Assembly: GCF_017094485.1 (NCBI RefSeq)
Contig: NZ_CP064786.1
Coordinates: 1,922,001 to 1,986,000, forward strand
Direction of reading: 5' to 3'
Length of the DNA: 64,000 bases
Source of the DNA: Natranaeroarchaeum sulfidigenes
Lineage (GTDB): Archaea > Halobacteriota > Halobacteria > Halobacteriales > Natronoarchaeaceae
Shown here: positions 1-64,000 of the stretch, one piece after another
Numbering within the stretch: position 1 is the stretch's first letter
How the letters are laid out: each line of letters opens with the position of its first letter
Position numbers and translations under genes: made by a program
Notes under the pieces: generated by a model
Database searches by the model: none
Seen by the model: only the letters and a program-made list of their open reading frames with translations
What the model was told of the DNA's origin: nothing

Positions 1-5
1 GACCA

Positions 6-530
6 ATGAAGACCTACGGAAGTGAACCGGGCGCACCCGAGCCGGATCCAGTCAGAGTTGGCATCTCCGAGTTCGAGGTCAGCGATACCGGTCAGTGTCT
101 CAAGTCCTACGGACTGGGCTCCTGTGTTGCGGTCGCACTGTACGACGACCAGTCGCAGGTCGGTGGGCTTGCACACGTGATGTTGCCAAACGGTGATGAG
201 AACCACGATATGAGCGAGCGAAAACCCGGCAAGTTCGCCGATACAGCCATCCGAGCAATGCTTCGCCAGATGGTCGAAACCGGGGCCAGCTACACTGACG
301 TAGAAGCGAAACTCGCTGGCGGCGGCGACATGTTCGAGTTCGAGAGCTTCGGCGACGGCGTCGGGCAGCGAAACGTCATCGCGGCACAGGAGGAACTCGA
401 CAAGCTTGGCGTACCGATTGTCGCCGAGGAAGTCGGCGGGCAGGAGGGCCGAACCGTCGAGTTTGACACTGCAACCGGTATCCTCTCGATCCGGACTGCC
501 GACGGGGAGGGGACAGTTGAGGAACTGTGA
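6..530 (+). CDS. cheD: CheD, chemoreceptor glutamine deamidase
   Basis: CheD deamidates glutamines in methyl-accepting chemoreceptors and in many species works with CheC; it acts in the cytoplasm at the receptor array. The 174-aa protein shows the family core: a catalytic Cys at residue 40 in the GLGSC motif, a His at residue 57 in GGLAHVMLP, and a later GGGDMF segment. The length is normal for the family. The start used is the first ATG in the window, five bases from the edge, and an upstream start cannot be excluded. The stop overlaps the start of cheR by 4 nt (ATGA-type junction), so the two are translationally coupled. The gene is probably near the end of a chemotaxis operon that begins outside the window. 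Confidence 0.95.
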   Translation: MKTYGSEPGAPEPDPVRVGISEFEVSDTGQCLKSYGLGSCVAVALYDDQSQVGGLAHVMLPNGDENHDMSERKPGKFADTAIRAMLRQMVETGASYTDVEAKLAGGGDMFEFESFGDGVGQRNVIAAQEELDKLGVPIVAEEVGGQEGRTVEFDTATGILSIRTADGEGTVEEL

Positions 531-1336
531 GCAGTGAGCACGCGCCGGGTTTTGAGGCACTGACGAGGTTCGTCGAAGAGGAGCTCGATTTCGCGACGAG
601 CCACTACAACGATAGCTACCTGAACCGGCGGTTCTCCTCTCGTCTGCGTCGGACCCGTTCCGATGACTTCGAGGGGTACCTGAAGCTGGTCCGTGAGGAC
701 CCAGACGAGCAGGTAGCATTACTTGACGCGCTTTCGATCAATGTCACCGGATTCTTTCGCAATCCGGACGTCTGGGAGGGTATCAGATCGGTGCTTCGGA
801 CCCTGAGCGACGAGCAAGAGCGGATTCACGTCTGGAGTACTGCCTGTGCTGATGGACGCGAACCTTACTCGATGGCGATGCTCGGACTCGACGATCCACG
901 AACGGCAGGAGACCAGCTCTCCATTCTCGCGACCGATATCAGCGAGCCGGCGCTCGAAACTGCCCGGGAGGGCGTCTACGAAAGCAGCAAAACGATCGAT
1001 ATCGGCGATCAGCTCACCTTCCTCTCGAACTACCATCGGTACGTCGACCAGTCGGGCGACCGCTTCGAGATCCGTGAGCCGGTGCGGCGCATGGTAACGT
1101 TCGAACACCACGATCTGATCAACGACGGCGCGAAATCCGGCTTCGATCTGGTGGTCTGCCGCAACCTCTTCATTTACATCGACAACGGCTACAAGGAGGA
1201 GATGCTAGAGACGATCTCCGAATCACTCCGACCCGGTGGCTATCTCGTTATCGGGAAAGCCGAGACGATCCCGCCGGATCTAAAATCCGACTTTACGATT
1301 CTCGACGGCCGAATGCGGATCTATCAGAAGTCGTGA
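527..1336 (+). CDS. cheR: CheR, chemoreceptor methyltransferase
   Basis: CheR uses S-adenosylmethionine to methylate receptor glutamates, opposing CheB in chemotactic adaptation. The 269-aa protein has an N-terminal helical domain and a Rossmann methyltransferase domain. Diagnostic stretches are INVTGFFRNPDVW near residue 70, GREPYSMAML near residue 113 (SAM-binding region) and VVCRNLFIYID near residue 210. Its ATG lies inside the cheD stop (4-nt overlap). The 3' end overlaps the 3' end of the convergent asparaginase gene by 13 nt, so there is no room for a separate terminator. Confidence 0.95.
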   Translation: MSSEHAPGFEALTRFVEEELDFATSHYNDSYLNRRFSSRLRRTRSDDFEGYLKLVREDPDEQVALLDALSINVTGFFRNPDVWEGIRSVLRTLSDEQERIHVWSTACADGREPYSMAMLGLDDPRTAGDQLSILATDISEPALETAREGVYESSKTIDIGDQLTFLSNYHRYVDQSGDRFEIREPVRRMVTFEHHDLINDGAKSGFDLVVCRNLFIYIDNGYKEEMLETISESLRPGGYLVIGKAETIPPDLKSDFTILDGRMRIYQKS

Positions 1337-2307
1337 TCGGATCCTCGAAACACCTCTCGGACATCTTTCTCGTCGTCAAACACCGATAGGGCGAGCCCGA
1401 GTTTGATCCGGGCTTTCCATGGGGGGAGACCACCCGCCGGAATGACACCGTGATCGTGAAGCGTGTAACTTCCACCAGAGCCACCGTACTTCGGTGCAAC
1501 TTCACCCCGGTAGCACCGTGTCGCCAGCGCGATCGTCAGCCCTCGTTCGATAGCCTCGTCGATTGTATCCCCGACCCGACGGGATGTATTGCCGATCCCG
1601 CTGGCCGCGAGGACCACGCCATCGACGCCGTCGACGATCGCGTGCCTGAGCAACGTGTCCTCGACATCGAGACCGCTCTGGAGCATCTTCACCGTAGTCG
1701 TAAACTCCATTGCCGGGAGCGTGACCGACTCGCTCCGAGGGGATCGACGAAGCGAGATCCCGCTCGAAGTCAGTTCGCCGACCGGGCCTGCCCCGGGCGA
1801 CGTGTATGCGTCTGGTGCGCTGGCGTGCGATTTCGTCACCCACCGGGCAGCGTGGATACGATCGCCGAAGGCGACGTAGACGCCCCGCTCGAACCGGTCG
1901 TCCCCGGCGGTCCGAATCGCAGCTAGCAGATTCGCCGGGCCATCAGCGCTTACGGCATCAGCTGGGCGCTGTGCACCGGTGAAGACGACCGGCACGTCCA
2001 CATCAAGCACGAGATCCAGATAGTACGCCGATTCTTCCATCGTATCGGTACCGTGGGTAACGACGATGCCGTCGATTCCGTCCGCAGCCGCACGTTCGAC
2101 GGCTCGTGCGAGGTCGGCGACCTGATCGAAGCCGAGGTGAAAGCTCAACTCGTCGCAGACACGTTCGACCTCGATGTCGGCGTACGCCTCGATATCGCCG
2201 ACAGCGTCGACGAGGTCGTCGCCGGTCAGCGACGGCGTGGCACCACCGTCTCCCGTGGTCGACGCGATCGTGCCGCCCGTCGCCAGCACACGGATCCGTG
2301 GGGTCAT
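1324..2307 (-). CDS. ansA: L-asparaginase (asparaginase/glutaminase family)
   Basis: The protein hydrolyses L-asparagine to aspartate and ammonia. It is 327 aa long, the normal size for the family. The two active-site loops are visible: LATGGTIAST (residues 8-17, nucleophile Thr 13) and VTHGTDTMEES near residue 85. GAQRPADAVSADGPANL follows near residue 117. It lacks the N-terminal extension of GatD, the archaeal Glu-tRNAGln amidotransferase subunit, which is longer, and no gatE lies beside it. Free asparaginase is therefore preferred, with GatD as the alternative. It is transcribed towards cheR and overlaps its 3' end. The start ATG at 2307 begins directly with the MTPRIRVLATGG core. Confidence 0.88.
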   Translation of the reverse strand: MTPRIRVLATGGTIASTTGDGGATPSLTGDDLVDAVGDIEAYADIEVERVCDELSFHLGFDQVADLARAVERAAADGIDGIVVTHGTDTMEESAYYLDLVLDVDVPVVFTGAQRPADAVSADGPANLLAAIRTAGDDRFERGVYVAFGDRIHAARWVTKSHASAPDAYTSPGAGPVGELTSSGISLRRSPRSESVTLPAMEFTTTVKMLQSGLDVEDTLLRHAIVDGVDGVVLAASGIGNTSRRVGDTIDEAIERGLTIALATRCYRGEVAPKYGGSGGSYTLHDHGVIPAGGLPPWKARIKLGLALSVFDDEKDVREVFRGSDHDF

Positions 2308-2423
2308 ACAATGGAATGGCAGCCGACTATGTTAGTCTTTGTCGATCGGTGTACGGCCGAGTTCACCCGGAGATGCCGGAGTTGGTAACGCTTAACCACC
2401 GGCAAACAGAATTTCGAGGCAAG

Positions 2424-3608
2424 ATGACACCACCGCTCTCGACGCCCGGCCCAACGCTTGGCGTCGTCGGAGGAGGACAGCTCGGCAGGATGCTCGGCGA
2501 GGCTGCCGGGCCGCTGGGGATCGAACTGATCGTCCTGGATCCGACGCCCGAGTGTCCTGCCTCACCGGTCGTCAGGGACCAGATCGTCGGCGAGTTCGAC
2601 GACGAGGAGGCAGTCAGAGAGCTCGCTGATCGGTCGGACTATCTCACCTTCGAGATCGAACTCGCCGATCCGGACCTGCTCGAACGCCTCGAGACGGCCG
2701 CGGACGTCCCGGTCCACCCGTCTCCCGACACGCTTCGGACGATCCAGGACAAGCTCGTCCAGAAGGACACGCTGACCGAGGCTGGGATTCCTGTCCCCGA
2801 GTATCGTCCAGTCGACGATGCCGCGGAACTGCGTGCGGCCCTCGACGAGTTCGGGACGCCCGCGATGGTGAAAGCCCGTGAGGGGGGCTACGACGGCCGT
2901 GGTAACGTCCCCATCGAGTCCCCCGACGACGCAGAATCCGTGCTCGACTCCATCGCCGGGCCCGCGATGGTCGAGAAGTTCGTCGATTTCGAGCGCGAAC
3001 TATCCGTGATCGGCGTCAAAGGGGACGAGGAAGTAGCGACGTTCACGACCGGCGAGAACGTCCACCGCGAGGAGATCCTGCGGGAGACGATCGTCCCCGC
3101 TCGCGCGTCCGAGGACGTACTGGAGCGCGCGCGGTCGGTTGCCCGGGATGTTCTCGGCCTGATGGACGGCCGGGGCGTCTACGGAATCGAACTCTTTGAA
3201 ACGGAGGAGGGTGAGATTCTCGTCAATGAGATCGCGCCGCGCCCGCACAACTCCGGCCACTGGACTATCGAGGGCGCGGTTACCTCCCAGTTCGAACAGC
3301 ACGTCCGGGCGGTCACCGGTCGGCCCCTCGGCTCGACCGAACAGCGTGATCCCACGGTGATGACCAATATTCTGGGCGATGTCGACGAGACTCAGCCTGC
3401 CGAACTCCACGGACTCGACGAGATACTTTCGACCCCGCGGGCGGCACTGCACTGGTACGGCAAACGGGATGTTCGCCCGCTCCGGAAGATGGGCCACCTC
3501 ACGCTAACTGACTCGGGTGTCGATCCTGACGAGCCGGCGGGCAGTCCAGACCAGTTACTCGCACGCGCCCGTGACCTGCGGGACGCCGTGACATTCACCG
3601 AGGGCTGA
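2424..3608 (+). CDS. purK: PurK, 5-(carboxyamino)imidazole ribonucleotide synthase
   Basis: PurK is an ATP-grasp enzyme that carboxylates AIR to N5-CAIR with ATP and bicarbonate in purine synthesis. The 394-aa protein starts with the pre-ATP-grasp Rossmann motif VGGGQLGRMLGEAAG. It carries the ATP-grasp segment KAREGGYDGRGN (about residue 150) and the family signature EIAPRPHNSGHWTIEG with SQFEQHVRAVTG near residues 270-300. The frame stays open to position 2106. I place the start at the ATG at 2424, because a TATA-like CGCTTAACC lies about 30 nt upstream and the conserved fold begins 10 residues later. purE follows after 83 nt. Confidence 0.95.
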   Translation: MTPPLSTPGPTLGVVGGGQLGRMLGEAAGPLGIELIVLDPTPECPASPVVRDQIVGEFDDEEAVRELADRSDYLTFEIELADPDLLERLETAADVPVHPSPDTLRTIQDKLVQKDTLTEAGIPVPEYRPVDDAAELRAALDEFGTPAMVKAREGGYDGRGNVPIESPDDAESVLDSIAGPAMVEKFVDFERELSVIGVKGDEEVATFTTGENVHREEILRETIVPARASEDVLERARSVARDVLGLMDGRGVYGIELFETEEGEILVNEIAPRPHNSGHWTIEGAVTSQFEQHVRAVTGRPLGSTEQRDPTVMTNILGDVDETQPAELHGLDEILSTPRAALHWYGKRDVRPLRKMGHLTLTDSGVDPDEPAGSPDQLLARARDLRDAVTFTEG

Positions 3609-3691
3609 TTCGGACAACCCAGTTCACCGTACCGTTGAGCAGCCACACTGATCCAAAACACACATTGGTCCCTTCTCCGTCGCAGTAGGTA

Positions 3692-4333
3692 ATGGTGGAC
3701 GAAGTCGACGCGTTGATCGAGCAACTGGAGGCACAGGCTGAACAGGACGGCGACCCAGAAACGACGCCGGACGTCGGCATCGTCATGGGAAGTGACTCGG
3801 ATCTCGACGTGATGGCCGGGAGCGAGGAGGGGCGGGCGGGCGCGTACGACGCCTTCGTCGAGGAACTCGGCTTCGAGGAGCAGACCGACTACGAGAATCC
3901 GCCGGAAAGCCGGTATACGTTCGAGACGTTCGTCGTCTCGGCTCATAGAACACCCGAGTTGATGTACGCGTACGCCGAGACCGCGGCCGACCGCGGGATC
4001 GACGTCATCATCGCCGGTGCTGGGGGGAAATCCGCGGACCTGCCGAACATGACGGCGTCGATCGCGTACCCGCTCCCGGTGATCGGGGTGCCCGTTCAGG
4101 AGAAATCCGTCGACTCGGTGATCGGGATGCCGACTGGTGCGCCGCTGGTCGCCGTCGACGCAGGGAAGTCCTTTAACGCCGCTCTCTCGGCAGCACAGAT
4201 TCTCTCGCGTGAACACGAAGAACTTCGCGACCGCCTTGTCGAGTATCACGAGCGACTACAGGCGGACGTCGGGGAAGTCTCCCGAGACCTCCACGAACTC
4301 GGTACCCCCGGATTTCGTGAACGGTGGGAGTAG
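3692..4333 (+). CDS. purE: PurE, N5-CAIR mutase (class with internal insertion)
   Basis: PurE converts N5-CAIR to CAIR, the step after PurK. The conserved core is clear: GIVMGSDSDLDVM, VVSAHRTPELMYAYA, IAGAGGKSADLPNM and GVPVQ. At 213 aa it is longer than the usual 160-170. It has an N-terminal extension of about 27 residues rich in Asp and Glu, and roughly 20 extra residues between SDSDLDVM and VVSAHRTP, containing EEQTDYENPPESRYTF. The C-terminus adds a further helical tail. The neighbour purK fits a shared pathway. The 83-nt gap may hold a separate promoter, but none is obvious. Confidence 0.94.
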   Translation: MVDEVDALIEQLEAQAEQDGDPETTPDVGIVMGSDSDLDVMAGSEEGRAGAYDAFVEELGFEEQTDYENPPESRYTFETFVVSAHRTPELMYAYAETAADRGIDVIIAGAGGKSADLPNMTASIAYPLPVIGVPVQEKSVDSVIGMPTGAPLVAVDAGKSFNAALSAAQILSREHEELRDRLVEYHERLQADVGEVSRDLHELGTPGFRERWE

Positions 4334-4376
4334 CCCGGTGAGAGCGGCAATACCGCGGTAGAACCGCAAGAATCAA

Positions 4377-4389
4377 CCCTTATATGGGT
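4377..4389 (+). promoter_or_regulatory. TATA box of the nuoA operon
   Basis: CCCTTATATGGG provides a TATA element centred near 4383. A transcription start about 25 nt downstream would fall near 4407. That leaves a short leader with GGAG at 4414-4417, eight bases before the ATG at 4426. The ATG at 4384 lies inside this TATA element and is therefore unlikely to be the nuoA start. Confidence 0.6.
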
Positions 4390-4425
4390 GGGTTCCCAAC
4401 CCCAGCACGTTACGGAGAATACGGT

Positions 4426-4833
4426 ATGTCATGGATCGCAGTCGGTGCGCTGGCGTTGGTCGCAATCGGGATTCCGCTCGTGATGATGGCGGCATCCTGG
4501 TTGCTGCGACCCAGCGTGCCAGAAGACAGTAAACGCGCCACCTACGAGAGCGGTGAGGTTCCGACGGGTGGGACACGCATCCGATTCAACATCCAGTACT
4601 ACATGGTCGCACTCCTGTTTGTCGTCTTTGACGTCGAGACCGTGCTTCTGTTCCCCTGGGCTGTTGTGTACACGGATGCCATCGAGCTTGTCGGGCTGGC
4701 ACACGCGCTGGTTCCGATGCTCGTCTTCGTCGGCATCCTCGTCGTCGGACTCGCGTGGGCGTGGCGCAGTGGCGTAGTTGAGTGGGCACGGAGCCCACGC
4801 GTACAAGAACGGACCAAACGGATAGAACAATGA
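4426..4833 (+). CDS. nuoA: NuoA, complex I membrane subunit
   Basis: NuoA is a small membrane subunit at the junction of the quinone-binding and proton-pumping arms of complex I. The 135-aa protein has three hydrophobic helices. It has the family pattern around YESGEVPTGGTRIRFNIQYY (loop after helix 1) and FVVFDVETVLLFPWA (helix 2 with its conserved acidic residues). The start at 4426 (MSWIAVGALAL) is preferred over 4384, because the latter lies in the TATA box. It overlaps nuoB by 4 nt. It is the first gene of an eleven-gene complex I cluster. Confidence 0.95.
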   Translation: MSWIAVGALALVAIGIPLVMMAASWLLRPSVPEDSKRATYESGEVPTGGTRIRFNIQYYMVALLFVVFDVETVLLFPWAVVYTDAIELVGLAHALVPMLVFVGILVVGLAWAWRSGVVEWARSPRVQERTKRIEQ

Positions 4834-5537
4834 GTAGCGATAACCCACGGGACGCGATTGCGGAGAGTACAGCGCCGGTAACAGAGACGCGCGAGGCCCG
4901 AACCGGTCCGGGCGCTGACGATCGGTTCAACTCGAAGCTCCGCGAGGCCTTTGGCGCATCGCCGTTCATTCTCACGAAGTTCGACAAGTTCATGAACTGG
5001 GTGCGTGGCTCCTCGATGTTCATGCTCCAGTTCGGGATCGCGTGCTGTAGCATCGAGATGATGCACACCTATGCGGTCAAACACGACCTCGATCGGTTCG
5101 GCTCCGGCGTTCCGCGTGCTTCGCCACGTCAGGCGGACGTTATCATCGTTCCCGGGACGATCGTCTCGAAGTTCGCCCCGCGGATGAAACGCGTCTATGA
5201 CCAGATGCCGGAACCGAAGTTCGTGGTCGGGATGGGCTCGTGTACGATCTCCGGCGGCCCGTTCCAGGAAGGATACAACGTCGTCAAGGGTGCGGAGGAG
5301 GTCATCCCGGTCGATATTCACATCCCTGGCTGTCCGCCCCGCCCGGAGGCACTCGTCTACGGCGTCGTCAAGCTACAGGAGCGCGTCGCCAACGGCGAGA
5401 CTGCACCGGTGACGGTCAAACCATACGAGCTCCAGCAGTTCGACGACCTCCCGCGCGACGAGGTCGTCGACAAGCTGGCCGACCAGATCGACGAAGACGA
5501 TCTCGTCATGCGATACAACTGGGCTGATTCGCCATGA
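4830..5537 (+). CDS. nuoB: NuoB, complex I subunit carrying cluster N2
   Basis: NuoB holds the terminal [4Fe-4S] cluster N2 that passes electrons to quinone. Ligand motifs visible in the 235-aa protein are [11 protein letters not shown] (adjacent Cys pair), [12 protein letters not shown] and [11 protein letters not shown]. The first 45 residues are a low-complexity haloarchaeal extension and the last 40 are acidic. The ATG at 4830 lies within the nuoA stop (ATGA overlap), and the stop overlaps nuoCD in the same way. An in-frame ATG at 4782 lies inside nuoA and is rejected. Confidence 0.96.
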
Positions 5538-7216
5538 GCAAGCAGGAAAAACCAGTGCCCGCTGACATCGGCGTCGACGACGCTGGCGGTGTCGACTACG
5601 ACGAACTCGAAGCGCTGCTCGGCGATCTCGTACTCGACCGGGAGGAACATATAAACGCCGAAGGGTTCGTCGTCCGCCCCGACGAAGTACAGGATGCGCT
5701 GTTCCGCCTGCGTGATGAGGCCGACTTCGATCACCTCTCTTGTGTCACCGCACAGGAGTACGACGATCGCTTCGAGTCTATCTATCATCTCAAAAAGTTC
5801 GACGACCCCACCCAGGAGGTCAACGTCGTCGTGCCGACGACCACCGACAACCCGGTCAGCCAGACCGCAGAACCAGTCTACCGGACGGCGGCGTGGCACG
5901 AACGCGAAGCCTACGATCTTGTAGGAATCGAGTACGAGGGCCATCCCGACCTCCGACGTATTCTCCTTCCAGAAACGTGGCAGGGGCATCCACTCCGGGA
6001 GAGCTACGATCAGGACAAGCCACAGATCGTCCCGCTCTCCGAACACGCCAACCCGCTGCAGGATGACCACCGTGGCGATGGCGAGCAGGCCGACACAATG
6101 TTTCTCAACATCGGTCCGCACCACCCAGCAACCCACGGCGTACTTCACCTGAAAACTGTTCTCGACGGCGAGCAGGTCGCAGATGTCGAGCCCGACATCG
6201 GCTATCTCCATCGCTGTGAGGAACAGATGTGCCAGCAGGGAACGTATCGTCATCAGATCATGCCCTATCCCGACCGGTGGGACTACATCTCCTCTGGCCT
6301 CCTCAACGAATGGGCGTACGCACGTGCTGCCGAGGATCTGGCGGACCTGGAGGTCCCCGAATACGCACAGATCATCCGCACGATGGGTGCGGAGATGTGC
6401 CGGATCGCCTCGCACATGCTCGCGTTGGCGACCTTTGCACTGGACATCAACGGTGATTTCACGGCCACGTTCATGTACGCGATTCAGGATCGCGAGCAGG
6501 TCCAGAACCTGCTCGAAGACCTGACCGGCCAGCGTCTGATGTTCAACTATTTCCGACTGGGTGGCGTCGCGTGGGACCTTCCGGAACCGCGTGAGGAGTT
6601 CTTTGAGAAGACCCGCGACTTCCTCGACGGGCTACCGGAATCCGTCGCCGAGTATCACAACCTACTGACTAACAACGAAGTTCTTCAGTCCCGAACGATC
6701 GAGACCGGTGTTCTCAACCCGGATGTTGCAAAGCAGTACGGTGTGACAGGCCCAGTCGCCCGGGGATCGGGCATCGACTACGATATCCGCCGTGACGACC
6801 CGTACGGCTACTACGATGAGCTCGAGTGGGACGTCATCACGGAGGACGGCTGTGACAACTTCGCTCGACTGCTAGTCAGGATGCAGGAGGTCGAGGAGTC
6901 CGCAAAGATCATCGACCAGTGCGTCGACTTGCTCGAAGACTGGCCTGAGGAGGATCGGACGATCCAGAGTAACGTACCGCGCACGCTCAAGCCCGACCCT
7001 GACACCGAGATCTACCGCGCGGTCGAGGGGGCAAAAGGCGAGCTCGGAATCTACATTCGCGCCGATGGGACGGACAAACCCGGCCGGTTCAAGATCCGGA
7101 GTCCGTGTTTCTCCAATCTCCAGGCGCTTCCGGAGATGTCCGAGGGTGGTTACATCGCGGATCTCGTAGCGACGCTTGGTAGCCTCGATATCGTCCTCGG
7201 GGAGGTGGATCGATGA
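5534..7216 (+). CDS. nuoCD: NuoCD, fused 30- and 49-kDa complex I subunits
   Basis: This 560-aa fusion joins NuoC (about residues 15-175) and NuoD (about 190-560). NuoC is marked by [19 protein letters not shown] and [20 protein letters not shown]. NuoD is marked by [14 protein letters not shown], which contributes to the quinone site, and [16 protein letters not shown]. It ends with [28 protein letters not shown]. The domains are separated by an acidic linker. It forms the peripheral quinone-reducing module with NuoB and NuoI. Junctions on both sides are ATGA overlaps. A CD fusion is also known in some bacteria. Confidence 0.96.
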
Positions 7217-8301
7217 ACTCGGTTCTGCTGCAGACTGAAGTCCCGTTGATGCCAGACCAGCTCGTCGACCTGCTTGGGCTCGACGCGCTGGGTGTCGCTG
7301 GTGACTTCGTCGGTGCACTGATCGGTGCAGTAGTAATCGCGTCGATCATGCTGGCCAACGCCGCGCTCGCCGGGCCGTGGGCGAAGCGAAAGATCACCGC
7401 CGCGTTCACCGACCGGATCGCGGTAAACCGGGTCGGGCCGTTTGGACTGTTCATCATCATCGCTGACTCCGTTCGTCTGCTCTCGAAGGAGCTCATTATT
7501 CCGGAAGGCGCAGATCGTCCAGCGTACGATATCGGCCCACTGCTGGTCGTGTTATCCGCGCTCGGTGGCTTTGCGGTGATCCCGATGGGATCGCTTGGCC
7601 CACTGAACTTCCAGCTTGCTGACCCGGAGATCGGGCTAGTCTACGTGTTCGCGGTCGCCTCGATAGCCAGCCTCGGGCTGGTGATGTGTGGTTACGCTTC
7701 GGACAACAAGTACTCGATGCTCGGTGGGCTGCGCGCAGTTGCACAGAACCTCGCCTACGAGATTCCGCTGATCGTCACAGCGATGTCCGTCGTGATCTTT
7801 GCAGGGACGCTCCAGCTGTCCGAGATCGTCGCCGCACAGCAGGAGACGCTCGTGACAGTGGCCGGGTTCGCGATCCCGACGTGGTTTGCGTTCGTCAACC
7901 CATTCGCATTCGTCCTGTTCCTCGTGGCGAATCTCGCAGAAGTGGGTCGGAACCCCTTCGATACGCCGGAGGCCCCGACCGAGATCGTTGCTGGGTACCA
8001 GACCGAGTACTCGTCGGTGTACTTCGTGCTAATCTACCTCGGCGAGTTCGTTCACATCTTCCTCGGCGGTGCGATCGTCGCGGTGGTCTTCCTCGGTGGT
8101 CCAGACGGTCCGGTGTTGCCCGGGCTCTTCTGGATGCTCATCAAGATGTGGGCCGTGTTCCTGTTCACCCAGTGGGCACGCTCGGCGATCCCGCGCGTTC
8201 GGATCGATCAGCTGATCGAGATCGGCTGGAAGGGACTTCTCGTCCTTTCCTTTGCTAACCTGATCCTCACTGCGGTCATCGTGGGGGTGCTAGCACTATG
8301 A
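7213..8301 (+). CDS. nuoH: NuoH, complex I membrane subunit
   Basis: NuoH anchors the peripheral arm in the membrane and forms part of the quinone chamber. The 362-aa protein has eight or nine hydrophobic segments. Family motifs include [20 protein letters not shown] near residue 60, [12 protein letters not shown] in the middle, and [26 protein letters not shown] near residue 245, the acidic quinone-site loop. It overlaps nuoCD and nuoI by 4 nt each. Confidence 0.96.
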
Positions 8302-8759
8302 TCGGAATCATGAAATCAATGGCGACGACGATGAAACACGCGCTCGACGGCAACACGTTCACCGTCGAGTATCCCGACGAAGCTCCCGAAGTGAGTCCGC
8401 GATTCCGCGGCGTTCACAAGTTCAGCCAGGAGCGGTGTATCTGGTGTCGACAGTGTGAGAACGTCTGTCCGAACGACACGATTCAGATCGTCACCGACGA
8501 ACAGCGTCAGGGCGAACAGTACAACCTCCACATCGGCCAGTGTATCTACTGCCGTCTCTGTGAGGAAGTCTGTCCCGTCGACGCCATCCTGCTGACACAG
8601 AACTTCGAGTTCACCGGCGACACGAAAGACGACCTCGTGTACAACAAAGAACAGTTGAAGTCCGTTCCGTGGTACAAGGATATCGACCCACTCGCCTCCC
8701 GCGAGCCTGACCGGGACGCATGGATCGGTGAGGGCGAAGGCGAAGCGGACTACCAGTAA
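8298..8759 (+). CDS. nuoI: NuoI, 2x[4Fe-4S] ferredoxin subunit of complex I
   Basis: NuoI carries two [4Fe-4S] clusters that wire electrons to NuoB. The 153-aa protein has two ferredoxin motifs, CIWCRQCENVCP and CIYCRLCEEVCP, about 40 residues apart, and an acidic C-terminus. The ATG at 8298 overlaps the nuoH stop. ATGs at 8310 and 8319 are alternative starts. A hairpin plus T-tract follows the stop, so the first half of the complex I cluster probably ends here. Confidence 0.96.
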   Translation: MIGIMKSMATTMKHALDGNTFTVEYPDEAPEVSPRFRGVHKFSQERCIWCRQCENVCPNDTIQIVTDEQRQGEQYNLHIGQCIYCRLCEEVCPVDAILLTQNFEFTGDTKDDLVYNKEQLKSVPWYKDIDPLASREPDRDAWIGEGEGEADYQ

Positions 8760-8767
8760 GACGACGA

Positions 8768-8794
8768 GCGCCAGCGGCGCGAGTCGGTTTTTTT
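8768..8794 (+). terminator. Hairpin plus T7 terminator after nuoI
   Basis: GCGCC-AGC-GGCGC (8768-8780) forms a 5-bp stem. It is followed by a run of seven T at 8788-8794, nine bases after the nuoI stop. The T-run alone fits archaeal termination, and the hairpin adds support. Confidence 0.6.
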
Positions 8795-9347
8795 GCCCAG
8801 ATCTTGTGGCTGAGTGGTGGCTGAGCGAAGCAAAGCCATCACGAAGCGAGAAAAGGTGGTGGTCGGAAGGTGAAAGCGAAGCGGAGTAGCGGTAGCTGAC
8901 CGGCCACGAGGGAAGTGAGCGGTGAGTCTTTGCCCGACCGGAAAAAAGCCTTCCGAGCCTTGCTTTGCGAAGCACGACCGATGTTGGGTGAGTGGCCGCC
9001 GGCCGAGCGCGATATGATTACCGTATTGTTGGTGTGGTCCAAGGCAACCGTCGCGGGCAGTGATGCTCCGATAGGACTCGTCTGCGAGCGGCCACTCATC
9101 GATGGTCGGAATCTACGCCTGGCCCGTTTGTCGTCACGGCGAACTCGGTATCCTCGTCAGCGCGGGTGGTTGCTGGTGAGCCAACACAGTTCTCTGCGGA
9201 GTAATGATCTCCGACAGCAACGAGCGTCGGAGTTTACACACCGTGCGAGTATTGTCAATCTACTGCTAGATCCCCTACATATCCAGCGCGGTTGTAAGCG
9301 TTCCGAGAGTAGTGTCATGGTAACCCATCCCACGTATTGATCTGTCG
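8795..9347. other. Non-coding spacer inside the complex I cluster
   Basis: No convincing gene was found between nuoI and nuoJ1. Open frames here (for example 8915-9340) give basic, Arg- and Ser-rich proteins unlike haloarchaeal ones. The first 200 bases are purine-rich and contain a short direct repeat (GTGGCTGAG twice at about 8806-8825). The rest looks like degraded sequence. A promoter for nuoJ1 is present at its right end. Confidence 0.6.
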
Positions 9348-9355
9348 TATATAAA
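9348..9355 (+). promoter_or_regulatory. TATA box for the nuoJ1-N transcription unit
   Basis: TATATAAA lies 75-82 nt upstream of the nuoJ1 ATG (9430). A start site near 9380 would give a leader of about 50 nt. It is the best TATA match in the spacer and supports separate transcription of the second half of the cluster. Confidence 0.5.
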
Positions 9356-9429
9356 CCAGTCGGCAAATACGTCGCTCTGACGGAACAGTCTCGAAATCTT
9401 CAAAGGGTATCCACGTAGAAGGGATACTA

Positions 9430-9705
9430 ATGGCACTTGAATACATCGCGTTCGCGCTGTTTGCATTCGTTACGCTGGCGAGCAGCGCCGGGGCCGTGCT
9501 GGCACGGGACGTCTGGCACGCCGCACTTCTGCTCGGCGTCGCGCTGACCAGCGTCGCGGCGCACTACGTGATGCTGCAAGCGGAGTTCCTTGCAGTGATC
9601 CAGATACTCGTCTACATCGGCGGGGTTCTGGTCCTCATCACGTTCGGCGTGATGCTGACACGTGGCGACGAAAGAACTGAGGGGGTGACTCAGCATGGTA
9701 GCTGA
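9430..9705 (+). CDS. nuoJ1: NuoJ N-terminal part (J1)
   Basis: This 91-aa membrane protein matches the first three helices of NuoJ, including VARYV-like VAAHYVMLQAEFLAVIQILVY and GVLVLITFGVMLT with the conserved pi-bulge region. In haloarchaea NuoJ is commonly encoded by two consecutive small genes, and the second half is the next gene. The ATG at 9430 is preceded by GAAGGGAT. A 29-nt gap separates it from J2. Confidence 0.9.
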   Translation: MALEYIAFALFAFVTLASSAGAVLARDVWHAALLLGVALTSVAAHYVMLQAEFLAVIQILVYIGGVLVLITFGVMLTRGDERTEGVTQHGS

Positions 9706-9734
9706 GCGCCGGAACACGGTTACGGGGGGCATTC

Positions 9735-10076
9735 ATGAGTAGCTCAAGCTTCCGTATCGGCCGGCATCTGCTGCCGGGCGTCATCGCCGTCGCACTGTTT
9801 GGCGTGATGGCTGCCGTCTTCCTCACTGCATCGATCGGCGAACCGGCTGGGTTCGGGGATGCATCGGTGATCGAAAGCATCGGCTTTTCCCTACTGGATA
9901 TCACGGATGCTAATGGAACGGTACCAACCGAAGGATTCCTCGCGGCGTTCATTCTGATCGCGTTCGCACTCGACGCGGCACTCGATGGATCGATCATGCT
10001 GGCCCGTCGTGAAGACGAGGACATGGCGGATCTCCGTCCCGACGGGAACGACCGACGAAAAGGTGGTGACGAATGA
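9735..10076 (+). CDS. nuoJ2: NuoJ C-terminal part (J2)
   Basis: The 113-aa protein has two membrane helices (about residues 12-32 and 68-90). A short outside loop lies between them and a charged C-terminal tail follows. It supplies the last helices of NuoJ by position and topology; the sequence itself is weakly diagnostic. The upstream ATG at 9695 opens a different frame that stops at once. The stop overlaps nuoK by 4 nt. Confidence 0.8.
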   Translation: MSSSSFRIGRHLLPGVIAVALFGVMAAVFLTASIGEPAGFGDASVIESIGFSLLDITDANGTVPTEGFLAAFILIAFALDAALDGSIMLARREDEDMADLRPDGNDRRKGGDE

Positions 10077-10378
10077 CGGTCCCAATCGAGTTCTATCTCC
10101 TCCTCTCGGCAGGGATGTTCTGTATCGGACTGTTCGGCGTCCTGACTCGCCGGAACGCGATCATGTTTCTCATCTCCGTCGAGCTCATGCTTAATGCAGC
10201 GAACATCAACCTCATTGCGTTCGCATTCTTTTACGGGAACGTCACCGGGCAGGTGTTCGCACTGTTCGCGATCGGGCTGGCGGCCGCCGAAGTCGCGATC
10301 GGAATCGGAATTATCCTGGTACTGGTCCGGAACTACGGCGATCTGGACGTCGAGAACGCAACAACGATGAGGTGGTAA
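10073..10378 (+). CDS. nuoK: NuoK, complex I membrane subunit
   Basis: This 101-aa, three-helix protein is related to MrpC. Family features are GLFGVLTRRNAIMFLISVELMLNAANINL, with a conserved Glu in helix 2, and FALFAIGLAAAEVAIGIGII, with a Glu in helix 3. Both glutamates belong to the proton path. It overlaps J2 by 4 nt and is 3 nt from nuoL. Confidence 0.95.
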   Translation: MTVPIEFYLLLSAGMFCIGLFGVLTRRNAIMFLISVELMLNAANINLIAFAFFYGNVTGQVFALFAIGLAAAEVAIGIGIILVLVRNYGDLDVENATTMRW

Positions 10379-10381
10379 TAG

Positions 10382-12414
10382 ATGGCGATATTCGAACTTT
10401 CACCGGCGATCGCGTTGCTTCCCCTCGTATCGTTCCTGCTCGCGCTCACCGCGGGCAAGTATATGCCCAAGAAGGGTGCGATCGGTGGAATCGTCGCCAC
10501 CGGAGGCTCCTTGCTCCTGTCGATCTGGGCGCTGGTCGCTGTCGCTGGCGGGCAACAGCATCAGGAAACGTACTGGGTGTGGACCGACTCCGCGCCGGTC
10601 GAGTTGACCTTCGGGATCCTGATCGATCCCCTCTCGGCCCTGATGCTCGTGATCGTGTCGCTGGTCGCCTTCCTCGTTCATATCTTCAGTCTCGGCTACA
10701 TGAACGCCGAGGGCGAGACCGGCCTACCTCGGTACTACGCCGAGCTCGGCCTCTTTACATTCAGCATGCTCGCGTTCGTCTACGCGGACAACTTGCTGAT
10801 GGCGTTTATGTTCTTCGAGCTCGTCGGTCTCTGTTCGTATCTGCTGATCGGCTTCTGGTTCCGTACCGAGAGCGCGCCAAGCGCCGCCAAGAAGGCGTTC
10901 CTGGTGACCCGCTTTGGGGACTACTTCTTCCTCATCGGTGTGGTCGGGATCATCGCGACCTTCGGCACCTCACAGTTCGTCTCCGCAGGCGGCATGGAGT
11001 CATTTGTCTCAGTCGCGGAAGCGGGCGACTTCTGGACCCCTGGTGGACTCAGCGAGAGCCAGTGGATCACCGGGCTTGCACTGCTTGTGCTCGGTGGTGT
11101 GATCGGCAAGTCCGCACAGTTCCCGCTGCACACCTGGTTGCCTGACGCAATGGAAGGTCCGACAACGGTATCCGCGCTCATCCACGCCGCGACGATGGTC
11201 GCAGCCGGTGTCTACCTCGTTGCACGGATGTTCGGCTTCTACGCGCTCAGTCCAACCGCGCTCGGAATCGTCGCCTTCGTCGGGGCCTTTACAGCCCTGT
11301 TCGCGGCGACGATGGGCTGTGTGAAAAACGACGTCAAGCAGGTACTTGCGTACTCGACGATCAGCCAGTACGGGTACATGATGCTCGGGCTGGGCGTTGG
11401 CGGGTACGTCGCTGGCGTCTTCCACCTGATGAACCACGCCTTCTTCAAGGCGCTGCTGTTCCTCGGTGCGGGTGCAGTCATCATTCTGATGCATCACGAA
11501 CAGGATATGTGGAAGATGGGCGGTCTCAAAGACAAAGCGCCCGTCACCTACTATACGTTCCTCGCGGGCGCGCTCGCGCTCGCAGGGATCATCCCGTTCT
11601 CGGGCTTCTGGTCGAAGGACGAGATCCTCTACGATGCGGTCATTCTCGGCCTGAACGACCCCGTCTTCCTGCTTGCGTACGCGATGGGGTTGACGGCAGT
11701 GTTCTTTACCGGCTTCTACACCTTCCGGATGGTCTTCCTCACCTTCCACGGTGAACCACGCTCGGACCACGCGGAGGATCCCCATCCGGTTGGCTGGAGC
11801 GTCAAGATGCCGTTGATCACGCTCGGTGGACTGGCAACAGTCGCTGGCGTCGCCAACCTCGCACCGGTCGAGAAGCTAGTCCCGGGTGTCGACAACACGA
11901 CGTTCCTCGCCGACTGGCTCAACGGGGGCACCGAAGGCAGTTCGATCGGCGGCTTCGAGGCGCTGACATACGACGCCTACACCGCAGCCGCAGACCTCGA
12001 TACGACGCTCATTGCAGACTCCGAGCAGGTCACCGTCCTGATCGCCGGTGCGCTCGCGCTCGGTCTCGCGCTCGCCGGTGCCGGACTCGCCTACTACCTG
12101 TACAACGTCCCCCGGCCCGAACCTCACGTCGAGAACCTCGGATCGGTACGCGACGTCCTGTACAGCAACTACTACCTCGACGAGTTCCAGGTCGCACTTG
12201 CCGAGCGTGTGACCATGCCCGTCGCCCGTGCTGCAAACACGTTCGACCAGAGCGTCATCGACGGAGTCGTCAACAGTTCGGGGAGCGTAAGTCTCTTCGG
12301 CGGCGACCGCATCCGGCGCGTCCAGACCGGTGTCGTCACTGAGTACGCAGCGATGCTTGCTCTGGCACTCGTCTTGCTTCTCGTTGCCTTCGGACTCCAC
12401 GGAGGGTGGTTACT

Positions 12415-12418
<4 letters not shown>
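10382..12418 (+). CDS. nuoL: NuoL, antiporter-like proton-pumping subunit
   Basis: NuoL is the distal antiporter-like subunit with a lateral helix. The 678-aa protein has about 16 hydrophobic segments. Motifs include FFELVGLCSYLLIGFW near residue 140 (conserved Glu), GKSAQFPLHTWLPDAMEGPT near 245 (conserved Lys), and DVKQVLAYSTISQYGYMMLG near 318. The C-terminal portion includes a charged stretch (YSNYYLDEFQVALAERV) and a final helix. It overlaps nuoM by 4 nt. Confidence 0.96.
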
Positions 12419-13955
<1,537 letters not shown>

Positions 13956-13956
<1 letters not shown>

Positions 13957-15458
13957 TGGCTGAATTCGGCGTACTCGACGTGACTACCTACGAGGCGCTC
14001 GCACCGCTACTGATCCTCGCAGCAACGGCGTTACTGGCGTTCGTAATCGATAGTATCGATCCCGACTCGACGAGTCACGAGTTGATTGCGGGGACCGCGG
14101 TGGGCGGGACCTTGGTCGCGCTCGCGTTCACTGCGTGGTATCTGCTCGACGGCGTCGGCGAGACGCAGTTCCTGCTGTTCGAGTCTGCGCTCGTCGTCGA
14201 CGAGATGGCGCTGTTTATCACCTTCGTGGTCCTCAGCGTCACTTCTCTGGTGCTGATCGGTAGTTACGATTACGTCGACGATCTGCACCACCGTGGCGAG
14301 TACTACTCGCTGGTGTTGCTCGCGGCGACCGGGATGGTCACGATGGCGATGGCAAACAGCCTCGTCACCGTCTTCATCGCGCTCGAGCTCGCGAGCCTGC
14401 CGTCGTACGCGCTGGTCGCGTACCTCAAGCACAACCGCAGTAGCGTCGAGGCGGGGCTGAAGTACTTCCTGATCGGTGCGGTCTCCTCGGCGATCTTCCT
14501 GTACGGTATCAGCCTCGTCTACGCCGCAACGGGCTCGCTGCTGATCCCCGAAATCGCGGGCTCACTCGACAACGTTCTCGACGAGGGAATCCTCGGCATC
14601 GGTATCCTGCTGATGATCGGTGGTGTTGCCTACAAGACGGCCTCCGTCCCGTTCCACTTCTGGGCACCCGAAGCGTACGAGGGCGCACCGGCACCGATCA
14701 GCGCGTTCCTCTCGTCAGCGTCGAAAGCCGCAGGGTTCGTGATCGCGTTCCGCATCTTCGTCGATGCGTTCCCGATCGCGGCGATGGTCGATCTGGGTAT
14801 CGAGTGGATGATTGTCTTCCAGGTGCTGGCCGTGGTAACGATGATCCTCGGTAACCTCGCCGCTGCAGTCCAGAACAACGTCAAGCGAATGCTGGCGTAC
14901 TCTTCGATCGGACACGCTGGCTACGCGCTGATCGGACTCGCGGCGCTGTCGAACACCGGTGGCGCGAACGAACTCGTGCTCGGCGGTGCGATGATGCACC
15001 TGTTCGTCTACGGCTTCATGAACACCGGCGCGTTCCTGTTCCTGGCGATGACCGAGCACTGGGAGATCGGACGCACCTTCGAGGATTTCAACGGCCTCGC
15101 GACGCAGGCACCGATCGCCTCGGTCGCGATGTCGGTGTTCCTTGTGAACCTCGCTGGATTGCCCCTCGGCGGTGGCTTCTGGAGCAAGTACGTCCTCTTT
15201 GCGGGTGCAGTGAACAACGGCTTCGTCTGGCTCGCCGCGATCGGTGCGGCCGCCAGCGCGCTCTCGCTGTACTACTACGCAAAGCTGATGAAGGCCATGT
15301 GGCTCGAAAAGCCGGCCGACGACCTTTCGCTCCCGGACACGCCAACTGGGCTGTACGTCGCTATCATCACCGCGGCCGTCGTCACGGTTGCGCTGCTTGC
15401 GGCTTTCGGTCCCGTCGCTGACACGGCCGTCAACGCCGCCGCGTCGCTGTTGGCCTGA
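13956..15458 (+). CDS. nuoN: NuoN, antiporter-like proton-pumping subunit
   Basis: The 500-aa protein has about 14 hydrophobic helices. The proton-path signatures ALELASLPSYALVAY, YKTASVPFHFWAPEAYEGAP and VKRMLAYSSIGHAGYALIG are present. It closes the complex I cluster. No nuoE, F or G is nearby, so the electron donor is probably not NADH bound by the complex itself. A menaquinone-reducing, Fpo-like mode is a reasonable inference from other haloarchaea. Confidence 0.95.
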
Positions 15459-15552
15459 GATCGGCAACTCGGGCGTTCTCCGCCCGCGTCTGACGTTGTT
15501 TCCACGGATCGAAGACGGTAGCTTTTACTCCGACGGATCGGTATAGATCGGT

Positions 15553-17061
15553 ATGGTTTCCCGGCTACTGCTGGGCTGTGGGACGGTCGGCCAGACACTG
15601 GCCAGCCGTATCGCCGGGAAGGATGGCTGTCTACAGGTAATCGCGGACGATCCAGATCGCATCGATGCGCTTCGGGATTCGGATAGAAGTGTGACGGAAG
15701 GAGATCCGACGGACCCCGAGTTGCTCGCGGAGGTAAAAGCGACTGCCGACGTTGTCATCATTGCCGATGACGACCCAAAGCGCAACGTCCAGATGGCGAA
15801 GACAGCACGCGACGTCTATCCCAATGCCTTTTTCCTCGCGTATTCCGGAACAGGTCCAACCGAGGGCGAACTGTCGACGCTGCGTGAACTCACGGACCGT
15901 CTGATAGAGCCGAGCACAGAACTCGCAGGTCACGTGCTCAGGTTCGTTACGGGTCCGGAAGCGACGCGCTCGCGTCGATTGCGATCGACGTTACAGAGCA
16001 TCGACGGGCGACTCGCCGTGATCACCCACGACAATCCGGATCCGGACGCGATCGGGAGTGCAGTAGCGCTCACTCGCCTGGCGGAGCATGTCGGGGTCGA
16101 TGCCGTCCCATGTCATTATGGTAGTATAAACCACCAGGAAAACCAGGCGATGGTGAACTTGCTCGATATCGACCTTCGCCAGCTAGACCCCGACGATCCG
16201 GGGGAACTGGGCGAGTTTTCGGGATTCGCACTCGTCGATCACAGCAGGCCGGGTATCAACGATCAGCTTCCGAAAGAACTGGCGATCGATATTGTCATCG
16301 ATCATCATCCACCTCGAGGTCCGGTCGACGGCCGATTCGTCGATATTCGTAGCGATGCTGGGGCAACGTGTACCTTGCTGGCCGATTATTTTTCGCAGTT
16401 CGATCTGGATCTCGACGAGACAGTTGCAAGCGCATTGCTGTATGGCATTCGCATCGATACCGACGACTTCGAGCGTGAAGTATCAGACCTCGACTTCCGG
16501 GCGGCAAGTGAGTTGATCGAACACGCCAATACGTCCCTGCTCGAACGAGTCGAATCGCCAAGCGTGTCCGGAGAGACACTTGATACCGTTGCACGGGCCA
16601 TCGAGAACCGGCAAATCGACGGATCGATACTGACGACGAGCGTCGGCGAAATATCGGATCGTGACTCACTTGCCCAGGCGTCAGATCAGTTGCTCGAGAT
16701 GGACGGCGTCTCCGCGACGCTTGTCTGGGGGGTTATCGATGATACGATTTACGTCTCGGCCCGATCACGCGGCGGCGGACTTGATCTCGGTGAGACCTTG
16801 CGACAGGCGTTCAACCGAATTGGCAGCGCCGGGGGCCATTCGGATATGGCGGGAGCCCAGATTCCAATTGGCGTACTCGGGGCCGTCGAAGATACCGACG
16901 AGACGAGAGAGTCAGTCGTCGAGGACGTCGTCAGAGACCGTTTTTTCGAGGCCTTACACGAGCGCCCCTTCGACCTGCCCGACGAGTACGTTGACGAGGT
17001 CTCGGAGTTCGAGTTTCCGCTGCTTTCCGCTAATAGCACCTCCCCGACCGGGGACCGGTAG
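15553..17061 (+). CDS. Rossmann (TrkA-N-like)-DHH-DHHA1 phosphoesterase
   Basis: The 502-aa protein has three parts. Residues 1-130 form a Rossmann fold (LLLGCGTVGQTLASRIAG, then VVIIADDD) like the RCK/TrkA-N nucleotide-binding domain. Residues 150-330 form a DHH domain with THDNPDPDAIGSAVAL and the eponymous VIDHHPPRGP. Residues 350-470 form DHHA1 with GSAGGHSDMAGAQIP. DHH-DHHA1 proteins cleave short oligoribonucleotides, pAp or cyclic dinucleotides, and the metal ligands appear intact. The Rossmann domain may sense a nucleotide. The substrate cannot be read from sequence; NrnA-like nanoRNase or c-di-AMP phosphodiesterase are both possible. A CBS protein follows 43 nt downstream on the same strand. 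Confidence 0.88.
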   Translation: MVSRLLLGCGTVGQTLASRIAGKDGCLQVIADDPDRIDALRDSDRSVTEGDPTDPELLAEVKATADVVIIADDDPKRNVQMAKTARDVYPNAFFLAYSGTGPTEGELSTLRELTDRLIEPSTELAGHVLRFVTGPEATRSRRLRSTLQSIDGRLAVITHDNPDPDAIGSAVALTRLAEHVGVDAVPCHYGSINHQENQAMVNLLDIDLRQLDPDDPGELGEFSGFALVDHSRPGINDQLPKELAIDIVIDHHPPRGPVDGRFVDIRSDAGATCTLLADYFSQFDLDLDETVASALLYGIRIDTDDFEREVSDLDFRAASELIEHANTSLLERVESPSVSGETLDTVARAIENRQIDGSILTTSVGEISDRDSLAQASDQLLEMDGVSATLVWGVIDDTIYVSARSRGGGLDLGETLRQAFNRIGSAGGHSDMAGAQIPIGVLGAVEDTDETRESVVEDVVRDRFFEALHERPFDLPDEYVDEVSEFEFPLLSANSTSPTGDR

Positions 17062-17104
17062 TTCCAAGACAGAGTTTTTGTCGCTCGTGACTCCATAGTG
17101 TAGT

Positions 17105-17902
17105 ATGGACGTGAGCGGAGTCAGTGGATCGGCACAGGTCAGAGAGTACATGACCCGGGACGTGGAGACGGTTGCACCGGACGATACCGTCGCGGAAGTG
17201 GCCCGGAAGATAGCCGGCACTGACGAGCATAATGGGTTCCCGGTCTGTGAACGCAGACGTGTTGAGGGCTTTGTTAGCGCGCGTGACCTGTTGTTGGTAG
17301 AGGACTCCACGCCGATCTTTCAGGTGATGACGACCGACCTGATCGTCGCCCACCCGGACATGAAGGTCACGGATGCCGCTCGCGTAATCTTGCGATCGGG
17401 GATTCAGAAGTTGCCGGTCGTCGACGACGCGGGACATCTCGTCGGAATTATCAGTAATACGGATGTGATTCGCAGCCAGATCGAACGAGCGACTCCCGAG
17501 AAGGTCGGCAAGTTGCTCAGAACCCTGGAGAACATTCATGGTGTCAAACTCCGTCAAGAACGACGGACGGTCCCGTTGGGAAACCTCATGCCAACCCAAT
17601 CGAAGGTCTATGCAGACGAGCTAAAAGGACGACAGTACGAACTGGAACACGGGCTGGCGGAACCGCTGGTCGTCATCGACAATGGTGGAGAGTATCTACT
17701 GGCAGACGGGCATCACCGCGTCCTTGCAGCCGATCAACTCGGGGTCGAAGAGATGGACGCCTACGTTATCGTCATCGATCAGATGCTCGACCTGGGTATG
17801 CAACAGACAGCGGAGAACGATGAGCTCGATGGACTCGACGATGTCGAAGTGGTCGATTACGCACGACATCCACTCGTAGAAACGGTAGAGCGCCTACAAT
17901 AG
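17105..17902 (+). CDS. CBS-pair protein with ParB/sulfiredoxin-like C-terminal domain
   Basis: Residues 10-130 contain two CBS motifs (VREYMTRDVETVAPDDTVAE and FQVMTTDLIVAHPDMKVTD). Such a pair usually binds adenyl nucleotides. Residues 150-235 resemble the ParB N-terminal nuclease-like fold, with VPLGNLMPTQ, GLAEPLVVIDNGGEYLLADG and HHRVLAADQLG. No helix-turn-helix of classical chromosome-partitioning ParB is seen, so partitioning is unlikely. The 265-aa fusion is codirectional with the DHH gene and may share its transcript. It converges on gdh with an 8-nt gap. Confidence 0.8.
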   Translation: MDVSGVSGSAQVREYMTRDVETVAPDDTVAEVARKIAGTDEHNGFPVCERRRVEGFVSARDLLLVEDSTPIFQVMTTDLIVAHPDMKVTDAARVILRSGIQKLPVVDDAGHLVGIISNTDVIRSQIERATPEKVGKLLRTLENIHGVKLRQERRTVPLGNLMPTQSKVYADELKGRQYELEHGLAEPLVVIDNGGEYLLADGHHRVLAADQLGVEEMDAYVIVIDQMLDLGMQQTAENDELDGLDDVEVVDYARHPLVETVERLQ

Positions 17903-17910
17903 ATCCTTTC

Positions 17911-19167
17911 TCAGGGCCAGACGCCGCCTTCCTCGAAGGCGGTAGCGACGCGCTGGATCGAGACGACATAGGCCGCAACGCGAAGGCTTGGCAGGTCGTG
18001 GTCCTCGTATGCCTCGATGAGCGTGTCGAACGAGTCGACGATGATCTCATCTAGCTGCTCGTTGACGCGCTCTTCGGACCAGTAGAATCGCTGGCGGTTC
18101 TGGACCCACTCGAAGTAGCTGACGGTGACGCCACCAGCGTTCGCCAGAATGTCCGGGACTACGATGACGTCTTTGTTTTCGAGAACGGCATCGCCCTGTG
18201 GAGTGATGGGGCCGTTCGCTGCTTCGGAGATGACATCCGCTTTGATATCTCGGGCGATGGATTCGTCGATGGCGTTTTCCAGCGCGGCTGGAATCAGCAA
18301 GTCGACATCGAGCGTCAGGAGCTCGTCGTTCGTGAGCTCTTCATCGGCGTCCCCGAACCCGACAACGCTACCGGTCTCGTTTTTGTGGTCCTTTGCGGCG
18401 ACGGGATCGAAGCCCTCGGCGTTGTAGATACCGCCACTGGAGTCGCTGACGGCGACGACAGATGCGCCCATCTCGTCGATGAGTTTTGCGGCGATCCAGC
18501 CGGCGTTTCCGTAGCCTTGCACGGCGACGGTAGCGCCGTCGAGGTCCTTGTCCAGATAGTCAAACGCCTCACGGGCCGCGACGACGGTCGATCGACCGGT
18601 CGCCTCGACGCGCCCTTCACTCCCGCCGCTGGAGATGTCCTTGCCGGTGATGACGCCGGGTTCGGTCGTGTTTTCGAGCGTCTCGTAGGTGTCTTTGATC
18701 CAGTTCATCTCCCGCTGACCGGTGTTGACGTCCGGTGCGGGGATATCCAGATCCTCCCCGATCATCGGTCGGAGTTCGCGGGCGAACGACCGCGTGATCC
18801 GCTCGAGTTCGGATTCGGAGTACTCTGACGGATCGATGATAATGCCGCCTTTACCGCCACCGAATGGTATTCCAACGGTCGCACACTTGTACACCATCCA
18901 CCCGGAGAGCGCCTTGACCTCGTCCCGGGTGACGTTTGGATGGTATCGAATACCGCCTTTGTACGGCCCACGGTCGCCGTTGAACTGGGAGCGAAACGCA
19001 GTGAACGTCTCGATGGAACCGTCGTCCATCTCGACGGAAAGGTTCGTCTCCAGTACACGCTCGGGCTGTTTGAGCCGTGCAAGGACGTCGTCATCGATAT
19101 CGATGAACGCTCCAGCATCATCGATCTGTTCTTGCAGGCTTTCGAACGGATTGACACCATCAGACAT
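17911..19167 (-). CDS. gdhA: Glutamate dehydrogenase (Glu/Leu/Phe/Val dehydrogenase family)
   Basis: The enzyme interconverts glutamate and 2-oxoglutarate plus ammonia with NAD(P). The 418-aa protein shows the substrate lysine regions [11 protein letters not shown] and PFGGGKGGI, the [10 protein letters not shown] loop, and the nucleotide-binding [16 protein letters not shown]. The frame is open to 19212, but the start at 19167 (MSDGVNPFE) is preferred. A TATA-like CACTTAAA at 19192-19199 then sits about 28 nt upstream and the transcript would be leaderless. Which cofactor is used cannot be decided by eye. A palindrome lies upstream of the promoter. Confidence 0.95.
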
Positions 19168-19191
19168 ACCCGAGCTTTTTCTCACCGGTAG

Positions 19192-19199
19192 TTTAAGTG
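19192..19199 (-). promoter_or_regulatory. TATA box of gdhA
   Basis: On the minus strand the sequence reads CACTTAAA. Its centre is about 28 nt from the ATG at 19167, the normal distance for a leaderless haloarchaeal gene. Confidence 0.55.
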
Positions 19200-19227
19200 T
19201 AGCGATATTCAAAGAGACTGAAAGGCA

Positions 19228-19252
19228 TTAAACAAGTCCAATGACTGTTTAA
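19228..19252 (-). promoter_or_regulatory. Near-perfect palindrome upstream of gdhA, candidate operator
   Basis: TTAAACAAGTC-CAAT-GACTGTTTAA forms an inverted repeat with one extra A in the left arm. It lies about 30 nt upstream of the gdhA TATA box, a position typical of an activator site. No other gene start is close, so gdhA is the likely target. The cognate regulator is unknown. Confidence 0.4.
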
Positions 19253-19389
19253 ACGTAAATATAGAACGTGATAGATGTCGTAAAAGTGAACGCAAAATGA
19301 ATCCTGCTCAGTACTAGTTCACGCATGACCACAGTGCATAGACGATAGAGGACGTTTCAAGCTACGAATCGAACGAACGGTCAGTGTAG

Positions 19390-20229
19390 TCACTGTTCGT
19401 GGAAGTGCCGTCCGGCACGGTCCTTGATCCGTTCGGCACGACGAATCAACGGCTGGTCGATCATCTCTCCATCGACCTTGAAGACACCGTCGTGATGTTC
19501 ACTGGCTGCAAGGACGCGACGCGCCCATTTAATCTCGTCATCGCCCGGAACGAACGCCTCGTGAATCGGATCGATCTGGGTGGGATGGATCGCTAACTTC
19601 CCGTCGTATCCAAGCGTTGCACCGTGGTTTGCGTCCGCACGAATGCGGTCCTCGTCGTCGACTGCGGTACAGAGTGTATCGATCGCGTCGATACCTGCTG
19701 TGCGGGCTGCAAGGACGACGTGCTGACGTGCATACATAATTTCGTCACCGGAACTGGTTCGTGTTGCACCGATATCCGCCGTCAGGTCTTCCGCCCCAAA
19801 CACGAGAGCGTCGGTCGCCTCGACTGTGGCGATAGACTCAGCGTGTAAGACACCAGCAGCCGTCTCGACGAGCGCGAACACTGGTAACTCGCTCCCGTGA
19901 GCCCGGATTGCGCTCACAAACCCGTCAACATCCTCTACCTCGTTGACTTTCGGGAGAACCAGTCCGTCGAGACGTATGTTCTCGATCAGAATAGTATCGA
20001 GATCGTCTTCGCCCCCCGGTAGTTCGTTTACCCGAACGAGAACTTCACATGCCGGATCAAACTCCGGATCAGTAAGGATATCGACGACGGTTTCTCTGGC
20101 GGCGGCTTTTCGATCCGGCGGGACGGCATCTTCCAGATCGAATACGATGACATCGGCGGCCGAGTTCGCTGCCGTCCAAAGCATCTCGGGCCGATCACCC
20201 GGCGAGAACAGCACGCTCCGTCGTGTCAT
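19390..20229 (-). CDS. HpcH/HpaI aldolase / citrate lyase beta (CitE-like) family protein
   Basis: The 279-aa protein begins MTRRSVLFSPGDRPEMLWTA, the typical CitE/malyl-CoA lyase start. It continues with VIVFDLEDAVPPDRKAAARE and ALVETAAGVLHAESIA, and FGAEDLTADIGAT carries metal-binding acidic residues. These are TIM-barrel enzymes cleaving malyl-, citramalyl- or methylmalyl-CoA, or acting as thioesterases on them. In haloarchaea, relatives serve the methylaspartate cycle, but the substrate here is not readable. The frame runs upstream to 20553. The ATG at 20229 fits the family start, and TTTTAATA about 25 nt upstream would give a leaderless transcript. Confidence 0.85.
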   Translation of the reverse strand: MTRRSVLFSPGDRPEMLWTAANSAADVIVFDLEDAVPPDRKAAARETVVDILTDPEFDPACEVLVRVNELPGGEDDLDTILIENIRLDGLVLPKVNEVEDVDGFVSAIRAHGSELPVFALVETAAGVLHAESIATVEATDALVFGAEDLTADIGATRTSSGDEIMYARQHVVLAARTAGIDAIDTLCTAVDDEDRIRADANHGATLGYDGKLAIHPTQIDPIHEAFVPGDDEIKWARRVLAASEHHDGVFKVDGEMIDQPLIRRAERIKDRAGRHFHEQ

Positions 20230-20340
20230 ACCAGTACTTGCTGTCTGAACTATTAAAATACGGTCGGTGGTATCGTCCGGAGCCAGTATGGCCGCAGCAA
20301 CAAAGCATATAACGTGGTAACACATAACAAGGTTGTAGAG

Positions 20341-20520
20341 ATGAAGAACGTCTCCGACCACGCAACAACCGGCTGGCAGGATAGCACGACGGAACGAGCG
20401 GGTGGTGTCGAAACGGTCGAGCGCTACGAGACGGACGAGGGCGTCGTTTTCTTCGATGCCGACAATCCGCTCGCGTGGGTAGAGGCGACACGAACAGTCA
20501 AACTCGACAACCAGGTGTGA
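20341..20520 (+). CDS. Small haloarchaeal protein, function unknown
   Basis: This 59-aa acidic protein has no membrane segment or metal motif. Its second half (ETDEGVVFFDADNPLAWVEA) resembles a family of very short conserved haloarchaeal proteins; I recall the DUF7331 type but did not search. The ATG at 20341 lies about 30 nt after a TATA-like CATATAAC, which supports a real leaderless gene. It is divergent from the CitE-like gene, with a 111-nt gap between the two starts. Confidence 0.65.
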   Translation: MKNVSDHATTGWQDSTTERAGGVETVERYETDEGVVFFDADNPLAWVEATRTVKLDNQV

Positions 20521-20664
20521 ACGCTGTATCCCCTCCCTGCTCGCGCCTCCCATTCGGTCGGCGCTCGCTGAGGAAGGGGCTTAGCGCCTCAATTCAGCTA
20601 ACCCTCCATCCGCCGGCGGTCTCGGACGGCGACTTTTTTACTTTGTATCTCCAACCTGTTGGCA

Positions 20665-20970
20665 GTGAACCTCGACGACCCGCTTGAAATCGAGCCCAAC
20701 GATGCCAACCCCGAGGACGAACTGGATTTCGATGTCCTGGATGCCGAGGAGAATCTGACACCCGAGATTCCGGACGGGTCGAACGCCCCGTCCGAGATCA
20801 AGAAAGCGTTCTGGAGTGTGTTTTTGCTGGTGAAGATCGGTATCACGTCCGGTAGCATAGGCGCGCTCCTCCTCGTACTTACACCCTACAGGCAGGTTGG
20901 CGCTGTGTTGTTTGTAATCGGTCTGTTCTCGCTTGTTCACGCGTACGTGAAGTATCAACGGGCAAAATAG
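20665..20970 (+). CDS. Small membrane protein with acidic N-terminus
   Basis: The 101-aa protein has a very acidic first 50 residues, then IKKAFWSVFLLVKIGITSGS and a second hydrophobic helix, giving two membrane segments. The frame can begin at TTG 20659 or GTG 20665. GTG is chosen because it starts at the acidic domain and fits haloarchaeal start use. A TATA-like TTTTTTACTTTG is about 30 nt upstream. I do not recognise a function; similar short proteins are common in haloarchaea. Confidence 0.6.
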   Translation: MNLDDPLEIEPNDANPEDELDFDVLDAEENLTPEIPDGSNAPSEIKKAFWSVFLLVKIGITSGSIGALLLVLTPYRQVGAVLFVIGLFSLVHAYVKYQRAK

Positions 20971-21036
20971 GGTTGACCGAGTTCGTGCGGTTGGCGAATC
21001 GCCGTGGTTATCATTGTTCATCGACTACACAGTGCC

Positions 21037-21465
21037 ATGCGAACAGTCCGTGACAGCTCGGGGAAACAGTACATCGTGGTGAAGTCCTCGGCGGACAGCA
21101 GTTTGGTTCGTGATCCCGAGGACGGGAACGAACGCTACGTCGACAACGATCGGCTCGAACCGGTAAACGGCGTATCGCCGCTCGAAGCGGCAGCAAGTGG
21201 CGTTTCTACCCCTGTACGACAGCTTCTCCGAGGGGTCCACGACGACACCGACCTCGGGTTGCTCGCGGAGCTGAGCGATCGCGGGCCAACTCCGGTTCGG
21301 GACATGATGCGCGAGTACGATCTGTGCGAGTCGGATCTCTACGGCCGTCTGGCCGAGTTGCGAGCGGCGGGGCTAGTCGAAGAATGTCGGATAGCCGATG
21401 AGCGCGGGTACGATGCTACGGCCCGTACTGTTGAGGCGCTTGCGACCCTCCGGGCGAACGACTAA
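21037..21465 (+). CDS. Winged-helix-like protein beside rad50
   Basis: The 142-aa protein has an N-terminal beta-rich part ([20 protein letters not shown]) with a KOW- or SH3-like look. A C-terminal helix-turn-helix follows ([32 protein letters not shown]). A role in DNA binding is inferred from the second part only. It is convergent with rad50, and the two stop codons overlap by 4 nt (21462-21465). Other haloarchaea may carry the same gene next to rad50, but I could not check. Confidence 0.65.
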
Positions 21466-24152
21466 TCGTCCACTTGCTCCGCAAGCGGCCTCACCCCGAC
21501 CTCTTCGCGGCGCTCCACGGACGATCGGTTCGACGTCGGATCCTTCCGCACTTCGACCACCCTGTCGGCTGCACCTACCAGCTCATCGTCGTGGCTCACG
21601 ACGATAATCTGTTCGACGCCGAGATCACGCATCGAACCGATCAGTTCGACGAGCTGTGAGACGTGTCCCGAATCGAGGAAGACGGTCGGTTCGTCGAGGA
21701 TAAGCGGCGGCATCGGCGCGGCCCCATCGATCCCCTCGGCGAGTAGACGGTAGATCGCACACCGGAGGCTGAGGTTGAATAACGCGCGCTCACCGCCCGA
21801 TAGCTGGTCAGGGGCCAGGCGTGCGCCGTCCTTCTGGTAGACAGTTAGCTCGTACTCCCCGTCGAGTTCGATGTGCGAATAGGAGTCGTTCTGATAGACC
21901 AGATCGAATGTCTCGTTGAGCATCCGTTCGAGCGTCTCGACGTTCTGCTGGCGGAGTTCAGCCCGCAGGTCGCCGTAGGTCTCCTGTAACTGTTGGGCCT
22001 CGTCGTATAACGATTCGAGGGCAGTCTGTCGCGCAGCAACGCTCTCGCGTTTCTCGCGCAGGGATTCGAGCTCGCCCAGCTCGTTTTTGATGCCACCGAT
22101 CCGGTCGAGCAGGTCGTCGCGACGTTCGCGTTCTTCTTCGACAGCCGGTTCTGCCTGCGCAAGATACTGATCGGCACGTTCACTGTCCTCACGGGCCTTC
22201 TCGATGCGGTCGTCGTCGAACGCCGACTGCAGTTCCGTTTTGCGCTCGTGCTTTTCGGCCAGCCGCTCGCGTCGTTCGTCGTTCAACTCGTCCTTTTCGG
22301 TACGGCGCTCACGGTGCTCCTCGATGGCGGCTCGTAGCTCCTCGATCTCGTCGAGGGTTTCTTCGAGCGATTCGAGCCGCTCGCGGCGCTCCCTGATCTC
22401 CCCACGTTCGGCATTGATATCGGCGATCTCACCGCGAAGTTCTTCGGCTTCTTCCGTAGCCTCGGACGCAGCCGCCAGCTTTTCGTCCGCGCGCTCGTCG
22501 AGCGTTTCTGCACGCTCTTCGAGGTCGTCGATCCGCTCGCGTTTGTCCGATAGCGTCGCCTCCCGTTCCTCGATCAGTTGTTCGACGTTCTGGCGGTTCG
22601 TACGAAGTTCTGTTACACGCCGTTGCGCTTCGACGAGCTCTTCGGCCGCCTCGCGGCGCTCGCGGACCGCCGAGCACTCCTCGGCCAGCTCCTCGCGCCT
22701 CGATTCGAGCTCCGCCACGCGGTCGCGATCGTCGGCGAGTGCGTCGACGTGTGGCGAATCGTCGACGGGCTGGCCGCACTCGGGACACTTCCCTTCTTCC
22801 AGCAGGGCTTCGGCCTCCTCGACCGACGCTCTGGCGGATTCGAGCTTCGTCCGGACGTCCGTGAGTTCCTCGCGTAGCTCCTCGTATTCGGCCTCGAGCG
22901 TGTCGGCGTGGTCAGTCGCCTTACCGAACTCGACCGGTGCGTCCTGAAAGACTTCTTTCGCCGCCTCGATCTCGTCGTCGATCTCGTCGAGTTTGTCCCG
23001 GCGCTCGTCGAGTTTGGTCTCGTCCTCGTCGAGTTCGGCTTTCAGATCGGTGGCATCCTCACGAGCCTGCTCGGCCTCCGCTTCGAGGTCGTCTGCGCGC
23101 TCGCGTGCATTCTCGGCCGTAGTAGTATATTCGCCGATCTCACCCCGGATGGTTTCGAGGTCGTCGCGGAGTTCGTCATCCCGTGCTTCGAGGTCGGCGA
23201 GAGCCGATTCGACTGCCGTGGTGTCCGCCTCATCGCCGACGTTCGCGTCGGCCAGCAGCTCTTCCCGCCGGTCCTGCAGCTCGTCGAGTCGGTCGCGATA
23301 CTCGCTGATCTCAGATTTGAGACGGTCCCGTTCATCCTCAGTGTCGTTTATTTTGTCGCGGAGCTCCTCGATATCGGTTCCGAGTTCGTCGATCCGCTCG
23401 CGTTTCTCCTCGTACTCCTCAAGCACCGACTCAGCGTCGGCTTTGGTCTCACGTGCGGACTCGATCTGGGTTTCGAGCCGCTCGATCTCGGCGTTGCTCT
23501 CCTCCAGCTCGGTCTCCAGCTCGTTCAGTTGTGCGTGTAACTCCTTTTGTTCCTTGTCCTCGATCTGGGAGTCGAGGCTCTCGATCACGTCCCGCTGTCC
23601 ATCGAGAACTGTTTTGACCGCCAACCGTGCCTCGCTCGCTCGCTCGCGATACTCTTCCAGCTTCCCGAGCTGGAGTAGATCATCGATCATGTCCTGGCGA
23701 TCGCTCGGCGAAGCGTGGATCAGTTTGTTCACCTCGCCCTGCCGGACGTACGCGCAGTTGACGAACGCCTCGGCGTCCATCCGCAACAGTTCGGTAACGT
23801 ACTCGCGCACAGCGCGTGCCCCGTCGACGTTGCTCTCTGGCGTCTCCAGCACACACTTTGCCGTCTGGGCGCGCTCGCCGCTCAGTCGTAGACGCCGCTC
23901 GATCCGGTAGGACTCGCCCGCGTGGTCGAAGACGAGTTCGATTTCGGCCTCCTCCGCGCCGTTCGTGATCACGTCATCGAGCGTCCGGTCGTCAAGCGCC
24001 TTCGACCCGTAGAGGGCGAAGAAACACGCCTCCAGCAGCGAGGACTTGCCGCTCCCGTTGACCCCATGGATCACAGTGACGCCGGTATCGAGATCGAGGT
24101 CGGCGTCAGCATAACATTTGAAGTTCTCCATGCGGACCCGTCGAAATCTCAT
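21462..24152 (-). CDS. rad50: Rad50, DNA double-strand break repair ATPase
   Basis: Rad50 with Mre11 tethers and processes DNA breaks. The 896-aa protein has an N-terminal Walker [21 protein letters not shown]. About 600 residues of coiled coil are interrupted near residue 459 by the zinc hook KCPECGQP (CxxC). The C-terminal ATPase half has [17 protein letters not shown] (signature) and [11 protein letters not shown] (Walker B). Its ATG overlaps the mre11 stop by 4 nt (24149-24152), so mre11 is transcribed first and the pair is coupled. Confidence 0.97.
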
Positions 24153-25384
24153 AGATACTCCTCCATGGATCGCTGTGAGTTCGTGTCTCGGGCGTTGTCT
24201 GTGTCCCTCTGGTCGGATACGTCATCATCCGGTTGATCAGGTGTATCGTCAGCACCATCACTACCGGCGCTCTCGAAGGCATCGAGTCCCTCGTTCACGC
24301 GCTCACGAACGAGCGACTCGACACGCTCCCGGACGTTCGAGTCGGCGACCTTGCTCTCGCGAACCGTTTCGTCGATATCTCGGGCCGCGGGACTCAGACC
24401 CAGCTCACCCAGTCGCTCCCGTACGGCGTCGTCGGGATCCGCGAAGCTGACGCTAACGTCCGTCCCCTGATCGATCTCACGGCGGTCGTTGACTCTGGCG
24501 ATCAACGCGCCGTTATCCAGCGCGAGTTCTTCGACACTCGCGGGCGTCACCGGTTCTCCCTCACCCTCGACCGTGACGATGACGACCGCATCCTCGACAT
24601 CGTGCTGGCGGACGCGCTCGCGGACCCTGTCGGTCCCCTCTCCCTCAGCCAGCTCCACGTCCACGAAGCGAAAGTCGCGGGTGTCGGCAACGGCGCGTCT
24701 AGTAATCGAGACACCGTCTTCGCCGGCCGTGACGATGTTGTAGCCTCGCTCGTCCCGTTCGGACGCACTCGCCCGTTCGGTCGAGCCACAGTAGGTCACC
24801 CAGGTATCCAGTAGCTCCCGTTTTCCGGGCGCATGGTTGTCGCCGAGCAGCAGTGCGTCGAACTCGATCGCGGCGTCAGTCAGGACGCGTTCGGTGTCCC
24901 AGTCGGCGTGGGCAAAGGGCTCGAAAAGGCCGTGACTCACCAGCATCGCGTGGTCGACTTCATCGGTCCCTTCGAACTCGTAGTCGAGTCCGTCACGCTG
25001 TGATTCGGGAACGAAATCGAGGCCATAGAATGCAATATCCCCGACGACTTCCGGCGTCGCCCCGAGTCGGATCGTCAGCCCCAGATCCTCGAAGAGGTCG
25101 AGCCACTGTCCGTCGCGTTTCGTCTCGTGGTTCCCGACGACAGCGAGAAACGGAATATCGGCGTCGTCGAGTTCGCGCAGCGCGGCCACCGTTCCCTGTA
25201 TGTCGGGGAGATCAGGGCGCCGGTCGTGAAAGAGATCACCCGCGTGGACGACTGCATCGACATCGTCGGCGATAGCGTCCTCGACGACCTGCCGGAACGC
25301 ATCAAGAAAATCCTGACGGCGCTCCGGCGAGTGGTACTGCCGATACCCGATGTGGGTGTCGCCGGTGTGGATCACCCGTGTCAT
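24149..25384 (-). CDS. mre11: Mre11, DNA double-strand break repair nuclease
   Basis: Mre11 is a Mn-dependent exo/endonuclease that works with Rad50. In the 411-aa protein the phosphoesterase motifs are visible: [10 protein letters not shown] (motif I), [13 protein letters not shown] (II), VVGNHETKR (III), VSHGLFEP (IV) and [13 protein letters not shown]. The last stands where many homologues have GHxH. The C-terminal 80 residues are acidic and low in complexity. The first ATG is used because the fold starts immediately. It heads the mre11-rad50 operon. Confidence 0.96.
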
Positions 25385-25473
25385 GCACGGTCATTGTACT
25401 GGCGGTCTTAAGACGGTTCCGCGACCGTAGTGAAACTGAAACGACGAGGACAGCTACGGATCGGAGGCGGTGA

Positions 25474-25743
25474 TTACTCGATATCGAGCGTGTAGATCCG
25501 CTTTCGCGCGTCCGAAAAGGAAAACCGCGAGTCGACAACGCCGCGCTCTTCGAGTCGGTTCAGCGCATATCGGACAGTGCGGGCAGGGAGTAACGTCTCC
25601 TCTGCCAGCTGGCTCTGGGTGAGCGTCCCGTTGTACTCTAGAACTTTCGCGACGAGTTTGGCGCTCGGTGGCAGGTCACGAACGTCGTCCCAGCTCGCTT
25701 CGGATTCGGGAGTATCGATCTGAACAGGCTCTGGTGCACTCAT
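25474..25743 (-). CDS. Small MarR/ArsR-like winged-helix regulator
   Basis: The 89-aa protein consists of an acidic leader and one winged helix: PPSAKLVAKVLEYNGTLTQS, LAEETLLPARTVRYALNRLE (recognition helix) and ERGVVDSRF. Proteins of this size and type are frequent DNA-binding regulators in haloarchaea. It lies 89 nt upstream of mre11 on the same strand. It is divergent from pan, with a shared 168-bp AT-rich region. The target is unknown. Confidence 0.8.
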   Translation of the reverse strand: MSAPEPVQIDTPESEASWDDVRDLPPSAKLVAKVLEYNGTLTQSQLAEETLLPARTVRYALNRLEERGVVDSRFSFSDARKRIYTLDIE

Positions 25744-25911
25744 TCTACTCCACGCTTGGACATACAGGGTAATAATATTGTCCCTTTATGATTATTACTA
25801 TGGAAAATAATATGTGGCTAGGATATATGACCTTTGCGTCCTCGGACGTCTTTGCCGCCCCGGATTCTCCCGACCCGAAGCCTCTTATGAGCCAACGCCC
25901 TAACACCGACA
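25744..25911. promoter_or_regulatory. Divergent promoter region, winged-helix gene / pan
   Basis: The left half is unusually AT-rich, with several overlapping AT elements (GTAATAATATTG near 25770 and AAAATAATATG near 25803). These can serve as minus-strand TATA boxes for the regulator. On the plus strand, CTCTTATGA at 25883-25891 is placed about 25 nt from the pan ATG, giving a leaderless transcript. Confidence 0.45.
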
Positions 25912-27126
25912 ATGACCGACACTGTGGAGGACGTCGACCTTCCCTACGACGAGGAGGAGGCGTCACAGCGGGAGAAAATCGAGGCACTTCGGGAACGCCT
26001 CGAAGTCCTCGAATCACAGAACGAGGAGATGCGGGACAAGCTACTCGATGCGAACGCGGAGAACAACAAGTACCAGCAGAAGCTCGAACGGCTCACTCAC
26101 GAGAACAAGAAACTCAAACAGTCACCGCTGTTCGTGGCGACGGTCCAGGAGCTCTCCGAGGAGGGTGCCATCATCAAACAGCACGGCAACAATCAGGAGG
26201 CGCTCACCGAGGTTACCCAGGAGATGCGTACGGATCTGGAGCCCGACGACCGCGTCGCGGTGAACAACTCCCTGTCGATTGTCAAGAAACTCGACAGCGA
26301 GACCGACGTGCGCGCCCGCGTGATGGAAGTCGACGAATCCCCTGACGTCACCTATGAGGATATCGGCGGTATCGAGGAGCAGATCAACGAGGTCCGGGAA
26401 ACCGTCGAGATGCCGCTGAAAAAGCCCGATGCATTCGACGATGTCGGGATCGAACCCCCAAGCGGCGTCCTGCTCTATGGCCCGCCGGGGACCGGCAAGA
26501 CGATGCTCGCCAAAGCGGTGGCCAACCAGACCGACGCCACCTTCATCAAAATGGCCGGCTCCGAACTCGTTCACAAGTTCATCGGCGAGGGCGCAAAGCT
26601 CGTCCGTGACCTCTTCGAGGTCGCCCGCGAGAACCAGCCCGCAGTCCTCTTCATCGACGAGATCGACGCCATCGCCTCCAAGCGAACGGAGTCCAAAACC
26701 TCCGGCGACGCAGAGGTTCAGCGGACGATGATGCAACTGCTCTCGGAGATGGACGGCTTCGAGGACCGCGGCGACATCCGGATCATCGCAGCGACGAACC
26801 GCTTCGATATGCTCGATCGTGCGATCCTCCGCCCCGGCCGCTTCGACCGACTTATCGAGGTGCCGAAACCCGACCGCACCGGCCGGGAGATCATCTTCCA
26901 GATCCATACTCGGGATATGAACGTTGCGGACGACGTCGACTTCGCCGAACTCGCCGAGATGGCTCACGAGGCGAGCGGCGCGGACGTCAAAGCCATCTGT
27001 ACCGAAGCCGGAATGTTCGCCATCCGCGAGGATCGCACGGACATTCGGATGGCCGACTTCCGAAACGCCTGGGAGAAGATCCAGAAGGAAAGCGAGGACG
27101 ACGACGTCTCGAAGACGTTCGCCTGA
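25912..27126 (+). CDS. pan: Proteasome-activating nucleotidase PAN (AAA+)
   Basis: PAN is a hexameric unfoldase that feeds proteins to the 20S proteasome. The 404-aa protein has an N-terminal coiled coil (residues 15-75) and an OB domain (about 80-140). The AAA+ module has Walker A GPPGTGKT near residue 190, Walker B VLFIDEIDAI, sensor AATNR, and arginine-finger region RPGRFDR. The last residues are VSKTFA, so the penultimate residue is Phe rather than the Tyr of the HbYX docking motif. A T6 tract follows the stop. Confidence 0.97.
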   Translation: MTDTVEDVDLPYDEEEASQREKIEALRERLEVLESQNEEMRDKLLDANAENNKYQQKLERLTHENKKLKQSPLFVATVQELSEEGAIIKQHGNNQEALTEVTQEMRTDLEPDDRVAVNNSLSIVKKLDSETDVRARVMEVDESPDVTYEDIGGIEEQINEVRETVEMPLKKPDAFDDVGIEPPSGVLLYGPPGTGKTMLAKAVANQTDATFIKMAGSELVHKFIGEGAKLVRDLFEVARENQPAVLFIDEIDAIASKRTESKTSGDAEVQRTMMQLLSEMDGFEDRGDIRIIAATNRFDMLDRAILRPGRFDRLIEVPKPDRTGREIIFQIHTRDMNVADDVDFAELAEMAHEASGADVKAICTEAGMFAIREDRTDIRMADFRNAWEKIQKESEDDDVSKTFA

Positions 27127-27145
27127 GTCGGGGCTTTTTTGGCTC
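27127..27145 (+). terminator. T6 terminator after pan
   Basis: GGGGC is followed by six T at 27135-27140, eight bases after the stop. There is no clear stem. T-runs of this kind end transcription in archaea. The next gene is convergent. Confidence 0.45.
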
Positions 27146-27167
27146 GAACTTCGCCCCTCTAGAGCAT

Positions 27168-27566
27168 TCAGTCGGTGCGGGCGTTCTGGACTTTGATAAC
27201 CCGTTCCGACCGATTTCGGCCGATATCCGCGAGTGTCACGATACCGACCAGTCCCTGACCGACAACTGGTAGTTTCTTGATCCCGTGGAGCTCCATCTCG
27301 TGAAGCGCTTTGTCAACCGAGTCACATGGAGAAATGGTGACAAGCTCAGTACTCATGATGTCTTGCACTCGCGTTTCCGCGACGTCCGCACCGTTCCGAT
27401 AGATGTCCCGCAGGACATCAGAGCGGGTGAGAATCCCTACTGGTTCTCCATCCATTACGACGACACTTCCCACGTGCTCCGCAAGCATCGTTCCCATTGC
27501 ATCGTGGACTGTGTCGGTTGGTGAAACGGTCACTACCGGCGAGGTCATACAGTCTTTCACTTGCAT
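27168..27566 (-). CDS. CBS-pair protein
   Basis: The 132-aa protein is made only of two CBS domains: VKDCMTSPVVTVSPTDTVHD and VQDIMSTELVTISPCDSVDK, each ending in a G(I/V)xT or similar strand. Such stand-alone pairs bind AMP, ATP, SAM or related ligands, but the ligand and partner are not evident. The TATA-like AACTAATACC lies about 25 nt upstream of the ATG, giving a leaderless transcript. It converges on pan and is not in an operon. Confidence 0.85.
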   Translation of the reverse strand: MQVKDCMTSPVVTVSPTDTVHDAMGTMLAEHVGSVVVMDGEPVGILTRSDVLRDIYRNGADVAETRVQDIMSTELVTISPCDSVDKALHEMELHGIKKLPVVGQGLVGIVTLADIGRNRSERVIKVQNARTD

Positions 27567-27814
27567 ATGTCGGACTACGTTGGGCTAGGTATTAGTTCTT
27601 AGCACCTAAAGTAGACTGAATAAAAAGAATGGGATCTAGAATTGCGGCTCCTCAATAGCTGTAGACTCCGTTAGAATCGGACTCGACTCTTTCAAAGTGA
27701 GTTGTACACCCGACAGGTCCCGTCTCGCTCGTGGAAACTTGCTTCGAGCGCCTCAAATCCCGCCTTTGACGACTATTTGCTCGTCTCAAGTGGGAGTGAG
27801 CCGCGCAAGGATAG
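27567..27814. other. Intergenic region, no gene seen
   Basis: No coding potential is visible between the CBS gene and the tRNA. The first 30 bases carry the CBS gene promoter. No inverted repeats, att-like duplication of the tRNA end or IS remnant was recognised. Confidence 0.5.
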
Positions 27815-27886
27815 TGGACTCGTCGGGATTTGAACCCGAGGCCTTCCCCGTGCCAGGGGGATGATCTACCGCTGATCTACGAGCCC
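27815..27886 (-). tRNA. trnA-GGC: tRNA-Ala (anticodon GGC)
   Basis: The minus strand folds as a 72-nt cloverleaf. The acceptor stem GGGCTCG/CGAGTCC contains the G3:U70 pair that identifies alanine tRNAs. The D stem is GATC/GATC, the anticodon stem TCCCC/GGGGA has loop CTGGCAC (anticodon GGC), and the T arm TCGGG/CCCGA has TTCAAAT. The discriminator is A, CCA is not encoded, and no intron is seen. On the minus strand GTTTATTTG (about 27917-27925) is a TATA box roughly 30 nt upstream. Confidence 0.97.
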
Positions 27887-28102
27887 GCGTCGACAACAAG
27901 GAATTCCGTGGGGGCACAAATAAACCTCTCGAATTAGACCAGCACCGCCACGGCCGGCCGATAACCAGATTCGCTCGGTCGGAACTATCGCTGCGGAACT
28001 GGAACATGGTGTCGCCATTTTGTAATCCGATTTAGGACATTATATTATAGAGTAGATATACAACATTAAATACAGTGACGGCATAAACTATTCTGTCAGC
28101 AA

Positions 28103-29083
28103 ATGCTATCCAACTTCAAGACGGCAACAAGCGTATTCGTCAAGACGGCACCGTTCGTACTGTTGCGATTCGCAATCGGTATCCTGCTCGGAGGGCTGTC
28201 GATACTGTACTTCGGGGTGGTCGGGTACGTACTGTTCAACTACGTGGACCTTGGCTCCGCGTCGTTCCTGATCGGACTCGCTGGACTCGGGATCGCGATC
28301 TTGCTGTTCTATAAAGTGTGGCGATGGCTCGTCAAGTACGTCCTCTACCTGGTCAAGGCCGGTCACATCGCTGTCATTGCGGAGGCAGTTGACACGGGAG
28401 AAGTCCCCTCGAACCAGATCCGGTACGGCACGAACAAGGTCACCGATCAGTTCATGCAGGCGACGGCGTTGTTCGGTGTCGACCTCGTCGTCAAAGGCGT
28501 GCTCAAGCAGTTCAACAAAGCTGTCGTTTCGTTCTCGGAACTGGTGTCGTTCGTTCCCGCGCTGGCCCAGCTGATCCGGTTCGTCGGAAAGGGAATCGAG
28601 ATCGCGGCGTCGTACATCGACGAAGCGGTCATCGCGTACATGTTCCTGAATCCCGAGGGGAACCGCTGGAAGTCTGCCGCCGATGGACTGGTGATCTACG
28701 CGAAGACGTGGAAGCCGGTGCTTGCAACGACGCTGGTGGTCGTGGGTGCACTGTACGCCCTCGGTGTCACACTCTTCCTCATGTTGACGCCACTGGCCGC
28801 GGTGCTGAGTGGACTGTCGCTCGCCTTCGAGCTGTTCGGCTGGATCGTCGTCGGTGGAGTGACCCTCGCGATCTACTCGGGGATCATCAAGCCGTACATC
28901 AAGACGATCGTGATCACGACGTTCCTGATCGAGTCCGAGGGAGAGACGCCGGATGCGGAGACTCGCGAGTGGCTCGAGGACCGCTCCGAGAAGTTCCGGG
29001 AGCTACAGGGGAAAGCAGAGACAGAAGATACCACGACAGTCGGGGACGATCCGACACAGGGAGACACCCCAGCCCCCGCCTGA
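28103..29083 (+). CDS. Multi-pass membrane protein, unknown function
   Basis: The 326-aa protein has about six hydrophobic segments: residues 18-47, 55-85, 120-135, 145-170 (weaker), 215-240 and 245-270. A hydrophilic acidic tail of about 50 residues follows. The stretch AASYIDEAVIAYMFLNPEGN then WKSAADGLVIYAKTWKPVLA slightly recalls eukaryotic choline-transporter-like (SLC44) proteins, but I am not confident. The region upstream is very AT-rich, with CATAAACTA about 20 nt before the ATG. It stands alone between the tRNA and the rps15 operon. Confidence 0.7.
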   Translation: MLSNFKTATSVFVKTAPFVLLRFAIGILLGGLSILYFGVVGYVLFNYVDLGSASFLIGLAGLGIAILLFYKVWRWLVKYVLYLVKAGHIAVIAEAVDTGEVPSNQIRYGTNKVTDQFMQATALFGVDLVVKGVLKQFNKAVVSFSELVSFVPALAQLIRFVGKGIEIAASYIDEAVIAYMFLNPEGNRWKSAADGLVIYAKTWKPVLATTLVVVGALYALGVTLFLMLTPLAAVLSGLSLAFELFGWIVVGGVTLAIYSGIIKPYIKTIVITTFLIESEGETPDAETREWLEDRSEKFRELQGKAETEDTTTVGDDPTQGDTPAPA

Positions 29084-29157
29084 GGGCCTGTGTCGATCGT
29101 TCCGTGAGCAGTAGTGAGCGTTCGAGTGGAGGTCGCAACGCTTTTGAGCACCACGAG

Positions 29158-29291
29158 CAAGATACAAATGGGAACAACACGGCCGCAAATCTGACTCGCC
29201 GTCCGTTCGGGCGGCTTGGGATTGCGGAAGTGAACCCGGCCAGGTGGCCGGTCTATCGTGTAGCGGTCTGTGCGGTTCCTATCCTCAAACT
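29158..29291 (+). promoter_or_regulatory. Putative structured 5' leader of rps15
   Basis: AGATACAAATG near 29160 is the closest TATA-like element. If used, transcription starts near 29188 and leaves a leader of about 100 nt. The leader contains two hairpins: GCCGTCCG-TT-CGGGCGGC (29198-29215, one G-U pair) and CCGGCCA-GG-TGGCCGG (29236-29251, perfect). Most haloarchaeal messages are leaderless, so a folded leader before a ribosomal protein gene suggests autoregulation by S15. This is inference. Confidence 0.4.
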
Positions 29292-29753
29292 ATGGCACGA
29301 ATGCATACCAGTCGCCGTGGATCGGCCGGTTCCGATCACCCGGCGGCAGACGAACCACCGGAGTGGAGCGACGTCGACGCCGACGAGATCGAAGCGCGCG
29401 TCGTCGAGCTGGCAGAACAGGGACACAGCGCGAGCGAGATCGGACTGATCCTGCGCGATGAGGGTGTCAAGGGGACGCCGATTCCGAACGTCAAGCTCGC
29501 GACGGGCAAGAAAGTATCCGAGATCCTCGAAGAGAACGACGCTGATCCCGAACTCCCCGACGACCTGTACAACCTGCTCGTCCGTGCAGTTCGACTGTAC
29601 GAGCACGTCGAGGAGAACCCACAGGACCACCAGAACAAGCGCGCACTGCAGAACACCGAGTCGAAGGTTCGTCGCCTCGCGGACTACTACCGCGGCGACG
29701 CGATCGACGAGGACTTCCAGTACACCTACGAGAACGCCGTCGAGCTCATATAG
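29292..29753 (+). CDS. rps15: 30S ribosomal protein S15 (archaeal/eukaryotic type)
   Basis: S15 binds 16S rRNA in the central domain. The 153-aa protein has the archaeal N-terminal extension (MARMHTSRRGSAGSDHP), the GHSASEIGLILRDEGVKGTPIP segment in which archaeal and eukaryotic S15 differ from bacterial S15, and the core RALQNTESKVRRLADYYR. The ATG at 29292 is standard for the family, although the frame continues upstream. The RecJ-like gene begins immediately after the stop, giving the operon rps15-recJ-like-pcc1-rps3ae. Confidence 0.96.
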   Translation: MARMHTSRRGSAGSDHPAADEPPEWSDVDADEIEARVVELAEQGHSASEIGLILRDEGVKGTPIPNVKLATGKKVSEILEENDADPELPDDLYNLLVRAVRLYEHVEENPQDHQNKRALQNTESKVRRLADYYRGDAIDEDFQYTYENAVELI

Positions 29754-30929
29754 ATGTCTACTACCGGGCGAGCAATGACCGACGCTGACGCGACAAGTAA
29801 CATCGCTGCCCAGCTACGTGAGGCCGGATTCGTCCGGCTGTTCGCACACGCTGACGGCGATTCGCTTGCAGCCAGCGGTGTCCTCGCCCGGGCGCTCAAC
29901 GAACTCGGCTTGCCGTTTCAGGTGAGCGTCGTCGAGACCCGTGAGGAGTACGTCAACCGCAGCAAGCGAGTCGACGAAGCCGTCATCGTTCCGATCGGCA
30001 TCGACTCTCGTCGGACTGACGAGTCGGTGCTATCAGCGATTCAACCAACGGATCGCCCGACGAGCGTGACTGCGTTCGAGATTGCACGCGACCTCGGAGT
30101 AACCCCCGATGCTGTGCTCGCGCTCGCGGGCGCGATCGCGAGTGGAGCAGCCGCCGGTGCAGACGATACGGCCGGAGTACTGGACGCCGCCGTTGAACGT
30201 GGCGTCGAACAGCGCCCCGGTGTAGGACTCCCGATCGACGACCTGTCGGACGGACTCGCTCATTCGACGTTGTTTCACGCCCCCTACTCGGGACGCCCCG
30301 AGGCGGTGCAGGCGACGCTCGCAGAACTCGCGTTGCCAGCCGAACTGGACGCCGATGCGCATCGACGTATCGCCTCGATGGTCGCGCTGGACGCCACAGA
30401 TGTCGACGAAGGGCAGTCCCGCGCCGCCGAAGCGATCGAAGGTGCACTGTCACCGTACACGGTTCCGGACGGCCCGTTTGCGACTGTCGAGGGGTACGCT
30501 GACGTGCTCTCGGCCGTTGCGAGTGACGCGCCGGGGACCGGTATCGCGCTGGCACTCGGCCACGACGCCCGTTTGGACGCGCTGTCTGCGTGGCGTACCC
30601 ACGCCGCTGCGGTCCACGACGGACTACGGAACGGGACGACCGGCCGGTACGACGGTCTGTTCGTCGCACGCGTCGAGGACGGGCCAGTCCGGACGACAGC
30701 ACGGCTCCTGCTGGGATATCGCTCGCCGGAACCGATTGCACTGGCTGTCTCCGACGACGAAGCGGGTGTCGCTGCCGCGGACGAAGCAGGCGTTGCTGCC
30801 GTCGATGAAGCACTCGCGAGTGCTATCGAAACGACAGGCGGCGAGTTCGCCGGTACGGACCGACGGGGCTACGCCAGATTCGACGGCGAGACAAAGGCTT
30901 TCATTGCCGCGTTCAGAGGGACACTATGA
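29754..30929 (+). CDS. RecJ-like DHH-superfamily protein with degenerate catalytic motifs
   Basis: The 391-aa protein has one recognisable motif of the DHH/RecJ superfamily, FAHADGDSLAASGVLARAL near residue 30. The expected DHH motif about 60-90 residues later is absent; the matching region reads AVIVPIGIDSRR. A DHHA1-like GGGH motif is not obvious near the end, where GGEFAGTDRRGYARF stands. Enzymatic activity is therefore doubtful and a structural role (as in Cdc45/GAN relatives) is possible. Its place between rps15 and pcc1 links it to translation genes. It starts directly after the rps15 stop and overlaps pcc1 by 4 nt. Confidence 0.75.
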   Translation: MSTTGRAMTDADATSNIAAQLREAGFVRLFAHADGDSLAASGVLARALNELGLPFQVSVVETREEYVNRSKRVDEAVIVPIGIDSRRTDESVLSAIQPTDRPTSVTAFEIARDLGVTPDAVLALAGAIASGAAAGADDTAGVLDAAVERGVEQRPGVGLPIDDLSDGLAHSTLFHAPYSGRPEAVQATLAELALPAELDADAHRRIASMVALDATDVDEGQSRAAEAIEGALSPYTVPDGPFATVEGYADVLSAVASDAPGTGIALALGHDARLDALSAWRTHAAAVHDGLRNGTTGRYDGLFVARVEDGPVRTTARLLLGYRSPEPIALAVSDDEAGVAAADEAGVAAVDEALASAIETTGGEFAGTDRRGYARFDGETKAFIAAFRGTL

Positions 30930-31174
30930 AACGCGCAACCATCCGAACGAGGTCCGAACACGCCGAAACGATCGCACGAGCGATCCGGCCGGACAACACG
31001 GACGAGATGGTGACTCACGTAGAGAACGCCGACGACGCCGACCGTGTCCGCACAACCATCGAGCGCGAAACGACTGGTGGACTCCAGACGAACGTCGACG
31101 ATTACGTCGTCAATGTAGACGTCGCAACACAGGTCGTAGAGCACGCAAACCAACATACCAACACACAACCATGA
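30926..31174 (+). CDS. pcc1: Pcc1, KEOPS complex subunit
   Basis: Pcc1 is the dimerisation subunit of KEOPS, which makes the t6A modification of tRNAs decoding ANN codons. The 82-aa protein has the size and pattern of the family: RTRSEHAETIARAIRPDN, then a charged stretch and two beta-strand/helix units ending VVEHANQ. The start overlaps the RecJ-like stop (ATGA) and the stop overlaps rps3ae (ATGA). It is transcribed with two ribosomal protein genes. Confidence 0.88.
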   Translation: MKRATIRTRSEHAETIARAIRPDNTDEMVTHVENADDADRVRTTIERETTGGLQTNVDDYVVNVDVATQVVEHANQHTNTQP

Positions 31175-31806
31175 GTGAACGATCCGTATCCAAGCAAGCA
31201 CAGGAAAAGCGGTGGTACACCGTCCACGCTCCCGAACAGTTCGACCGTGAGGAGCTCGGTGAAACACCCGCCGACGAACCCGAGAAGGTTCTCGGCCGCA
31301 ACATCGAAACAACGCTGGGCGAACTCCGTAACGACGCCAGCGAGAACAACACCAAACTGACCTTCAAGATCAACGACGTCGGTAGCGACGCCGCGTACAC
31401 CGAGTTCATCAAACACGAACTCACGCGGGACTACCTGCGTTCGCTGGTCCGGCGCGGTGCCTCGAAGATCGAGGCCTACGTCACGGTCCTAACGACCGAC
31501 GACTACCGCGTGCAGGTCCAGCCCGTCGCGTTTACGACCAAGAAGGCTGATGCCAGCCAGGAGCAGGCGATCCGCCGCGAAATGATCGACATCGTCGAAG
31601 AAGCTGGCGCAGAGCGCTCCTTCGAGGAGCTCCTCGACAGCATCGTCGAAGGTCGACTCTCCAGTGCGATCTACGGCGAGGCAAAGACCATCTACCCGGT
31701 CCGTCGCGTCGAGATCCAGAAGACTCGACTCGAAGCCCGTCCCGAAGAGGTCGCAGCTGAAGAAGAGACCTCCGTCGACGTGGACGAAGACGACGTCAGC
31801 GTCTAG
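31171..31806 (+). CDS. rps3ae: 30S ribosomal protein S3Ae
   Basis: This archaeal/eukaryotic-specific small-subunit protein is 211 aa long. Characteristic stretches are RWYTVHAPEQFDREELGET, then RDYLRSLVRRGASKIEAYV, and a C-terminal region ending YPVRRVEIQKTRLEARP with an acidic tail. The ATG at 31171 overlaps the pcc1 stop. A T6 tract (31822-31827) follows. Confidence 0.96.
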   Translation: MSERSVSKQAQEKRWYTVHAPEQFDREELGETPADEPEKVLGRNIETTLGELRNDASENNTKLTFKINDVGSDAAYTEFIKHELTRDYLRSLVRRGASKIEAYVTVLTTDDYRVQVQPVAFTTKKADASQEQAIRREMIDIVEEAGAERSFEELLDSIVEGRLSSAIYGEAKTIYPVRRVEIQKTRLEARPEEVAAEEETSVDVDEDDVSV

Positions 31807-31828
31807 TAGCGACGCTCGTAGTTTTTTA
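31807..31828 (+). terminator. T6 terminator after rps3ae
   Basis: Six T at 31822-31827 come 15 bases after the stop, with GC-rich sequence before it but no strong stem. This probably ends the rps15 operon; the convergent halocyanin gene begins its 3' end at 31845. Confidence 0.45.
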
Positions 31829-31844
31829 TAGACGCAACCGAGAG

Positions 31845-32267
31845 TCACGACGTTCGGTCGTCAGTGACGACCACGACCCCGACCATCCCGCCACGTTCGT
31901 GTGGAATACAGACGTAGTTGTACTCACCGGCGACCTCGAAGGTGTGCTGATACGTATCCTGAACGTCGATGTTGCCGCCAAAGTCATTGTGCCAGGCATC
32001 GCGTGCAGCCTCCTCGGTCTCGTACCCACCCGATGCGAAGTACTCGGCGTCGTCGGGAATCGCGTTTTCGTAGGCGGTTACGGTATGGCCGCGCGAACTC
32101 GTGTTTCGCCAGACGACCGTCTCGCCGACCGACGCCTCATAGGTCTCTGGCGTGAATCCGTTAGCAGTCATCCCGATATCGTATTCGGCGTTGCCGAAGG
32201 CTGTACAGCCAGCGAGCCCGGCGAGTGCCCCAGCGCCAAGCGTGGCGAGATAGGTCCGGCGCTCCAT
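31845..32267 (-). CDS. Halocyanin-like blue copper lipoprotein
   Basis: The 140-aa protein begins MERRTYLATLGAGALAGLAGC. The twin-arginine motif and lipobox LAGC indicate Tat export and lipid anchoring. The cupredoxin domain carries type 1 copper ligands: His in SSRGHTVTAY, then Cys, His and Met in YVCIPHERGGMVG. Halocyanins act as small membrane-bound electron carriers. The ATG at 32267 is preferred to a GTG two codons earlier. A TATA-like CTATATTC lies about 30 nt upstream on the minus strand. Confidence 0.9.
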   Translation of the reverse strand: MERRTYLATLGAGALAGLAGCTAFGNAEYDIGMTANGFTPETYEASVGETVVWRNTSSRGHTVTAYENAIPDDAEYFASGGYETEEAARDAWHNDFGGNIDVQDTYQHTFEVAGEYNYVCIPHERGGMVGVVVVTDDRTS

Positions 32268-32382
32268 ACTCACAGATTGGAACTTGACGAATATAGGTCG
32301 CCCGATCTATCGGGATCCGTTCGTCACTCCCCTTCGAGTAGAATATAAAAACGTAAGTTCAGTCTGGGCATTTCACGGGCAT

Positions 32383-33096
32383 ATGCAGCCACGTTTCGTC
32401 GGCCGAATGAGTCTCGCCGACGCAGTAACTATCTCGAACGCTGCACTGGGATTTCTGGCCGTCGTAGTCGCCTTTTCTGACCCGATGACTGCGGCACGAC
32501 TGCTCCTGTTGGCTGCGATCGCAGACGGGCTCGACGGCGTCGTTGCACGCGCGTATGGCAGCTCACCGGCTGGCGAGTATCTCGACTCGCTCGCAGACGT
32601 TGCATCGTTCTCTGTCGCCCCCGCAGTCATCGTCTTCGTGGTTGCCCGGGATGGGCTGGGCGTTGACGGTCCTGCACTGACTACGGAAGCAGCGCTGGTA
32701 TTCGGACTGCCAGCCCTGTTCGTTGCCATGGCTGTGCTCCGGCTCGGGATGTACACCGCCTACGATACGCGCGATTCCTACACAGAGGGCGTACAGACGA
32801 CGCTTGCTGCGACGATCATCGGTGCAGCGATTCTCGCTGGGCTCGGTGACCCGTACTATCTGCTCGGGGCAACGGCACTGTTCTGTTATCTCATGGTCGC
32901 GCCGATCGAGTATCCGGATCTACTCGCCCGTGATGCGTTTATAATGGGGGTTACTCACGGGCTCGCGATCCTGATCCCGACGTGGGCCGGACGCACCTTC
33001 CCGTACGCCCTGTTGATCCTCGGACTGGCGTATCTAACGCTTGGACCGCGTTTCTACTGGCGTGACGATGTGTCGGGCACAAACGGAAACGCTTAG
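32383..33096 (+). CDS. pssA: CDP-alcohol phosphatidyltransferase, probable archaetidylserine synthase
   Basis: Members of this family transfer a phosphoalcohol from a CDP-activated lipid, here probably serine onto CDP-archaeol. The 237-aa protein has the catalytic motif near residue 50: DGLDGVVARAYGSSPAGEYL followed by DSLADVASF, with all its Asp residues. Around it are six or seven membrane helices. The ATG at 32383 follows the TATA-like GAATATAAAA (about 32341-32350) at a suitable distance. The choice of serine over inositol or glycerol phosphate is tentative. Confidence 0.82.
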   Translation: MQPRFVGRMSLADAVTISNAALGFLAVVVAFSDPMTAARLLLLAAIADGLDGVVARAYGSSPAGEYLDSLADVASFSVAPAVIVFVVARDGLGVDGPALTTEAALVFGLPALFVAMAVLRLGMYTAYDTRDSYTEGVQTTLAATIIGAAILAGLGDPYYLLGATALFCYLMVAPIEYPDLLARDAFIMGVTHGLAILIPTWAGRTFPYALLILGLAYLTLGPRFYWRDDVSGTNGNA

Positions 33097-33123
33097 AAGG
33101 CCTACGCCAAGATATAGAGCTAT

Positions 33124-33177
33124 ATGAGTCCGGTCACGCTCCGACGTAGCGGGCAGGGCATGGAGGGGTCTACATGA
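33124..33177 (+). other. 17-codon upstream ORF coupled to the HEAT-repeat gene
   Basis: An ATG at 33124 opens an ORF of 17 codons (MSPVTLRRSGQGMEGST). Its TGA overlaps the start of the next gene (ATGA at 33174-33177). It begins directly downstream of a TATA-like ATATAGAGCTATATG. It may be a coupled leader peptide or chance; an SD-like GGAGGGG at 33162-33168 precedes the main start. Confidence 0.25.
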
Positions 33178-34406
33178 GTGACGATGACACCGGCGGCGAC
33201 GGCGAGGCAGAGGTCACGATCGAACAGCTCCGGGAACGGCTCTCGGCGATCGAGGAACAACTCGACGAGGCAGAAACCGAAATCGATCTCGACGAGATAG
33301 AGAGCGAACTGAACGCGCTCGAAACCGATCTCGAAACGGCTGATCTCCCCGAGCCGGACGACGAAGACGAGGAACCTCCGGCGGAGGAACTCGAAGACGA
33401 GAAAGCGGAGCTCGAAGACCAGCTTGAGGAGGCCCGTGGTCCGTACGACGAGGACGTCATCGAGGAGATCGACGCTGCGATCGATGAGATCGAGAGCGCC
33501 GAATGGACAGAAACGGGTCTCGATGAGGTTGCAGCCGCGGTCGAACAGTTCCTTGACGAAGTTAACGACGAGCTCGACACGACGCTCGAACTCGATGTCG
33601 AACCGGAGATCGAGGACTTCGTCGCGGGGCTCGAAGACGCTGCCGACGCCATCGAGTCGGCCGGGCTGGACGCCGACGCCGACGAGGAAGCAATCGGGAC
33701 GCTGCTCGAAGCGGCCGAAACGCTCGTCGAGGACCTCGACGCCGCCGAGACGTGGAGCGACCTTTCGGTGCGAGAAAAGCTCGACCACCACGGCTTCTAC
33801 GACGTGCTGGACCATCGCAAGGACTACCCGCCGGAGTGGCACTCGCTGAAGGTTTTCGAGAAACGCGGCGACGTCGAGAAGATCCTCATCGCGCTCGACC
33901 TGCTCGATTCGGATTTCATGGAAGAACACTGCCTCGAAGCCCTCGAACGGATGGGCCGCGAGGAGGCCGTCGAGCCCATGATGGAGCGCGCCCAGAAGCG
34001 CGATCAGGACGCCATCCGAATTCTCGGCAAGACCGGCTCCGAGGAGCCTGTCGAGATGCTCGTCGAGTACATCGAGGGTGACGGCAACCCCGGCCTCCAG
34101 AAGGTCGTCATCAAGGCGCTCGGCGAGATTGGCTCCGAAGACGCGACCGAAGCCGTCGCCCAGAAGCTCGACTCCGACACCGAGGAGCTCCGCAGTCGCG
34201 GCGCGCGTGCCCTCGGTCTGATCGGCGACACCCGCGCGATCGAACCGCTCGCCGACACGCTCGCCGATGACGACTCCGATACCGTTCGGGCCAGCGCGGC
34301 GTGGGCGCTCAACCAGATCGGCACCGAGGAAGCACTCGAAGAGGTCAGCCAGTACAGCGACGACCGGGCGTATCTGGTGCAGGCAGAAGCTGAAAAGGCG
34401 GTCTGA
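33174..34406 (+). CDS. HEAT-repeat protein with acidic coiled-coil N-terminus
   Basis: Residues 10-90 of this 410-aa protein are an Asp/Glu-rich predicted coiled coil, and residues 90-195 are again acidic helices. The second half holds HEAT/PBS-type repeats of about 30 residues: EEAVEPMMERAQKRDQDAIR, EEPVEMLVEYIEGDGNPGLQ, EDATEAVAQKLDSDTEELRS and RAIEPLADTLADDDSDTVRA, each followed by an A(L/W)xxIG turn. Such repeats bind proteins and have no enzyme activity of their own in most cases. GGAGG lies a few bases before the ATG, an SD site unusual for haloarchaeal monocistronic genes. Confidence 0.85.
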   Translation: MSDDDTGGDGEAEVTIEQLRERLSAIEEQLDEAETEIDLDEIESELNALETDLETADLPEPDDEDEEPPAEELEDEKAELEDQLEEARGPYDEDVIEEIDAAIDEIESAEWTETGLDEVAAAVEQFLDEVNDELDTTLELDVEPEIEDFVAGLEDAADAIESAGLDADADEEAIGTLLEAAETLVEDLDAAETWSDLSVREKLDHHGFYDVLDHRKDYPPEWHSLKVFEKRGDVEKILIALDLLDSDFMEEHCLEALERMGREEAVEPMMERAQKRDQDAIRILGKTGSEEPVEMLVEYIEGDGNPGLQKVVIKALGEIGSEDATEAVAQKLDSDTEELRSRGARALGLIGDTRAIEPLADTLADDDSDTVRASAAWALNQIGTEEALEEVSQYSDDRAYLVQAEAEKAV

Positions 34407-34604
34407 AGCGGTTCCTTTTCTCTTGTAGCTACCCGTTCGCTTCGCTCGTGAGAATATATTTTAGAGATCGGTTTGGGACTCGGTCGACTGGTAACTTTAT
34501 AAATAATGTTACAATGTTACATTGTGTACGCAGAGTAACCACTTAGTGTCGAAGCGATCCGAAATCATCAGACAGAAACGTGATTGACGTCCTATGATAC
34601 TTTC
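34407..34604. other. Convergent intergenic region with symmetric TATA and palindrome
   Basis: The region lies between two gene 3' ends. It contains TTTATAAA (34496-34503, self-complementary), a tandem AATGTTAC AATGTTAC (34505-34520), and the perfect inverted repeat ACAATG-TTA-CATTGT (34511-34525). No start codon of a plausible gene follows in either direction. The elements could drive a small RNA or an antisense transcript, or be a chance AT-rich patch. The T-rich CCTTTTCTCTTG just after 34406 may terminate the HEAT gene. Confidence 0.4.
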
Positions 34605-35402
34605 TTAGCTCTCGCCACGTTCCAGGCTGAGTTCGATGTCAGTACTGCGAACGACGGCGTTGTCGGGATCCTCACAGGTAGCGGTTACCGTATCGCCCGA
34701 TTCGACATCAACGGGGTCCCAACCGTTTTCTTCGAAGTAGCGCTCCCACGCCTCTGCATGATCCGACCCTGTTATTTCGACAGTAATCGATTCAGCTTCG
34801 TCACCCGACTCTTGGTAGTGCAGGTCCTGCCTATCCTGTATCGCCCCTATTTGCATCGTGCTCTCGCTGCCGACCGCCGTAGGACCGTCTCCTTCGATAC
34901 TGGCGTCAACAAAAGAGACGATCGCACGAGTCTCATCTGAGTCCAGTTCCCGACAAACGAACTCCGGCTCACGGATCATTACGCTGTTTTCGTCGTCAGA
35001 GCGGAATACAGCCCCGAGTTCGTACGAAATGCGGGTGTTATCGTTGTCATAGTGCATCGCACCCATATCTTGATCGTTCAGTTCACTTATTCCGTCAACC
35101 GAGATTGTTGGAGAAGACTCATCGATGCTCATCCGCGCTCCCCGTGGGTTCAACTCGGCCAGTCGCTCCTGACCGCGATTCGTCTGCAGGTCGTTGAACG
35201 ACGCGCCCATCGAGGAGAAGGCGCGTTCGGCGTTTCGGTCCTGCTGTGCCGCCTGCGTGTCGCCGAGCGCGCCGAGGCCGAAGATGTAGACGACGCCGAC
35301 CGAGGTGATGATGATGCCAAAGACGAGGACGAAGGCGAGGAGATCACTGACTGCGCGGTCTCGTGCTGATGGGGTCTCGTCGTGGTGTTCCGGTCCGATC
35401 AT
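34605..35402 (-). CDS. Pilin-like protein of the type IV pilus-like operon (fifth)
   Basis: The 265-aa protein has a short charged head (RDRAVSDLL) and then one hydrophobic helix (about residues 20-45: AFVLVFGIIITSVGVVYIFG). A large soluble acidic domain of mostly polar residues follows. This matches the archaeal class III pilin-like layout, in which cleavage would leave the hydrophobic helix at the N-terminus. It overlaps the preceding gene by 4 nt and is last in the seven-gene operon. I believe similar haloarchaeal proteins are grouped as DUF7289, recalled rather than searched. The exact role is unknown. Confidence 0.7.
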   Translation of the reverse strand: MIGPEHHDETPSARDRAVSDLLAFVLVFGIIITSVGVVYIFGLGALGDTQAAQQDRNAERAFSSMGASFNDLQTNRGQERLAELNPRGARMSIDESSPTISVDGISELNDQDMGAMHYDNDNTRISYELGAVFRSDDENSVMIREPEFVCRELDSDETRAIVSFVDASIEGDGPTAVGSESTMQIGAIQDRQDLHYQESGDEAESITVEITGSDHAEAWERYFEENGWDPVDVESGDTVTATCEDPDNAVVRSTDIELSLERGES

Positions 35403-35902
35403 GTGTCTGGTCGCTCCTGAGATAGTGTGATGCTGTCACCGTCGGACTGGATCCAGATCTCTCCGCCCTGAACCGGTTCGTTAAGATCGTCCTCGTCTGG
35501 GTCCTCTTCGAGGTGGAGCGGTATTTCAACAGTGTCTGTCTGTCCAGAATCTAGTTCGAGGCAGTAGTCCCGTTCCCACACGTCACAGTCGTCGCTCAAG
35601 GTCACAAAGTACTGGCCACCAGAGAGTTGGCGTGGATGCTCGGTCCGGACGACCACATCCACATCCTCGTCCTCGTCGGCCCGCAGTGCGGACTGCTCGA
35701 CCGCCGTAATTTCGCTTGCGAGCCGATCACCGATCGTCGATTTCTCGTCGTAAGTCGCGCGATCCTTCTGGCTATCCAGAAGCGTCCCGGTCCCGATCAG
35801 CAGCCCCGAAATCAGGATCGTCGTGATCCCGATCGTGAGGACGTGCGTGATCGTCACCGAGACAGCGCGTCGGTCAGCTGGGAAGGATTGTTTTCGGCTC
35901 AT
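35399..35902 (-). CDS. Pilin-like protein of the type IV pilus-like operon (fourth)
   Basis: The 167-aa protein begins MSRKQSFPADRRAVSVTITH and continues in a hydrophobic helix (about residues 13-40). A soluble domain with two Cys (DDCDVWERDYCLEL) follows that may form a disulfide. The pilin-like layout is shared with its neighbours. ATGA overlaps occur on both sides. The function is inferred from context; the family is probably the haloarchaeal DUF7266 type, from memory. Confidence 0.68.
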   Translation of the reverse strand: MSRKQSFPADRRAVSVTITHVLTIGITTILISGLLIGTGTLLDSQKDRATYDEKSTIGDRLASEITAVEQSALRADEDEDVDVVVRTEHPRQLSGGQYFVTLSDDCDVWERDYCLELDSGQTDTVEIPLHLEEDPDEDDLNEPVQGGEIWIQSDGDSITLSQERPDT

Positions 35903-36351
35903 TCGTTGAGGTCCTCCAACTCAATCTCTCGATCGACCGTGGTCGATCGTGTTTCGTAGACCAAGTCGACGGTGACGCTCTCAATTTCCTCTCCCTCTGA
36001 TCCTGTTTCAACATTCACATCAACAATGTCAACAATGGTAGGTCCGGACTCGGCGTACCGTTCGGCAAGTAGCTCTGGATACTCGTCTTCGATATCGTCC
36101 GCGAAGCCATCCACATCGTACTCTTCGTACTCCTCATCGTCGTTCACTCGGTCGGCGTACTCATGGATGGTCTGCTCTACGTCAGACTCCAACGCCCCCG
36201 CATCAGACACCCCCGCGTTCGCCGAGCTTGACGCCATGTTCGCGGTGAAAAGCGTCGTCGAAAAGACCACGACGATACCGATCAGTACAAGCGAGAAGAC
36301 GACTGCTCCGGCGAGGATGAGCTGGCCGCGGTTGTCAGTATGTTCTGTCAT
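35899..36351 (-). CDS. Pilin-like protein of the type IV pilus-like operon (third)
   Basis: The 150-aa protein starts MTEHTDNRGQLILAGAVVFS: a charged head with an RGQ site, then a hydrophobic helix to about residue 32. The soluble part is extremely acidic (EEYEEYDVDGFADDIEDEY). The RGQ site resembles the G/Q cleavage position of archaeal prepilin peptidase substrates. It overlaps the next gene by 4 nt and lies 2 nt after the previous one. Recalled family: DUF7261 type. Confidence 0.68.
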   Translation of the reverse strand: MTEHTDNRGQLILAGAVVFSLVLIGIVVVFSTTLFTANMASSSANAGVSDAGALESDVEQTIHEYADRVNDDEEYEEYDVDGFADDIEDEYPELLAERYAESGPTIVDIVDVNVETGSEGEEIESVTVDLVYETRSTTVDREIELEDLNE

Positions 36352-36353
36352 GG

Positions 36354-36932
36354 TTATCGGATCGTCAATCGCACCTCGACAACGTTGTATATGTGCTCAG
36401 GGTCGCCCTCCTCGGCCTCATCTACTGGATAGTTATCGTTTGTGACTTCCTCACCGTTCTGTGGACTCCCACAGCCGGAACCCTCCATCAGCGGGTCGTC
36501 CTCGTACAGCGTCACCGTCCGGCTGACCGTCACGCCGTCCCGAGTCGACGCTCCTTGGTAGACGATTCTACCCTCAGTACCGTCGGCAGGTACTACTTCA
36601 ATATTCACCGACCGATCCCGGTCTGCGAACGTGCCGTTAATAAGTGTATGGAGGTCCGTGTCTCCTGGGAGTCCTGTCTCCGGTTCCGTATCTTCGTCGC
36701 CGAACCACTCCTCGTTGTCCGGATCGTAACATCGAACGATTTCCGAGAGGTCTTCCTGACCAGCGACCTCCATCACATCCTTTGCCTCCTGTTCGATCTG
36801 TGCCTGATTTCCGGTCTCGCCAGTCGAGGGGAGCAACACGGCGGAGTTCAGCGCGAAGAGAACGGCAGTCAGGAGAATCATCGCGCCGATGACGCCTTCG
36901 AGCGTGAACGCCTGTCCTCGTGTGTCGGCCAT
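36354..36932 (-). CDS. Pilin-like protein of the type IV pilus-like operon (second)
   Basis: The start at ATG 36932 gives a 192-aa protein beginning MADTRGQAFTLEGVIGAMIL. The RGQ site is followed by the hydrophobic helix, and a Glu at +6 after the presumed cleavage site is near the +5 Glu typical of pilins. Two Cys near the middle and C-terminal region may form disulfides. An earlier GTG at 36941 is in frame but lies inside the upstream gene. Recalled family: DUF7288 type. Confidence 0.68.
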   Translation of the reverse strand: MADTRGQAFTLEGVIGAMILLTAVLFALNSAVLLPSTGETGNQAQIEQEAKDVMEVAGQEDLSEIVRCYDPDNEEWFGDEDTEPETGLPGDTDLHTLINGTFADRDRSVNIEVVPADGTEGRIVYQGASTRDGVTVSRTVTLYEDDPLMEGSGCGSPQNGEEVTNDNYPVDEAEEGDPEHIYNVVEVRLTIR

Positions 36933-36934
36933 GG

Positions 36935-37450
36935 TTACCACACCCTCACTGTGAGTCGGTACGCTGGAGAGTCTGAATCCTCATCAGTGGTTTCCTCAAT
37001 GTCGCCGTAGTCCTCGGTCCAGTCTCCGTCAGTCTTCACTATCCGCGAAACCGACGAGGCATCCTGATCCTCGTAGGTGTGTCCACTCATCGGCACGTCC
37101 TCACCACTCTCATCGGGGCTCAACGGCGTGATCGTCACGTTGACCTGCGAGGTCGATGCGAGCCCCGCCTGTTCCTGTAGGTCCTCACCGTCCTTCTCGT
37201 CGAACCACTCATCGTAGTCCTCCTGCGTGATCGTATTCCGTTCTCCCTCACCGTCTACGATCAACATCCCAACACGCTCAGCCTGCGCACTGGTATCCTC
37301 ACCCTGAATCGCCTGGCCGTAGGGAGTAAACAGCGTCGGGAAGTACGCAAACACCGCGCCGACGACCAGCAGGAAGATGCTGATACCTATCGCGAAGTCC
37401 TGGGCGGTCTGGGCGCGCTCTTCGGTCCAGAATTTTGTGGTTCCCGCCAT
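36935..37450 (-). CDS. Pilin-like protein of the type IV pilus-like operon (first)
   Basis: The 171-aa protein has a basic head (MAGTTKFWTEERAQTAQDFA), a hydrophobic helix (about residues 19-42, IGISIFLLVVGAVFAYFPTLF) and an acidic soluble domain. Processing after RA would leave QTAQD with Asp at +5, a pilin-like feature. It is 1 nt after the pilC-like gene and 2 nt before the next pilin-like gene. Recalled family: DUF7287 type. Confidence 0.68.
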   Translation of the reverse strand: MAGTTKFWTEERAQTAQDFAIGISIFLLVVGAVFAYFPTLFTPYGQAIQGEDTSAQAERVGMLIVDGEGERNTITQEDYDEWFDEKDGEDLQEQAGLASTSQVNVTITPLSPDESGEDVPMSGHTYEDQDASSVSRIVKTDGDWTEDYGDIEETTDEDSDSPAYRLTVRVW

Positions 37451-37451
37451 G

Positions 37452-39506
37452 TTAGGTGATCAACATCCAGGTCACCAGTGCGATCGTCATCAGCACGATC
37501 ACGAACTTCATCCCACTGAGGATCTCGGCGTCACGGATATAGCCGCTGATCATCCCCGAGAGGATCGCCTGCATGGTCACCGCATGCAGGAACAGCATCG
37601 ACATGAGCTGGGTGTCGACGTCCGAGCCGAGCGCTTCGGGACCGCCCCCACCGCCCGCGCCTTCGAGTTCGTCGGCACCCGCCGCGCCCTCTGTCAGGCC
37701 GGACATCACGTCGAGGAACTGCGTCTGGAGGATCGCCATCACAGCCAGCAGCGTCAGATACGTCATGATGATGATGACGACCTGCATCAGGGTCCTGGAC
37801 CGGCGCTCGCGCTCGATATCGTCCTGGTTCTCGCTGGCCTGTGCAGCGGTGGTGAGCACGTCCGTGATCTGACTGGAGGCCTCCTGGGCCTTGCTGATGA
37901 GTTTGATCGTCCGGGCCATCCGCGGCATGTGGTACTTGTTGTTGAACTCGACGAGGGCATCCCGGAGGCTCATTCCGTAGTTGACCTTCGCGTACATCGT
38001 CTCGAACTCGGTGGCGAGTTTACCCGACGAGGTATCCGAGACCGTGCTAAACGACTCCAGGAGCGTCATCCCGGTGTCGTTCGCACTGGAGAGCTTTCGG
38101 AGACTGTCGGACATATCGCTGAGCACCTTCTTTCGGTGTCTGACGTTCCACTCGTAGAAGATGGTCAGCGGTACGAGTATGATGTACAGCGGCAGGTAGA
38201 CGTAGGCGAACGTTCCCCAGACCGCGTTCTCCTGCATCCCCTCCCACGAGGTCGGCACTGAGCCGGATGCCAGAGCAGTGACGACGACGACGAGTGCAAC
38301 GGGCACAGTCAGTGCCAGCGTCATCAGCGGATTATCCCTGAAGAAGATGTGTGGTCGGCGGATGATCTTCAGCGTCTCGTAGGTGCCCTCCCGGTCTTTC
38401 ATCCGGTCGAAGACGCCGAACTCGCCGGTGTACTCCTCGATCAACCCGAGATTGAGAATCCCAGTATCTGTATCGACTTTCACCCACTGGCTCGATCCTT
38501 CCGGATTGAGATAGCCGTCACCCGGTTCGTCCTCTTTGACGGTGGAGATAAGCACCAGAAATCCGAGGCCGGTCAGGGGAACCAGCGCGTAGACGGTTCC
38601 GTACAGCATCATCGTCTGGTCCTGCCCCATCATCTCCATGATGACGAGGATGATGATGAGCAACAGCGGAAACAGCGACAGCGTCATGTACATCTCCCCG
38701 AACAGCTCCAGGGTTTCGAGGGTCATCTCCTGTTGCTGTTTGGCGGTTCGCATGTGCTTTTCTTTCTTGTCGTCGAGGAAGCTCTGCATGTCCCCGCCGC
38801 TATTGACGATCGAGAGCATGTCCGTCAGAAACTGGCTCAACTCGTCGCTGGGCGAGCTCATTGCCTGGTTGCGGATCGCGCTCCGGTAGTCGGTATCGAA
38901 ATACTCGGTCTCCTGGACGATCGTCTGGAACTCGCGAGCGACTTCGCCGTAGGTATCCTCCGCATTGGCCATCGCTTCGAGGATCTCAAGTTGATTCAGC
39001 CCGCCCACCGAGAGGGCGTACATGAACGAGACTGCATCGGGCAACAGCATGTTGATCTCGCGTTTCCGTGCGGACGACCGGGAGTACGGGACCGCAACGA
39101 GTGCTCCAAAGCCGACTGCAAACCCGATCGTCCCGAAGACGAGTCCAGTAACGGCGATAACCAGCGGGACACGCAGGCTGATGACCAGCTCTAGCAGCGC
39201 CTCGTTCCCGATGGGGATGCCAAGGAGTGGGTCCTGCCCGAACAACCCCATAGCGACCAGTGAGTAGCCAAGCAGCGTTCCCAGTGCCCACAGAATGACG
39301 CCACTGATGACGCCAATCGCGAGCGCCCGTGAAATGTACATCTCGACCGTCGACGGCATCCGGGCCTCAGCCAGTTTCTGCTCGACGTCGGCGACGAAAT
39401 CGCTATCGTCGGCGAACAGTCGCTCGTACAGCGGGTAGAACGCATCACCGAGACCGTCACCGGAGCCAACGCCGCCACCGGAGCCCCCAGTCCTGTCGAG
39501 GCTCAT
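37452..39506 (-). CDS. pilC: PilC/TadC-like membrane platform protein
   Basis: This type IV pilus or type II secretion platform component is 684 aa long, with two copies of the T2SSF domain. The first copy (about residues 150-300) reads INMLLPDAVSFMYALSVGG, then FLTDMLSIVNSGGDMQSFLDD. The second (about 470-600) reads LSDMSDSLRKLSSANDTGMTL and ISKAQEASSQITDVLTTAAQ. Some eight or nine membrane helices are present. It lies 2 nt after the ATPase gene and drives assembly together with it. It resembles archaellum FlaJ and Tad TadB/C more than bacterial PilC. Confidence 0.88.
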   Translation of the reverse strand: MSLDRTGGSGGGVGSGDGLGDAFYPLYERLFADDSDFVADVEQKLAEARMPSTVEMYISRALAIGVISGVILWALGTLLGYSLVAMGLFGQDPLLGIPIGNEALLELVISLRVPLVIAVTGLVFGTIGFAVGFGALVAVPYSRSSARKREINMLLPDAVSFMYALSVGGLNQLEILEAMANAEDTYGEVAREFQTIVQETEYFDTDYRSAIRNQAMSSPSDELSQFLTDMLSIVNSGGDMQSFLDDKKEKHMRTAKQQQEMTLETLELFGEMYMTLSLFPLLLIIILVIMEMMGQDQTMMLYGTVYALVPLTGLGFLVLISTVKEDEPGDGYLNPEGSSQWVKVDTDTGILNLGLIEEYTGEFGVFDRMKDREGTYETLKIIRRPHIFFRDNPLMTLALTVPVALVVVVTALASGSVPTSWEGMQENAVWGTFAYVYLPLYIILVPLTIFYEWNVRHRKKVLSDMSDSLRKLSSANDTGMTLLESFSTVSDTSSGKLATEFETMYAKVNYGMSLRDALVEFNNKYHMPRMARTIKLISKAQEASSQITDVLTTAAQASENQDDIERERRSRTLMQVVIIIMTYLTLLAVMAILQTQFLDVMSGLTEGAAGADELEGAGGGGGPEALGSDVDTQLMSMLFLHAVTMQAILSGMISGYIRDAEILSGMKFVIVLMTIALVTWMLIT

Positions 39507-39508
39507 AG

Positions 39509-42500
39509 TCAGTCTTCACCGTCCTCCGCGTCGAACTCGACGTACTCGAACCCTTCTATCCGCTCGTCGACGATGTCACCGTCGCGCTCTTCGTCCTCGT
39601 CGCTATCGATCTCGTCGAAGACGGTTCCGTCCTCGTCGCTATCGATCTCGTCGAAGACCGTCCCCCCATCGTCACCATCCGCCTCGGGCTGATCCGGCTG
39701 TGAAGCCTGTTCGTCAGGGCCGGTCGCATCGTGGGACTCGGTGTCCGGTTCGACGTGTCTCGGACTCTCTGCAGAGGGTTCGATCTCCGGTTCGTCGGTT
39801 TTCTCGGTCTCCGTAACTTCGGTTTCGGTACTGTCTGACGCGTTGTCTGCGTCTGTCGTCGCCCCTTCCTCGTCAGGTACTTCGATCGTAATCTCCGGTT
39901 CTGACTCGGCGGCCGTCGACTGATCCCCACCCACGTCGGACTCACCATCGGATTCTACTCGGGAGGGTGCGCCACGTTGATCGACGTCAGTCTCGACCGG
40001 TCCTGCATCCTCGCCGAACGGTTTTTCGTCACGATCATCGAACAGAGACCCGTCGTCCGGCCCCTCGTACTCACTGAATACGCTGGATTCCGGCGTCTCC
40101 CCAAAGACGCTCCCGGTGTCATCGATCGGTTCCTCCTCGGACTTGCCGCTCTCTTCGGTATCGGAATCGCTTCCGGTGCCATCGTCCCACGCGGGAGTAA
40201 CCGGCTCGTCGGTGTCCACAGGAGCTTGCGCTTCCGTATCCTGTTCTGGCATATCGTCCGGGATGGGAGCGCTCGCGCTATCGCCCCCCGGCTCACTGTC
40301 TGTCTCCGTTTCGGGGGACTGTGGGATATCGGTCGAGGACTCGGCTGTGGCGTCGCTACGCGCTTCCGCTGGGTCGGCGTCCGAGCCTGCTGTGGATCCG
40401 GCGTTTGGCGAGGTGGTGGTTTCCGATGCCTCCGGGGCGGTCGCTGATGCGGCCTCGTCGTCAGGAACACTCGCCGGTAGGTCTGAGCGGGAGTCGGTAG
40501 TCCCTTCGACGTCAGCACCTCCTGCCGAAAGGTTCTCGATCGCATCCCGTGCGTCCGTTGCAACCGTATCGGTTCCACCCGCGTCCGCATTCGCTTCCCC
40601 TGTCGAATCGTCGCTGCCGAAGAAGAATCCGTCCTCCTCCGAGAGCCAGTCGGGATCGTCGACATCATCCATGCCGAAATCGAAGCTGTCTTCATCCACG
40701 CCGAACGCGTCGTCCGTCACGTCGAACTCGTCGGTATCGCTGGTGGCTTCCGTGTCTGCCGACTCGGCCATGTCGTCCAATGTGGCAGAGAGTCCGCTCG
40801 GCGTCTTGCCACGATACTCCTCGAAGATCGACTCCTGTGCGCGTTCGAGAACGTCCGTGGCCTCGTTCATTCCCTCCTCGTCCGCGGATGGTCGCGGCAC
40901 AAGCGCCTCTTTTTCGGGGTCGACATCGATCAGAACGCTTTCCATCTCACGGAGGTCTTCGAGACTCTCTTCGAGTTGGCCGTTGGCAATCAACGTCAGA
41001 ATCGTGTCCGGATCATTGATGTACGCCTGGATCGTCGCGGCGACCTTGCTGTATTCGCTGAGGTCGTTTTTGATGAGGTACGCGAGGATGGTCCGACGTT
41101 CCTCGAGTTCACGGTCGAGGCGTTCTTGGCCCCACCCTCGATCGAATTTAATCTCTTCTAAGGTGTTGGACTCGCCCATCTTGAGGAACTCGTCAGTTTC
41201 AGCCTGCCACTGGTAGACGTCCTGGACGTTGATTTCGTCGTTTTCGGCGTCGTAGTGGTTGACCTCTGTCAGCTCTTTGTTTCGACGGACCTTGTGGCCC
41301 TGCACGCGTGTCTGAGTCTGGATGGAAACCAGATCCAGCGCCGTGAACATCGTCTTCGAGACGTTGATCGGCTCGGTGGTGAACCGTTTGAGCACCTCAC
41401 CGACGCTGTCTGCGTGGAACGTCGTGTAGGTGGTGTGGCCGGTAGACATAACCTGAAAAAGCGTCCGACCCTCTTCACCACGGATCTCACCCATGACGAT
41501 GTAATCCGGGCGCTGTCGCAGTGCGGCCTCCAGCAGATCGAACTCGTCGACATCCCCCTCGTCGTCGTCAGAGAAGGATGGTCGGGTGATACTGGCGATC
41601 CAGTTTCGCTGTGGCAACTCGACCTCGCGGGTGTCCTCGATAGAGACTATCTTCGTGTTCGAGGGAATAAACAGTGACACTGCATTCAGGCTGGTCGTCT
41701 TCCCGGATGCGGTACCTCCCGCGAAGATCAGGCTCTTGTGGTTCTCGATACAGAGCCACAGAAAGGCCATCTCGTCGAGGCTGAAGGTGTTCCAGTTGAT
41801 CAGATCGATCGGGGTAAAGGGGACGTCTTTGAACTGCCGGATCGTGTAGTTCGTCCCGTGGTCGGACACCTCCCGGCCGAGCGTTAGCTGTGATCGCGAG
41901 CCATCGGGCAGCGTGGCGTCGACCTGTGGACGTCGCTTGCTGATACCCTTCCCGGAACGCTGGGCCAGTTTTACGACGAAGTCGTCGAGTTCCTCCTTTC
42001 CGTGGTAGACGTTCGAGATGATCTGCTCGTAGTCGGTATGATACACGAAGACGGGCGAGTTGTAGCCGTCACAGGAGATATCCTCGACGTTGATGTCGTG
42101 TTTGATACCGTCGATCCGCTCGTAGCCGATGAAGTCACGTTTCAGCAGATAGAGAAGCTTCTCGACCTGATACTCTGTTAGATCTTCCGGATCGTCAGCT
42201 AGGACCGCAGGTTCCGGGCGGACCTCGATCCCATCGATTTGCCGCTCCTCATCGTCGTCTTCGACGTCTTTCCCCATCAGCTTCTTGATCTCGTCGACGA
42301 TACCACTTTCCTGGTCCGCGGTAGCGCTGAACAGATCGTATCGTCTGAGGAGCCGCTTTGTCTCTCGATCAAGGACGTCCTTTCGACTTTCCTCATCACC
42401 GGCGGTCGCTATCTCGTCGTCAGCGTACTTGATCGCCGTCCGGAGTTTCCCAGTGAGGAACTCCCGGAGGTTGTCCTCGATTTCGTTTTGATACGGTTCG

Positions 42501-43330
42501 ATCAGATAGTACTTTTTCTCGTTTTCTTTTTCGGAATGAAAGAGAATGACGAACGCGTAGGGTTTGTTGACCCAGTAGCGGTTCTCCTCACGGAAGTGGA
42601 GCTTTTTGGCCATGGGTACGGCCTTTTCGAGGTCGTACCGATTGACGACCGTTGTGTAGCCACTGTCGGTGCTGAAAAACTCGTCTTCGTCGACCTCCTC
42701 GCGAACGTTGACCGTTCGCTCATCGATGAGATCGGAGAGTATCTTTGCCCGGTCGCCACCGGCATGCAGCCGACCCCCTATAGTCTCCGGATCGAATCCC
42801 AGATACTCCGAGGGCTCCCAGGGGATCGGTTCGCCATTCGAGTCTCTGGGTGCCTGTACATCCGTTCCCCGGCCCTCGTAGTAGAACTCCTGCTTGAAGT
42901 GTTCCCACTCGTACTCGTCTTTGACCGCGGACGTCTGCATCGGGTCGATATACGACCAGAGCGTCCGGTCCCAGTCTTTCGCCCACGGTGCGGCAAAGTC
43001 GCTGACGACATCGGCAAAGCCGTCCGGCTGGAACCCGAGATACGCGGCTGGATCGAGCGACGTATTCTGCCAGTCCTCGCCAGTCGGCTTCGGAGGCTCC
43101 AGCTCCTCGTCGTCACCACTGTCCAGACCGAGTTCTTCCTCGGGCGGATCCGGATACAGATCGTCGACCTCATCACCGTAGCCAAACTCCTCCATAAAAT
43201 CGGCCCAGGTGTACTCCCCGACACGCACAGTATCCGAGGACGACTCTTGCTCGTCCTCGGTGGGAGCGGCCGACTCATCGGCGGATTCGAATCCACGTGA
43301 CCCCGACTGGTCGGCGTCATCAATAGCCAT
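39509..43330 (-). CDS. pilB: Type II/IV secretion ATPase with long acidic C-terminal tail
   Basis: The 1273-aa protein powers pilus assembly. The N-terminal part (residues 40-480) holds an acidic leader and a membrane- or substrate-contact domain. The ATPase core has Walker A AGGTASGKTTSLNAVSLF near residue 540, Asp box SIEDTREVELPQ, Walker B YIVMGEIRGEE, and His box MSTGHTTYTTFHADS. Residues 850-1273 are a disordered tail of about 420 residues dominated by Asp, Glu, Ser, Thr and Ala. The tail ends with a near-perfect 12-residue duplication (GTVFDEIDSDED). Most relatives are 500-600 aa. GGAGGT, 5 nt before the ATG, is a strong SD. Confidence 0.9.
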   Translation of the reverse strand: MAIDDADQSGSRGFESADESAAPTEDEQESSSDTVRVGEYTWADFMEEFGYGDEVDDLYPDPPEEELGLDSGDDEELEPPKPTGEDWQNTSLDPAAYLGFQPDGFADVVSDFAAPWAKDWDRTLWSYIDPMQTSAVKDEYEWEHFKQEFYYEGRGTDVQAPRDSNGEPIPWEPSEYLGFDPETIGGRLHAGGDRAKILSDLIDERTVNVREEVDEDEFFSTDSGYTTVVNRYDLEKAVPMAKKLHFREENRYWVNKPYAFVILFHSEKENEKKYYLIEPYQNEIEDNLREFLTGKLRTAIKYADDEIATAGDEESRKDVLDRETKRLLRRYDLFSATADQESGIVDEIKKLMGKDVEDDDEERQIDGIEVRPEPAVLADDPEDLTEYQVEKLLYLLKRDFIGYERIDGIKHDINVEDISCDGYNSPVFVYHTDYEQIISNVYHGKEELDDFVVKLAQRSGKGISKRRPQVDATLPDGSRSQLTLGREVSDHGTNYTIRQFKDVPFTPIDLINWNTFSLDEMAFLWLCIENHKSLIFAGGTASGKTTSLNAVSLFIPSNTKIVSIEDTREVELPQRNWIASITRPSFSDDDEGDVDEFDLLEAALRQRPDYIVMGEIRGEEGRTLFQVMSTGHTTYTTFHADSVGEVLKRFTTEPINVSKTMFTALDLVSIQTQTRVQGHKVRRNKELTEVNHYDAENDEINVQDVYQWQAETDEFLKMGESNTLEEIKFDRGWGQERLDRELEERRTILAYLIKNDLSEYSKVAATIQAYINDPDTILTLIANGQLEESLEDLREMESVLIDVDPEKEALVPRPSADEEGMNEATDVLERAQESIFEEYRGKTPSGLSATLDDMAESADTEATSDTDEFDVTDDAFGVDEDSFDFGMDDVDDPDWLSEEDGFFFGSDDSTGEANADAGGTDTVATDARDAIENLSAGGADVEGTTDSRSDLPASVPDDEAASATAPEASETTTSPNAGSTAGSDADPAEARSDATAESSTDIPQSPETETDSEPGGDSASAPIPDDMPEQDTEAQAPVDTDEPVTPAWDDGTGSDSDTEESGKSEEEPIDDTGSVFGETPESSVFSEYEGPDDGSLFDDRDEKPFGEDAGPVETDVDQRGAPSRVESDGESDVGGDQSTAAESEPEITIEVPDEEGATTDADNASDSTETEVTETEKTDEPEIEPSAESPRHVEPDTESHDATGPDEQASQPDQPEADGDDGGTVFDEIDSDEDGTVFDEIDSDEDEERDGDIVDERIEGFEYVEFDAEDGED
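39597..39668 (-). repeat. 36-bp tandem duplication in the ATPase tail
   Basis: Two nearly identical 36-bp units encode GTVFDEIDSDED twice in succession inside the acidic tail. The same reading frame is kept, so repeat slippage changes tail length without truncating the protein. Boundaries are approximate to a few bases. Confidence 0.7.
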
Positions 43331-43579
43331 TCGCTACCTCCTTTACCTGATCAATCAAAAAACCTTCCGGCAATTATTATTAATGATAACTGGCGGCGCG
43401 ACGACCGAAGTTTCACGATCGACTCGGTTCCAGTCGCCATGTGGAGTAGTTTACATGTATAGTTCCGAAAGTTTTTATTAGTTCAAATTTTTGTATAAAA
43501 CCCGGTATTACTGAAGGATATCTGTGATTGGCCGATTAAAAAGTTCAGGTGTCCTCACAGCCAGTTTGGTACCTGAAGG
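43331..43579. promoter_or_regulatory. Promoter region of the pilus-like operon
   Basis: The SD GGAGGT (minus strand, 43336-43341) and the AT element ATTATTATTAAT (43373-43384) lie upstream of the ATPase gene. Further upstream, AT-rich runs between 43460 and 43500 (TTTTTATTAG and TTTTTGTATAAAA) may be additional promoters or terminators of the minus-strand pantoate kinase. No gene was seen. Confidence 0.4.
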
Positions 43580-44407
43580 TCACTGGAACACCACGCCAGC
43601 CGGATACGTACTACAACTTTCCGGCTCGTAGCCCGCATCGGAGAGTCCTGTCCCCAATGCGAACACCGTTTCACCAAGCATCGCCATCGAGGCCTGTCCA
43701 CCGGTATCGCTGACATCGTCGATGACTGTGGCGACCCGTGGCGTCAGTAACTCGGCCTCCCGTGCGAACCCACGCGAGGCGTAGATGAAACTCGAAAGGG
43801 TCGGTTCCTGTACGAGCAGCGAGAGTGCCTTTTCTCCGGCGCTATTGAGCTGCTCGCCACGCTCGTCGAGTACCGATTCCGTCGATAGCTCATCATAGTT
43901 CAGATATTCCACGCGGGCGCGCGACGGAACCGCATCAAGCGTGTTGTGCTGAGGGCCGCCCGGTTCGAGTCTGATCGGGATCCCTCCTTTCGCCTGTGCG
44001 ACGACATCACCGAGGCCAGTCCCCGCCTGCACCTCTGCTCCGTGTGCGATAGTGATCAGTTCGTTCTCCGACAGCGCCCTGCCCAGGACTCGATTGGTCG
44101 CAATCGCCGCCCCCAGCGCAAGTGCCCCCGAAACACCAAACCCGGCTCCCAGCGGCAGGTCGCTCTCTGCATCGACGAGCACGTTCGCGTTCAGGGCGTC
44201 GAGGACGCGCTCGACCGATTCGACCTCGATACTGGTATCGTCGAGATACACGGCACGCTCGTCGGCCGCCTGCACGGTGACGGTAACGCCATCGGAGAGT
44301 GCCAGCCCAGCGCCCTGTGACCCGGCTTTCGTCGGATCGTCGTCCTCCGAAATGGTGAAAAATCCCGTAATGTGTCCCGGGACGAAGACCGTCGCTTCGT
44401 CAGTCAT
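43580..44407 (-). CDS. Pantoate kinase (GHMP kinase family)
   Basis: Pantoate kinase phosphorylates pantoate in the archaeal route to coenzyme A, before phosphopantothenate synthetase. The 275-aa protein starts FVPGHITGFF, a hallmark of this GHMP subgroup. It has the phosphate-binding loop DLPLGAGFGVSGALALGAA near residue 85 and AGTGLGDVVAQAKGG near residue 132. The size matches characterised archaeal enzymes. Another GHMP kinase is possible but less likely. No phosphopantothenate synthetase gene is adjacent. Confidence 0.87.
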   Translation of the reverse strand: MTDEATVFVPGHITGFFTISEDDDPTKAGSQGAGLALSDGVTVTVQAADERAVYLDDTSIEVESVERVLDALNANVLVDAESDLPLGAGFGVSGALALGAAIATNRVLGRALSENELITIAHGAEVQAGTGLGDVVAQAKGGIPIRLEPGGPQHNTLDAVPSRARVEYLNYDELSTESVLDERGEQLNSAGEKALSLLVQEPTLSSFIYASRGFAREAELLTPRVATVIDDVSDTGGQASMAMLGETVFALGTGLSDAGYEPESCSTYPAGVVFQ

Positions 44408-44738
44408 CGACTCGACCCTCGTACATCCGCGTCGCTCATGCCCGCCGTCTTTCGTGCCGATCCCAATAAGCGTACAGTTTCGACGACGCGAAACGATTCG
44501 AAACGGGACAGCTACTCGGCCAGCTGTACACGTCCATCCGGCTGCTGGTCGGCATACATACCGAGTTCGTCACGGTCGTGTGCTTCTTTTCATTTGCCCG
44601 GAGTATTCCGCCGTTCGTGGTCGCCGATGACGGTTGTAGCGTCTGCCAGTCGCTGCTGTGGAACCCCCGTTCCAGTGCCTGCACGGTCGGTCCCTCCGTC
44701 CGCTGCTTCTATTCCCTCGTGTGATCTATTCGGTCCGG
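44408..44738. other. Intergenic region upstream of pantoate kinase
   Basis: A TATA-like element for the kinase may lie at 44463-44472 (minus strand GCTTATTGGG). Open frames here (for example 44436-44684 minus) give Ser-, Trp- and Tyr-rich proteins unlike haloarchaeal ones. No RNA gene or repeat was seen. Confidence 0.5.
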
Positions 44739-47081
44739 TTATCGGACGGAGTCGAGGAGCAGCCGCTGCTCGACCCGTTTTATCTCCTGCTGGACATCCC
44801 GCACCGCATCGATGTTCGCACTGATCGAGGAGACGCCCGCTTTGACGAGAAACTCGATCATGTCCGGTTTCGATCCAGCCTGCCCACAGATGCTGGTTTC
44901 GACGCCGTGGTTGCGACAGGTTTCGATCGTCGACTCGATCAGTTCGAGCACTGCCGGATGGAGTTCGTCGAACCGATCCGCGACGACCTCATTGTTGCGG
45001 TCGACAGCAAGCGTGTACTGGGTGAGATCGTTCGTTCCGAACGAGGCGAAATCGACCCCTGCGTCGGTTATTTCTTCGATCCGGAGCGCGCTTGCGGGCG
45101 TTTCGATCATCACACCCCAGCTACGTTTGTCCGGATTAATTCCGGCCGAGACCATCTCGGAGCGAGCCCGGCGCACGTCGGCGGCGTCGGTGACGAGCGG
45201 GAACATCAGTTCGATGTTGTCGTATCCCATGTCGTACAGGCGCTGGACAGCCCCCAGCTCGTGGCGGAACAGATCAGGTCGGTCGAGGCTCCGCCTGATC
45301 CCCCGGTAACCGAGCATCGGATTGTGTTCGTGCGGTTCGTTATCGCCACCCTGTAGCTCGCGGAACTCGTCTGTCGGCGCATCGAGCGTCCGGACCCGGA
45401 CGGATCGAGGGTAAAACGCATCTGCGACCGTTCGAATCCCGTCGATCAGTTCGTCAACGTACGCGTCGGCACCGTGGTCAGCGACGTAGCGCTCGGGCGT
45501 CTTGTCGAGCGACAGCACCATATGTTCGATCCGTAGCAGCCCGACCCCGTCCGCTCCCAGCGCGGCCGCACGTTCCGCAGCATCCGGGATCGAGAGGTTG
45601 ACTTTTACTTCGGTCGCGGTCATCGGCTTTGTCGTCGAGGGCCTCGCCTCGACATCTGGTGTGGACTCCGAACTATTCACGGTGGTTCCACTCGTGATGG
45701 CCCCTCGCTTGCCGTCGAGGGTGACTACCTGCCCGTCATCAAGCTGGACCGTCGCACTCTGTGTCCCGACCACGGCGGGTACGCCCAGCTCCCGGGAGAT
45801 AATAGCCGCATGGCTTGTCATCCCGCCCTCGTCGGTGACGATTCCCGCAGCCCGTTTCATCGCAGGGACCATGTCAGGCGTCGTCATCTCGGTCACGATT
45901 ATGTCGCCCTCACTGACCCTGTCGAGTTCGTCGAGCTTGTCGACGATCCGCACCGGACCGGTGACCGTTCCCGGACTTGCACCGAGTCCGTTAATAAGCT
46001 CGTCGCCTTCACCCGTCTCATCCGACACCATCCCGCTCCCATCGGTCGTACCACTGTCTGGTGTGCCTGCAACGAGTTCGTCGGTCATCGACGCTGTTAA
46101 CCCCTCCCGATCATCTCCCCCGCCAATCGTCGTGATGGGACGAGACTGAAGCAGAAATAGTTCCCCGTCCACGATCGCCCACTCGACGTCCTGTGGGCTT
46201 CCGTAGTGTGATTCGACACGCTCGCCGAGCGCGACCAGTTCGTGGAGCTCCTCATCCGAGAGGACCCGTTGCTTGCGCCGTTGTTCGGGAACTGGACTCT
46301 CGACAGTCTCACCGGTCTCTGCGTCTCTGACGTACATGACCTTCTTGTCCGCGACCGTCGCGGTGAGGACGTCCCCGTCGGCTCGATCGATCACGTAGTT
46401 GTCCGGTGAGACGGCACCGGAGACGACCGCTTCGCCCAGTCCCCACGCCGCCTCGACGATCATTCTTGAATCCCCTGTCGAGGGGTGGCTCGTAAAGAGC
46501 ACACCGCTTCGATCCGCATCCACCATTCGCTGGACAACGACCGCGATGTTAACGCTCCTGTGGTCGAACCCCTGTTTCTGCCGGTAGTAGATCGCCCGCT
46601 GTGTGAACAGCGACGCCCAGCACTCCCGGATCCGTTCGAGCAGACCATCCTCCTGAATATTGAGAAACGTCTCCTGTTGCCCAGCGAAACTCGCGTCCGG
46701 CAGGTCCTCTGCTGTTGCACTCGATCGGACGGCGACGAACGGCTCCGTCTGCTCATCTCCATCGCTGACTCCGATCGAACGATACGCCTCGAGTATCTCC
46801 GTCCGGACGTCCTCGGGGAACTCCGTCTCGACGATCAGTGTTTGCGCTCGCTCCGCTGCATCGGCCAGCGCATCTGACTCTTCTACGTCGACATCGACGG
46901 CAGAGAACAGTTCGTCGTCGATACCTGCCTCTTCGATAAACAGCCGATACGTTCCGGCACTAACCACGAACCCGGGCGGAACCGGGAGGCCCGCCCCGGT
47001 CATTTCACCGAGCGATGCTCCCTTACCACCGACAATGTCCACATCGTCTCCCCCGATCTCATCCAGCCAATATACTGGCAT
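44739..47081 (-). CDS. ppsA: Phosphoenolpyruvate synthase
   Basis: PpsA makes phosphoenolpyruvate from pyruvate and ATP in gluconeogenesis. The 780-aa protein has three domains. The ATP-grasp nucleotide domain (residues 1-340) starts GGDDVDIVGGKGASLGEMTG. The swivelling phosphohistidine domain has GGMTSHAAIISRELGVPAVVG (catalytic His). The C-terminal TIM barrel has FASFGTNDLTQYTLAVDRNN and SICGQAGSKPDMIEFL (active-site Cys). Length is typical. It is monocistronic; a TrmB-like palindrome and TATA box precede it, which suggests sugar-responsive control. Confidence 0.96.
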   Translation of the reverse strand: MPVYWLDEIGGDDVDIVGGKGASLGEMTGAGLPVPPGFVVSAGTYRLFIEEAGIDDELFSAVDVDVEESDALADAAERAQTLIVETEFPEDVRTEILEAYRSIGVSDGDEQTEPFVAVRSSATAEDLPDASFAGQQETFLNIQEDGLLERIRECWASLFTQRAIYYRQKQGFDHRSVNIAVVVQRMVDADRSGVLFTSHPSTGDSRMIVEAAWGLGEAVVSGAVSPDNYVIDRADGDVLTATVADKKVMYVRDAETGETVESPVPEQRRKQRVLSDEELHELVALGERVESHYGSPQDVEWAIVDGELFLLQSRPITTIGGGDDREGLTASMTDELVAGTPDSGTTDGSGMVSDETGEGDELINGLGASPGTVTGPVRIVDKLDELDRVSEGDIIVTEMTTPDMVPAMKRAAGIVTDEGGMTSHAAIISRELGVPAVVGTQSATVQLDDGQVVTLDGKRGAITSGTTVNSSESTPDVEARPSTTKPMTATEVKVNLSIPDAAERAAALGADGVGLLRIEHMVLSLDKTPERYVADHGADAYVDELIDGIRTVADAFYPRSVRVRTLDAPTDEFRELQGGDNEPHEHNPMLGYRGIRRSLDRPDLFRHELGAVQRLYDMGYDNIELMFPLVTDAADVRRARSEMVSAGINPDKRSWGVMIETPASALRIEEITDAGVDFASFGTNDLTQYTLAVDRNNEVVADRFDELHPAVLELIESTIETCRNHGVETSICGQAGSKPDMIEFLVKAGVSSISANIDAVRDVQQEIKRVEQRLLLDSVR

Positions 47082-47130
47082 CTGTACTCGGAGGAATTAC
47101 GAGCGAAAACATGAATTTACCGGGACGACC

Positions 47131-47158
47131 ATGATAATTACTACTCGGCCGCGAGTAG
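47131..47158 (-). promoter_or_regulatory. TrmB-like operator and TATA box of ppsA
   Basis: The perfect inverted repeat CTACTCG-GCCG-CGAGTAG (47141-47158) contains TACT-N7-GAGTA. That pattern matches the haloarchaeal TrmB recognition motif as I recall it from Halobacterium. It abuts the TATA-like TAATTATC (about 47132-47140, minus strand) on its upstream side, a position associated with activation. In Halobacterium, ppsA is a TrmB-activated gene. The TrmB regulator itself is not in this window. Confidence 0.6.
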
Positions 47159-47225
47159 CTCTTCTACAGGTCCGAGTGAATCTTTCAACCAACGTTTATT
47201 ATGTCAGAGCGAATGGTCTCCGGCA

Positions 47226-47747
47226 ATGCAACTGACAGAAGCGTTACGTTGGACTATCTACTACCGTGGCATCGCCCTCGTGTCATTTCTTCTCGGCCTC
47301 GCGCTCGCCGTGACAGGAGTGTGGTTCGGTTTCATCGAACTCGTCATGAGTCAGATCCCGGGCCAAGACGGTGGGGGATCGATTGAAATCACGAACATCG
47401 TCCTCGGATCCCTGTTGATCCTGTTCGGATTCACAGTCTGGCAGATCGGTAAGACTGCAGCGTTTTACATGACGCTTACCGAAGCCACGGAGTCAGAAAT
47501 GGCCGATCGGTTTGACTCACAGACGGTCAAAAGCGAGATCCTCGAAGTGCTGGACGACAGGCTTGCAGATATCCATGCCGATGTCGAGACGACGCGCCAA
47601 CAGGTCGGACGCCTCGGTGTGGACGAGCACGCAGAGTCACTGACGACCGATCTAAAGGACCGCGCTGACACAACGCCCGAACCGGATACTAACGACGATC
47701 GACCGACGCCCGACCAGCCGACGAACACGCCGCCAGACAACCAGTAA
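47226..47747 (+). CDS. Membrane protein with two helices and charged tail
   Basis: The 173-aa protein has two membrane helices (about residues 15-40 and 57-78). A charged predicted coiled-coil region (EILEVLDDRLADIHADVETT) follows, then a Pro/Thr/Asp-rich tail. I do not recognise the family. TTTATTAT (47195-47202) is a TATA box about 27 nt before the ATG, giving a leaderless transcript. It is divergent from ppsA, with which it shares a 144-bp control region including the TrmB-like site. Confidence 0.7.
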   Translation: MQLTEALRWTIYYRGIALVSFLLGLALAVTGVWFGFIELVMSQIPGQDGGGSIEITNIVLGSLLILFGFTVWQIGKTAAFYMTLTEATESEMADRFDSQTVKSEILEVLDDRLADIHADVETTRQQVGRLGVDEHAESLTTDLKDRADTTPEPDTNDDRPTPDQPTNTPPDNQ

Positions 47748-47766
47748 CGGGAGCGACCGGTACCAA

Positions 47767-48678
47767 CTACACCTCGACGATCCCGTCGTCCTCGACCGCC
47801 GGAACTACCAGTGTACCCTCCAGAGCAGTAACCGCGTGGCCGCCCACCCGAATCCCCTCACCGACCTGAACGCGAACTGTCCCCGGGCGATCCAGCACGT
47901 GCCCTTGCTCGAACAGCATCTCCTCGGGTAGCTCGCCACCGAAGGCGTTCATCTCTCGGAGGTATGCTCCGGCCGCCGCGCTGGCCGTCCCCGTTACGGG
48001 ATCTTCCGATACGCCGACCGGCGAGGCGAACGCCCGGGCGTGCAGTGTCGAGTCGGGGTCGAGCGCGTCGAACGTAAACGCGTAGATCCCACTGGCGTCA
48101 ACCTCGGCACAGAGTTCGTCGATCGCGGCGTCATCCGGTGCGGCGTTGAGCAACGCCTGGAGATACGTGACCGGCACGATCAGGAACGGCTCGCCGGTCG
48201 AAGCGACAGCGGGCGACAGCTCGACCCCCGGTTCGCTGAGCGCGATCTCGTCGATGCCGAGTGCGTCAGCAAGTCGTCCGTACTCGACTTCGACCGGTCG
48301 CACCGTCGGTGAGTCCCCACCCATCCAGACGACGCCGTCGTCGGTACCCTCGATTTCGATGACACCGACGTTCGTCGCGAGCGTGTGGGTACCTGGCCCG
48401 ATCGCACCAGTTTCGGTCAGGTGGGCGTGTGTGGCGACGGTCGCGTGGCCGCAGAGATCGACCTCCTCCTGTGGCGTAAAGTATCGGATCGCCCGATCCG
48501 CTTCCTCGCTCTCGGTCACGAACGCCGTTTCACTCACCGATAGCTCCCGGGCGATGGCCTGCATCTGCCCGTCAGCGAGGTTGTCGGCTCCGGTGACAAC
48601 TCCGGCGGCGTTACCGGAAAGGGGCTCCTCGGTGAACGCGTCCACCAGACTGACCTCTATCGTCTCCTCGTCGTTCAT
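47767..48678 (-). CDS. PhzF-family isomerase
   Basis: PhzF-like proteins are isomerases or hydrolases with a diaminopimelate-epimerase fold; most members have unknown substrates. The 303-aa protein shows VDAFTEEPLSGNAAGVV, then ARELSVSETAFV (catalytic Glu), DLCGHATVATHAHL and GVSEDPVTGTASAAAGAYL. The frame continues to 48780, but the ATG at 48678 puts the conserved fold at the N-terminus. No phenazine genes are nearby. The gene starts divergently from the phosphoribosyltransferase, 142 nt away. Confidence 0.9.
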   Translation of the reverse strand: MNDEETIEVSLVDAFTEEPLSGNAAGVVTGADNLADGQMQAIARELSVSETAFVTESEEADRAIRYFTPQEEVDLCGHATVATHAHLTETGAIGPGTHTLATNVGVIEIEGTDDGVVWMGGDSPTVRPVEVEYGRLADALGIDEIALSEPGVELSPAVASTGEPFLIVPVTYLQALLNAAPDDAAIDELCAEVDASGIYAFTFDALDPDSTLHARAFASPVGVSEDPVTGTASAAAGAYLREMNAFGGELPEEMLFEQGHVLDRPGTVRVQVGEGIRVGGHAVTALEGTLVVPAVEDDGIVEV

Positions 48679-48820
48679 GCCCGGACACACGGGGACCATA
48701 GCATTAGTGGTGACGACCGCGGGGACGTTGACCGCGCTCTCGATACCGCAGCGGCGACCAGCAACCGAGCGCAAACCCAACTGCTTTAGAGACTGCGGTG
48801 TGACCTACCGAGTGATACCG

Positions 48821-49528
48821 ATGTCCGACCTTCCGGACGACTTCAACTGCACGATCACCGACTGGGAGTACATTTACGGGCTCTGTCGCGAGGTCAGCGA
48901 CGACATCAAGACCGCCGAGTTCGAGCCGGACGTCGTCGTCGCGCTGGCCCGCGGGGGCTGGTTCGCGGGGCGCTGTCTCTGTGACTTCCTCGGACTCGAC
49001 GACCTGGCGAGCCTGAAGATGGAACACTACGTCGGTACCGGACAGAAAGCCGACGAGCCACAGGTCCGCTATCCGATGCCCGAGGGAAGCGTCGAGGGCA
49101 AAGACGTGTTGATCATCGACGACATCGCCGATACCGGCGGCTCGATCAAACGCGCCGAGGAGTACGTCGAGGAGCGAAACCCCGGCGAGGTCCGAACCGC
49201 GACCCTTCAGTTACTCGGCACCAGCGAGTTCCAGCCCGACTTCGTCGGGGAGCGACTCGACGAGTGGGCGTGGATCGTCTATCCCTGGAATTTCATCGAG
49301 GACATGATCGATCTCTTCACGGGTGTCATGGAGAAAGCCGATCAGGAGACCTTCGACGAGGAGGCGCTGCGACACCACCTCGCCAGATTCCACGATGTCC
49401 AGCGCATCGAGATGGAGATCGCACAGCCCGGCCGGATGGAGGAGGTGCTCACCGAGATGGAACGCCGCGAGGAGATCGAGTACGCCGGAACCACCGACGC
49501 GGGTGAGGACTGCTGGCGGCTCGCCTGA
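48821..49528 (+). CDS. Phosphoribosyltransferase
   Basis: The 235-aa protein has the type I PRTase fold in residues 10-140, with VVVALARGGWFAGRCLCDFL and the PRPP loop KDVLIIDDIADTGGSIKRA. It resembles archaeal guanine/xanthine phosphoribosyltransferase-like proteins. The last 90 residues are an extra helical, charged region that ends like a small winged helix (VLTEMERREEIEYAG). The base used is uncertain. CTTTAGAG about 33 nt upstream is a TATA candidate. It converges on scpA with a 5-nt gap. Confidence 0.85.
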   Translation: MSDLPDDFNCTITDWEYIYGLCREVSDDIKTAEFEPDVVVALARGGWFAGRCLCDFLGLDDLASLKMEHYVGTGQKADEPQVRYPMPEGSVEGKDVLIIDDIADTGGSIKRAEEYVEERNPGEVRTATLQLLGTSEFQPDFVGERLDEWAWIVYPWNFIEDMIDLFTGVMEKADQETFDEEALRHHLARFHDVQRIEMEIAQPGRMEEVLTEMERREEIEYAGTTDAGEDCWRLA

Positions 49529-49533
49529 CCCAC

Positions 49534-50463
49534 TCAGTCTGCCACTGCCTCTTCACTACCCGTCACCGCGTTCGGATCCCGTACCCACAGGTCGCCGAAC
49601 AGTTCGTCCTGTTCGAGCCGGACGTGCCCGCGATTCGCCAGAAAGAGCAAGGAGAGATACGTCATCACGCGACTCCCTCCTGCGGTCGAGATCTCGGCGT
49701 AAAGCACCTCCGCACGGCCCGCCTCGTACTGCTCGCGGAGCGTGGCGTGAACGTCCTCAATCACCGTTTCGATATCTTCGCCGTGCGTATTACAGGTCAC
49801 CTCGGCTTCGGTTGGCTCCTCGTCGGCCCGGAAATCGTCACCCGAGTGGTAATCCAGCGTCTGTGTGCCGCGCTGGAACCCCTGTGGCGAGCCGCTGGTG
49901 TCGTACTCGCGGGATTCTTTCCACCACGAATCCCGCTCGGCCTCTCGAAGTTCCCGGACCAGTTCATCGAGCGTTTCGGGATTCCCACGCGCGCTCTTGC
50001 GGTCGAGTCGGCGCTCCATCTCGGCTTCCAGCCCTGCGACGGGGTCGATCCCCCCCGGATCGTCCGCCGGTGCCTCCTCGAACGCGGTTTCCCACGGCTC
50101 CGGCTCCGGGTCGGACTCGTCGGGCCCCGCAAGCAGCTGGTCGCCTTTCATCCGCAACAGGACGCTCGCGTAGAACAGGGCTCGCCCCGATGTCCGGAGA
50201 TCGGCCTCGTCGAGCAGGTCGAGATACGCGTCGGTGACGGAGACGATATCGATATCCCACGGGTCGATCTCGCCGTCTTCAGCCATCCCGACGAGTAGTT
50301 CGACCGGTTCGACTTCCCCGTCGTCGTCCGCGTCGTCCGCGTCGTCCGCGTTGTCCACTTCCGCACCATCCCCCGCATCGCCAACGAACTCGTCGGGCAG
50401 TGGCGACTCGTCGGACCGCGAGTCGTGTCCCGTGATATCCAGCGGGATATTATCCTCAGTCAT
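49534..50463 (-). CDS. scpA: ScpA, kleisin subunit of the SMC complex
   Basis: ScpA bridges the two SMC heads. The 309-aa protein has an acidic N-terminal stretch and a kleisin core beginning VELLVGMAEDGEIDPWDIDI, which matches the family's opening helix (typically PLDLLLxLIxxxxxDIxDI). A C-terminal winged-helix part follows (MTYLSLLFLANRGHVRLEQDELFGDL). It overlaps the smc stop by 8 nt, so the pair is coupled. scpB is not seen in the window. Confidence 0.93.
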   Translation of the reverse strand: MTEDNIPLDITGHDSRSDESPLPDEFVGDAGDGAEVDNADDADDADDDGEVEPVELLVGMAEDGEIDPWDIDIVSVTDAYLDLLDEADLRTSGRALFYASVLLRMKGDQLLAGPDESDPEPEPWETAFEEAPADDPGGIDPVAGLEAEMERRLDRKSARGNPETLDELVRELREAERDSWWKESREYDTSGSPQGFQRGTQTLDYHSGDDFRADEEPTEAEVTCNTHGEDIETVIEDVHATLREQYEAGRAEVLYAEISTAGGSRVMTYLSLLFLANRGHVRLEQDELFGDLWVRDPNAVTGSEEAVAD

Positions 50464-53400
50464 CCGCGCTCACCTCGGCCTCACCCTCCAGCTCGCCGAG
50501 CTGGATCCCCGTTACCGCGCTGACGTTGTCATCCTGCATCGTAACGCCAATCGCGCGCTCGGACCGGTCAAGCATCGCCGAGCGGTGCGAGACGACGATA
50601 AACTGCGCGTCGCCCGCGAGTTCGTCGACCATCTCGCCGACGCGCTCGGCGTTCGCGGCGTCGAGGAAGGCGTCCACCTCGTCGAGCGCGTAGAAGGGCG
50701 CGGGATTGTACCGCTGGATAGCGAAAATAAAGGCGAGCGCGGTCAGCGACTTCTCCCCGCCGGACATCGAGTCGAGACGCTGGATCGGCTTGTCGGCCGG
50801 TTCGGCCTTCATCGTCATCCCGCCCTCGAAGGGATCGGCCTCGTCTTCGAGATACAGGTTCCCGGTCCCGTTCGAGAGCCGGCCGAAGATATCCTGAAAC
50901 TCCGCGTCGATCGCCTCGTAGGCGTCCATAAAGGTTGCTTTCTTCTGGGCCTCGTAGGAGTCGATCCGCTCTTCGATGCCGTTGCGCTCCGCGACGAGGG
51001 TCTCCTTGCCCTCGGTTAGCTCGTCGAGTTCGGCCTCGACGTCGTCGTACTCCTCGATCGCCAGCATGTTGACCGGCTCCAGTTCCTCCATCTCCGACTC
51101 GAGGCGTTCGACGGTCTCGGTCACCTCATCGTGATCGGGGATCTCCTCGGGATCGTACTCGCCGACCGCGCTTTCGAGTTCGTCGATCTCCCACTCCAGA
51201 CGCTCTGCTGTCTCTCGCTTCCCCGAGAGCTTGCTCTCGACGCGGCTCACGTCGTCGGCCCGCTCGTCGCGGGCGGATTTGGCCTCGCGAAGCTCGTCTT
51301 TGAGCGCCTCGCGCTCGTCTTTGAGTTCGGCCAGTTCGTCTTCGAGATCGAGGACTTCCTGGCGCTTCTCTTCGAGCTCCGCTTCCTTTTCCTCGATCCG
51401 TTCTTCGTACTCCGCGATCTCTTCTTCGCACTCCGCTTTGCGGTTCTGTGCCGATTCGACGGTCTCCTGAAGCTCCTCGATCGCGTCCTCGGCGTAGCCC
51501 TTTTCGAGCTGGTGTTCGTTGAGATCGGCGTCGAGGTCGTCCTGCTGATCTTCGAGGTCGTCGATTTCGCCCTCGATCTCCTCGATTTTCGCCGTGAGTT
51601 CCGGGATCCGCGAGTCCACGAGTTCGGACTCTAGCTCCTCGATATCGGCGTCGATGTCGGCGAGTGTCGACTCCTTGCTGTCGATCTTTTCGTCCAGTTC
51701 GGTCATCCGCCCGTCGACGTCCTCGCGTTCGCCGCGCAGTTCGTCGAGACGCCCTTCCTTGCGCTCGATCTCCGCACGGATCTCCTCGATCTCGCCCTCC
51801 GTGGACTCGATTTTCGACTCGATCGACTGGACCTGCTCGGCCGCTTTCGTCTGGCGGTCGCGCGCGTCGTCGAGGCGCTCCTCGACGGACTGCAGGTCTT
51901 CCTTGAGCGAGGCGCGCTCGTCTTGCAACTCGTTTATCTCCTCGGCCACCCGTTCGAGCTGGCCTTTCCCACTCTTCGAGAAGGAGTATCGCGACCCGCT
52001 CGTTGATCCACCGGTCATCGCGCCGCTTTTCTCGACCAGTTCGCCCGACAGCGTCACCATCCGGTACTCGCCCATGTACTGGCGGGCCGTCTCGATGTCC
52101 TCGACCACGAGCGTGTCACCGAGCACGTACGAGAAGATCCCCGCGTACGACGAATCGAAATCGACGAGATTGTACGCGAAGTCGACGACGCCGGGATCGG
52201 ATGGTTTCGAGGGGAGGCTCCGACTATGCATCTCGGTCATCGGCAGAAACGTCGCCCGGCCGGCGTTGCGCGATTTCAGGTAGTCGATACAGTCCTGCCC
52301 GACGCCGTCATCGTCGACAACTACGTTTGCGAGTCTGCCGCCCGCCGCGGTTTCACAGGCTGTCGCGTACTCCTTGGCTACCCCACCGAGCTGCCCGACG
52401 GTACCGTGAACGCCATCGAGATTCCCGTTGAGGATGGTCGAGACCGCCCGACCGTACGAGGAGTCACCGCTCTCATCCGCACGAGCGTCAAGTTCCGCGT
52501 ACTCCTGTTGTTTGGCCTGGATCTCCTCGTCGAGATCGGAGAGCTGCTCCTGTGTGGAGCGTTTCTCGCGTCGTAGATCGTCGACGACCTCCTGGATGTT
52601 CTCACGGTTCGCCGTTGCCTTCTGGAGTTCGGCGTCCAGATCCGCGATTTCGGATTCGAGCTCCGGAATCCGCTCTTCGGCATCGTCGAGTTCGCGTTCG
52701 AGGTCGGCGATCTCGTTCGAGCGTCGACGCGCCTCGTCTAACAGCCGATCCTTCTCGCGCTGGAGGTCGTTCCGTTTTTCTTTGATCGACTCCCGGTCCT
52801 CCTTGCGCTCGGCCAGCTGTTCTTTCAGTTCGTCGAACTCGGTATCGATCGCGTCGATCTCGGCCTCGACCTCTGCAAGCTCGGACTCCTTGCTCTGAAT
52901 GTCCGCGGCGATGGAGGATTTCGTGACTTTCGTCTCGCGGATCTTGGCTTCCAGATCATCGATCTCCTCTTGCTTACGGTCGATCTTGACAAAGGCCTCG
53001 CGTCGACGGTTCTCCGCTTCCTCACGTTGCTCCGCGGTCGCCTCGATCTTGTCTTCCAGCCGGGCGATGTCGCCTTTGATCCCCTCGATCTCGCTTTTGA
53101 TCTCCAGCTGTTCGTCCTCGCCTTTGCGCTGGATCTCGGCGTTCAAATCTTCGAGGTCCTCTTCGAGGCGGACGACGCGGCCCTGACGCTCGTCGAGTTC
53201 GCGTTCGAGTTCCTCGAGTTCGTCCTCTAGCTCCTCGATATCCTCCGCGACGCCATCGAGGTCCGCGCGTTTGTCCTCCAGTTCGGCGGCCTTGAGATAC
53301 CCCTCGAACTCCTCTTTTTCCTCGCGAAGTGACTGGTACTCCAGGGCAGTCTCCCGCTCGTCGCTTAGCTGTACGAGGCGCGCTTCCTTCTCATCGATCC

Positions 53401-54040
53401 GAAGCTGTATCTCGTCGATCTGGTCCTCGACGGCTTCGAGCTCCTCGAAGGCGTCCTCTTTTTTGGCGTCGAACTCGGCGACGCCCGCGATCTGGTCGAT
53501 GATCTCCCGGCGCTGGTGGGGCGTCATGTTGATGATCTCGGTTACGTCGCCCTGCATGACGACGTTGTACCCCTCCGGCGTGACGCCAGCCTGCGCGAGC
53601 AGGTCCTGAATGTCCGAGAGGTTGACCGAGCGACCGTTCAGGTAGTAATAGGAGTAGTAGTTGTCCTCGGTCTCCTTGACGCGGCGGCGAATCGTGATCT
53701 CCTCGATATCGCCGACGTCCTCAGATCCTGCGGCGTTTACCACCTGTCCGCGATCGAGGGTACCGTCGGAGTTGTCGAGGACGACCTCGACGCTCGCCTC
53801 CTTCGGCCCGGCCGCGGCGTCGCCGTCGTCGTACCCGGGGTTGTAGATGAGATCCGTCAGCTTCTGTGCGCGGATGCCGCGTGCACGAGCCAATCCGAGC
53901 GCGAAGAGCACGGCATCGATGATATTTGACTTGCCGCTGCCGTTCGGTCCGCTAACGGTCGTAAAGTCCTGGTAGAAGGGGATCCGCGTCTTCCGTCCGA
54001 AGCTCTTGAAGTTGTCAAGAACGATCTCTTTGATATGCAT
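50456..54040 (-). CDS. smc: Smc, chromosome condensation ATPase
   Basis: The 1194-aa protein is standard size for SMC. Walker A is GPNGSGKSNIIDAVLFALG (near residue 33). Long coiled coils flank a hinge (about residues 520-690, GTVGQLGGVAKEYATACETA). The C-terminal signature is LDSMSGGEKSLTALAFIFAI and Walker B is FYALDEVDAFLDAA. It follows a small coiled-coil gene by 29 nt and overlaps scpA by 8 nt. Confidence 0.97.
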   Translation of the reverse strand: MHIKEIVLDNFKSFGRKTRIPFYQDFTTVSGPNGSGKSNIIDAVLFALGLARARGIRAQKLTDLIYNPGYDDGDAAAGPKEASVEVVLDNSDGTLDRGQVVNAAGSEDVGDIEEITIRRRVKETEDNYYSYYYLNGRSVNLSDIQDLLAQAGVTPEGYNVVMQGDVTEIINMTPHQRREIIDQIAGVAEFDAKKEDAFEELEAVEDQIDEIQLRIDEKEARLVQLSDERETALEYQSLREEKEEFEGYLKAAELEDKRADLDGVAEDIEELEDELEELERELDERQGRVVRLEEDLEDLNAEIQRKGEDEQLEIKSEIEGIKGDIARLEDKIEATAEQREEAENRRREAFVKIDRKQEEIDDLEAKIRETKVTKSSIAADIQSKESELAEVEAEIDAIDTEFDELKEQLAERKEDRESIKEKRNDLQREKDRLLDEARRRSNEIADLERELDDAEERIPELESEIADLDAELQKATANRENIQEVVDDLRREKRSTQEQLSDLDEEIQAKQQEYAELDARADESGDSSYGRAVSTILNGNLDGVHGTVGQLGGVAKEYATACETAAGGRLANVVVDDDGVGQDCIDYLKSRNAGRATFLPMTEMHSRSLPSKPSDPGVVDFAYNLVDFDSSYAGIFSYVLGDTLVVEDIETARQYMGEYRMVTLSGELVEKSGAMTGGSTSGSRYSFSKSGKGQLERVAEEINELQDERASLKEDLQSVEERLDDARDRQTKAAEQVQSIESKIESTEGEIEEIRAEIERKEGRLDELRGEREDVDGRMTELDEKIDSKESTLADIDADIEELESELVDSRIPELTAKIEEIEGEIDDLEDQQDDLDADLNEHQLEKGYAEDAIEELQETVESAQNRKAECEEEIAEYEERIEEKEAELEEKRQEVLDLEDELAELKDEREALKDELREAKSARDERADDVSRVESKLSGKRETAERLEWEIDELESAVGEYDPEEIPDHDEVTETVERLESEMEELEPVNMLAIEEYDDVEAELDELTEGKETLVAERNGIEERIDSYEAQKKATFMDAYEAIDAEFQDIFGRLSNGTGNLYLEDEADPFEGGMTMKAEPADKPIQRLDSMSGGEKSLTALAFIFAIQRYNPAPFYALDEVDAFLDAANAERVGEMVDELAGDAQFIVVSHRSAMLDRSERAIGVTMQDDNVSAVTGIQLGELEGEAEVSADD

Positions 54041-54069
54041 GGTGAGTGACGCGGACGTGACGGTCCGAA

Positions 54070-54378
54070 TTAGGCAACGATGATGTCGTCGCCCAGCCCG
54101 GAGTCGTCCGGTTCGTCCTCAGCGTTGTCCCCCTCGTCCTTATCGGCTTCGGCTGCGGCCTCCTGTACGTCCTCGGGCGCGGCTTCCCCATCTGATTTCG
54201 CTGACGTGCTCTCCCCCGAACGCCCGGAGCCCACCGTTGCGGCCGGTTCGGGATCGACTTCGTTTTCCAGCATTCGGACGCGCTCTTTGGTCTCGACCAG
54301 CTCCTCGGTCAGGCCGCGGATCGTCGACTCCAGTTCCGATACCGTCGCTTCGAGTTCTTCGACGCGGTCGTTCGACAT
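54070..54378 (-). CDS. Small coiled-coil protein upstream of smc
   Basis: The 102-aa protein has a predicted coiled coil in residues 3-42 (VEELEATVSELESTIRGLTE and on). An Ala/Glu/Asp/Ser-rich linker and a conserved-looking end (DDSGLGDDIIVA) follow. I recall similar haloarchaeal proteins as a DUF7518-type family, unchecked. It lies 29 nt upstream of smc on the same strand and is probably cotranscribed, so a role near the SMC complex is possible but unproven. Confidence 0.7.
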   Translation of the reverse strand: MSNDRVEELEATVSELESTIRGLTEELVETKERVRMLENEVDPEPAATVGSGRSGESTSAKSDGEAAPEDVQEAAAEADKDEGDNAEDEPDDSGLGDDIIVA

Positions 54379-54453
54379 ATCTATGACACGAACGCTCTGT
54401 CCTCATAAATCCACGTCAGACAATGTATGGCTTTCTGATGTGATTCTGTCGCG

Positions 54454-54672
54454 CTACCAGCCGTCGGCATTGTGCTTTGCCGAGCCGTAGCCGATCATGA
54501 TCCCGCCGGTGAACACGAACAGGACGATCCAGAGAGCGTGATCGAGTGTGACGTCCTCGGCGAAGTACAGCACGAGCGAGAAGAATCCGATACCGAACAA
54601 CAGTAGACCGAGCGACTGGAGCTGTACCGGCGACAGGCCGAAGGGGATGTCGGACGGGTTCGAGTCGGACAT
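54454..54672 (-). CDS. Small two-helix membrane protein
   Basis: The 72-aa protein (start ATG 54672) has two hydrophobic helices (about residues 19-40 and 45-63) separated by a short polar loop with Asp and His, and a basic end. No family is recognised. An in-frame start at 54699 adds nine residues without support. It may be transcribed with the small coiled-coil gene and smc; the gap is 75 nt. It is divergent from gatB. Confidence 0.6.
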   Translation of the reverse strand: MSDSNPSDIPFGLSPVQLQSLGLLLFGIGFFSLVLYFAEDVTLDHALWIVLFVFTGGIMIGYGSAKHNADGW

Positions 54673-54782
54673 ATCAGTACGGATCGGCTGTCGTTGCAAA
54701 TAGGTTGTGGATCCCGGTTGCCCCGATTCGGAGCGTATCGCTGTCGTTAGCCTTTAGCGGTCGGCCCCCGAACCGACTTCCA

Positions 54783-56267
54783 ATGAGTGCACAGGCGACC
54801 CAGCAGGACGCAGACCTCACCGTCGTAATCGGGCTGGAGGTCCACGTCCAGTTAGAAACCGAGACGAAGATCTTCTGTGGCTGTTCGACCGACGCCGACG
54901 AGAGCGAGCCGAACACGAACACCTGTCCCGTCTGTCTGGGGCTCCCCGGCGCACTCCCCGTGTTGAACGAGGGGGCCGTCGAGGCCGCCGTCAAGGTCGG
55001 CAAGGCGCTGGATTCGGAGATCCCCGAGGAGACCCGGTTTCACCGGAAGAATTACTTTTATCCTGACTTGCCGAAGAACTTCCAGATCACCCAGTACGAC
55101 GAACCGATCTGTCAGGGTGGCGAGCTGGAGGTTACCGTCGAGGGCGACCGGCGCGGGATCGGCATCGAGCGCGCCCATCTCGAAGAGGATCCGGGGAGCC
55201 TCCAGCACGTCGGCGGCTCGATCGACACGGCTGATTACACGCTTGTCAACTACAACCGTGCTGGCGTTCCACTGCTCGAAATCGTCACGAAGCCGGACTT
55301 TCGCAGTCCCGACGAGGTGCGGGCGTTCCTCGCCAAGATGGAGGAAGTACTGGAGTATCTCGGCGTCTTCGACAGCACGCGGGACGGCAGCCTGCGCGTT
55401 GACGCCAACATCTCGCTGATCGAGGCAGACAAGCGCGACGGCGAACTGGGCGAGGAGGCGCTTGCAGCCGCAAACCGCACCGAGGTCAAGAACATCTCCA
55501 GTCACAAGGGGGCCGAGAAGGCACTCGCCTACGAGGTCACCCGCCAGCGCAACGCGATCCAGCGTGGCCGCGGCGTCGAACAGGAGACCCGCCACTGGGA
55601 CGAGTCCAGGGGGATCACCGTCTCGATGCGCTCGAAGGAAGAAGAGAAGGATTACCGGTACTTCGAGGAGGCCGACCTCCCGCCGCTGCAGGTTGCCGAC
55701 TGGAAAGAGCGAATCGACATCCCCGAGCTTCCTGCCGCCCGCCGCGAACGGTTCCGCGAGGAGTACGGCCTCGGCGAGGAAGCGGCGAGCAAGCTCACGT
55801 CGACGAAACAGGTCGCTGACTTCTACGAGGACGTTGCCGAGGCGTTCGACCCGGACCTCGCCGCGACGTGGGTCGCCGACAACCTGCTGGGCGAACTCAA
55901 CTACCGGGACATGGCGATCACGGACGTTGCTGATCGCCTCGACGAGTTCACCCGGCTGGTCGAACTCGTCGACGAGGACGAAATTACGGTCAAAAACGCC
56001 GAGGAAATCGTGCTCCGGGAGATGCTCGACGAGGGCGAGGACCCGGACACCGTCGTCGAACGCGAGGGGCTGGAGAAGACAGGTGGGGATGCCGTCGCGT
56101 CGGCCGTCGCAGACGCCATCGACGAAAATCCCGACGCAGTCGAGGACTACCACGACGGACAGGACGACGCGCTGAACTTCCTCGTGGGACAGGTGATGGC
56201 CGCGACCGGCGGGAGCGCGGATCCGGGGACGGTCAACCAGTTACTCCGCGAGCAGCTGGCGGACTAG
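54783..56267 (+). CDS. gatB: GatB, Asp/Glu-tRNA amidotransferase subunit B
   Basis: GatB is the kinase/amidotransferase subunit that converts Asp-tRNAAsn (or Glu-tRNAGln) with GatA and GatC. The 494-aa protein starts with VVIGLEVHVQLETETKIFC. It carries the zinc site C-x-C and CPVCLGLPGALPVLN, and has the kinase-loop region FHRKNYFYPDLPKNFQITQY. Its C-terminal YqeY-like domain has NFLVGQVMAATGGSADPGTVNQ. The ATG at 54783 is preceded by CTTTAGC at about -30. gatA and gatC are not beside it. Confidence 0.96.
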   Translation: MSAQATQQDADLTVVIGLEVHVQLETETKIFCGCSTDADESEPNTNTCPVCLGLPGALPVLNEGAVEAAVKVGKALDSEIPEETRFHRKNYFYPDLPKNFQITQYDEPICQGGELEVTVEGDRRGIGIERAHLEEDPGSLQHVGGSIDTADYTLVNYNRAGVPLLEIVTKPDFRSPDEVRAFLAKMEEVLEYLGVFDSTRDGSLRVDANISLIEADKRDGELGEEALAAANRTEVKNISSHKGAEKALAYEVTRQRNAIQRGRGVEQETRHWDESRGITVSMRSKEEEKDYRYFEEADLPPLQVADWKERIDIPELPAARRERFREEYGLGEEAASKLTSTKQVADFYEDVAEAFDPDLAATWVADNLLGELNYRDMAITDVADRLDEFTRLVELVDEDEITVKNAEEIVLREMLDEGEDPDTVVEREGLEKTGGDAVASAVADAIDENPDAVEDYHDGQDDALNFLVGQVMAATGGSADPGTVNQLLREQLAD

Positions 56268-56371
56268 GCCCGTCCGGGACGCCAGGATGGGCACTCCTGA
56301 TGCTGAACACACATGTCTGCAGAAAATAATGAGGGGTGAGGATTCAAGTTGATGGGTACCGGAGGGGGAGT

Positions 56372-56695
56372 ATGGACAAGGAGAGTTTTCACGACCTGTC
56401 TACGGAATCCAGTGCGACACTGGACGGGACATCGCTCGCGGCCGAGGGGCCAAAGGCTATTTTCGAACCGGATGGCAGTGGATCGACCGCCGAAGCGGTC
56501 GTTTCGCTCGTCGCGGAAACCGGTGACCGCGATCCGCTCGAGCTGCCACCTCTGTACGATGCAGTCGACCCGGAAGCGCTCGACAGGCTCTGTGCACGAA
56601 CTAGCGACTCCGAACTGCGAGTCTCCTTCGAATATGCGGGCTATACGGTCCTCGTCGAGGGGACTGGGATCGTTCACCTGCTCGACGACGAGTAG
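56372..56695 (+). CDS. HalOD1 output-domain protein
   Basis: The 107-aa protein matches the haloarchaeal output domain 1: SGSTAEAVVSLVAETGDRDP, LPPLYDAVDPEALDRLC and VSFEYAGYTVLVEGTGIVHL. This domain usually follows sensory domains or stands alone; its biochemical role is unknown. The ATG at 56372 is preceded by GGAGGGGGAG, an SD-like run. An ATG at 56336 is in frame but lacks this site. No sensor gene is adjacent. Confidence 0.8.
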   Translation: MDKESFHDLSTESSATLDGTSLAAEGPKAIFEPDGSGSTAEAVVSLVAETGDRDPLELPPLYDAVDPEALDRLCARTSDSELRVSFEYAGYTVLVEGTGIVHLLDDE

Positions 56696-56808
56696 CCACC
56701 ACTCGCGGAAGCCCGACGTTCTCTTGTGGTTCTTGACCCCGAAAGCTTTACCAGCGGTCTGGCTCTACTGCTGACAACGACCGACACGCACTGTCGGGGG
56801 TGGTTTGC

Positions 56809-59328
56809 TTGGAACTGATCATTACCGAAAAGGACAACGCAGCGCGTCGAATCGCCGATATCCTCAGCGGGGGCTCCGCCTCGTCGTCACGCCAGAACGG
56901 AGTAAACGTCTATGAGTGGGGAGGAAAGCGATGTATCGGCCTCTCCGGCCACGTCGTTGGGGTCGACTTCCCCGAGGAGTACAGCGACTGGCGCGATGTC
57001 GAGCCCGTTGAATTGATCGACGCCGAGGTCGAGAAACGGCCGACACAGGAGTCGATCGTCGCCTCGTTGCGCTCGCTCGCCCGGCAGGCAGACCGCGTCA
57101 CGATCGCCACTGACTACGACCGCGAGGGCGAGCTGATCGGCAAGGAGGCCTACGAACTCGTCCGCGAGGTCAACGAGTCCGTGTCGATCGACCGCGTGCG
57201 CTTTTCCTCGATTACGGACAATGAGGTGCAGAACGCCTTTGCCGAGCCCGAAGAGCTCGATTTCGATCTGGCCGCTGCCGGCGAGGCCCGGCAGGTCATC
57301 GATCTGATGTGGGGGGCAGCGCTCACCCGGTTTCTCTCGCTGTCCGCCCGCCAGCTCGGGCAGGATTTCATCTCGGTCGGCCGCGTTCAGTCGCCGACCC
57401 TGAAGTTGATCGTCGACCGCGAGCGCGAGATTCAGGCGTTCGATCCCGACACCTACTGGGAGATCTTCGCTGATCTCGACAAGGACGGCTCGGCCTTCGA
57501 GTCCCAGTACTTCTATCGCGACGAGGACGGCAACGAGGCCGAACGCGTCTGGGACGAGCCGGTCGCAGAGGCGATCTACGATCGAATCGCCCGCGAGGAC
57601 GGGGAGGTTACGATAGACAGCGTTTCCCGACGTACCCGTACCGACACGCCACCTGCGCCGTTCGATACGACCCAGTTCATCCGTGCGGCGGGGTCGCTTG
57701 GCTACTCCGCACAGCGGGCAATGAGTATCGCCGAGGACCTCTATACCGCGGGCTACATGACCTACCCGCGAACGGACAACACCGTCTACCCCGACGATCT
57801 CGATCCCGAGGACCTGCTCGATTCCTTCGTTGGCCACCAGACCTTCGGCGAGGATGCCGAATCGCTGCTCGATCTCGACGGACTCGAACCAACCGAGGGC
57901 GACGAGGAGACCACGGACCACCCGCCGATCCACCCGACCGACGAACTCCCGAAACGAGCCGATCTCTCCGAGGACGAGTGGGAGATCTACGAACTGGTTG
58001 TCCGGCGCTTTTTCGCCACGCTTGCCGAGGATGCGACGTGGGAGCACCTGAAGGTCGTCTCCGAACTCGACGGTGCAGTCGACGTCTCACTGCCCCATGA
58101 CACCGAAGCAGTGACGTTCAAGGCCAACGGCAAACGCCTGCTCGAAGCCGGGTATCACGACGTCTACCCGTACTTCAGCACGAACGAGAACTACGTCCCC
58201 GACGTTGACGAGGGCGAACAGCTGTCGATCGTCGATACTCGCATCGAAGAAAAGGAAACCCAGCCCCCGCGGCGGTACGGCCAGTCACGGCTCATCGAGA
58301 CCATGCAGGGGCTTGGGGTCGGTACGAAATCGACCCGCCACCATACGATCGAAAAGCTGTACGATCGCGGCTATATCGAGAACGATCCGCCGCGACCGAC
58401 ACAGCTCGCGATGGCGGTCGTCGAGGCTGCCGAGGAGTACGCAGACCGCGTCGTCAGCAAGGAGATGACGAGCGAGCTCGAAGCCGACATGACCGCCATC
58501 GCGGAGGGCGAGGCGACGCTCGACGAGGTGACCGCTGAATCGCGCGAGATGCTCGAACGCGTTTTCGAGGATCTCACTGACTCGCGTGAGGAGATCGGCG
58601 ACCACCTCCAGCAGTCTCTGAAGGCCGACAAGCGACTCGGCCCCTGTCCCGAATGTGGCAAGGACCTGCTCTTGCGCCGGAGCCGCGGTGGCTCTTCATT
58701 CATCGGGTGTGACGGCTATCCCGAGTGTGAGTACACGCTACCACTGCCGAGCACGGGCAAGCCGCTCATCCTCGAAGACGTCTGTGAGGACCACGACCTG
58801 AACCACGTCAAGATGCTCGCCGGACGCAGTACGTTCGTCCACGGCTGTCCCCGGTGCAAGGCCGACGAGGCGGGCGAAGGGCCGGCGATCGGGGCATGTC
58901 CGGATTGCAATGACGAACACGACGGCGAACTCGTCATCAAGCAGCTCCGAAACGGCTCCCGGCTCGTCGGCTGTACCCGCTATCCCGACTGTGACTACTC
59001 GTTACCGCTCCCCCGGCGGGGCGAGATCGAGGTAACCGACGAGCGCTGTGACGAACACGACCTGCCCGAGTTGCTCGTCCACAACGACGACGAGCCCTGG
59101 GAGCTGGGCTGTCCGATCTGCAACTACCGCGAGTATCAGGCCCGCGAGAGCGACTCTGGAACCGATCTGGAAGCGCTCGATGGCCTCGGCGCGAAGACCG
59201 CAGAGAAGCTCGCCGCAGCGGGTATCGAGAGCATCGACGACCTGACCGGCGCGGAGGCCGACGACGTGGCGGGCGACGTCGACGGCGTCAGCGCGGATCG
59301 GATCCGGAAGTGGCAGGCCGAAGCCTGA
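56809..59328 (+). CDS. topA: DNA topoisomerase I (type IA)
   Basis: Type IA topoisomerases relax negative supercoils through a tyrosine. The 839-aa protein begins with a Toprim domain (LIITEKDNAARRIADILSGG, then ATDYDREGELIGKEAYE with the DxD-like metal site). The catalytic region follows, with MTYPRTDNTVYPDDL (active-site Tyr). The C-terminus has CxxC zinc fingers (CPECGKDLLLRR, CPRCKADEAGEG, CPDCNDEHDG, CPICNYREYQ) and a helix-hairpin-helix (LDGLGAKTAEKLAAAGIESI). The TTG at 56809, preceded by GGGGGTGG, gives MELIITEK, the usual archaeal start. GTG at 56800 is the alternative. Confidence 0.94.
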   Translation: MELIITEKDNAARRIADILSGGSASSSRQNGVNVYEWGGKRCIGLSGHVVGVDFPEEYSDWRDVEPVELIDAEVEKRPTQESIVASLRSLARQADRVTIATDYDREGELIGKEAYELVREVNESVSIDRVRFSSITDNEVQNAFAEPEELDFDLAAAGEARQVIDLMWGAALTRFLSLSARQLGQDFISVGRVQSPTLKLIVDREREIQAFDPDTYWEIFADLDKDGSAFESQYFYRDEDGNEAERVWDEPVAEAIYDRIAREDGEVTIDSVSRRTRTDTPPAPFDTTQFIRAAGSLGYSAQRAMSIAEDLYTAGYMTYPRTDNTVYPDDLDPEDLLDSFVGHQTFGEDAESLLDLDGLEPTEGDEETTDHPPIHPTDELPKRADLSEDEWEIYELVVRRFFATLAEDATWEHLKVVSELDGAVDVSLPHDTEAVTFKANGKRLLEAGYHDVYPYFSTNENYVPDVDEGEQLSIVDTRIEEKETQPPRRYGQSRLIETMQGLGVGTKSTRHHTIEKLYDRGYIENDPPRPTQLAMAVVEAAEEYADRVVSKEMTSELEADMTAIAEGEATLDEVTAESREMLERVFEDLTDSREEIGDHLQQSLKADKRLGPCPECGKDLLLRRSRGGSSFIGCDGYPECEYTLPLPSTGKPLILEDVCEDHDLNHVKMLAGRSTFVHGCPRCKADEAGEGPAIGACPDCNDEHDGELVIKQLRNGSRLVGCTRYPDCDYSLPLPRRGEIEVTDERCDEHDLPELLVHNDDEPWELGCPICNYREYQARESDSGTDLEALDGLGAKTAEKLAAAGIESIDDLTGAEADDVAGDVDGVSADRIRKWQAEA

Positions 59329-59408
59329 TAGTGTGTACTCTCGCCAATTACCGGTGCTCGCCGGACCCGTTACGGGCGAGCACCGGTCCACAGTGAGAGT
59401 ACACGCTA
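59329..59408. repeat. 80-nt nested palindrome between topA and tfe
   Basis: The outer arms TAGTGTGTACTCTC (59329-59342) and GAGAGTACACGCTA (59395-59408) pair over 14 bp, with one G-U. The inner arms ACCGGTGCTCGCC (59350-59362) and GGCGAGCACCGGT (59375-59387) pair perfectly over 13 bp around a 12-nt loop. Two symmetric 7-nt internal loops separate the stems. It starts at the base after the topA stop and ends 20 nt before the tfe TATA box. It could be a transcription terminator, an RNA element, a recombination site or a palindromic repeat. Confidence 0.85.
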
Positions 59409-59427
59409 TGAGCCGCCGAGGACAGCA

Positions 59428-59435
59428 CTTTTAAA
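59428..59435 (+). promoter_or_regulatory. TATA box of tfe
   Basis: CTTTTAAA lies about 29 nt before the ATG at 59461, giving a leaderless transcript. It indicates that tfe is transcribed separately from topA. Confidence 0.6.
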
Positions 59436-59460
59436 CGCACGGCACCTTTCACCGACAACA

Positions 59461-59991
59461 ATGGCTTTTGAGGAGCTCCTCGAGGATCCCGTCATCCAGA
59501 AGTACCTACACGAGCTCGTCGGTCCGAAGGGAATGCCGGTCGCGGCGGCCCCTCCGGACGGCGAGGTAACCGACGAGGAACTGGCCGAGGAACTCGACAT
59601 GGAACTCAACGACGTCCGCCGGGCGCTGTTCATCCTCTACGAGAACGACCTGGCGACGTATCGACGACTCCGTGATGAGGATTCCGGCTGGCTAACCTAT
59701 CTATGGACCTTCGAGTACGACAAGATCCCCGAGAATCTAGAAGAGGAGATGCACCGGTTGTACGAGGCGCTGGACGAGCGGCGGGAGTACGAGCGCAACC
59801 ACGAGTTCTACCTCTGTGAGGTCTGTTCGATCCGCTTCGAGTTCGGTGAAGCAATGGACTTTGGCTTCGAGTGTCCCGAGTGTGGCTCGCCTGTCGAGGC
59901 GATGGAGAACACCCACCTCGTCGACGCGATGGACCGGCGACTGGAGAACCTGCGGGACGAACTGAATCTCGACAGCGAGGTCGAGGCCTGA
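59461..59991 (+). CDS. tfe: Transcription factor E, alpha subunit (TFE)
   Basis: TFE, homologous to the TFIIE alpha N-terminal half, helps RNA polymerase open promoters. The 176-aa protein has a winged helix (residues 1-90, VIQKYLHELVGPKGMPV, LAEELDMELNDVRRALFILY) and a linker. A zinc ribbon with CEVC and CPEC follows at about residues 118-140. The stop shares one base with the next gene start (TGATG), so the DUF2110-type gene is translated with it. Confidence 0.95.
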   Translation: MAFEELLEDPVIQKYLHELVGPKGMPVAAAPPDGEVTDEELAEELDMELNDVRRALFILYENDLATYRRLRDEDSGWLTYLWTFEYDKIPENLEEEMHRLYEALDERREYERNHEFYLCEVCSIRFEFGEAMDFGFECPECGSPVEAMENTHLVDAMDRRLENLRDELNLDSEVEA

Positions 59992-60659
59992 TGGTCGTCC
60001 TCGCAACGAAACTGTACATCGGCGGCGACGCGCGCGACCGCGCACAGGACTCGCTGCGCTCGCTCGTGAACAACGATATCGGCGATCTCGACGTCGAGTT
60101 CGACATCGGGATCCGCCACGACGACTTCCCCTCGGTTACGATCGAGGGACCGGACGCCGTGGCGGCCCGGAACGTCCTCTCCGAGGAGTGGGGAGCGATC
60201 ACCGACCAGTTCGAGTCCGGGGAGACCTACGTCGGCACCCTCGAAGGCTGGTCAGAGGAGGGGTTCGTCCTCGACGCTGGCCGTGAGATTCTGGTCCCGG
60301 CGTCGGAACTCGGCCTCGGGCCCGGCAACCCCGCACAGATCGTCGAGCGCTTCGGCGTCGTCCAGCACATCCCCATGCGCTTTGTCTACGACGAGTCGTC
60401 ACCGCGGCTCGCCGACGAAGAGATCGACCGCCTCTACGAGTGGACCCGAGGCGACGGCCGCGTCACCGTCAACAGCGCGACCCGCGCCGAAGTCCGGGCG
60501 ACGGTCAACCGCGCGGGACACGCACAGGACATCATCACCGTCGAACGACTGGGGCTGCTCGAACAGAGCATCGTCTGTCCCGAATCGACGGACCCGCCGG
60601 GACTGGTCGCAAGCATCGGGAGTTATCTGCCCGCCGAAATCCGGGCCGTCGTCCCCTGA
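59991..60659 (+). CDS. DUF2110-family protein
   Basis: The 222-aa protein matches the archaeal DUF2110 family: LATKLYIGGDARDRAQDSLR at the start, an S1/OB-like middle (TYVGTLEGWSEEGFVLDAG) and a conserved C-terminal half (VTVERLGLLEQSIVCPE). No catalytic motif is seen. Its start overlaps the tfe stop by one base, which suggests a role with TFE in transcription, though this is inference from position. Confidence 0.85.
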   Translation: MVVLATKLYIGGDARDRAQDSLRSLVNNDIGDLDVEFDIGIRHDDFPSVTIEGPDAVAARNVLSEEWGAITDQFESGETYVGTLEGWSEEGFVLDAGREILVPASELGLGPGNPAQIVERFGVVQHIPMRFVYDESSPRLADEEIDRLYEWTRGDGRVTVNSATRAEVRATVNRAGHAQDIITVERLGLLEQSIVCPESTDPPGLVASIGSYLPAEIRAVVP

Positions 60660-60677
60660 CCGCCCGCCTTCCACCAC

Positions 60678-61448
60678 ATGAACACGCGTCTGCTCGTCGC
60701 CACCGTGGCCGTCGCCGTCCTCGCCGTTACCGCCGGGTGTCTCGGCGGCGGCATCTCCGACGAACAGCTCGACGAAGAGGCGGAATACGACTGGGAGACC
60801 GAGGAAGACGTCGTGATCGATATCTACGAGCCCGGCGGCTTCATCAGCGACACCGAGTATCGCGCGGTTTACAACGTCACCGGGCAGGATCGCCTGACGC
60901 TGTACCAGCGCGGTATCACGACCGATAGCCCGGTCCAGATCCGCGCGGTCCAGTACCGATCGGCCGACGGTGAGTTCATCAACGGCTCCGAACTCGACGT
61001 GGAGTACGGCGACGACAGCACCGTCGTCCACCTTCCGGACGATGGTGAGGGACAGCTCGCCTTCTCGTCCAGCACCCAGTCGAAGCAGCTGAGCCAGCCC
61101 GCCTACGTCGAGGGGTCCTACCGTGTCATCCTCCCCGAGGGCTACGCGGCGAGTGACTTCCTGCTCGGCCATATCAGTCCACGGAGCGGTGAGAGCCAGG
61201 AGATCGACGGACGTACCCACATCGTCTGGGATTCCGTCTCCTCTTCGATCTCGGTGCAGTTCTATCTCGAACGTAACCAGCTCTTCTTCTGGGGAGGAGC
61301 CGCCGCATTTTCGCTGGTCGCGCTCGGGGGCTACGTCTACTGGAAACGCCAGATAGAGGCGATACAGGAGAAACGCGAGGAGATGGGCTTAAACGTCGAA
61401 CAGCCCGACGAGTTCGACGACGACGAGCCGCCGCCGGGGATGGGATAG
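60678..61448 (+). CDS. Lipoprotein with C-terminal membrane anchor (DUF5803-like)
   Basis: The 256-aa protein has an N-terminal signal peptide with lipobox VTAGC (Cys near residue 21). A beta-rich extracellular domain follows (residues 50-205), then a single C-terminal membrane helix (about 208-228, FFWGGAAAFSLVALGGYVYW) and a charged acidic tail. It therefore seems anchored at both ends. I recall a haloarchaeal DUF5803 family with this layout, unchecked. It follows the DUF2110 gene by 18 nt and may be cotranscribed. Confidence 0.75.
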   Translation: MNTRLLVATVAVAVLAVTAGCLGGGISDEQLDEEAEYDWETEEDVVIDIYEPGGFISDTEYRAVYNVTGQDRLTLYQRGITTDSPVQIRAVQYRSADGEFINGSELDVEYGDDSTVVHLPDDGEGQLAFSSSTQSKQLSQPAYVEGSYRVILPEGYAASDFLLGHISPRSGESQEIDGRTHIVWDSVSSSISVQFYLERNQLFFWGGAAAFSLVALGGYVYWKRQIEAIQEKREEMGLNVEQPDEFDDDEPPPGMG

Positions 61449-61511
61449 CGCGACCCCCCCACGGCCACCACGTCGGACACTGTTATTATCGTTCGTTAAC
61501 AATACTGGCGC

Positions 61512-63353
61512 ATGACCGACGGATACGATTACAGCGAGTACGACCGGGGGCGTGGTGTCAACTACTGGCAACTCGACCGGACGCTTCGGCGTGAACTGGC
61601 GCGCGTCTACGAGGACAACGAGTTCGAGTGGGCCGAACCCCGGCTCTCCGGCTTTGGCGCGGCATCGGGTCACGTCATCGCGGATACCGCGGACTACGTC
61701 GACAACCACGGCCCGGAACTGCGCACCCACGACAGGTACGGCAGCCTGTGCAATCGCGTCGAGTACGTCACAGAGCAGTTCGAGAACGAGCGACTGGCAT
61801 ACGGATCGGGTGTCGTCGCCGACGTCTTCCGCGCTCCGCCGGGCCGCTCCGATCCGATGCCGATGAGCCACAACCTCGGTCTGCTCTATCTCCTCTCCTA
61901 CAGCGATCCAGGGCTCGCCTGTCCGGTCGCGATGACCGGCGGCGCGGCGCTGGTGCTCGAACGGTTCGACGACGGCGAGCTCGACGAGTACTTCGCGGCG
62001 CTGACCAGCCGCGAGTACGACGAACTGATCGAGGGAGCTATGTTTCTCACGGAGGAACAGGGCGGCAGTGATGTTGGGGCGACCGAGACGACGGCCACAT
62101 ACGACGACCGGGCTGACTGCTGGCGGCTCACCGGCGAGAAGTGGTTCTGTTCCAACATCGACGCCGAGGGGACGCTCGCGCTCGCTCGCACCGAGGACGC
62201 ACCCGAGGGGACGGCGGGACTTTCGATGTTTCTCGTCCCGCACGGCGACCCCGACGAGGGCGTCCTGACCAAGGAGCGCCGCGCCGAGAGGTCGGACGCC
62301 ACAGTCGACGACGGGCTGAACGACCAGCGCTACCGGCGATTGAAGGACAAGCTCGGTACGATCAGCGTACCGACGGGTGAGGTCGAGTTCGAGGACACGA
62401 AGGCGTATCTCGTGGGCGAGGCTGAAAACGGGTTCAAGCAGATGGTACAGATGCTCAACCTCGAACGGCTCTCGAACGCCGCGGCGGCCTGCGGGATCAT
62501 GGGCCGTGTCCTGTTAGAGAGCAAAGTGAAGGCGGCGAACCGCGAGGCCTTTGGCGAGACGATCGACCAGTACCCGCTGATGCGCGAGGATCTCGTCGAC
62601 ATGGCTGTCGATCACGAGGCGGCGACCGCGTTTACGTTCGAGACGGCGCGGCTGTTCTCGGAACACGTCGCCGCGGAGCGGGCGGGTGAGTCGGCCGACG
62701 ACGCCTACCGGCTCATGCGTCTGCTGACGCCGATCGCAAAGCTCCGAACCGGCCGGATGGCGGTCGACACAGCCTCCTACGGGATGGAAATCCAGGGCGG
62801 CAACGGCTACGTCAACGAGTTCGTCACCCACCGACTGCTCCGGGACGCGCAGGTCCTGCCGATCTGGGAGGGGACCGAGAACATACTCTCGCTGGACGTC
62901 CTGCGCGCGTTGGATCGGGAAGACGCGCTCGATCCCTTCGCCGTGGCCGTCCAGGAGCGCCTCGACAGCGTCACCCATCCGGCACTTGCCGAGGCCGTCG
63001 AGGCGGTGACCGACGAGTTCCACGACCTCACCGCGGCGGCAGCCACGCTCGCCACGGAGGACGCCGAGTACGCAGAGCTCTCGGCCAAACGATTCGCCCA
63101 CTATGTCTTCGATGTGTTCACCGCGAGTCTGCTCCTCGCGGAAGCCCAGAACGAGATCGAATCGGGTGATGGCCGTCTGGCGCTAGTCGCTCGACGGTTC
63201 GTCGACCGAAAGCTGACGCCACGGGAGGCCCGTGGGATTACGAACGGTGACCGGTTCGCAGTCGAGCAGTTCGAGCCGATTGTTCGTTTCGAGACTGTCG
63301 ATCCGACGGACATTGGACCGGGGACAGAGCCACAGACAGCGGCCGACGACTAA
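61512..63353 (+). CDS. Acyl-CoA dehydrogenase family protein (AidB-like)
   Basis: The 613-aa protein is longer than typical acyl-CoA dehydrogenases (about 380) and resembles the AidB subgroup. Features are FLTEEQGGSDVGATETTATY (FAD and substrate region), LTGEKWFCSNIDAEG, QMLNLERLSNAAAACGIMG, and EIQGGNGYVNEFVTHRLLRD with PIWEGTENI near residue 450. A C-terminal helical extension follows. The substrate cannot be inferred. GTTATTATC (61482-61490) is a TATA box about 25 nt before the ATG. Confidence 0.92.
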   Translation: MTDGYDYSEYDRGRGVNYWQLDRTLRRELARVYEDNEFEWAEPRLSGFGAASGHVIADTADYVDNHGPELRTHDRYGSLCNRVEYVTEQFENERLAYGSGVVADVFRAPPGRSDPMPMSHNLGLLYLLSYSDPGLACPVAMTGGAALVLERFDDGELDEYFAALTSREYDELIEGAMFLTEEQGGSDVGATETTATYDDRADCWRLTGEKWFCSNIDAEGTLALARTEDAPEGTAGLSMFLVPHGDPDEGVLTKERRAERSDATVDDGLNDQRYRRLKDKLGTISVPTGEVEFEDTKAYLVGEAENGFKQMVQMLNLERLSNAAAACGIMGRVLLESKVKAANREAFGETIDQYPLMREDLVDMAVDHEAATAFTFETARLFSEHVAAERAGESADDAYRLMRLLTPIAKLRTGRMAVDTASYGMEIQGGNGYVNEFVTHRLLRDAQVLPIWEGTENILSLDVLRALDREDALDPFAVAVQERLDSVTHPALAEAVEAVTDEFHDLTAAAATLATEDAEYAELSAKRFAHYVFDVFTASLLLAEAQNEIESGDGRLALVARRFVDRKLTPREARGITNGDRFAVEQFEPIVRFETVDPTDIGPGTEPQTAADD

Positions 63354-63461
63354 TTTCAAATAGTATAGTATTTCACTACAGTATTCGAAGTATTGTGCCC
63401 TTCCGGTCAACTCCGAACGACTCCCGGCGCGTTTTTATTCTCGACGCCGTAACACGTCGGT

Positions 63462-64000
63462 ATGCACGTCGCGCTGGTCAACGTCGGCGATGAGATACTG
63501 ACAGGTGATACGACGAACACGAACGCCACCTGGATCTGCGCGCGTCTCAACGAGCGCGGCGTCGACGTCGAGCGGATAACCGTCGTCCCGGATCGGGTCG
63601 GCGAGATCGCTCGCGTGGTCAACGAGTACCGCGTCGAGTACGACGCAGTCATCGTCACTGGGGGGCTCGGACCGACTCACGACGACATGACGATGGAGGC
63701 CGTTGCCGCGGCCTACGGCCGGGACGTGGAGTCCAGCGAGGAAGCACTGGAATGGATCGTCGAGGAGGGGGGCTACGCCCGCGACGACCTCACCGAGGGG
63801 ACGAGCCATATCCCCGCAGGAGCGCGCCCGCTTCACAACGAAGTCGGTGTGGCACCGGGCTGTGTCGTCGACGACGAGGTGTACGTCCTGCCGGGCGTCC
63901 CCGCGGAGATGAAGGGGATGTTCGAGTCCATCGCCGCCGAGTTCGTCGGCGAGGACCGGTACGCCGAGACCGTCCCGATCGACGAACCCGAAAGCGCCCT
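63462..64000 (+). CDS. CinA-like molybdopterin-binding domain protein (partial)
   Basis: The first 179 codons of a CinA-type protein are visible: VALVNVGDEILTGDTTNTNA, VIVTGGLGPTHDDMTMEAVA and LPGVPAEMKGMFES. The MoeA/MogA-like domain is clear. Stand-alone archaeal members of this size act as NMN deamidase-like or unknown enzymes. The 3' end lies outside the window. GTTTTTATTC (about 63431-63440) is a TATA box roughly 25 nt upstream of the ATG. Confidence 0.9.
   Translation, partial: MHVALVNVGDEILTGDTTNTNATWICARLNERGVDVERITVVPDRVGEIARVVNEYRVEYDAVIVTGGLGPTHDDMTMEAVAAAYGRDVESSEEALEWIVEEGGYARDDLTEGTSHIPAGARPLHNEVGVAPGCVVDDEVYVLPGVPAEMKGMFESIAAEFVGEDRYAETVPIDEPESA

Follow-up and report, generated by a model that had tools for sequence, protein, structure and literature searches.

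The seven-gene operon at positions 34605-43330, minus strand, of a 64,000-nucleotide stretch of the Natranaeroarchaeum sulfidigenes genome (the window) encodes the ATPase of a type IV pilus, a PilC platform with two domains and five short prepilin-like proteins that differ from one another. We judge it, with a probability of about 0.8, to be orthologous to the PilB4 type IV pilus system of haloarchaea and to build its own multi-subunit surface filament. The initial annotation had described a pilus-like operon of seven tightly packed genes with five pilin-like proteins, and that observation is confirmed: all the open reading frames are present as described, and the profile search that it had proposed for each protein returned a Pfam family for all seven (T2SSE, T2SSF, DUF7287, DUF7288, DUF7261, DUF7266 and DUF7289). 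The interpretation that it had built on this is, overall, partly supported.

Organization of the operon and its prepilins

The first gene encodes a pilB4-type assembly ATPase of 1273 aa (39509-43330; Pfam T2SSE 5.5e-31 and PilB3_C 4.8e-7) and is followed by that for a pilC4-type membrane platform of 684 aa with two T2SSF domains (37452-39506; T2SSF 2.4e-26, in two stretches). The prepilin genes come next, for proteins of 171, 195, 150, 167 and 265 aa, in the order DUF7287 (36935-37450; Pfam 5.4e-33), DUF7288 (36354-36941; 4.1e-46), DUF7261 (35899-36351; 7.5e-9), DUF7266 (35399-35902; 5.7e-15) and DUF7289 (34605-35402; 2e-48). Neighbouring genes overlap by at most 4 nt or lie at most 2 nt apart; the one larger overlap, 7 nt at 36935-36941, vanishes when the start of DUF7288 is placed at the in-frame ATG at 36932, which is probably the true start.

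All seven genes are intact, under purifying selection and real. Compared with one genome of the same genus, dN/dS was 0.02 for PilC, 0.16 for PilB and 0.18 to 0.25 for the five pilins. The dN values of the pilins in this comparison (0.10 to 0.26) are 12 to 32 times that of PilC (0.008), which suggests a nearly frozen engine bearing fast-evolving heads.

Each of the five window pilins has a class III prepilin signal, in which R-[GA] precedes a Q or V at the cleavage site and a hydrophobic helix follows. The predicted cleavages are ERA/QTAQDF for DUF7287, TRG/QAFTLE for DUF7288, NRG/QLILAG for DUF7261, RRA/VSVTIT for DUF7266 and DRA/VSDLLAF for DUF7289. In a scan over 80 to 83 homologues per family, the R-[GA] site was present in 81/81 sequences for DUF7287, 82/83 for DUF7288, 80/80 for DUF7261 and 78/82 for DUF7289, while DUF7266 homologues had an [RK][GA] site in 81/81, one being K-G; since the scan was steered by the expected motif, these counts speak for consistency and are not an independent discovery. 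The residues after the site are characteristic of each family, with Asp at +5 in DUF7287 (78/81), Glu at +6 in DUF7288 (81/82), Glu or Asp at +3 in DUF7289 (58/78) and Gln at +1 in DUF7261 (78/80). No conserved acidic residue after the cleavage site was seen in the 80 to 81 homologues each of DUF7261 and DUF7266.

In the AlphaFold2 model of the DUF7289 protein (pLDDT 86.8) an N-terminal helix spans residues 13-73 and the head is rich in beta structure; the DUF7288 model (pLDDT 79) shows a kinked N-terminal helix with a sheet. Foldseek gave no significant fold match in the PDB for either model, and profile searches of the same two families against PDB sequences returned nothing useful. Of the family pairs compared profile to profile, DUF7289 and DUF7266 alone showed a relation, a weak one (72.6%, across 57 N-terminal columns); the window DUF7288 protein also matches the Pfam DUF7287 model weakly (5e-5, below the cut-off). 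Two stand-alone open frames of the DUF7289 family, of 505 and 1347 aa, lie away from the operon in the same genome (1336772-1337497 and 816008-816691). The absence of a major pilin from the set, as first annotated, is an interpretation and cannot be read from the sequence.

The operon does lack a peptidase gene, as had been noted. The genome has a single Peptidase_A24 (PibD-type) gene, which is encoded elsewhere, at 3.027 Mb, so that a missing operon peptidase is normal and not diagnostic, and the use first made of it as a pointer to a pseudopilus does not stand.

An ATPase of the PilB4 kind

The operon ATPase is a VirB11/GspE-family enzyme of the euryarchaeal kind, as seen in its T2SSE match and in its closest solved chain, 2oap from Archaeoglobus fulgidus (1.4e-109). 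Its motor core is 81 to 90% identical to those of the named relatives compared, against 51, 37 and 28% for three paralogues in its own genome. The core is flanked by two additional regions. The N-terminal extension (42761-43225) was found by motif scan to contain two YxWxxF...YLGF modules, with YxWxxF at residues 40 and 140 and YLGF at 97 and 176, that is, an internal duplication. The C-terminal tail (39512-40669; 386 aa, 34% Asp+Glu) is presumably disordered and carries the motifs SVFGE, SVFSE, SLFDD, TVFDE and TVFDE. Many relatives share both the N-terminal module and the acidic tail; one or two copies of the module are often recognisable in them, the exact patterns being present in part of the relatives only. 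A 564-aa paralogue from the same genome has neither region.

An S[I/L]F[D/G]D motif array is present in about 70% of the ATPase tails tested. Counting the broader pattern [S/G/A/T][I/L/V/M]F[D/G/S/A/E]x, the window tail holds 5 motifs against 0.30 expected from composition shuffles, and at least two were found in 28 of 39 acidic tails and none in the other 11, with a total of 127 against 13.5 expected by the same shuffles. This excess is suggestive only, because the pattern was picked after inspecting the tails and the sequences are related and thus not independent.

These features fit the system of which HVO_1160 (PilB4) of Haloferax volcanii is the ATPase. Makarova et al. (2016, PMC4858521) described that locus in silico as a pilus system of clade 2 that has pilins of its own, among them one predicted to be the major pilin (arCOG03926) and a shared minor one (arCOG02911); its ATPase carries Halobacteria-specific additional N- and C-terminal regions. 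The window operon likewise has extra ATPase regions, a cognate adjoining PilC/TadC and several class III pilins of its own; its likeness to the HVO_1160 locus is judged from the published description, and on that basis no differences between the two are established. The H. volcanii control genome was also matched by DUF7287 and DUF7288, and DUF7289 may correspond to arCOG02911, whose description as variable in length and duplicated it fits.

A separate PilB4/PilC4 pilus had already been proposed in a 2015 review (PMC4371748). The suggestion that the operon is a good candidate for an under-described system therefore does not hold: the system is already known in kind, described in silico. The PilB4 protein was detected in one medium only (PMC7305310), and pilB4-pilC4 is expressed, with transcripts lowered during infection by the virus HFTV1 (PMC12542753). 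In the searchable literature we found no mention of DUF7287, DUF7288, DUF7289, DUF7266 or DUF7261, and HVO_1155-1160 are named only in the 2016 census. The initial annotation would have been refuted by close homologues from a pilus already studied by experiment and built of these five subunits; none were found there either. A search of the open literature, with most subscription journals and preprints outside it, returned no deletion phenotype of or experiment on the PilB4 locus.

Distribution of the engine and of the pilin block

A second refuting result named beforehand was that the pilin genes would not be conserved; the set proved to be conserved. Among 57 named haloarchaeal loci found through PilC, some of the incomplete ones being cut by contig ends, all five pilin families are present at 49 and stand in the window order at 46. 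The same operon is held by three loci from the Haloferacaceae. DUF7288 was found in 273 of 292 sampled Halobacteria genomes (∼93%), and DUF7287 in none of the 19 genomes of the class that are without DUF7288, nor in one with a marginal DUF7288 match. Given this distribution and the published PilB4 system, the operon is ordinary in kind. A large extra DUF7289 gene, absent in the window, adjoins the operon in many haloarchaea. Downstream of the operon, Halapricum sp. CBA1109 has another DUF7287/DUF7288 pair as well as a DUF7289-like frame of 3.9 kb.

We also considered that DUF7288 might be confined to Halobacteria and rejected this, as many other genomes of the phylum carry it. At five loci from other euryarchaeal families outside the class, the order DUF7287-DUF7288-DUF7261-DUF7266-DUF7289 is the same as in the window, but an additional DUF7289 protein of 475 to 529 aa follows, and no PilB or PilC gene occurs in the 17 to 19 kb stretches examined around the block. 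That the block keeps its order without an adjoining engine suggests that the five pilins are a travelling unit, which predates Halobacteria and is separable from the engine. At one of these five loci the pilin block is duplicated in tandem.

The converse arrangement is found in one haloarchaeal genus of the same order (labelled g26), where the engine is kept and the pilins are swapped. Seven of its eight genomes have a PilC4-type platform, with 58 to 61% identity. In the four regions examined the PilB4-PilC4 engine is followed by a single DUF7289-like prepilin of 549 to 650 aa (open-frame length), and the other three genomes have homologues of this large prepilin beside PilC; from its sequence, we read it as probably containing Ig-like repeats. 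The YxWxxF...YLGF module was detected by motif scan in neither of two g26 ATPases checked. Since the same engine has one large pilin here in place of five, the five pilins are not mechanically required by it. In profile searches the PilB4-type gene is the sole match to the archaellum-motor family in these genomes, and below its cut-off, so that they appear to be without an archaellum and a PilB3-type engine, as judged by matches to that family, which leave room for more distant ATPases. The eighth genome, a one-contig genome of 1.03 Mb, has a broken PilB4-PilC4, in which a stop codon interrupts the ATPase and PilC is split.

Nature of the filament

We next weighed whether the five pilins themselves make up the filament. 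The operon could contribute no more than minor pilins and another motor to a filament whose body consists of stand-alone PilA pilins from elsewhere in the genome. Genes with the Pilin_N domain of PilA-type pilins do occur there, including a cluster of three near 1.025 Mb, and limited cross-complementation among PilB paralogues has been reported in H. volcanii (PMC6491452). However, H. volcanii without PilB3-C3 shows no pili although pilB4-C4 is expressed (PMC4371748), and a dedicated major pilin is predicted inside the PilB4 set (PMC4858521), which makes this arrangement unlikely, if still worth keeping in mind. The PilB3-C3/PilA system has a related motor, and the relative of the operon ATPase with 51% core identity has no adjacent pilins in this genome. 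The two systems differ in that the PilB3 locus is without pilin genes and PilA pilins carry Pilin_N, whereas none of the five operon pilins matched this domain in Pfam.

The pseudopilins of type II secretion are GspG-H-I-J-K, and five distinct pilins in a fixed order recall them, as does the acidic residue near position 5 of DUF7287 and DUF7288, present in most GspG-H-I-J-K proteins. The five window pilins could by this analogy form a short pseudopilus acting as a piston for protein secretion, with no long surface filament, as the initial annotation had considered. Archaea of the class Halobacteria, however, have no outer membrane; Pfam accounts for all seven operon genes and none is a secretin; no linked secreted substrate was identified; and the nearest described context of these pilins is that of archaeal pili (PMC4858521). 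A pseudopilus is on these grounds rather improbable. That the operon would be a variant archaellum or a decayed remnant is scarcely credible, because its ATPase reaches 391 bits with the archaellum-motor family but stays below the family cut-off of 550, the genome has a separate archaellum-type ATPase gene preceded by a FlaH-like open reading frame at 2.31 Mb (37% core identity to the operon enzyme), the operon shares a homologous ATPase and platform with the archaellum but has no arl accessory genes, and purifying selection acts on all its genes, each of them intact. The first description of the machine as something other than the archaellum thus stands.

Returning to a PilB4-type pilus with its own pilins, the operon product is most likely a thin multi-subunit surface pilus for adhesion or cell contact. 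The conserved motifs suggest that the five prepilins would enter the membrane and be cut after R-[GA] by the genome's lone PibD-type peptidase, and by homology the ATPase and the PilC platform would then polymerise them on their hydrophobic helices. Their fixed order and joint absence are consistent with the five acting as one set and building a single filament of several subunits that is neither a PilA pilus nor the archaellum. This filament may serve for contact with surfaces or cells, its fast-evolving heads turned outward; the step from a conserved operon to surface adhesion is the weakest one that we infer. Weighing against this reading are the absence of a significant PDB fold match for the DUF7289 and DUF7288 models and the single large pilin beside the g26 engine. 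More speculatively, and with considerable doubt, the filament might be obligately hetero-oligomeric with no single major pilin, its block inherited across euryarchaea with interchangeable engines, the haloarchaeal engine being positioned or regulated through its acidic S[I/L]F[D/G]D tail and one genus having traded the block for a single giant Ig-like pilin.

The operon thus belongs to a machine that is present in ∼93% of sampled Halobacteria and has a pilin block predating the class, yet for which we found no published phenotype. Genus g26, having kept the engine and exchanged five pilins for one, offers a natural experiment that could show which pilins the motor of an archaeal pilus tolerates.
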